Part shown: one piece after another, positions 1-26,445 of the stretch
Position numbering within the stretch: the first letter of the stretch is position 1
Layout: every line of letters starts with the position of its first letter
IMG/VR virus record: IMGVR_UViG_3300025736_000166
Coordinates: 1-26,445 of that record
Source of the DNA: a virus
Length of the DNA: 26,445 bases
Direction: 5' to 3' (one strand)
Notes under the pieces: model-generated
Databases searched by the model: none
What the model was told of the DNA's origin: nothing
Seen by the model: only the letters and a program-made list of their open reading frames with translations
Position numbers and translations under genes: made by a program

Positions 1-1941
1 CATAATAACACCATCGGCTTTGATAATGCTGTCATGAGCAGAACATCCGCCGTTTGATATGTCAAGTTTTACCAAGTCAGGCATTGACCGTTTTTCAACT
101 TGTGCTGATTCTACAATGCAGAGCGTGTCGTCGTCAAGTTTCTTTAGCCCCATAACATCGTTGTCAAGCTGAACAACAGAGCCATCAATCACGTCAGGGG
201 TGTCACCGAATGAACCAAGCTCACTGAACACCGCATCACGAACCACATCCTTTTCACGAAGCTGTCCATCCCATCGTATATCGCCATATACCACACGGTC
301 TTTGATTTCCTCAGCATAACTGTAACCTTCAAGGAACGGTGAACGCTGTAGCCCGAACGTGTCGTCTATCAGTGGGAAGTTGTGACCGTTTATCTTGCGA
401 TAGTCACCCGCTTCAAGCCCTGCAAGCCAGTCATTAGCACCTATTACTGTTAGAAAGTGATAGTGATTGTCGTCAAATCCTACAATAGTATTATCGCCTA
501 TTTTCCAAGGATAGTTACCACCGGCTAAGTCATCCTTAAACGCGTCCTCTTGTGAAACTATTATGCTTTTAACGGGGTAGAAGTTTGTCTGCTCTGTCGT
601 CTGAGAACGGTGTTCAAGTCTTCCAAGCCAAATGCGTATACTGGTAACACGTGGACTTGTACGGTCTGGATAGTCATCGCCATCAACTGTATTAAGTGAT
701 ATGAGCCCTAATTTAAGACGTACTACAATTACATTCCATAGACTAAGTGACGGATTGATTGCATCCGAAAGAGCACACCCCACAGGGATAGCATCTAATG
801 TTCCCATCTTAGATTTATTTACGTCTATTGATGCTTGGCGACTAATATCAGTATTAGTAACATTATAGATTTGACTTTCTTGCGACCCATCATAGATATA
901 GCTAATGCCAACATAGAAGTAGATAAGATTGTCTTCACCGTCTATAAATTGATCAACCGGACTAATGCCATCGCTCCATCTCCATGCGGCATTATTAGCA
1001 CCATCTACTCCATCATATACCAAGAAAGGAACTACGCTGTTATATAACTCAAGGGCATCATCCATCTTATTCTCTGCGTTATATAGTGTGTACCAATCTT
1101 TTAACGAATCCCATAGAGAGCCAGCATCAAAAGCCCCCGGATCAGCGGCTAATCTACCATAGTGAGTAGGCGAATATACTGCGTGGTTGTCGTGACCTAA
1201 TGCCTCATTGGCGTTCGTATAAGCATTATCTTCTCTTGGCGGTTGCAACGGAGTAACATCAAGCATCCAGTTGTTGAAGTTGATAGCACTTATAAAGAAC
1301 TTGCGATCAATACGACCGTACCACAGCGGTATAGCCTTAGCTCCCGTGCCTAACCCCATCCTTAATACACCCTTGCTGTCCCAAAAGTGAGCGTGTGGTG
1401 AAGGAATAGGGCGGGATGTTATAGCCATACCACCACGTGTCAAGACGGGTCTCAGTCTTTCCCAAAACCACTCAGTAACACCAAGATCATTCTGATACGT
1501 ATTCTCCAATACAACCCAACCCGGATGAAGCCCAAAGTGATAGCGATAGAACAGGTTGTTACTGCATTGTATTACGTGACGCTGTGTAGTGCCACCACCG
1601 TAGTCAGGCTGTTCCCACTCGTAGATAGCAACTATCCGTATGTCATCACCACCTGCATCCCCAAGGTGAACACCACCAGTTTCGGGAGTACCTACTACGG
1701 AATCATAGTCGGTGTCGCTTGTCGGTAGTACAGCAGGTTGATCCTTCTCTTCTCCCTGTCCCATCGGGTTCAGTGGGTAGATAACGTCACTTTTATATAG
1801 CGCAAGATAACCGGCACGCCCTAAGAGCCGTCCGTTAGGGAATAGCTCTACGTCCTTTGCAACCTCCGCACTACGGAAGTTCTTGTCAAACGTGCTCTTT
1901 GAACGGTCTATACCGCCGAAGCCCTTGCTTACTATATTCAT
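1..1941 (-). CDS. Large virion protein, tail-hub/nozzle-like candidate (3' end outside window)
   Basis: An uninterrupted minus-strand frame runs 647 codons from ATG at 1941 to the left edge with no stop, so the C-terminus is outside the window. Its start overlaps the previous gene's stop by ATGA, implying coupled translation. The N-terminus (MNIVSKGFGGIDRS, then a segment containing NGRLLGRAGYLAL around residues 37-49) resembles the N-terminal pattern of P22 gp10 or T7 gp12-type tail hub proteins, where a list of early beta strands precedes an RxG motif. The rest is rich in Trp, Tyr, Asp and Gly as in beta-propeller tail proteins. Position after adaptor and capsid genes supports a tail role. 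The family assignment is inference; that it is a real gene is near certain. Confidence 0.6.
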   Translation of the reverse strand, partial: MNIVSKGFGGIDRSKSTFDKNFRSAEVAKDVELFPNGRLLGRAGYLALYKSDVIYPLNPMGQGEEKDQPAVLPTSDTDYDSVVGTPETGGVHLGDAGGDDIRIVAIYEWEQPDYGGGTTQRHVIQCSNNLFYRYHFGLHPGWVVLENTYQNDLGVTEWFWERLRPVLTRGGMAITSRPIPSPHAHFWDSKGVLRMGLGTGAKAIPLWYGRIDRKFFISAINFNNWMLDVTPLQPPREDNAYTNANEALGHDNHAVYSPTHYGRLAADPGAFDAGSLWDSLKDWYTLYNAENKMDDALELYNSVVPFLVYDGVDGANNAAWRWSDGISPVDQFIDGEDNLIYFYVGISYIYDGSQESQIYNVTNTDISRQASIDVNKSKMGTLDAIPVGCALSDAINPSLSLWNVIVVRLKLGLISLNTVDGDDYPDRTSPRVTSIRIWLGRLEHRSQTTEQTNFYPVKSIIVSQEDAFKDDLAGGNYPWKIGDNTIVGFDDNHYHFLTVIGANDWLAGLEAGDYRKINGHNFPLIDDTFGLQRSPFLEGYSYAEEIKDRVVYGDIRWDGQLREKDVVRDAVFSELGSFGDTPDVIDGSVVQLDNDVMGLKKLDDDTLCIVESAQVEKRSMPDLVKLDISNGGCSAHDSIIKADGVIM

Positions 1942-2612
1942 TGTCTTACCGGTTTCATTAGTCGTCCAGCCGCTCCCTGAATCCAAGCATCAGGAATTTG
2001 TCTGCGAATATACAGATACATAAGATTAGTAGTAGCTGTTTTAAGGTTCTTAACTTTGAAGCGAACATACGGAGACCTTATGTGAAGCGTGTCATAGAGT
2101 TGCCTCGCTATGTCTCCTTGTGCCGATGACTGCGCAAGACTACATATATTGCTTACTCCATTGGCGAATATCGTATCAGTCACTTGGAATCCATAAGCAA
2201 AGCCACTATCAGCCATTAGACTTGAGTAGTGAATCGCCTGTTCTACTGTGACACGAATAGTGTCAAGAGCTGTACCCATTGCGAATATGGACATTTCAAT
2301 ATCAGTCCCCACGAACTCCCAACAAGGCAAGTATCCGCCAACTGCACCTGAGCTATCGGGTGACGTGTACGATCCACTTCCGATACCACCTGTGTATGTG
2401 TAATCAAGGCTATCTACTATGAAGGAAGTATAGACTGTATTCCCAAACATCACGTTGCCACGACTACCATCTGTAGGATTGCTTTCTGCGATAGTCATAC
2501 TTGGCTGTATGCCAACAGTCTTAACCCGAAGGAATATTCCACCATCCGTAGCTCCGAACGCAACAGAAGCAACTACAGCGATAAATAACGCTATGTAGGT
2601 TGTTTTCTTCAT
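1938..2612 (-). CDS. Virion-region protein with an N-terminal signal peptide
   Basis: This encodes 224 residues. The N-terminus is a textbook Sec signal: MKK, a hydrophobic stretch (residues 5-18) and a likely signal peptidase I site after SVAFGA. The mature part is rich in Ser, Thr, Gly and Tyr with alternating beta pattern and has no motif I recognise. It overlaps both neighbours by 4 bases (ATGA at each end), so it is embedded in the tail operon and is translated with the adaptor gene. A signal peptide on a gene of the virion operon is unusual, because virion proteins assemble in the cytoplasm. It may be exported to the envelope, or the hydrophobic N-terminus may serve in ejection. Function unknown. 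Confidence 0.8.
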   Translation of the reverse strand: MKKTTYIALFIAVVASVAFGATDGGIFLRVKTVGIQPSMTIAESNPTDGSRGNVMFGNTVYTSFIVDSLDYTYTGGIGSGSYTSPDSSGAVGGYLPCWEFVGTDIEMSIFAMGTALDTIRVTVEQAIHYSSLMADSGFAYGFQVTDTIFANGVSNICSLAQSSAQGDIARQLYDTLHIRSPYVRFKVKNLKTATTNLMYLYIRRQIPDAWIQGAAGRLMKPVRQ

Positions 2613-3733
2613 CGGTTACTATGGCTCATACGTGATTGTCCTTCTCCCTTGCCCTTAATATCACGAAGGAAGTTCTGCATATACTTTTCAACCATAAGAA
2701 GAGCAATGTTTAGCTCTGCTGTAGGTACGGGTGAAGTTGTTGCCAACATTTCTATTGACTTATTCACTATAAGCTCTTGGTGCAGGTTAAGCGGTGACGG
2801 AGGTGCATCAGTATCGTCAACCAGCTTTTGAGGTACGGCGTGATGTGTTACCACAAGTACGCAGTCTGAAAGAGTTACCGTATCTAAGTATAAAAGGTTT
2901 GCCCCAGTAAGGACAACAGTGTCATCTGATAAGACTATATCCATAGCAGTTGTGTCTGCTTGGAATCTAAGGGTTACACGTTGCCAAGAAGTAGTAGGGG
3001 TGAATGTTGTACTATAATCGCCCATAGTTACAGTAACCGCTCCTCCGTCCCACGTTGTAGCATACTTTACATAGAATGAAAGTGAGTAATAATTCCCTAT
3101 CACAAGAGCAGTGATGTCATCAGAGGATAACGTCAGCGTCATAGCATTAGGTGCGGCATCACGAGTGTATAGACCAGCATTACCACTAACACCACCAGCA
3201 ACCACAGTTCCACCACCACCAACCGCAACCCAATCTGCCATAGTCAACGGGTTTAGCGTTGTGAAGTTTCTGTTCTCTGCGTCTATGATCATCTCGGTTG
3301 AAGCTGGTATGGCTATGCCAAAGTTCAGCTTCTCATTACGGATGCTGTATCCGTTGTTCGTGTACAGTTGTGACCATTCACGCCGATTGACATTAGGAAA
3401 TCTTACAGAGTCACGGTACATATCACGGTTAGGAGCAAGAGGTATCTCCTGACCATCAACCATTACTGTCATCATAGAACCATAGTCATCACCAATATCT
3501 TCGGGGTTAGAACCACGAAGGTTATGGAATAAACGAGTGCCGTCCGTCTTAACGCCAACGGTACGCTCGTAGTATCCAGTGTCCTTAGCGATCTCCCCAA
3601 CGGCACGGTTAATAGCACCATCGTAGAAAATCTTTGGTATCCGTTCGTATGTAGTAGAAGTTGAAGGATTGTCCTGCATCTTAAACTTCAGTATGTCACG
3701 AACGTCTTTGAGTGTAGCTTGAATGATTGACAT
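2609..3733 (-). CDS. Head-tail adaptor-like protein with inserted beta-sandwich domain
   Basis: This encodes 374 residues. The first ~155 residues are helical then beta and look like the connector ring proteins that dock under the portal: a start LKDVRDILKFKM, then FYDGAINRAVGEIAKD and a later basic WSQLYTNNGYSIRNEKL. The C-terminal ~80 residues (VPQKLVDDTDAPPSP, then LHQELIVNKSIEMLA) continue that pattern. Between them, about residues 155-290, lies a Thr/Gly-rich segment with YSLSFYVKYAT and SWQRVTLRFQA, typical of carbohydrate-binding beta-sandwich modules. Without the insert the protein would be about 240 residues, closer to known adaptors. Its stop overlaps the next ATG by four bases. Adaptor identity is inferred from pattern plus position. 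Confidence 0.6.
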   Translation of the reverse strand: MSIIQATLKDVRDILKFKMQDNPSTSTTYERIPKIFYDGAINRAVGEIAKDTGYYERTVGVKTDGTRLFHNLRGSNPEDIGDDYGSMMTVMVDGQEIPLAPNRDMYRDSVRFPNVNRREWSQLYTNNGYSIRNEKLNFGIAIPASTEMIIDAENRNFTTLNPLTMADWVAVGGGGTVVAGGVSGNAGLYTRDAAPNAMTLTLSSDDITALVIGNYYSLSFYVKYATTWDGGAVTVTMGDYSTTFTPTTSWQRVTLRFQADTTAMDIVLSDDTVVLTGANLLYLDTVTLSDCVLVVTHHAVPQKLVDDTDAPPSPLNLHQELIVNKSIEMLATTSPVPTAELNIALLMVEKYMQNFLRDIKGKGEGQSRMSHSNR

Positions 3734-3752
3734 AGGTTGTCCTGTTTAGCTG

Positions 3753-3776
3753 AGGGGGAGAATTACTCCTCCCCCT
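3753..3776 (-). other. GC-rich intergenic hairpin between capsid-proximal gene and adaptor gene
   Basis: A perfect 8-bp inverted repeat (AGGGGGAG and CTCCCCCT) with an 8-nt loop lies in the 57-nt gap between the genes at 3791-4111 and 2609-3733. There is no T-run directly after it in either direction, so it is not a classical terminator. On the minus-strand transcript it sits after the highly expressed capsid genes and could act as a partial terminator or as an mRNA 3'-end stabiliser or processing site. Confidence 0.5.
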
Positions 3777-3790
3777 ATCGCTATTGGTTT

Positions 3791-4111
3791 TTAGTCGCCA
3801 GTGTATGCAACTCTGATGGCAGTTCCGGAAACAACAACATATTCACGCTCATTGCTATCGTCGAATATCTTTATGATTGTGTTCGGAAGCGCGGCAACAA
3901 GTGCTGTTACTTCCGTAGCATCAGGTTCTCCAGCAGTATGAGCAAACAGTACGTGCTTACACTTGCTGGTGTCGAGGCTCTCGAAGAACACTGCGCCTTG
4001 CAAGCCGTATTTCCCTCTCCAGTCAGTGCCAGAGGTATTGCTTGCATCGTGAACTTTGAACTGCAACCCTTTGTGAGTATTGGTTGCGCTATAAGTGGGC
4101 CATGTAGCCAT
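3791..4111 (-). CDS. Small protein directly downstream of the capsid gene
   Basis: This encodes 106 residues, mostly predicted beta (HVLFAHTAG, NTIIKIFDDSNEREYVVVSG). It starts 18 bases after the capsid stop, behind a good ribosome binding site (AAAGGA). No known motif is seen. Its size and its place directly after the capsid gene match those of head decoration or cementing proteins and of small head-completion proteins in other phages, but nothing in the sequence proves it. It is followed by the GC-rich hairpin that separates the head and adaptor genes. Confidence 0.7.
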   Translation of the reverse strand: MATWPTYSATNTHKGLQFKVHDASNTSGTDWRGKYGLQGAVFFESLDTSKCKHVLFAHTAGEPDATEVTALVAALPNTIIKIFDDSNEREYVVVSGTAIRVAYTGD

Positions 4112-4128
4112 TGTGTAATCCTTTCAGA

Positions 4129-5517
4129 TTAGGTTAAGGACGGGGGTGGTGAATTAGTGACCAGCAATACTGATCCGTAGTGATCGGTAGATGTTGGAGT
4201 CTGTGAATGCGTACGTGGCTTGTCAACATCGTCGATACGCATAAGACCCATATCAACCATCCAGTCAACGTAACGAGGATGCGGGGTACGAGGATGCTCG
4301 TACTCTTCCATCTTCGGCTCTTCGCCAACAGCAAGACCGATTGCACGGTTGCCCCAAATGATACCGACCTTCAGTGCGTTCTCCTGATCACCGCCGGGAG
4401 AGTTTTCTGCATAATACTCAATGCAGTCAGGTGTCTTTCCGGTACGGGTCTGAGCTAAACTTGCGCCTGTTCCGGTAGTGTTACCAAAATACAGAAGATC
4501 ATCATCATTTGATTCCGCCCCTCCGACCTTATAGGCGTGAACTTCAGGAGCACCAACGATAGTATCAAAGATGGCAAATCCTTCGTAGTAAATCTCAGCA
4601 CCGGCAATGGACGGATGCTCCTTTGCCTTGCTATTGTATGCTGAATCGCCAAGAGAGATGATACGCTCGTCTTGCTTCAGTTGATACATCTGATCGGAGT
4701 GTACAGATACAGCCCAATACGGCTTGCCTTCAACCATTGCAGTCGGTTCAATCTTCTTGCGCTGTAGCGTTGTTTTCGCTTTCAACAGAAGGTCTGAACT
4801 GAATGTTTCGTTTGCGGCTGGTACTGCGCCATTGTTGTACAGACCGGTGATGTTCGCTGATCCTACAAGAGCGTTAATAATACTTGCCTTGTATGTTGCC
4901 ATAGTGTTTGAATACGTGACGTATCCATTACCAGCAACAAGAATATTCGGGTGATAGGAAAGTCCTAATCCTAATCCACCCGGATCGCTTGATGTGAGCA
5001 TCGAAGAGCGACCTTCGCAGAGAGACCAAATGACTTCTGCTTCAAACATCTTCTGCCACCAACGATTGATCATAATGGTAGCTTCGTTTTCAAGCATTGC
5101 ATTCTTGGCGAGGCGTTCAATCTGCGAACCGATAAACGACTGATAAGACTTTACAACCTTACCGGTCATAAACTCCTGCAACTTACGAGAGCCAATCTCT
5201 TCGTGAGAAGTAGGATCGCCGTCTCCAAGTGCAGAGTAACCACCGCTGATGTCACCGGCTACGGGAACCAAGAGACGGTTAGTTGACTTGAATCCGTTGA
5301 ACCGGACGATAGGAGAGTTTAATGATGGGAACTTACCGCTATTCGTGTCATAGGTGTACTCGTCTTTCCTGCCAGACGGAACCATTGAGTTGAATGAACT
5401 GAAGAACCGTGAGAAGAATGATGCAACCATTGGTTGCAAGAGGCACTTAAGAGCTACCTCGTCTGGGGTTAAAAAACCACCAGTTACTACGTGTATTCCG
5501 GGATTATGTGAGGACAT
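4129..5517 (-). CDS. Probable major capsid protein
   Basis: This encodes 462 residues and lies just after the scaffold gene, with a 9-base gap, the usual place of the coat gene. The N-terminus names a packed N-arm (LLQPMVASFFSRFFSSFNSMV) followed by a Pro/Arg-rich loop region (TNRLLVPVAG, DGDPTSHEEIG), a long helix (KSYQSFIGSQIERLAKNA) that could be the spine helix, and a later A-domain-like stretch (YWAVSVHSDQMYQL, VHAYKVGG). This order resembles the N4 gp56/DUF4043-type capsid proteins. The C-terminal 25 residues are Ser/Thr/Pro-rich and probably flexible. No protease gene is seen nearby. The capsid role is well supported by context; the exact family is inference. Confidence 0.75.
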   Translation of the reverse strand: MSSHNPGIHVVTGGFLTPDEVALKCLLQPMVASFFSRFFSSFNSMVPSGRKDEYTYDTNSGKFPSLNSPIVRFNGFKSTNRLLVPVAGDISGGYSALGDGDPTSHEEIGSRKLQEFMTGKVVKSYQSFIGSQIERLAKNAMLENEATIMINRWWQKMFEAEVIWSLCEGRSSMLTSSDPGGLGLGLSYHPNILVAGNGYVTYSNTMATYKASIINALVGSANITGLYNNGAVPAANETFSSDLLLKAKTTLQRKKIEPTAMVEGKPYWAVSVHSDQMYQLKQDERIISLGDSAYNSKAKEHPSIAGAEIYYEGFAIFDTIVGAPEVHAYKVGGAESNDDDLLYFGNTTGTGASLAQTRTGKTPDCIEYYAENSPGGDQENALKVGIIWGNRAIGLAVGEEPKMEEYEHPRTPHPRYVDWMVDMGLMRIDDVDKPRTHSQTPTSTDHYGSVLLVTNSPPPSLT

Positions 5518-5526
5518 AAATTATCC

Positions 5527-6192
5527 TTATCTGTGTAAGTTTTTCCTGATTTCTGCCTCCACCGAGTCATAGTTATTACCCGGCTTTGGAGGATTAGCTG
5601 GCGGATTACCGCCCCCTTTGGGAAGTGTTGTGACAGGCTTCCTTTCAGCACCAACAGGAACGACCTTTACTTGACCTGTCTGTATCTGATAGATCGTATA
5701 GAAGTCAGCGTGACTAAGCCGTTTTTTCTCGAAGTGCTTATCGAGTGCGGATAGATCGGCTTTCGGATTAGATGACACAAATGCCTCTCTATCACTGTTC
5801 CATTGTACGGCTTCGTCTGTTAGTTCCGGTTCGGGCTTCTTTCTTGCGGCTTCACGCTCGTCTAAGAGTGCCGTTGTATAGGCATCCCTTAGCTCTTTGG
5901 TTTCGCCACTTTCGACTATCTTATCCCAAAGCAGATTGCTCTGCTTGGGTTTTTCTGCGTCGATTTGAGCGAGCCTCTTGCGTATATCTGCATTTTCCTG
6001 TTGTGACTTTGTTAGTGCGGCTTGCGTATCCTTGAATCGCTTTTCAGTCTTAGCGGAAGATTCGGCAAGGAGTGCTTCTAACTGTGGCTTAGTGAGTACG
6101 ACATCCTCTGCTTCTGTTTCTTCTACTACTTCTTCGGGGTTGTCAACTCCCTCATCAGGCTGTAATACCTGTCCTTCTTCTTCGTCTGGCAT
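5527..6192 (-). CDS. Scaffolding protein
   Basis: This encodes 221 residues. The first ~30 residues are extremely acidic (MPDEEEGQVL, NPEEVVEETEAEDV). Residues about 35-85 form a charged heptad-rich coiled coil (KTEKRFKDTQAALTKSQQE). The C-terminal third has a Pro/Gly-rich linker (GGGNPPANPPKPG) and a short basic tail (EAEIRKNLHR), matching scaffolds that use a basic C-terminal helix to bind coat protein. It sits between portal and coat genes, as in P22-like and many other phages. The function is transient organisation of the procapsid. Confidence is high from composition and position, though scaffolds have little sequence conservation. Confidence 0.8.
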   Translation of the reverse strand: MPDEEEGQVLQPDEGVDNPEEVVEETEAEDVVLTKPQLEALLAESSAKTEKRFKDTQAALTKSQQENADIRKRLAQIDAEKPKQSNLLWDKIVESGETKELRDAYTTALLDEREAARKKPEPELTDEAVQWNSDREAFVSSNPKADLSALDKHFEKKRLSHADFYTIYQIQTGQVKVVPVGAERKPVTTLPKGGGNPPANPPKPGNNYDSVEAEIRKNLHR

Positions 6193-6334
6193 TGTGCTTC
6201 CTTTGGTTCTTGATCCGGTGGTAATTACCGAGTCGGCTTTGGGAACCCTTTCACTCTCATCAGGGGTCGTTAGTTGTCAGGAGTCCTATACGGGGTTGAA
6301 ACCGCACGAGAGTCCCGTGAGAAGTTCTATATAT

Positions 6335-8218
6335 CTAAGGTGCTACAGGAGGTTGCCCTGTATCGCCTTGTGGTGGCTGTTGAATCTGTTGTTCGCTTGG
6401 CGTTCCGGGTTGCTGTGGCTGTCCACCTTCTTGACCCGGAACTTGAGGCATTTGGCTAAGACCATACATACGCTCGATAAGCATATCAAACTTAGTCGCT
6501 ATAGCTTCTGCATTAGGCAATGACATAAGTCTTACAATCTCAGGGGCAAGTACAGCCTTAAACTCATCAGGTAGAGACTTAACGCTCTCGCTGAAGCCAG
6601 CGAACTCGTCTTGACGTTGTGACTTAGTCATTGGAGTCTCTTCAATGGTAACGTCATACTTAGCATAGGTGCGCTTCTGTATAAGCTCCCAAACATTAGG
6701 CTCACGCTCTATGATCTTGTTCCACCTTTTTTCTCCAAGTATCTCAATAACATCTTCCTTGTCATATACATCAGGTATCATTTCAAGGATAATCTTGCCC
6801 TTCATACGCTGGCACAGTATCCAGTTCTTCATTATCATTGCTATTGCAGTACTGCCTTGTAATATCTTGAGGCTGTACAGCTTACCACTTTCTCCGCTTC
6901 CTTCAGTCATCCCCCTGCTTGCTGGCGGAATAAGACCTAAGTCGATCCAATCCTTGTCGTTTAACGCTTGAGATTGATATAGTCCACCGGGTATCTGCAT
7001 TTCTACGGGAACAGGAGCACCAACATCGGAAAGTGTTATACCCTTATATCCGGGTGTTGATCCGTGCTCTATCATATCCTCTCTAAGTGCTTCGTCCCCC
7101 TTACGGAATAGAAGAGCACCATTAGCACCTTTGGCAAGTATCTCCGCCATAATACTACGGCTTATATTAAGCTCTTCCTGTATCCCGATCAAATCTTCAA
7201 CGTATCCCTGCGAGTCTATGATTTTAAGACCAAGATTCATTGGGGTAAATACGCTTGTGGGGAAATACTTATATCCATAATCCTTTTCATCAAGTAACTT
7301 ATCTGCGTATGGGTAGTAGTGTGCGACCGTGATCTTAGGAAGTTTTGCCGTCTTTGGAATCCATCTGCCATCGTTAAGTTCTGGTTCAATGGTAGTGTAT
7401 GTCCCGTCGTATTCGTGTACCCATATATCGGTATCAACGATGCGAACATACCAGTTTTCCATAACCTTGTACATTCCGTGCTGATACACGGAAATCTTAT
7501 CTATCGGTGTACTGTCACGCAAGAGAGACTTAAACCTTCCAATGATACCCTTCCAGAATCCATTAAACTCATTTACGCTGAAATCTTCTTTAGACAGTAG
7601 CTTTGATCCATCTAAGTCCTTCTCCTTCCCCCACTCGTCCATTATCTCATCACTACTCATCCATATTTCACGTTGCATCCCCTTCCAGTCCTTCTGCATT
7701 ATGTTACGTGCATTGGGGTCTAAGTAGATTTCCGTGTTGTTCTGACAGTCTATGTCAAACGAACGCTTATCTGTTATAGGGTCAACCTTAATGCGTATAA
7801 AGTAGAACCCTGTCCCGCCGATAATGCCATCCGCTTCAACGAGCGTATTGATGTAGTCAGCGTCCTCGTTGTATAAAACGTGTGACAATATACCCGTAAG
7901 CACTTCAGCAACAGCATCATCTTCTGCGCCAACACGCTCTACCTTTAGGGTAATCTCGTTCTGTAGCATTAGCCCAAGCATCTGACGCACAAGTGGGCCA
8001 ATCTTGTTTATAGTTATGCAGGGACGAAACTCTCCCGCAAGCCTTCTGCGGTCATCGTCACTCCATTGACCATCAGGGCGAACCATAGAATTGTTCTTCG
8101 CAACCTGATCGTTCCGGTCTGTCCACTCGTTATAGTGGTGGAAGTATAAGCCAACTATACGATCAATCGTATCTTGTCTTAGTTCTTCTTTAGTTTTGGT
8201 AGTTTCTGTCCTGACCAA
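6335..8218 (-). CDS. Portal protein, P22 type
   Basis: This encodes 627 residues forming the dodecameric DNA gate of the capsid vertex. Evidence is the N-terminal helix with a DRNDQ stretch, the hallmark RPCITINKIGPLVRQMLG near residues 83-100 that is typical of P22-like portals, DADYINTLVEADGIIGGTGF around residue 125, and a long helical stem and crown region. The C-terminal ~45 residues are Gln/Pro/Gly-rich (PQVPGQEGGQPQQPG) and probably disordered. Its ATG at 8218 lies 40 bases inside the terminase gene in another frame, so the two are translationally coupled. It is followed by a 142-base gap before the scaffold gene, the largest gap in the head operon. Confidence 0.9.
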   Translation of the reverse strand: MVRTETTKTKEELRQDTIDRIVGLYFHHYNEWTDRNDQVAKNNSMVRPDGQWSDDDRRRLAGEFRPCITINKIGPLVRQMLGLMLQNEITLKVERVGAEDDAVAEVLTGILSHVLYNEDADYINTLVEADGIIGGTGFYFIRIKVDPITDKRSFDIDCQNNTEIYLDPNARNIMQKDWKGMQREIWMSSDEIMDEWGKEKDLDGSKLLSKEDFSVNEFNGFWKGIIGRFKSLLRDSTPIDKISVYQHGMYKVMENWYVRIVDTDIWVHEYDGTYTTIEPELNDGRWIPKTAKLPKITVAHYYPYADKLLDEKDYGYKYFPTSVFTPMNLGLKIIDSQGYVEDLIGIQEELNISRSIMAEILAKGANGALLFRKGDEALREDMIEHGSTPGYKGITLSDVGAPVPVEMQIPGGLYQSQALNDKDWIDLGLIPPASRGMTEGSGESGKLYSLKILQGSTAIAMIMKNWILCQRMKGKIILEMIPDVYDKEDVIEILGEKRWNKIIEREPNVWELIQKRTYAKYDVTIEETPMTKSQRQDEFAGFSESVKSLPDEFKAVLAPEIVRLMSLPNAEAIATKFDMLIERMYGLSQMPQVPGQEGGQPQQPGTPSEQQIQQPPQGDTGQPPVAP

Positions 8219-10134
8219 TATCCGCTCGTGTGTGGGTTGCGATTAGCGGACTTAAAGCGATAACCTCTGCTTAATCGTTCGCTAAAGATTTGTTTTTCTA
8301 CTACCGTCGGGGGATCGTCACGCTTGTCTCCTTCAAGACATAGGGCATCTGACATTACACAATCGTCGTGACTGCCCTGTTTCGCGCCAATCTTACCGTT
8401 GGAATAGCTTGTGAAGTTCTGGTGTTCTTTTACTACAATCAGACTTTGAAATCCTGTCTTGTCTATGAAGGCATTGTCAACATAGCTATCACGAATCATT
8501 ATCTGAGAACGAAGCAATAATGCTTTCTTTGTACTGTCACCCTGACCGCCTGTCGTTCTCCATCCGATGTCATGCTCTTTAGTCTGTATTGTGATTGAGC
8601 TCGGATACTGCTCTTGGCTGTATAGCCTGTCAAGCGGTATCTTATACAAGTTGCATAGACGTATTGATTCCTTAACAGTGCTTAGACCAATGCCGTTCTT
8701 CTCAATCACTTCTAATGGGTAACTATAATGCCACTGTCCATCTTTAACTATAATCTCTACACGGTAGTAGATCATTAGTTGAACCCCAAGTAACGCAAGT
8801 TTATCAGCGGCAAGTTTGTTACGACTAATTGCTACTTGCTTGCCTGTTACTCTATCACGAACAGTAATAACAGACCAGTCCGTATCGTTACTTGTTGACT
8901 TCTTGTTCGTTCCTGCTATAAGACTCTTATCAATGCCTTCTGAAGTGTCAATACCAATACAATAACGCCGTTCTGTCCTATCGTTAAGTATTGGGTGTGC
9001 GTATATTTCAACCGCCTGACACTCTGGCTTGTATCCACCAGCAATTACGTCACTGTCAAGTTCAAATACAACGTCGCTATCTTCTGTAAAGCTAAGTATG
9101 CCACGCTCCGCATTCGGCGGATTAGCGGCAAGGTTGTTATAGATTCTACTAAGTGCTTCTTGTGAGAAGTACGGTGAGCCTGTTGACAAGAACGCCTCTT
9201 CCCAAGAACAAGGATACTCTTGGTGGAAAACATTTACATCGCCACCACAGTAATCAGAGATCATCATCCTACGCCAGCGCATTTGATTCTCTGTCAAGCT
9301 AAATGACGTTGCTATCTGCCGTTCTTCTGCGCTGTACTGCAAAGCATCGTCATATTCAAACGGTGCTAAAGTGTATTCCGGGTTATCAAACCACGCTAAG
9401 AAGATCGGCGTGTAGTTATTCTTCCCTGTTATAGCATCAATCCATAGCGAGTGAAATGCGTTACCAACGCCGTTTGCTGTTGACTCGTTAAATACGAAAG
9501 CATCCTTAGAAAGGGCTTGCATAACCGATGTCATACCAATCTTATCACTCTTCCAGAACGCAAGCTCTGAAATATGGATAGCCTGTTTAGTGAACGATCT
9601 TGTACTGTTCGGGCTACCTGCTGTGAATAACTGCACACTGCTCTTGATACCACTGAACTTCAACATATTCTTGTTCTTGGTGTCAGGAATAGGCTTATAC
9701 GGAGAACTATAGTAATTCGTGTACGTCAGGAACATTTCGTAAAGGTTCTGCGTAGCACCATCTTCGTGTGTTATAACTCCGGCTTTGTATCCCTTGCTTG
9801 TGATGACGAGCCAGAAGAGTATCGCTTCTATAAGTGTGCTAATGCCTTCTTGACGGGCTTTAAGTATGATAAACTTAGAAACCTTGCCTGCCATAAGCGC
9901 ATCAATGATAATATCTAATACTACTTTCTGTGGTCTATTCAGTGCGAACGGTACTGGTGCTCCACCCCGCTTGAGTACGATGCTTAGGTATCGTTCACAG
10001 AACTCAGGGAAGTGTTCCCACATTTGGTATCGTTCGTACCATTCTTCTTCGTTATATTCTTTCCACTTGCTCATAGGTAGTTTTGGGGGTGCGTAACGCT
10101 CTTTTATGCTTTTTGCTTGTGTAGCGTATTGCAC
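8179..10134 (-). CDS. Terminase large subunit (packaging ATPase/nuclease)
   Basis: This encodes 651 residues. ATPase motifs: Walker A variant LKARQEGIST (about residues 92-101), Walker B-like AIHISELAFW (about 186-195) with catalytic Glu, and coupling motif FNESTANG (about 214-221). The RNase H-like nuclease starts with CIGIDTSEGIDKS (first Asp, about residue 392), continues with DWSVITV, and ends with the acidic HDDCVMSDAL near residue 594. Packaging role and order (terminase, portal, scaffold, capsid) are standard. The start chosen is GTG at 10134; its upstream G-run abuts the codon, so the next ATG at 10077 (MSKWKEYNEEEW) is an alternative. No obvious small subunit is recognised, though unknown genes lie upstream. 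Confidence 0.92.
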   Translation of the reverse strand: MQYATQAKSIKERYAPPKLPMSKWKEYNEEEWYERYQMWEHFPEFCERYLSIVLKRGGAPVPFALNRPQKVVLDIIIDALMAGKVSKFIILKARQEGISTLIEAILFWLVITSKGYKAGVITHEDGATQNLYEMFLTYTNYYSSPYKPIPDTKNKNMLKFSGIKSSVQLFTAGSPNSTRSFTKQAIHISELAFWKSDKIGMTSVMQALSKDAFVFNESTANGVGNAFHSLWIDAITGKNNYTPIFLAWFDNPEYTLAPFEYDDALQYSAEERQIATSFSLTENQMRWRRMMISDYCGGDVNVFHQEYPCSWEEAFLSTGSPYFSQEALSRIYNNLAANPPNAERGILSFTEDSDVVFELDSDVIAGGYKPECQAVEIYAHPILNDRTERRYCIGIDTSEGIDKSLIAGTNKKSTSNDTDWSVITVRDRVTGKQVAISRNKLAADKLALLGVQLMIYYRVEIIVKDGQWHYSYPLEVIEKNGIGLSTVKESIRLCNLYKIPLDRLYSQEQYPSSITIQTKEHDIGWRTTGGQGDSTKKALLLRSQIMIRDSYVDNAFIDKTGFQSLIVVKEHQNFTSYSNGKIGAKQGSHDDCVMSDALCLEGDKRDDPPTVVEKQIFSERLSRGYRFKSANRNPHTSGYWSGQKLPKLKKN

Positions 10135-10153
10135 CCCCCGTACTTTATCACTT

Positions 10154-10930
10154 TTATTCTAATCGAGCACCGGCTGAAAATGCCGTATAAGTTGCACTCG
10201 CAGTCATGCGTCCTTCTGTTCCAGCACCAGCAGAGCGTAACAATATCTCTGCACCATCGGGTATAAATAACTCAATGTCAGGTGCAGATCCAAACGCACC
10301 GGGTAGAATTACTGTAGTCGAGGTGCCTGAGGTAGCTGAAGCAACAACGAATACCGTGTTAGCGTCAACCAATGCCCCATTAGCCTCAATTCCCTCATCA
10401 AGGTCTGCAATCGCAGGAGTTCCTCTTACGGTGAACCATATTGAATCCGTGGCGGAATTAAACTGTGTAGCGACTTTCCACGATAGATTATGGATTATAA
10501 TGTCGCCAACTGCGGTGAATGCCACAAGGGAGTCAACGGCGGCAGTAACAGCTAAATCTTCAATGGTAATGCGCCTAAAGCCATTTAGCAACAAGGTATC
10601 AGCGATTATCTCAACTACGGTTATCTGTGCCGATATATTGTCAATATCTGTCGCAGTAGGAAGCGCGTCAATATCGGTACTATCAGACACACGAGCGGCT
10701 TGAATGGTCGCCGGTAAGGTAACAACTGTAGCCGTAGAACAAGCATCAGCGGTAGTTTGCAAGATTGCAGTATTATCAAGACCTGTTTCTATCTTGACAT
10801 TTGCCGCATCTAAGCTATCCTGTGACGTGGTTTGGGAATTGATTATCCCTGTCTGTACTGGGCTCGGTAGTCCTTGAGCAAACGCCATTCCGGCAATCAG
10901 CACTAAGACGATGATTAAATACTTTTTCAT
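10154..10930 (-). CDS. Signal-peptide beta-rich protein upstream of terminase
   Basis: The chosen start is ATG at 10930, behind GGAG five bases away; a longer frame to 10972 would overlap the previous gene and lacks a ribosome binding site. The 258-residue product begins with MKKYLIIVLVLIAGMAFAQG, a clear Sec signal with a signal peptidase I site after AFA. The mature part is Ala/Thr/Asp-rich with repeated short beta strands (TLPATIQAARVSDSTDIDALP, later TVRGTPAIADLDEG) and few aromatic residues. No family is recognised. Like the 1938-2612 product, it is an exported-looking protein inside a head operon. It could be a host envelope or surface-acting factor, or a virion protein with a misleading N-terminus. 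Confidence 0.8.
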   Translation of the reverse strand: MKKYLIIVLVLIAGMAFAQGLPSPVQTGIINSQTTSQDSLDAANVKIETGLDNTAILQTTADACSTATVVTLPATIQAARVSDSTDIDALPTATDIDNISAQITVVEIIADTLLLNGFRRITIEDLAVTAAVDSLVAFTAVGDIIIHNLSWKVATQFNSATDSIWFTVRGTPAIADLDEGIEANGALVDANTVFVVASATSGTSTTVILPGAFGSAPDIELFIPDGAEILLRSAGAGTEGRMTASATYTAFSAGARLE

Positions 10931-10940
10931 TTTAGTCTCC

Positions 10941-11738
10941 TTACGCCGCAGCGATAGTTGCACCATCGGCATTACGCACGAAGGTCATATGAACTGCGAG
11001 CGATCCCGCACCAGATAATGCCGCTGTACCAGCCTGAAGATACAGTATCTTGCCAGTAGCAACGCTGTAGCCAATATCAGACGCTACAAATCCTGTAGTA
11101 CCAGTACCTAAGTCAGTAGCATCAAGAGTAGCTCCAGTTGCAACGAGCATTTCAGTAAGCGGCGTGGTTGCATCATTTGAACGAACATACACACCAGATG
11201 TAGCACCACCACAAATCGTGTTGTCATTCTGTAAAGCAATCCGCTTCAGCACTACGTTACCAGAAGCCGCACCAGTAATTGCAAGTCCTGTTCCGGTATG
11301 AATCACAGTTGTCTTAGTGATTATCTTGGTGATGGTGAACTCTGTACCTGCTCCAGTGTTACTTGAAGCATCAAGCATAGCAGAGAACTCATCAGTGCAG
11401 ATCATAACCAAGTCGGCTGATGCCCAACCTGTGGTACAAGCCGCTGTAGTTACTTGTCCTGAAGTTGTGCTTGCTGTAATGTCAAGCTCAACCCCATTAT
11501 TTGCCGCAGTGTTACAATCAACGCCACGAACCTTCCATCCGGTAGCAAAGAAGTTAGTACCAAACTTTCCTTCTTTGTCTTTCGTATTGGCTTTCAAAGC
11601 CTCTACGATTACAACCGTAGTGGAAGTTACAACGGATGTGATGCGAACAAGAAACGCAGGAGGCAAAACCCCCATTAGATTTCCGCCGCTTAGTTGTCCA
11701 ACCTTCCATCCGCTATGAATCAACTCTTCTGATGCCAT
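10941..11738 (-). CDS. Ala/Thr/Gly-rich structural-type protein
   Basis: This encodes 265 residues with a beta-rich, low-charge, Ala/Thr/Gly/Val-rich composition. Motifs that can be read include GWKVGQLSGGNL near the N-terminus, GWKVRGVDCNTAANNG and a closing NADGATIAAA. Such composition is common in phage decoration and fibre proteins. It starts one base after the small basic gene ends and stops 10 bases before the next start, so it is part of the same operon. There is no signal peptide, in contrast to the next gene. Four Cys in the middle could form disulphides or be coincidental. Function unknown; a virion component is the likely reading. Confidence 0.75.
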   Translation of the reverse strand: MASEELIHSGWKVGQLSGGNLMGVLPPAFLVRITSVVTSTTVVIVEALKANTKDKEGKFGTNFFATGWKVRGVDCNTAANNGVELDITASTTSGQVTTAACTTGWASADLVMICTDEFSAMLDASSNTGAGTEFTITKIITKTTVIHTGTGLAITGAASGNVVLKRIALQNDNTICGGATSGVYVRSNDATTPLTEMLVATGATLDATDLGTGTTGFVASDIGYSVATGKILYLQAGTAALSGAGSLAVHMTFVRNADGATIAAA

Positions 11739-11739
11739 A

Positions 11740-11883
11740 CTACCTTTCCCCGCGCCTCTTATGCGCGGTTTGTTTTAATTTTGCCTTCTGCTTTGGTTTC
11801 GCAGGTGGCGTTTCTTTTTGTATCCTGTTGTCATTCGGGATACCGTTTGTTCCCTTAACGGGAATACCGTTTCGTGTTTTCAT
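11740..11883 (-). CDS. Small basic protein, first gene of the virion operon
   Basis: This is a 47-residue frame from ATG at 11883, behind AAGGTGG, to TAG at 11740, ending one base before the next gene's ATG. The product is highly basic: an N-terminal pair of NGIP repeats (RNGIPVKG and TNGIPNDN), then a Lys/Pro/Gln stretch and RRGER at the end. It is too short to assign. The tight junction and ribosome binding site make it likely to be translated. The repeated NGIP segment corresponds to a short DNA repeat, AACGGTAT. A nucleic-acid-binding or packaging-related role is possible from charge alone. Confidence 0.6.
   Translation of the reverse strand: MKTRNGIPVKGTNGIPNDNRIQKETPPAKPKQKAKLKQTAHKRRGER
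11750..11782 (+). terminator. Plus-strand intrinsic terminator-like hairpin inside a minus-strand gene
   Basis: A perfect 6-bp stem (CCGCGC and GCGCGG, 7-nt loop) is followed on the plus strand by TTTGTTTTAATTTT. This is the layout of a rho-independent terminator, but it lies antisense inside the small basic gene and no plus-strand gene is seen to its left. It could block antisense transcription, or be chance. Confidence 0.4.
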
Positions 11884-11937
11884 CTATCCACCTTGTGTTA
11901 CTTCTTAATGATCACATCCTTTAGGTTAAAGGGGGGA

Positions 11938-12017
11938 GAGTGGGCAGGTAGTGTGCTACGCGTACAGGTGTCGGCAACAGGGGGGAGGTGCTGTTTCCGA
12001 AGTTTGCCTACCCACTC
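11938..12017 (-). promoter_or_regulatory. Structured leader RNA of the virion operon
   Basis: On the minus strand, downstream of the terminator and ~55 bases before the small basic gene, an outer stem (GAGTGGG-N-AGG with CCT-N-CCCACTC, 10 of 11 positions paired) encloses a hairpin at 11971-12000 (TCGGAAACAG with CTGTTGCCGA, 9 of 10 paired, 10-nt C-rich loop) and a palindromic TACGCGTA. No class of riboswitch is recognised. As the gap lies between a terminator and the first gene of the head operon, the promoter should be near here, but no clear -35/-10 pair is visible. A packaging recognition site is another possibility. Confidence 0.5.
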
Positions 12018-12030
12018 CGATATATGATAA

Positions 12031-12074
12031 CAAAAAAACGCCGAATAGCACCCTTTCAGATGATACTCGGCGTT
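12031..12074 (-). terminator. Strong rho-independent terminator ending the second minus-strand block
   Basis: Read on the minus strand, AACGCCGA pairs with TCGGCGTT and is followed by a run of seven T, ending in GTTATC. The stem continues inward with one mismatch (GTA-N-CATC with GGGTG-N-TAT), giving about 15 pairs and a small loop TGAAAG-like apex. It lies 27 bases after the stop codon of the gene at 12101-12271. It should separate the transcript from 14.7 kb down to 12.1 kb from the virion operon. Confidence 0.85.
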
Positions 12075-12100
12075 CTCTTTGAACTTACCGCTTGTACTGC

Positions 12101-12271
12101 CTATGTTATAACTTTATGCCTCTTCGTATGGTACTCAATGTGGATAGAATCACCCTTCTGATTGATTCCTATCGTAATTGGAATACCGCTACTGTGAGAA
12201 GATACGAGTAGTTTACCTATTTCTGCAAGTGCTTTTGATACTTTTTTTTCATATTCTAAAAATACTTTCAC
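12101..12271 (-). CDS. Small protein, GTG start coupled to the gene upstream
   Basis: This 56-residue frame begins with GTG at 12271, whose GTGA overlaps the stop of the upstream gene, and ends with TAG at 12103-12101 just before the terminator. The product starts MKVFLEYEKKVSKALAEIGK, an amphipathic charged helix, followed by a short beta-like part (IPITIGINQKGDSIHIEYH). No family is recognised. It is the last gene of its operon. The stop-start overlap is the same device used throughout this genome, which supports the non-ATG start. Confidence 0.65.
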   Translation of the reverse strand: MKVFLEYEKKVSKALAEIGKLLVSSHSSGIPITIGINQKGDSIHIEYHTKRHKVIT

Positions 12272-12810
12272 TTTTTGACCGTTCTTTTAAGTCTATCAAT
12301 GACCCCACCGTTCTTTTGGTGTACCCGCTCTATAACTTCCTCGTATTTTGTCGGAGCCTGTCCAGCTTGCTTATCAGCTATCTTGTGCTGATTCCCGGTC
12401 GGTGTGACGTGCTTTGCTATAGCTATTGCGGTAGTGAGTGCGACGCTAAACTCAGGGGTTACTTGTCGCTTTGTAACTTCAACGTCACCATCACGGTTTG
12501 CCTTAGTGAAAACATCAACAGGAGCACCCATCTGTAACGCCTGATCTATAATATCCATAGCCCCAAGACGACCTTCGTCTGCATCGCCTATGATTCTCTT
12601 AGACATAGCGACGTTATGCCCCCAAGCAAGGTCACGGGACTCTGCAATATCTATATCAACACGTGCTATAGCCACATCAGACACAGGTATCATCTTCGCC
12701 CCCTTCTCTGCCTTAGCTTCATCTGCGATAACTTTAAGCGGAGCAACAGCATCGAATACTTCACCAGCCACAACATACGGAGCTTCGGCAACGAAGTCAT
12801 CATTTGTCAT
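12268..12810 (-). CDS. Hypothetical protein of the pre-terminase block
   Basis: The start is taken as ATG at 12810, overlapping the HU-like gene's stop as TGATG; the product is 180 residues beginning MTNDDFVAEAPY. The frame is open further to a TTG at 12948 with a fair AAGGA box, which would add 46 Lys/Arg/Ser-rich residues and overlap the HU-like gene by 139 bases. The body is acidic and helical (VIADEAKAEKGAKM, DIDIAESRDLAWGHN) with a basic C-terminus (VIDRLKRTVKK). No motif is recognised. Being upstream of terminase, a small-terminase role is conceivable, but nothing beyond position supports it. Confidence 0.65.
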   Translation of the reverse strand: MTNDDFVAEAPYVVAGEVFDAVAPLKVIADEAKAEKGAKMIPVSDVAIARVDIDIAESRDLAWGHNVAMSKRIIGDADEGRLGAMDIIDQALQMGAPVDVFTKANRDGDVEVTKRQVTPEFSVALTTAIAIAKHVTPTGNQHKIADKQAGQAPTKYEEVIERVHQKNGGVIDRLKRTVKK

Positions 12811-13511
12811 CAGCTGTCTGATTTTTTTGTCACTTGTGGCGTGTTTTCCCCGCCTGAGTGAGCCAGATGAGGATTCCTTGCTCGGAATATCCTTTCTTTG
12901 TGCTGGTTTAGCTCGTTTTCCCGCTCTGTTCTTTGGTTTTGTATCCAATTATCGTTCCTTTTATCGACCATAGCCTTCTGTTTAGCCTTTGCGGCACGGA
13001 CAGACTCTCGCACGCCCCCGATTTCGTCAGCTATTCGCTTACCCATTTCCGCGCAACGCGCCTTTGAGAAACTTGGCTTGAAGTGAATAGTGACGTAATC
13101 AGGGTAATAGTGCTTTTGTAGCTTACCGTTCTCGTTAAAACCTTCAAAGTAGCGCATATCGCTTGTGTATTCTGCCTCAAACGTCCCCATATCCTTGAAT
13201 TTTACCACGTTTCCGTTTGCAATAGCCTCAACTATAGCAGTAGGAAGCAGGGATAGAACAAGTTTAACAGATAGGATAGGCAGTGCAGAACCTTGTGGTT
13301 TAGCTTTCTTGTAGATATTGCAGATCAAAGCCGCTACATCGTTGATTCCGAACGTACCGCCATCGCTAACCTTAACCCTCTTATCAGCGACATACACGTA
13401 TTTTGCCTTAACCCTACGTATGTAATACGCCGTACCACGACTATTGACGGGGCTTACTTCCCAACCATCAGCCATATCTTGGTTCTTCTGACGCTTTAGG
13501 TTATATGCCAT
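12810..13511 (-). CDS. HU/IHF-like DNA-binding protein with long charged tail
   Basis: This encodes 233 residues. About residues 80-147 look like an HU-fold: LVLSLLPTAIVEAIANGNVVKFKDMGTFEA (shown here in part: IVEAIANGNVVKF, DMGTFEAEY), then VTIHFKPSFS. The IANG..V.F..MGTF pattern is the signature of HU-type proteins, best matched by the long histone-like proteins known from Bacteroidetes and their phages. The C-terminal ~75 residues are Lys/Arg/Gln/Asn/Glu-rich and probably coiled or disordered. It probably binds DNA without specificity, for example during packaging or genome organisation. It starts 11 bases inside the upstream gene and ends on TGATG with the next. Confidence 0.65.
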   Translation of the reverse strand: MAYNLKRQKNQDMADGWEVSPVNSRGTAYYIRRVKAKYVYVADKRVKVSDGGTFGINDVAALICNIYKKAKPQGSALPILSVKLVLSLLPTAIVEAIANGNVVKFKDMGTFEAEYTSDMRYFEGFNENGKLQKHYYPDYVTIHFKPSFSKARCAEMGKRIADEIGGVRESVRAAKAKQKAMVDKRNDNWIQNQRTERENELNQHKERIFRARNPHLAHSGGENTPQVTKKSDS

Positions 13512-13734
13512 CTACGCTATCCAGAATGTCCTTGGCGATCCTGCCCATAATGACTCTATTACGTGCGAGGCTGTCTGCGATGATGTCATTCATTTCCTTA
13601 ATGTCATCTGGAGTAGTTACGTGGAATGTAACGTAGTAATCATTACTATCGTCATCGCCCCACGTCGGTATACCGCTCGTTGTCGTTGACTGCAATAGCT
13701 CTATCTCTTCCCCTGCGTAGCGGTGCTTAGGCAT
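13501..13734 (-). CDS. Small hypothetical protein
   Basis: The start is placed at ATG 13734, behind GGAGG eight bases upstream; the longer frame to 13779 has an Arg-rich extension lying in the previous gene and no ribosome binding site. The 77-residue product begins MPKHRYAGEEIELL, contains a beta-rich middle with many acidic residues (TWGDDDSNDYYVTFHVTT) and ends in an amphipathic helix (IMGRIAKDILDSVDGI). No family recognised. It overlaps the HU-like gene start by 11 bases and the membrane-peptide gene by 8 bases, so it is embedded in a coupled operon. Confidence 0.65.
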   Translation of the reverse strand: MPKHRYAGEEIELLQSTTTSGIPTWGDDDSNDYYVTFHVTTPDDIKEMNDIIADSLARNRVIMGRIAKDILDSVDGI

Positions 13735-13906
13735 CCCCGGCCTCCGCCATCTGTTCCGCCACACTGTCAAGGTTCGCATTGATCAAGTCAGCAAAGTACT
13801 TGCTTAACCCTTGTGACCTGTAGTACTTGACAACCAAGATGAACACCCCAAACCAAGCAAAGAACAGGGCAACAAGGATGATGATAAGGACGGTGACCGA
13901 TAGCAT
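13727..13906 (-). CDS. Single-pass membrane peptide
   Basis: This 59-residue frame runs from ATG at 13906, overlapping the upstream stop as TAATG, to TAA at 13727. The N-terminus is one long hydrophobic helix (MLSVTVLIIILVALFFAWFG, then VFILVV), followed by a positively charged turn (KYYRSQG) and an acidic helical tail (AEQMAEAGDA). By the positive-inside rule the tail is cytoplasmic. Size and shape are like phage holins, spanins or other small inner membrane proteins, but no lysis gene is recognised next to it, so the role is open. Confidence 0.7.
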   Translation of the reverse strand: MLSVTVLIIILVALFFAWFGVFILVVKYYRSQGLSKYFADLINANLDSVAEQMAEAGDA

Positions 13907-14556
13907 TACTTCCCCTCCCTGTTCACTCCAACGCTACCAATAACCATCCAAGCATTGCCCCCGCACCTGCACTCGCCAAGTTTATGTGGAAACTCGTCAA
14001 CAATATACGAGTGATGGCAATATCCACATTTGACAACTATCCCGACAGAAGGCTTCGGAGGACTGTACGGAACGAACTCAGCCACTAACTTCACCCTTGT
14101 ATCTTTCGGTGCTTGCTTGGGCTCCTGCTCTGCGCTGTCAATCGCTACAATGGTTGGTGGACGTTGCCCTAACGCCTCTACCTTCTCTTCTAATATACCA
14201 ATGCGGACATAGTTGTCGTCGTCCGCACCGCCTAACCAGGCAACGGCTTGCTTACTGCTGATCATAGCTTGATCAAGTTTCTTTTCCAGCTTGTCAACCC
14301 TGTCCAGTAATTGACGAGTTGTGCCTAACATAACATCAACTCCAGCCTCAAGGTACGGTATAAGATGTTCGCGTTTATTCTGAGTGGAAGGATCAAGTAA
14401 ATCCGCAATATGTATCCCATACTCCTTCTGGCACTTAGGACAGATGCCAAATACCTTTCCCTTAACGCCATCCTTGTTCTTGATGATCCAGCCCTTGCTG
14501 TTCACTATCGAACGATCAAGACTGTGCTCACAAAACATACAAAATAGTGACTTCAC
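13906..14556 (-). CDS. Zinc-ribbon protein with coiled coil
   Basis: The start is placed at GTG 14556 because AGGGGA lies six bases ahead; the ATG at 14586 is only nine bases from the tRNA 3' end and has no ribosome binding site. The 216-residue product has CMFC and CPKC pairs in the first 45 residues, a heptad-rich stretch in the middle (LLDRVDKLEKKLDQ) and a second set, CGYCHH and CRC, at the C-terminus, suggesting two zinc knuckles flanking a coiled coil. No family is recognised. It is the first protein gene after the two tRNA genes, reading leftwards. Confidence 0.7.
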   Translation of the reverse strand: MKSLFCMFCEHSLDRSIVNSKGWIIKNKDGVKGKVFGICPKCQKEYGIHIADLLDPSTQNKREHLIPYLEAGVDVMLGTTRQLLDRVDKLEKKLDQAMISSKQAVAWLGGADDDNYVRIGILEEKVEALGQRPPTIVAIDSAEQEPKQAPKDTRVKLVAEFVPYSPPKPSVGIVVKCGYCHHSYIVDEFPHKLGECRCGGNAWMVIGSVGVNREGK

Positions 14557-14594
14557 TTTACTTCCCCTGTGTTTTTTATCCCCCATATACTGTG

Positions 14595-14676
14595 CGGATG
14601 GTCGAGGACTCGAACCCCGATGCCCTTGCGGACGGCAGTTTAGCGAACTGCTGCAATACCATTATGCGAACCATCC
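14595..14676 (-). tRNA. tRNA-Ser(GCT) with C at position 33
   Basis: On the minus strand the cloverleaf is complete: acceptor GGATGGT with ACCATCC, D-stem GCA with TGC and a GG-containing loop, anticodon stem GCAGT with ACTGC, a long variable arm (GTCC with GGGC) typical of Ser, and T-arm with loop TTCGAGT. The anticodon loop reads TCGCTAA, giving anticodon GCT, but position 33 is C instead of the near-universal T. Discriminator G fits Ser. CCA is not encoded; the next bases are CAC. Confidence 0.88.
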
Positions 14677-14680
14677 TGTG

Positions 14681-14765
14681 CGGCGGATGAGGGACTCGAA
14701 CCCCCAAGAGTAATTAGCTCGGTAGTTTTCAGGACTACTGCCTTGCGCAATTAGGCTAACCCGCC
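14681..14765 (-). tRNA. tRNA-Ser(TGA) with C at position 33
   Basis: On the minus strand acceptor GGCGGGT pairs with ATCCGCC (one G-T pair). The anticodon stem is GTAGT with ACTAC and the loop CCTGAAA gives anticodon TGA, again with C rather than T at position 33. The variable arm (GAG with CTC) is long, as for Ser. The D-loop (TAATTGCGCAA) lacks the usual GG, so its contact with the T-loop (TTCGAGT) may be altered. Discriminator is G, followed by CAC and not CCA. It lies four bases from the other tRNA-Ser. Confidence 0.83.
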
Positions 14766-15295
14766 ATATATCTTTCTGTCCCCTTTTATGGACGTACAAC
14801 CAATAAACCGGTTGATGTCTAATTGAAACAAACCATACTCTACCACACAACAACTAATACCAAAAACACAAAAACCTCCGTAGGCTGTTTAGCCCCCGTC
14901 ACACTCACCACAATCACCGCCGGCAAGAAACCTTAAACTTCCGACTCCGCAAACTGACGTGGTACTACTATGATGATTGAGCCAACCTTTGGTTATGGTT
15001 TTTGTCCGTATATGCCTGATCCTCATTAGTCCCTATACCGGGCTCCGCGTCGGTAACTTGCTCGGTGCACTGCGTAAATGCCCCTTTATTGCAACGGTCG
15101 TAATGTCGGTCGTGCTTCGTGACGGTATATAGTCAAGCAAACTATACCCAAGCCGTACCAGAAACGCCCTGCCTCTTGGCATATCTTTTCCTACTCAACT
15201 GACTCAATAAAGATATACGAACACATAACAAAAACGTTTGGCAACCCAAAACTATTATTTTTTCATATCCCAAATTACTTCGCCAGAGAGTACGA

Positions 15296-15336
15296 GTACT
15301 TAACGAATGGCGGTCGCCCGGTTTCAATTTAAGTAC
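15296..15336. repeat. Perfect 8-bp inverted repeat enclosing a GC hairpin
   Basis: GTACTTAA at 15296-15303 pairs with TTAAGTAC at 15329-15336; the 25-base interior carries a smaller self-complementary segment (GGCGGTCGCC, 15309-15318). The nested form and the place in the intergenic region suggest an operator or an origin-associated hairpin. Confidence 0.5.
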
Positions 15337-15398
15337 CCGTCATATAACCCCCCCCTATCGCAATCGGCTGTCAATAGCTACCGTAACTGGTTTCACAC

Positions 15399-15426
15399 GT
15401 GCAAGTTAATTGATGTTATCTTGCAC
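15399..15426. repeat. GTGCAAG inverted repeat, operator-like
   Basis: GTGCAAG (15399-15405) and its exact complement CTTGCAC (15420-15426) are separated by 14 bases. The same heptamer recurs at 15654-15660 and 15693-15699, and TGCAAG at 15741-15746, so the element is repeated through the region up to and across the early promoter. This is what a set of repressor or activator sites looks like. The regulator is not identified. Confidence 0.5.
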
Positions 15427-15462
15427 CACTGTCACGCCGACCGTATATCGCAAAGCATGTAG

Positions 15463-15485
15463 CATCCTACAGAGTATCATCCTAC
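15463..15485. repeat. Two CATCCTAC direct repeats, 15-bp period
   Basis: CATCCTAC occurs at 15463-15470 and 15478-15485. With the surrounding bases (agCATCCTACagag and atCATCCTACatag) the similarity covers about 12 bases. They may be sites for a DNA-binding protein or part of an origin. Confidence 0.4.
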
Positions 15486-15561
15486 ATAGTGTCAAGCTGT
15501 GTAACTCGAAAACCGTGCAATAGGTTGCCAGCACTACGCTTCCTTGCTCCATCAGTTCTTG

Positions 15562-15599
15562 GTAATACAAAGTAATACGTAGGTAATACAAAGTAATAC
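15562..15599. repeat. Four phased GTAATAC repeats (iteron-like)
   Basis: GTAATAC occurs at 15562, 15572, 15583 and 15593, with spacings of 10, 11 and 10 bases, so all copies face the same side of the helix. Seen larger, it is a 21-bp unit present twice (GGTAATACAAAGTAATAC then GTA). Iterons of this kind bind replication initiators or cooperative repressors. They lie ~110 bp upstream of the early promoter. Confidence 0.65.
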
Positions 15600-15705
15600 C
15601 GTATCTTTCTATCTGGTTGCTTGTATGTATGGCTATATATGAACGTGTGCGAAGTGCAAGATAGCGGTGTTTATTTAGTTATCGGGCAAATAGTGCAAGA
15701 AAGAC

Positions 15706-15734
15706 TTGCCATTGATAAGTGAATGTATTATCTT
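15706..15734 (+). promoter_or_regulatory. Early rightward promoter P1
   Basis: TTGCCA (15706-15711) and TATCTT (15729-15734) are separated by exactly 17 bases. Transcription would start near 15741, overlapping a TGCAAG copy and the palindrome at 15748. Two other promoters in the window have the same -10 hexamer and the same spacing, which supports it. It would drive the ribozyme-punctuated early operon. Confidence 0.7.
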
Positions 15735-15747
15735 AACTATTGCAAGT

Positions 15748-15760
15748 CGTCACGGTGACG
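15748..15760 (+). promoter_or_regulatory. Palindrome at the early promoter start site
   Basis: CGTCACGGTGACG is a perfect 13-bp palindrome about seven bases after the predicted start site of P1. As DNA it would be a good operator; as RNA it would form a small 5' hairpin. Confidence 0.5.
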
Positions 15761-15786
15761 GCATCACAACAAACAAGGAGTAAATT

Positions 15787-16092
15787 ATGAAAACAGCATT
15801 ATTAGTATTATCGGCTATGGTTATGTTCTGCGGATCCTTACATGCGGAAACAGTAACCATAAGAAAAAAGGCGTTACCGTCACGTATAATCAATATCAAT
15901 ACTGAGTGCGCTGATAGTTTGGCGATGTTGCCGGGCATTGGCGTGGTAAAGTCGGGGGCTATTGTAGACTATCGCCATGAGAACGGATACTTTTTAAGCA
16001 TTGATGATATTATGCTTGTCAAGGGGATCAAGTCGGGGACATTCGCCAAGATAGAAGCATACATCACAACGGAAGTAGAGCCAAAGCAATAA
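15787..16092 (+). CDS. Secreted ComEA-like helix-hairpin-helix protein
   Basis: This encodes 101 residues. Residues 1-21 are a Sec signal peptide (MKTALLVLSAMVMFCGSLHA, cleavage before ETV). The mature part has a complete ComEA-type helix-hairpin-helix domain: INTECADSLAMLPGIG, then IVDYRHENGYF and IMLVKGIKSGTF, the two GIG/GIK hairpins that bind the DNA backbone. In bacteria, ComEA in the periplasm or outside the cell binds incoming DNA during transformation. Here it is the first gene after the early promoter, with GGAG nine bases before ATG, and its stop codon is directly followed by hammerhead 1. A role in acting on DNA in the envelope, such as blocking uptake or superinfection, is inference. 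Confidence 0.85.
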   Translation: MKTALLVLSAMVMFCGSLHAETVTIRKKALPSRIININTECADSLAMLPGIGVVKSGAIVDYRHENGYFLSIDDIMLVKGIKSGTFAKIEAYITTEVEPKQ

Positions 16093-16094
16093 CC

Positions 16095-16149
16095 GAGCGA
16101 AACCGGAGCGATCCGGTCTATGTGCCGAGAGCACATACTGAAGAGCTAC
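16095..16149 (+). ncRNA. Type II hammerhead ribozyme 1
   Basis: Core GAAA at 16099-16102. Stem III is CCGGA with TCCGG closing a GCGA tetraloop (16103-16116), then T16117 C16118, with predicted cleavage after 16118. Stem I is TATGTGC with GCACATA (7 bp, loop CGAGA). The second core strand is CTGAAGA at 16138-16144, valid since the fifth position is free. Stem II is AGC with GCT. It starts two bases after the stop codon of the ComEA-like gene. No loop-loop pseudoknot is evident in this copy, unlike copies 2 and 3. Confidence 0.88.
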
Positions 16150-16172
16150 ACAACAAACAAACGGAGTACAGT

Positions 16173-16406
16173 ATGAAAACAGGAAAAATTCGCCACAAGC
16201 TCGTAACGCAAACGCTCGTCTCTCTTTTATCGGGTTCAGGATTCCGCACTATATCAGCGAGCGACGGTAAGACAATAGTGACCGCAACACTTCGCAACGG
16301 CGTGCGCCGGTGTAAGGTCGCAACTGTAACCATAATACCGGTGGTCTTAGACGGTTCAAACTCTCTGATCGGGTTGCCGACTGGCTGGTATTACTGCAAT
16401 TCCTAA
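16173..16406 (+). CDS. Small early protein between ribozymes 1 and 2
   Basis: The start is ATG at 16173, behind CGGAG; the longer frame to 16122 would read through the ribozyme. The 77-residue product begins MKTGKIRHKLVTQTLVSLL and ends LPTGWYYCNS; the middle is beta-like (KTIVTATLRNGVRRCKVATVTIIPVV). It is basic and has no motif I recognise. Cleavage at both flanking hammerheads would release it on an RNA of 315 bases (16119-16433). Confidence 0.7.
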   Translation: MKTGKIRHKLVTQTLVSLLSGSGFRTISASDGKTIVTATLRNGVRRCKVATVTIIPVVLDGSNSLIGLPTGWYYCNS

Positions 16407-16409
16407 ACC

Positions 16410-16470
16410 GAGCGAAACCGGGTTCGCCCGGTCTATGGGGTTGGCATCCTATACTGATGAGCTAAGCCAG
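16410..16470 (+). ncRNA. Type II hammerhead ribozyme 2 (with pseudoknot)
   Basis: Core GAAA 16414-16417; stem III CCGGG-TTCG-CCCGG (16418-16431); T16432 C16433 with predicted cleavage after 16433; stem I TATGGG with CCTATA (one G-T pair, 8-nt loop); CTGATGA 16454-16460; stem II AGC with GCT. The stem I loop contains TGGC (16442-16445) that can pair with GCCA at 16466-16469 just after stem II, the loop-loop contact known for type II hammerheads. It begins four bases after the upstream stop codon. Confidence 0.9.
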
Positions 16471-16501
16471 TAGCAAACAACCAAACAAGCGGAGCAAGAA
16501 G

Positions 16502-16744
16502 ATGACATTTACAACCAGATCAAAACGGGGCGCAACCCGGTACGAAATCCGAGAGCGGGTTGGCTGTCTGCCGGTTATGTGGGTTTTTCCAAATTCGGCA
16601 GATAACCGGGTGGTAGTCCGGCAGGCAATTCGTGAAGCGGCTTTGAGTGGGGGCACGGCGGAGGATAAGCGGAAGGATTTGCGGGACAGGATAGACGGGA
16701 TTTCGGGGGCGAGCTATTGCACACCGCGACATTTTCACAGATAA
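16502..16744 (+). CDS. Small early protein, VMW(I/V)(Y/F)P family member A
   Basis: This encodes 80 residues behind a GCGGAG box. The central motif PVMWVFPNSADNRVVVRQAI matches RAVMWIYPTDKAEHKRVVAI in the gene at 17842-18078, so the two are paralogues of a family I do not recognise. The N-terminus is basic (MTFTTRSKRGATRYEI). It is bracketed by hammerheads 2 and 3 and would be freed on a 336-base RNA (16434-16769). Function unknown. Confidence 0.75.
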   Translation: MTFTTRSKRGATRYEIRERVGCLPVMWVFPNSADNRVVVRQAIREAALSGGTAEDKRKDLRDRIDGISGASYCTPRHFHR

Positions 16745-16746
16745 CA

Positions 16747-16807
16747 AGCGAAACCGGGTTCGCCCGGTCTTACTGAACTGGCAGACAGTAACTGATGAGC
16801 GAGCCAA
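16747..16807 (+). ncRNA. Type II hammerhead ribozyme 3 (with pseudoknot)
   Basis: Core GAAA 16750-16753; stem III CCGGG-TTCG-CCCGG; T16768 C16769 with predicted cleavage after 16769; stem I TTACTG with CAGTAA (16770-16775 and 16786-16791, 10-nt loop); CTGATGA 16792-16798. Stem II is only GC with GC. The stem I loop carries TGGC (16779-16782) and GCCA lies at 16803-16806, the same pseudoknot as in copy 2. Stem I differs completely from copies 1 and 2 while remaining paired. It starts two bases after the upstream stop codon. Confidence 0.9.
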
Positions 16808-16836
16808 TAACAAACAACAAACAAGCGGAGTAAAGT

Positions 16837-17076
16837 ATGAATCAGCAAGAGCAATCGTTACAAACCCTTAAGCGACTCAAGCGGGATATTGACAGAACGA
16901 CGGAAACTCTCAAGATACGATGGGATATTAAAGGGGCTTATGAGAACTTTGGACAAAGAGAGGTACAACGGCTTAAAGATAAGTATGTTGGGCGGTTGCC
17001 TTATCTGTACGAGTTCTCAATTCGTGGGGAGATTCTCAAGTTTGAGCGGTGGTGTTGGGGCTATACTGGCTCATAA
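16837..17076 (+). CDS. Small charged early protein
   Basis: This encodes 79 residues from ATG at 16837, behind GCGGAG and the CA-rich leader that follows hammerhead 3. The N-terminal half is a charged helix (QSLQTLKRLKRDIDRTTE) and the C-terminus is aromatic (FERWCWGYTGS). No family recognised. It ends at 17076 inside a second frame that carries on to 17263; either the next gene begins within this one or a frameshift joins the two (see findings). Confidence 0.65.
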   Translation: MNQQEQSLQTLKRLKRDIDRTTETLKIRWDIKGAYENFGQREVQRLKDKYVGRLPYLYEFSIRGEILKFERWCWGYTGS

Positions 17077-17263
17077 GCAGATAGCCCGGAGCGGTTGTAT
17101 TGCCGTTCAAAGCGGTTGCATCGGTGGAGTAGAGAGTGACTGTTCGGAGAGTATAGCGGAAGTTGCATCCGAACAACTTGACGAGCTAAAGGATATACTC
17201 ACGGCTCTTGGATGTGACTTGACAGACTACGACAAGCTAAGGGAGGAGGCGTTAAAAGCATAA
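17042..17263 (+). CDS. Small overlapping protein (or C-terminal part after frameshift)
   Basis: The frame is +1 relative to the previous gene. A TTG at 17042 with GGGGAG 10 bases ahead can start a 73-residue product; an ATG at 16889 in the same frame lies deep in the other gene and has no ribosome binding site. The C-terminal 40 residues look genuine: SESIAEVASEQLDELKDIL and DLTDYDKLREEALKA, acidic amphipathic helices. The N-terminal part is Gly/Ser/Cys-rich. Independent initiation and +1 frameshifting both fit the sequence. The stop lies nine bases before the first tRNA-like minihelix. Confidence 0.5.
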   Translation: MSGGVGAILAHKQIARSGCIAVQSGCIGGVESDCSESIAEVASEQLDELKDILTALGCDLTDYDKLREEALKA

Positions 17264-17272
17264 CAGCAGGAC

Positions 17273-17314
17273 AGCCTCGCACGGTGTTTCCGGGTTCAAC
17301 TCCCGGACGAGGCT
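17273..17314 (+). ncRNA. tRNA-like minihelix 1 (acceptor stem plus T-arm only)
   Basis: AGCCTCG (17273-17279) pairs perfectly with CGAGGCT (17308-17314). Directly stacked on it is a 6-bp stem TCCGGG with CCCGGA holding a 7-nt loop TTCAACT, a canonical tRNA T-loop. A 9-nt linker (CACGGTGTT) replaces the whole D-arm, anticodon arm and variable region. No CCA is encoded. It occupies the same kind of position as the hammerheads, between stop codon and next leader. RNase P and RNase Z are known to accept such minihelices, so a processing site is the likely role. Confidence 0.7.
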
Positions 17315-17318
17315 CACA

Positions 17319-17346
17319 TAGGCGAGCGGAAGCCTACTACATCCGC
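17319..17346 (+). other. H-type pseudoknot candidate before the next gene
   Basis: TAGGC (17319-17323) pairs with GCCTA (17332-17336), and the loop bases GCGGA (17326-17330) can pair with TCCGC (17342-17346). This is a compact H-type pseudoknot four bases after the minihelix and 21 bases ahead of ATG at 17368. It may protect the new 5' end or modulate translation. Confidence 0.5.
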
Positions 17347-17367
17347 ATAAACTTAGGGAGTAAGAAG

Positions 17368-17724
17368 ATGAAAACGTACACAACCAAGAGCGGATTAGTC
17401 CGCGAGTTACCGAAACAACACTATTTGACAGGCTCACTTGACCGGCTCAAGCAGTATTATCAAGGACACTTCTTTGATAAGGATAGCATGCGGTTTTGGA
17501 ATAGCCGTATATCCGAGAGTAGCATTACAGAGAACATCGTTGATGGTCAAGTTGTAGGGGCTTGGTTTGCAACAAGCGAGGACAACTTTGATAGATCAAA
17601 GCGGTTATATACTGCACGGTACTTTGATATTTCCGAGCACTATATGATCACTATCGGGGAGTTTCAAGCGTACTCGTCACTCCGTCAAGCTAAATCAGTT
17701 ATAAAGTCACTGGCTAAAATATGA
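17368..17724 (+). CDS. Hypothetical early protein
   Basis: The start is ATG at 17368, behind GGGAG; the longer frame to 17284 would run through the minihelix. The 118-residue product has KSGLVRELPKQHYLTGSLDR at the N-terminus, a FFDKDSMRFWNSRI segment near residue 38 and WFATSEDNFDRSKRLYTARY in the middle. Such FFxxxSxRFxxSRI and WxxTSE patterns recur in small uncharacterised phage and bacterial proteins as far as I can recall, but no function is known to me. It ends with a Lys-rich helix (SLRQAKSVIKSLAKI). Confidence 0.7.
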   Translation: MKTYTTKSGLVRELPKQHYLTGSLDRLKQYYQGHFFDKDSMRFWNSRISESSITENIVDGQVVGAWFATSEDNFDRSKRLYTARYFDISEHYMITIGEFQAYSSLRQAKSVIKSLAKI

Positions 17725-17762
17725 CCACCTTTAACGCGTTCGCTCTCTCGCTCTTGGTTAGC

Positions 17763-17781
17763 GGGGGGGCGGGGGCGGGGG
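17763..17781 (+). promoter_or_regulatory. G-quadruplex-type run in an early intergenic leader
   Basis: The plus strand reads seven G, C, five G, C, five G. Four G-triplets with one-base loops can be drawn from it, the best class of predicted quadruplex. It lies 39 bases after the stop of the previous gene and 60 bases before ATG at 17842, in the only early gap here with neither hammerhead nor minihelix. The same gap has tandem TAGATCAATAGATCA-like repeats. Confidence 0.55.
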
Positions 17782-17841
17782 ATCATCAAACTAATCTGTA
17801 GATCAATAGATCAAGCAGTAATAAACGAAAGAGGGGTTGTA

Positions 17842-18078
17842 ATGACTTACAAAGTAGATCAGACAGGCAGAATTGATATTATCCAGAACCGGTCGACGAG
17901 GGCGGTAATGTGGATATATCCAACCGACAAAGCCGAGCATAAGCGGGTTGTTGCCATCATTCGCACGGCAAATAAACAGCCATATCTTGAGGCGGTCTAT
18001 CAGCATTTAACAGATTCGCTCTTTGATTTAGGCATAAAGTTCAGAAATCCAACCATAAACGAGAGAGAAGGGCGGTAG
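17842..18078 (+). CDS. Small early protein, VMW(I/V)(Y/F)P family member B
   Basis: This encodes 78 residues behind GAGGGG. It starts MTYKVDQTGRIDI and carries RAVMWIYPTDKAEHKRVVAI, paralogous to the product of 16502-16744, so a small family has been duplicated in this operon. The C-terminus (FRNPTINEREGR) is charged. No function is known to me. Its stop lies two bases before the next ATG, and a SD (GAAGGGCGG) for that gene sits inside its own 3' end. Confidence 0.72.
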   Translation: MTYKVDQTGRIDIIQNRSTRAVMWIYPTDKAEHKRVVAIIRTANKQPYLEAVYQHLTDSLFDLGIKFRNPTINEREGR

Positions 18079-18080
18079 TA

Positions 18081-18638
18081 ATGAAAGCAGAGGTTATTTA
18101 CAGGGGGAAAGCATACGCTTTTGAACCGGTTGCGGGGGTTGGCGGTTGGGGTTATCACCCTATACCGGAGGGAGAGTTGGCGGGTTGTGGTAGCGGTCTT
18201 AGGGCTCTTATTGGTAAAGTAGTTTGTTTATCGGGGGGAGGTTCTATGTGGGGTCAATACTGGCTATGTAAGCTAAAGAGCGTAACGGTTGAACCGTTCA
18301 CTTGTCAAGGGGAAACTGTCTCAGCTTTGAGAATTGAACTTGAGGCGGGGGGAAAGGTTGACGAGTTGCCGGTTCATAATCCTATAATAGGCTCTTGGAA
18401 AATATCTAAACTCGTTCACGTGCCAACAGTTAATCATACGGTCTCGTGCAAATTGTGCGGAAAGTCTAAAACCGTTATGATATACGAGAGCGAAAGTTGG
18501 GAGTTTTGTGAGCCATTTTGCCTTGAGAGAATTGGTTGGGGTTATCAGACTTTCCCTTATACGTGCCAAACTTGTAACAACAAGCGCAAGGCAGAGAGCA
18601 AGAGGATCAGGAACAGCAGACAAAGAGCAAAACTCTAA
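18081..18638 (+). CDS. Zinc-binding hypothetical protein
   Basis: This encodes 185 residues. The N-terminal ~110 residues are Gly-rich and beta-like (GVGGWGYHPIPEGELAGCG). The C-terminal third has three Cys pairs, CKLCGK, CEPFC and CQTCNN, spaced as in zinc ribbons or treble-clef folds, and a basic tail (KRKAESKRIRNSRQRAKL) that could bind nucleic acid. No family is recognised. It is separated from the next gene by the second tRNA-like minihelix. The Gly/Trp-rich N-terminus is unusual among the neighbours. Confidence 0.72.
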   Translation: MKAEVIYRGKAYAFEPVAGVGGWGYHPIPEGELAGCGSGLRALIGKVVCLSGGGSMWGQYWLCKLKSVTVEPFTCQGETVSALRIELEAGGKVDELPVHNPIIGSWKISKLVHVPTVNHTVSCKLCGKSKTVMIYESESWEFCEPFCLERIGWGYQTFPYTCQTCNNKRKAESKRIRNSRQRAKL

Positions 18639-18652
18639 CCTAACCGACAACA

Positions 18653-18696
18653 CTCTCTCGCTGGGCGTTACGGTGGTTCGATTCCACCGGAGAGAG
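18653..18696 (+). ncRNA. tRNA-like minihelix 2 (acceptor stem plus T-arm only)
   Basis: CTCTCTC (18653-18659) pairs perfectly with GAGAGAG (18690-18696). A 6-bp stem CGGTGG with CCACCG follows directly, closing the canonical T-loop TTCGATT. The linker is 11 nt (GCTGGGCGTTA) and shares GG and GTT with the linker of minihelix 1. All stem sequences differ from copy 1 while the architecture is the same, which argues for selection on structure. CCA is absent. Located between stop codon and the next leader. Confidence 0.7.
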
Positions 18697-18700
18697 CAAC

Positions 18701-18715
18701 CCGTCATAAGGACGG
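18701..18715 (+). other. Hairpin after minihelix 2
   Basis: CCGTC and GACGG form a 5-bp stem with loop ATAAG, four bases after the minihelix and 32 bases before ATG at 18747. It holds the same position as the pseudoknot after minihelix 1, so a minihelix followed by a second structure may be the unit. Confidence 0.45.
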
Positions 18716-18746
18716 ATAATACCAAAACAAGAGAGAAGGGCTTATA

Positions 18747-19031
18747 ATGAAAGAGCAAGTAATAGAGGCGGGAAAATGTGCCGGCTTATATTCTGTATGC
18801 ACATATAAAACCTATAAGGATAGGTACGTAACGAGGCTCTATAAGATCATTAAGGGCGGTCGGTGGGAGTTTCAATGTCGGGGAGTTGATCTAACTAAAA
18901 CCTTTTGGGGATGTACCCGTAAAGAATCAGCCATAAGCACGGCGAGAGAGCTTTGTATGTTGTTAGATAACTCACTCGGCGTTAATAATCATTCTTCTAA
19001 TCTGGTTAGCTTAGAGGAATACCCAAACTAA
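18747..19031 (+). CDS. Hypothetical early protein
   Basis: This encodes 94 residues behind GAGAAGGG. It begins MKEQVIEAGKCAGLYSVCTY, has a basic beta-like middle (YVTRLYKIIKGGRWEFQCRG) and FWGCTRKESAISTARELCML leading into a helix. Four Cys are present but not in CxxC pairs. No family recognised. It lies between minihelix 2 and the hairpin at 19056. Confidence 0.68.
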   Translation: MKEQVIEAGKCAGLYSVCTYKTYKDRYVTRLYKIIKGGRWEFQCRGVDLTKTFWGCTRKESAISTARELCMLLDNSLGVNNHSSNLVSLEEYPN

Positions 19032-19055
19032 CCCTAACCGACATAATCCGAGCGT

Positions 19056-19092
19056 AACTGTTCCCCGTGAGAAATCTTGCGGGGTAACGGTT
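19056..19092 (+). other. Long intergenic hairpin, possible decayed hammerhead
   Basis: AACTGTT then CCCCG (19056-19067) pair with CGGGG, one bulged T and AACGGTT (19080-19092), 12 pairs with a 12-nt loop. The lead-in CCGAGCG matches the 5' edge of hammerheads 1 and 2, but the core is GTAA instead of GAAA, the later strand reads CTGATAC instead of CTGANGA, and there is no stem I. It cannot be an active hammerhead as read. Confidence 0.5.
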
Positions 19093-19128
19093 GCAATCTG
19101 ATACAACCAAACAAAGCAGGGGCGTAAA

Positions 19129-19239
19129 ATGCGCGATATACTGGGCTTGGGGCTTGTCGTATGCCTTTTAGTCATAGCGTGGGGGCTGGCGTGGATATAT
19201 ACGAAAGTCTACCTTTGGATAACAAGGGATAAAAAATGA
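19129..19239 (+). CDS. Short single-pass membrane peptide
   Basis: This 36-residue frame starts at ATG 19129, behind AGGGGCG, and ends with TGA overlapping the integrase start as ATGA. The product is one hydrophobic helix (LGLGLVVCLLVIAWGLAWIY) with a positively charged tail (TRDKK). Too short for family assignment. The coupling to the integrase gene and the SD support translation. Confidence 0.6.
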   Translation: MRDILGLGLVVCLLVIAWGLAWIYTKVYLWITRDKK

Positions 19240-20045
19240 GCAATCTAATCGTAACGGACGAGGGAGAGAGGTCTGCCGTCCGAGCGTGGCTTAATATTCA
19301 GAGGTCTGCTAACACTCGGAGGGCTTATGAGCGCATAGCAATAGCCTACATAACGGCGTACAGCCTACGGGAGGCGGGAATAGAACAGCTTGTAATTTGG
19401 CAACAGGGGTTGAGGGGTTCGTCGTCATCGGTAGCACTGTCAACGGCGGCGATAAAGTCACTCTATAGCTTTCTCTATCGGGCGGGAGCTATCCCGATTA
19501 ACCCGGCTACACTTCTGAAAGTGCCGAGAGTAAGGAGTAACCTTGCCGAGCGGATATTATCGGTTGACGAGGTGCGGGCTATCTTGAAAGAGGCTCGTAA
19601 CGGGAAAAACGGTGTAAGGAATCACTCTCTCTTTGCCTTGATGTTTTACTCCGGTCTGCGAATTTCAGAGGTGGAGTCACTTAATTGGAGCGACTTAAGG
19701 GGCGGGGTTTTGAATGTATGGGGCAAGGGAGAGAAGGAGCGTAACGTAACCCTCCCGGAGTCACTGGCTGAAGAGCTTGAGCGGTTGCGAGGTGATGGTA
19801 GTATGTTCGGAATAGAGAGGTCTGTCATCCATAAAACGATCAAAGGCATAATCAAACGAGCTGGTTTGGGTGTTAAAATCTCTTGCCACTGGCTACGACA
19901 CGCGAACGCAAGCATTGCTCTTGACGGGGGAGCGTCTATCAAGTGCATTCAAGAGACACTTGGGCACTCGTCTATAAATACAACGGCGAGGTATCTGCAC
20001 GTGAAGCCGGGTGAAAGTTCTGGCAATTTTCTCCCAAAGTTGTAA
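19236..20045 (+). CDS. Tyrosine recombinase / integrase, XerC-D-like
   Basis: This encodes 269 residues. The N-terminal ~95 residues form a SAM-like core-binding domain (VRAWLNIQRSANTRRAYERI). The catalytic domain has Arg in YSGLRISEVESL, the HWLRH box (H..R) in SCHWLRHANASI, then LGHSSINTTARYLHV with the third His and the catalytic Tyr. All catalytic residues are visible, so it is intact. The small size matches XerC/XerD-like enzymes more than large lambda-type integrases that carry an arm-binding domain. It could integrate the phage, resolve multimers or invert DNA. No attP can be identified by eye. It is the last gene before promoter P2. Confidence 0.92.
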   Translation: MSNLIVTDEGERSAVRAWLNIQRSANTRRAYERIAIAYITAYSLREAGIEQLVIWQQGLRGSSSSVALSTAAIKSLYSFLYRAGAIPINPATLLKVPRVRSNLAERILSVDEVRAILKEARNGKNGVRNHSLFALMFYSGLRISEVESLNWSDLRGGVLNVWGKGEKERNVTLPESLAEELERLRGDGSMFGIERSVIHKTIKGIIKRAGLGVKISCHWLRHANASIALDGGASIKCIQETLGHSSINTTARYLHVKPGESSGNFLPKL

Positions 20046-20061
20046 ATAGTTACGATTTTTC

Positions 20062-20090
20062 TTGACATAGTTAAATATAAGTATTATCTT
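20062..20090 (+). promoter_or_regulatory. Rightward promoter P2
   Basis: A consensus TTGACA (20062-20067) and TATCTT (20085-20090) with a 17-bp AT-rich spacer lie just after the integrase stop. The leader has the same ACAAA-type composition and GGAG box as the early genes. It would drive the replication and recombination operon from 20120 rightwards. Confidence 0.8.
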
Positions 20091-20119
20091 AAATAAACAC
20101 CATAAACAAAGGAGCAATA

Positions 20120-20395
20120 ATGCACAACAAACAAACACCGTCACCGTTCGCAAAGATTGTCCGGGCGGAAATGCTGGAGCGTAATATCCAGAGTGTAAAA
20201 GAGCTTACTCGGATGGGTAACGTGAGCGAGGGTGATTTTGAATCGGTGTACGCTATGATGACGGCGGCACTAATGCGGAATATCCCACAGTTCCCAAAGG
20301 AGGGGAGCAGGGTGGTTAATCTGGTTCAATCCGTTTTTGGATGGGACAATGACCACCTTAACGGCGTTATCACTGCCAGGAGGGTAAAGTGCTAA
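20120..20395 (+). CDS. Small helical protein, first gene of the P2 operon
   Basis: This encodes 91 residues behind AAGGAGC. It is all-helical (FAKIVRAEMLERNIQSVKEL, then VVNLVQSVFGWDNDHLNGVI). The pattern of the last 25 residues resembles the last helices of Cro/CI-type helix-turn-helix regulators, but the recognition helix is not clear. As the first gene downstream of a strong promoter, a regulator would be fitting; this is inference. Its stop lies inside the next gene (7-base overlap). Confidence 0.6.
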   Translation: MHNKQTPSPFAKIVRAEMLERNIQSVKELTRMGNVSEGDFESVYAMMTAALMRNIPQFPKEGSRVVNLVQSVFGWDNDHLNGVITARRVKC

Positions 20396-20550
20396 CCGAG
20401 CTAATCACAAGCGGATGGGCTACCGTCAAGGGGCTTGGTCTGCTAACGCTGATCATCGCAGTAGGATCAATCGTCACAATCGCACTCGGCTGGTTGCATT
20501 ACAGGCTGAGTGACAGGGTACAAATCACAAACAACGAGGAGGAGAAGTGA
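20389..20550 (+). CDS. Single-pass membrane protein
   Basis: This 53-residue frame starts with GTG at 20389, behind AGGAGGG, and overlaps the previous gene by 7 bases. It has one hydrophobic helix (LGLLTLIIAVGSIVTIALGW) and an acidic tail (NNEEEK). Its stop overlaps the next GTG as GTGA. The role is unknown; it is the third small membrane peptide in the window. Confidence 0.65.
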   Translation: MLTELITSGWATVKGLGLLTLIIAVGSIVTIALGWLHYRLSDRVQITNNEEEK

Positions 20551-20738
20551 AACAGGAAAGAGAAGAACTGAAGGCAAAACTGAAGCGGGCACTTGACGCT
20601 AAAGTCATACAAGAGGGTATGCGTGAACAGAACCAACGCCTCGCAGATGCGGCAAGCATTTCGCTTGAAGGCATTGATATAGTCATTGACAACCTGAAGC
20701 GACAGATTAAATGGGAGGGTGATAATGAAACTTTTTGA
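20547..20738 (+). CDS. Small coiled-coil protein
   Basis: This encodes 63 residues from GTG at 20547 in GAGGAGGAGAAGTGA, where the G-rich part is the SD and the GTGA overlaps the previous stop. It is a charged helix (KQEREELKAKLKRALDAKVI) followed by a second (LEGIDIVIDNLKRQI). No family recognised. Its stop is inside the next small gene. Confidence 0.6.
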   Translation: MKQEREELKAKLKRALDAKVIQEGMREQNQRLADAASISLEGIDIVIDNLKRQIKWEGDNETF

Positions 20739-20820
20739 GATGTCCCAACTATCCCGCGACGGTGCTTTGGTAAGTATACTGTCAATGTTAGCTATAAACC
20801 ATCGGGAGGAGGAGAAGTGA
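20725..20820 (+). pseudogene. Truncated copy of the Gp157 N-terminus
   Basis: This 31-codon frame begins MKLFEMSQLSRDGA, almost the same as the start of the Gp157-like gene at 21180 (MKLFEMSQLYRDIE). The DNA is similar over about 40 bases, then the similarity ends. The tail (SILSMLAINHREEEK) is unrelated and ends in a second GAGGAGGAGAAGTGA module. It looks like the remains of a partial duplication. It may still be translated, since it has AGGGTGATAATG and is coupled on both sides. Confidence 0.6.
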
Positions 20821-20987
20821 AGCTACTACAAATGCTACACACGCTAAGAAATCGTATATCACGAGAACACGTGTTACACCTAAGAAAATCTCAAGAGTCA
20901 CTCGGTGACTATTTCAAGCGCACCAATGATGAGTACAGTCGGATGAACAATCCACAATGGCGCGCTAAACACCATACGGGGGTATGA
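20817..20987 (+). CDS. Small basic protein
   Basis: This encodes 56 residues from GTG at 20817 in the second GAGGAGGAGAAGTGA module, ending in TGA that overlaps the next ATG (ATGA). It is His/Arg-rich (LHTLRNRISREHVLHLRKSQ) with a polar second half (DYFKRTNDEYSRMNN). No family recognised; perhaps nucleic-acid-binding by charge. Confidence 0.58.
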   Translation: MKLLQMLHTLRNRISREHVLHLRKSQESLGDYFKRTNDEYSRMNNPQWRAKHHTGV

Positions 20988-21193
20988 TGAACAACGCAAT
21001 TAACCCGCTTGATGTGCTGAATGAGCGGAAGGAGTGCCTCGAAGCCGATGTTACCGAACGGGAAAAGATCGTAAATGATCTCAAGTACAATTTACAGGTA
21101 GCAGAGGCAAATCTGGAAGGATTCGTAGATAAACTTGACAGGGTTATCTCTCAAATCACCATACTGGAGACAGAAGAAGATGAAACTATTTGA
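20984..21193 (+). CDS. Small coiled-coil protein
   Basis: This encodes 69 residues, starting MMNNAINPLDVLNERKECLE and continuing as an unbroken charged helix with heptads (EREKIVNDLKYNLQVAEANL). The end (ILETEEDETI) overlaps the Gp157-like gene's first codons by 14 bases. It is probably a dimeric coiled coil. No function recognised; its position beside Gp157 and a Rad52-like protein suggests the recombination module. Confidence 0.65.
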   Translation: MMNNAINPLDVLNERKECLEADVTEREKIVNDLKYNLQVAEANLEGFVDKLDRVISQITILETEEDETI

Positions 21194-21710
21194 AATGTCA
21201 CAACTTTATCGGGACATTGAAGTTCTCTTGATTGAGAGCGAGGGCGAGGTTACTCCCCAAATTCAAAGCCTACTCAATATGCAGTTCGCCGCTAACCCGG
21301 AATCAACCGTTGAGAGTATGCTAAACCTTGCCGCTGAAGCGAGGGCACGGGGTGAACTACTTGACGCACAGGTTGACCGCTGGAAGGCTGAGAGCAAGGT
21401 TGAGAAGGCACGTGCGGAGAAGCTGGTTGGGTTAGTGGACTCGTTTATGGTAGACACCAAGCGGGACAAGCTGACCGCTGGAGTCTATCAGTTAAAGTTC
21501 AAGAAGCTACCGGCAAGCATCGCAGTAGGAGAGGTTAATCTTAAAACTGTTGCGCCGGAGTTTGTACGGGTGACGGTTACAACCGAGCTCAATAAAGTTG
21601 ATCTATTGAAGGCTTGGAAAGTCAAGGGCGATGAGATATTGCCAGCAGGAATCACAGTAAACACTACCGGCAAGAAATTAGCCGGTTACACCATCAAGGG
21701 AGTAAAATGA
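21180..21710 (+). CDS. Gp157-family phage protein
   Basis: The start is ATG 21180 (a longer frame to 21135 overlaps the previous gene without an SD). The 176-residue product fits the Siphovirus Gp157 family: start MKLFEMSQLYRDIEVLL, long central coiled coil (DRWKAESKVEKARAEKLVGL), then KLTAGVYQLKFKKLPASIAV and LLKAWKVKGDEILPAGI at the C-terminus, matching the family's beta-rich end with its KKxPxS-like motif. Gp157 proteins usually accompany phage single-strand annealing and recombination genes, and one was linked to altered phage sensitivity. Here it is directly followed by the Rad52-like gene, by ATGA overlap. Confidence 0.85.
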   Translation: MKLFEMSQLYRDIEVLLIESEGEVTPQIQSLLNMQFAANPESTVESMLNLAAEARARGELLDAQVDRWKAESKVEKARAEKLVGLVDSFMVDTKRDKLTAGVYQLKFKKLPASIAVGEVNLKTVAPEFVRVTVTTELNKVDLLKAWKVKGDEILPAGITVNTTGKKLAGYTIKGVK

Positions 21711-22678
21711 GTAACGAAATCGCAACGGTTGATAGCCAAACGGGTGATCTTGTTCCCGTCATCAATCACGAACAGGCACTAACACACGAACAAGCAAGGG
21801 TGAACTCTGTATCACTTGCCTATAGTTCAGCAATGAACAAGGCAAGCACACTTGTGCTTAGCAAAGAAGAGAGCGACGGGTTGCAAACAGACTTCCCGGA
21901 CGAAGCGTTCAAGAAGGGGGCGGCTGGAAAGGATGATCTTATTTACATTGAACACGCTTACCTTCGTGACAGGCTTAACTCGGTGCTTGGACTTGGACAG
22001 TGGGCAATTCTAAGAACCCGTCCAAATTGGGCTGAAAACTACGAGGTTAAGGATTGGAAAACAAAGGGAATGAAGCCCGCAATTAGGGTATATTCAGACT
22101 GTTGCCTTATCATCAGGGGCTGTATGGTTGGAGAGGCTATCGGTGATATGAGCTACTTCCCCGATAACGCATCAATGACCTATTCTGATTGTGCTGAAGG
22201 ATCAAAGACGCAGGCGTTAAGACGTTGCGCCAAAGACTTCGGGATAGGGTTGCAGGCTTGGAAAAAAGGGTGGTGCGATGGATGGTGGAAACGCAATCCG
22301 AGCGGACGTGCCTCGTATCAGCCTAAACAGGCAGAGCAACCATCAGAACCACTTCCACCAGCTAAACCACGTAAGCCGTTCACTGTTGAGTCACTCGTCA
22401 AGAAAGCCCACGAGGCTGAGGACGTAGAACAGCTTGACAGTTTGACAGTCTGGCTTGATAAGCGCACGGGAGTCTACGACACGGCAGAGCGCAAACCTAT
22501 TCGTGCCGCTATTAGCATCAGGCAAGCGGTCTTGACCCCAAAGCCGAAGGTGGAGCTAAAGGAGGAGACTGCATACGAAGCACCGCCTGACCAGACTCCG
22601 ACGAACGAGCGGGATGAGGACTTGGAGCTCTTTGGCACTGGCGACAACACGGATCAGTTCCTGAAGGGAGATAGGTAA
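21707..22678 (+). CDS. Rad52-family single-strand annealing protein
   Basis: This encodes 323 residues. The conserved Rad52/Sak-type core spans about residues 75-190: IYIEHAYLRDRLNSVLGLGQW, then a beta sheet ending in CCLIIRGCMVGEAIGDMSY, then the hallmark SDCAEGSKTQALRRCAKDFGIG and WKKGWCDGWW. The C-terminal ~120 residues are Pro-rich and acidic (DEDLELFGTGDN), as often seen in phage annealing proteins that bind SSB or partners. It would anneal ssDNA during phage recombination and replication. Overlaps its neighbours (ATGA before, one base after). Family membership rests on pattern recognition of the core. Confidence 0.82.
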   Translation: MSNEIATVDSQTGDLVPVINHEQALTHEQARVNSVSLAYSSAMNKASTLVLSKEESDGLQTDFPDEAFKKGAAGKDDLIYIEHAYLRDRLNSVLGLGQWAILRTRPNWAENYEVKDWKTKGMKPAIRVYSDCCLIIRGCMVGEAIGDMSYFPDNASMTYSDCAEGSKTQALRRCAKDFGIGLQAWKKGWCDGWWKRNPSGRASYQPKQAEQPSEPLPPAKPRKPFTVESLVKKAHEAEDVEQLDSLTVWLDKRTGVYDTAERKPIRAAISIRQAVLTPKPKVELKEETAYEAPPDQTPTNERDEDLELFGTGDNTDQFLKGDR

Positions 22679-22845
22679 TGCCTAACCGATACACAGTAGA
22701 CGCAGACGGGTTCGAGATCACCGATTCGCAAGGAGAGTTGCAGTACCTCCCGCTGATAAAGCGGGGGGTGCGGGAGATGTGCGACCACCTGAACGAACAG
22801 CAGGACAAGATCGACAAACTGGAGAAGGGAAGAGAAAATGACTGA
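22678..22845 (+). CDS. Small acidic protein
   Basis: This encodes 55 residues from ATG at 22678, whose A is also the last base of the Rad52-like gene's stop codon (TAATG). The N-terminal half is beta-like and acidic (YTVDADGFEITDSQGELQ) and the second is a helix (LNEQQDKIDKLEKGREND). No family recognised. It overlaps the next gene by 8 bases. Real by context. Confidence 0.6.
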   Translation: MPNRYTVDADGFEITDSQGELQYLPLIKRGVREMCDHLNEQQDKIDKLEKGREND

Positions 22846-23122
22846 CAACTATACAGATGCCGCAGAACGCCTAATGGCGAGGATCAAAGAGCTTGAAGCG
22901 GAGATTGCAGAGTTTAAGAGCTGGCAACCGATGAACACTATTCCAAACTATGGAACCCCAATTGAAATCTTAGACACCTACAATGGAACGGTTTATTCAG
23001 TAACTAAGGGGAGAATGACCACAGATGGTGGATGGGGGTACTCCTGCTTCTTAGACAAGTGGGGTGCTGAAAGAACCGGTAATTGGCGACCGCTTGACTG
23101 GAAGGGAGCAGGCAATGACTAA
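22838..23122 (+). CDS. DUF551-like small phage protein
   Basis: This encodes 94 residues. After an N-terminal helix (DAAERLMARIKELEAEIAEF) comes WQPMNTIPNYGTPIEILDTY and WRPLDW, matching the W-x-P-I-x(2)-x-P-x-G-x-x-V pattern of DUF551, a small family common in phage genomes and of unknown function. It starts AAGGGAAGAGAAAATG and overlaps the next gene by 8 bases. Confidence 0.7.
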   Translation: MTDNYTDAAERLMARIKELEAEIAEFKSWQPMNTIPNYGTPIEILDTYNGTVYSVTKGRMTTDGGWGYSCFLDKWGAERTGNWRPLDWKGAGND

Positions 23123-23441
23123 TCACGGGTACGGAATTATCTCTAATGGCGGGATAGTAGACCTTGACACAATTCGCAAGCTACCATTTAACGCGGAAGT
23201 CGTCGGCGTTCTTGTTAAGTGGTGTGACTTAATGAACAACAAGAGGCGGCAGATTGACAAGCTGGAGGCGGAGATTGACAAATTCAATGCGATAATCAGG
23301 AACGGTGAAGAGACTATCGCTGAACTAACAAACAACAACACGAACGGTAAAGCTCACTGCGATGTTCTGAGGACGGAGAATACCGCTCTTCGGGCGACCA
23401 TCGCCAATACACTCGGATTCCCGAAAGGAGGCAAGTGTTAG
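23115..23441 (+). CDS. Coiled-coil hypothetical protein
   Basis: The start is ATG at 23115, with GGGAGCAGGCA ahead; the frame extends to 23064 but that part belongs to the previous gene. The 108-residue product has an N-terminal Gly/Asn part (HGYGIISNGGIVDLDTI), then a long coiled coil (NKRRQIDKLEAEIDKFNAII) broken by NNNTNGK and resumed (LRTENTALRATIANTL). No known family. It overlaps the next gene by 7 bases. Confidence 0.65.
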   Translation: MTNHGYGIISNGGIVDLDTIRKLPFNAEVVGVLVKWCDLMNNKRRQIDKLEAEIDKFNAIIRNGEETIAELTNNNTNGKAHCDVLRTENTALRATIANTLGFPKGGKC

Positions 23442-23683
23442 AGCACTATCGGATATGGCGTGACGAGCTGAAGGTAGGGGACAGGTTCATTCACAGCGAT
23501 AACCCTGAAAAACACTCCATCAAGGAACTATTTTCTATACTTGACGGCAAGACGGGTGAAGAGGAGGAGTGTATCCTTGAATATACCAGACCAGGAAAGT
23601 GGGGAATGATAATCCTACGGCGCACAGCACTGGTATCAGTACTTTACAATGAACACATAAAAGTAAAACGAGGGAAACAATGA
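23435..23683 (+). CDS. Hypothetical small beta-type protein
   Basis: This encodes 82 residues from GTG at 23435, with AAAGGAGGCAA ahead, a near-perfect SD. It starts LEHYRIWRDELKVGDRFIHS and has a beta-rich middle and end (GMIILRRTALVSVLYN), ending KVKRGKQ. The VGDRF element resembles SH3-like or translation-type barrels, but it is too short to claim. It overlaps the next gene as ATGA. Confidence 0.65.
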   Translation: MLEHYRIWRDELKVGDRFIHSDNPEKHSIKELFSILDGKTGEEEECILEYTRPGKWGMIILRRTALVSVLYNEHIKVKRGKQ

Positions 23684-24063
23684 CACTAAAAGAACTATCA
23701 ACCATCATCGAAAAGATCAGCAAGCAAGACGTGAAGCCGACGTGCCTCAGCATCTATAACGCATTAGCGGACGTATCGGGCGAGACGATTGCAATGTATG
23801 GTGACACTCCAGTAGTTAGCATTGACGAGGCGCACTGGCATCCTATTTACCTTGACAAGGTAACGGGTGAAGGAAAGATACACTATAACCTTACGTTCAT
23901 TCTTGACGACAGCTTCACGAAGCCGATTGAGCGGTATTATGATAGCTGTTTCAACTGCGGAAACCTTTGCGCTCAGAGCCTTTGCAACGTGAGGCGCGAG
24001 CAGGTATCTGATTACGACCTTTGCGATTTCCACGAGAAGAAGGGAGGGAACGATGGCATTTGA
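23680..24063 (+). CDS. Hypothetical protein with C-terminal Cys cluster
   Basis: This encodes 127 residues, starting with a helix (TLKELSTIIEKISKQDVKPT), then an acidic beta part, then CFNCGNLCAQSLCNVRREQV and a final LCDFHEKKGG. The cluster of six Cys and one His suggests a zinc-binding fold. No family recognised. It ends 11 bases inside the next gene. Confidence 0.65.
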   Translation: MTLKELSTIIEKISKQDVKPTCLSIYNALADVSGETIAMYGDTPVVSIDEAHWHPIYLDKVTGEGKIHYNLTFILDDSFTKPIERYYDSCFNCGNLCAQSLCNVRREQVSDYDLCDFHEKKGGNDGI

Positions 24064-24412
24064 TCAAAATCCCGCCAACGCAATCAGCGAACCCGCCACA
24101 CTGAAGGGAAAGACGCTTGCCGAGCTCCACGTTGAGCGCAAGGAGACGTGCGAATGGTGTGAGAGCTATAAGGACTGGTGGAAGGACTGGTATCTACCAA
24201 GCCGTAAGAGGCTTAATGAGACTTATACCTTCACAGAAGAGCAATGTCCGCCGATTCATTACTGTGAACACCGTATAGACTGGAAGCATTGGGTTCCATA
24301 TAAGGAGGCAGAACAGCACGTAATTTCCGATCCGTGTTTCTTCTGTGGGGCGTTCACCCGCAAACAGGAGGACAATCTTCCAGCATCGGAAAATAACCCT
24401 CCATCCGCTTGA
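24053..24412 (+). CDS. Hypothetical zinc-knuckle protein
   Basis: This encodes 119 residues. It starts behind AGGGAACG and ends just before promoter P3, whose -35 box contains its stop codon. It has CEWCESYKDWWKDWYLP, CPPIHYCEH and CFFCGAFTRKQ, three Cys pairs that could bind one or two zinc ions, with a Trp/Tyr-rich helix between. No family recognised; it is the last gene of the P2 operon. Confidence 0.66.
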   Translation: MAFDQNPANAISEPATLKGKTLAELHVERKETCEWCESYKDWWKDWYLPSRKRLNETYTFTEEQCPPIHYCEHRIDWKHWVPYKEAEQHVISDPCFFCGAFTRKQEDNLPASENNPPSA

Positions 24413-24437
24413 CTTTTGCTTGTGGATGTAGTATCTT
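24409..24437 (+). promoter_or_regulatory. Rightward promoter P3
   Basis: TTGACT (24409-24414) and TATCTT (24432-24437) with a 17-bp spacer. The -35 box overlaps the stop codon of the preceding gene. It would start transcription near 24444 and produce a ~105-nt structured leader before ATG at 24550. The -10 box is identical to those of P1 and P2. Confidence 0.75.
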
Positions 24438-24450
24438 GTAGGGAGTTGTA

Positions 24451-24531
24451 AGTGAATTCCGGTCACTGAAAGAAGTACACGCTCAACCCTTTGTCACTCT
24501 TGCTACCGGAATTAGCAGGGTGGCGGAGGGT
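24451..24531 (+). promoter_or_regulatory. Structured leader RNA with two exclusive folds
   Basis: AATTCCGGT (24455-24463) is exactly complementary to ACCGGAATT (24505-24513), a 9-bp stem around 41 nt. The right arm also lies inside another hairpin, TGCTA with TAGCA (24501-24505 and 24513-24517), which could extend with ACCC/GGGT, so the two folds exclude each other. AACCCT (24485-24490) is also complementary to AGGGTT farther on. The region precedes the zinc-protein and replication genes. No known riboswitch class is recognised. Confidence 0.5.
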
Positions 24532-24549
24532 TTTGCTTTTGGAGAAAGA

Positions 24550-24753
24550 ATGAAACAGAAAATACAGCACTGCGATATTTGCGACTGCCCGACAGGACGA
24601 TGTCACGAAGATAGAATTGAATGCTGTCATTGCGGAAAGATTCTTTGTGAAGAGTGTTCGGATGAAATCAGTAAGGAGGCATACTGTGCAGAGTGCTATA
24701 ATTGGTGGATGGAAAATTTTGGTGATGGTCTGAGGCTGATATGCGTGAAATGA
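24550..24753 (+). CDS. Small Cys-rich zinc-finger protein
   Basis: The start is ATG at 24550, with GGAG five bases ahead; the frame is open from a GTG at 24520 that falls in the leader structure. The 67-residue product has CDICDCPTGRC, CCHCGKILCEECS and YCAECYNWW: many CxxC pairs that fit a LIM-, B-box- or RING-like cross-brace, holding two zinc ions. It probably mediates a protein contact. First gene of the P3 operon. Confidence 0.7.
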   Translation: MKQKIQHCDICDCPTGRCHEDRIECCHCGKILCEECSDEISKEAYCAECYNWWMENFGDGLRLICVK

Positions 24754-24763
24754 CGAGACCATA

Positions 24764-25633
24764 ATGTACCGCACTATAGATTCACAAATATGGATTGACC
24801 CCAAGGTTAAGGGGTTGAAATCAGAGGTCAAGCTAATATGGCTATACCTGCTGACAAATAGCCATACTCACGTCTCAGGAATCTATCACCTTCCCTTTCT
24901 TTACGCCTGTCACGAGCTTGGAATGAGTGAAAAGACAGTAGTCGCTGGAATGAATGAGCTTGAGAAACAAGGTATGATACACTACGACCCCCTCTACGAG
25001 GTGGTGTTCGTTGTTAAGTTCTTAGGGTATCAGTCTAAACTTGAGACTGCAAATGTCAAAATCATCACTGCTGTCAAGAAACAGCTTACACTTTTTAAGG
25101 ATAGTAGTGTAGTATTGGACTTCCTTAGAATATATGACAGTATTGAATGGGGCATAGAAGGGGTATCTAAGGGGTATCAATACCCCACTGATACCTTTAC
25201 TGTTCTGTTACCTGTTACTGATACCTGTTCTGTTCCTGATAAGAAGGACAAGAAGGTTAATAATAAAAGAAGTAAAGAAGATATGTCACTTTTCCCTTCA
25301 CAGTTTGATCGGTTTTGGAAAGCATACCCGTCGTGCCAGAGAAAGACGAACAAACAGTACTGCCTACAAATTTGGGAGAAGGGTGACTACGATGATCACA
25401 TCGAGTGGATTGTGAAAACACTGGCGAGAACCAAACAGACTATCGGTTGGGTTAAGGACAACGGAGACGATATACCGATGCCTTCAACTTGGTTGAATCA
25501 AAGACGATGGGCGGATAACGACGAGGACTTAGAAGCAATCAAGGTCACATCATCCTCGCCGCAGTTTGACAAGAAGGGCAAGGTCAAGTTTGAATCAGAC
25601 ACCGTAGAAGAAGGGGAGGGGCTACCATTTTAG
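24764..25633 (+). CDS. Phage replication protein with winged-helix N-terminus
   Basis: This encodes 289 residues. The N-terminal ~100 residues (VKLIWLYLLTNSHTHVSGIYH, then MSEKTVVAGMNELEKQGMIH) form the winged-helix pattern of phage replisome organisers and DnaD-like proteins. A variable Lys/Asp-rich linker follows. The C-terminal part FDRFWKAYPSCQRKTNKQYC, WIVKTLARTKQ and PMPSTWLNQRRW is the characteristic tail of phage replication-initiation proteins (FWxxYP...P.tWLnq.rW). It would bind the origin and help load the host helicase. The ribosome binding site is weak (GACGAGACC). Its stop overlaps the presumed start of the methyltransferase. Confidence 0.82.
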   Translation: MYRTIDSQIWIDPKVKGLKSEVKLIWLYLLTNSHTHVSGIYHLPFLYACHELGMSEKTVVAGMNELEKQGMIHYDPLYEVVFVVKFLGYQSKLETANVKIITAVKKQLTLFKDSSVVLDFLRIYDSIEWGIEGVSKGYQYPTDTFTVLLPVTDTCSVPDKKDKKVNNKRSKEDMSLFPSQFDRFWKAYPSCQRKTNKQYCLQIWEKGDYDDHIEWIVKTLARTKQTIGWVKDNGDDIPMPSTWLNQRRWADNDEDLEAIKVTSSSPQFDKKGKVKFESDTVEEGEGLPF

Positions 25634-26331
25634 GTAATCACATAGATTTATTCAGCGGTATCGGGGGATTTGCCCTTGCCGCGAGGTGGGCGGGCTTCAC
25701 CACGGTTCAGTTCGTGGAGATTGACCCGTTCTGCCAGCAGAAGTTAAATAAGAATTTTCCCGGTGTACCGATACATCCGGACGTTAAAACATTTGAGGGT
25801 GTTCCGGATATATACCTACTTACCGGTGGTTTCCCTTGTCAAGGCTTATCAGTAGCAGGAAAACAGAAAGGTTGGGACGATGAAAGAACACAACTCTGGT
25901 TCGATATGTTCAGAATCATCAAACAGTCAAGACCAAAATACATCATTATTGAAAACTCGATCCGGTTGCTCTATGCTGGATATGATGGCATTCGAGGACA
26001 ACTTGAGTCAATCGGATACACAGTTGAAGCAATCCCGGTCACTGGATTCAGCTTTGGAGCGCAACACCGTCGCAAGCGGTTATATATCGTTGCCTACACC
26101 GGTGGCATCAGACAGCAAGGGTGCCGCGTCAAAGAGATACTACGGGAGCGACTCCTATCGAAGCAAGCTGTGCGAATTTTTCCGGGATGGAGAGACCGAT
26201 CCAGCATACCCCAACCCCGAACTGTTAGAAGCCTTGCTCGGATACCCAACGGGGTGGACAGAGTGAAGGCACTCGGAAATGCCATAGTCCCGCAAATCGC
26301 CTACCAGATTATGAAGGCAATGGGGATATGA
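25627..26331 (+). CDS. Cytosine-C5 DNA methyltransferase with ATT start and shifted C-terminal region
   Basis: The frame encodes 234 residues from an ATT at 25627. Motif I is DLFSGIGGFALA, then VEIDPFC, PCQ loop in GGFPCQGLSVAGKQKGWDD (catalytic Cys), motif VI IIIENS and motif VIII GAQHRRKRLYIVA. The next in-frame start, GTG at 25714, would remove motif I, so the gene most likely starts at ATT, six bases after a G-rich SD and inside the previous gene. From ~26090 to ~26263 the normal C-terminal signals (LPTPVASDSKG, PELLEALLGYPTGWTE) are in the +1 frame; the last motif (KALGNAIVPQIA) is back in frame. A sequencing error, mutation or frameshifting must be considered. It would methylate phage DNA at C5, for protection from restriction. 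Confidence 0.82.
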   Translation: MLGNHIDLFSGIGGFALAARWAGFTTVQFVEIDPFCQQKLNKNFPGVPIHPDVKTFEGVPDIYLLTGGFPCQGLSVAGKQKGWDDERTQLWFDMFRIIKQSRPKYIIIENSIRLLYAGYDGIRGQLESIGYTVEAIPVTGFSFGAQHRRKRLYIVAYTGGIRQQGCRVKEILRERLLSKQAVRIFPGWRDRSSIPQPRTVRSLARIPNGVDRVKALGNAIVPQIAYQIMKAMGI

Positions 26332-26445
26332 ACAGCAACGAGTGTACATTGTGCCGGAGAACAATACCGGAAGCCGAACAGTTATACCCCGGATTAGCCC
26401 ACCCTTGCCGTAGATGCTCTTTGCTGATGAGAGCGCAAGTGCCGG
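26328..26445 (+). CDS. Small zinc-finger protein, cut by the right edge
   Basis: From ATG at 26328, overlapping the methyltransferase stop as ATGA, 39 codons are open to the window end. The part seen starts MNSNECTLCRRTIPEAEQLY and has CRRCSLL, so two CxxC pairs that could bind zinc. The rest lies outside the window, so no function is given. Translational coupling supports it as a gene. Confidence 0.6.
   Translation, partial: MNSNECTLCRRTIPEAEQLYPGLAHPCRRCSLLMRAQVP

Follow-up and report, generated by a model that had tools for sequence, protein, structure and literature searches.

Does this phage carry a carbohydrate-binding-type domain within the adaptor ring of its neck, and if so, what could the domain do there? 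The question is raised by a minus-strand ORF (2609-3733, 374 residues) in the window, by which we mean the whole stretch of DNA analyzed (a virus record, 26,445 bases long). An earlier note on this DNA read the ORF as a head-tail adaptor with an inserted carbohydrate-binding-like domain, displaying twelve sugar-binding modules on the neck, maybe for mucus or capsule attachment. The record is at least 99.6% identical to three IMG/VR contigs in the longer aligned stretches, and the adaptor gene has zero nucleotide differences in two further assemblies, one of which covers the first 1000 bases of the gene; the insert-bearing gene is thus not an assembly artifact. Searches of GenBank phages by tblastn, with the whole protein and with the insert, gave no match.

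The gene neighborhood (Table 1) fits a podovirus. The order on the minus strand is terminase, P22-type portal, scaffold, capsid, a 106-aa ORF, adaptor, a 224-aa ORF, and probable nozzle, such that the adaptor gene sits between the capsid gene and the nozzle gene (the latter assigned by position) of the portal cluster; the full nozzle ORF, of 900 aa, is present in contig L006 (9148-11850). Scans of portal, capsid, and terminase alignments show no near lineage besides L024, which comes from a set of 80 virus loci fetched by terminase alignment with two GenBank phages. L024 has the same gene order, with homologues of the portal, capsid, 224-aa protein, and nozzle, and codes for two tandem insert-free adaptors (229 and 213 aa) between capsid and nozzle. 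Tandem adaptor pairs are seen in L024 (9699-11029), L032 (8155-9581), and L045 (8036-9615), and the window has one adaptor.

Table 1. Features of the adaptor gene and its neighbors in the window.
Feature	Positions	Strand	Basis
Adaptor N-terminal part, residues 1-145 (helices, first strands)	3299..3733	-	Residues 6-94 vs L024 adaptors, 30.4 bits
Inserted CBM_4_9-like beta-sandwich, residues about 146-290	2864..3298	-	Pfam match; model matches CBM4/16/22 folds; missing in L024 homologues
Adaptor C-terminal part, residues 291-374 plus stop (strand, helix bundle, tail)	2609..2863	-	Residues 274-325 vs L024 adaptors, 12.6 bits
Terminase large subunit	8179..10134	-	phrog_2, E 1.7e-20
P22-type portal, ring expected to bind adaptor	6335..8218	-	PF16510, E 1.4e-69
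Probable scaffold	5527..6192	-	By position, with portal and capsid on either side; no family matched convincingly
Major capsid protein	4129..5517	-	phrog_334, E 4.5e-8; L024 homologue, E 1.4e-27
224-aa protein, signal-peptide-like start, overlaps adaptor stop	1938..2612	-	L024 homologue, E 2e-5
Start of probable nozzle protein	1..1986	-	L024 homologue, E 4.7e-53; nozzle by position, no family match

Several other features of these genomes deserve mention. The protein encoded between adaptor and nozzle is conserved (window 1938-2612, minus strand; L024 11026-11709), and its signal-peptide-like N terminus is odd for a virion cluster; signal-peptide-like starts are also found just upstream of the terminase genes (window 10154-10972, minus strand; L024 1076-3050), where a 452-aa L024 protein has a beta-helical look by eye. 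The phage may be temperate because the window codes for a tyrosine integrase family protein (19236-20045, plus strand; PF00589, E 1.9e-27) and an Mgm101p-type protein (21707-22678, plus strand; E 8.7e-13). An adjacent pair of tRNA-Ser genes, with anticodons gct and tga, lies at 14594-14765 (minus strand).

The adaptor identity of the flanks follows from homology to the L024 adaptors, both of which exceed the Pfam SU10_adaptor cutoff of 27 bits (45.3 and 49.6 bits), as do L089 and several GenBank homologues; L089 can also be matched to the SU10 adaptor structure (7z47), along the same strand and helix. In phmmer searches both L024 adaptors (E 1.2e-5 and 1.7e-3) are matched by the window protein before and after the insert, and a two-sequence L024 profile scores it at 44.9 bits (E 3.2e-12) with the insert skipped, the best of 2000 shuffled-flank controls reaching 11.6 bits. 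Once residues 146-290 are deleted, the joined protein aligns to the L024 adaptors in a single stretch, over its residues 6-180, at 45.9 bits. We note that the SU10_adaptor family itself matches neither the whole protein, nor either flank, nor the joined flanks, and that a broad adaptor profile, once iterated, loses the window protein, so that its adaptor link rests on L024. The comparison with insert-free homologues that the earlier note had proposed has both flanks aligned and the middle skipped, and the view that this is an adaptor with an inserted beta-sandwich domain is well supported.

The character of the insert is indicated by CBM_4_9, the single Pfam match of the whole protein (residues 154-265, E 1.7e-4). 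Residues 146-290 on their own match this family at E 2.2e-5 and 25.3 bits, 0.6 bit below the curated cutoff of 25.9, and none of 10 shuffles of the insert has any match at E<=1. Together with the gap in the insert-free homologues, these results support the carbohydrate-binding-type sandwich proposed previously. Its boundaries are soft and are now placed at about 146-290, where the earlier note gave 155-290: when 145-residue stretches are deleted in turn, the best scores come from starts at ~88-137, and the optimum of a boundary scan is near 128-147 to 280-291, which fixes the ends no more closely than to ten residues or more. Residues 146 and 290 were adopted as ends since, with them, GIAIPAS joined to CVLVVTHHAVP aligns with NNIPGA joined to TLTVNFKYYKVP of L024. 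Among 36 related virus records, PF02018 gives a single weak match, below the cutoff. Other searches were set aside: phmmer of the insert against the PDB returned chance matches only, a three-sequence insert profile reached CBM-type PDB chains at E 0.02-0.1, which is not significant, and a WQRVT DNA pattern in genomes found short frames on ten Bacteroidales-type contigs, unlike CBM proteins.

Structure prediction points in the same direction, with low confidence. A single-sequence AlphaFold model of the whole protein (pLDDT 31.8) was useless and was discarded. A model of residues 130-305 built from four sequences has a pLDDT of 44.5 and a pTM of 0.45, with central strands at pLDDT 60-74. Its PDB matches are mostly CBM-type sandwiches, at Z 5.5-7.6, although values below 8 may reflect merely a common arrangement and searches with a low-confidence model need caution; the matches include Vip1 and binary toxin domains, CBM22, CBM4, CBM16, CBM35, and BiXyn10A CBM1. 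Matches of the same model in BFVD are mostly to phage tail, neck-appendage, and CenC-like CBM proteins.

Judged from sequence, the adaptor is interrupted immediately ahead of the strand that leads into helix 3. Adaptors of T7 and SU10 form dodecamers attached to the clip of the portal, and their subunits comprise a helix bundle, a fiber dock, and an element that embraces (PMC6702177, PMC9509320). Since the insert comes ahead of the strand leading into the third helix, the alignment would place it where T7 and SU10 have the fiber dock. The dodecamer, and with it the twelve modules of the earlier note, stands by analogy with these two adaptors (PMC6702177, PMC9509320), from which we infer twelve subunits per virion, below the portal.

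Domains of the CBM_4_9 family usually bind glycans, and the reading that we favor, at a probability of about 0.45, is that the insert serves putative contact with a glycan such as host capsule or exopolysaccharide. A CBM_4_9-type beta-sandwich of ~145 residues, inserted in a beta-hairpin turn of a podovirus-like SU10/T7-type adaptor, would face outward from the fiber-dock region, and twelve such sandwiches could make low-affinity glycan contacts that help to hold the virion on the cell until the nozzle opens. Since related ring proteins are without the sandwich domain, the neck may serve as an additional sticky surface. The further idea that twelve putative glycan-binding modules turn the neck itself into a ring for receptor binding or surface attachment that does not depend on tail fibers is rather doubtful. 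Of the uses suggested at the outset, mucus or capsule binding is thus one plausible use of the insert, with capsid bracing and fiber docking as live rivals.

Under capsid bracing, the insert would be structural, as beta-sandwiches at the necks of phages may be, and would steady the symmetry-mismatched contact of the adaptor ring with the capsid vertex, much as does the Ig-like attachment domain of R4C. The N-terminal Ig-like domain of the R4C adaptor indeed touches the capsid rather than sugar (PMC10276861), and the SU10 adaptor is likewise in contact with it (PMC9509320); however, the insert matches a CBM family and not an Ig family, and its place of insertion differs from that in R4C, and we regard this explanation as unlikely. 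A role in docking, in which the insert replaces or enlarges the fiber-dock hairpin and holds the N terminus of a tail fiber or spike, agrees with its aligned position, after the first helices and ahead of helix 3, in the presumed equivalent of the T7/SU10 dock, but no fiber gene was identified within the window, and T7 and SU10 dock their fibers without a 145-residue domain. We regard docking as slightly less likely than capsid bracing. Least probable is a functionless passenger, tolerated and retained owing to an exposed turn: the insert is known from one phage species only, which would suit such a domain, yet it is intact and nucleotide identical in other assemblies, which may themselves be one population.

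Few phage parts are as constrained as adaptors, and acceptance of a folded 145-residue domain in an adaptor hairpin turn would mark a site for twelve-copy display at the neck. Such an adaptor would also allow a test of whether phages hold on to sugars with the neck as well as with fibers.

Compared with known systems, the window protein shares a homologous core with the SU10 gp11 and T7 gp11 adaptors (PF24175; PDB 7z47) via the L024 and L089 adaptors, and has the same capsid-to-nozzle gene position, but those adaptors are without the CBM-like insert. Residues 146-290 resemble CBM_4_9 (PF02018) and CBM4/16/22 modules in sequence motif and, in the low-confidence model, in fold; such modules are usually attached to glycoside hydrolases or, where phages carry them, to tail proteins. 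None of 34 adaptor-family matches shows a CBM insert, judged by length and, for part of them, by family searches, and the partially covered open literature yielded no description of an adaptor with a CBM inserted in it. The second adaptor of L045 (8650-9615) is an adaptor-family protein with a beta-rich region of ~110 aa; this addition is C-terminal and of other sequence, whereas that of the window protein is an insert. The 34 matches agree with the earlier view that adaptor rings seldom carry insertions. This view yet needs qualification, as the R4C adaptor, like the window protein, has an extra beta-sandwich domain on its ring (PMC10276861), and the R4C tail bears several carbohydrate-binding-type domains (PMC10276861). 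The R4C domain is N-terminal, Ig-like, and in contact with the capsid, whereas that of the window protein is an internal, CBM-like insertion; a sandwich on an adaptor is thus already known, and the CBM-type insertion is seen in one phage species only.
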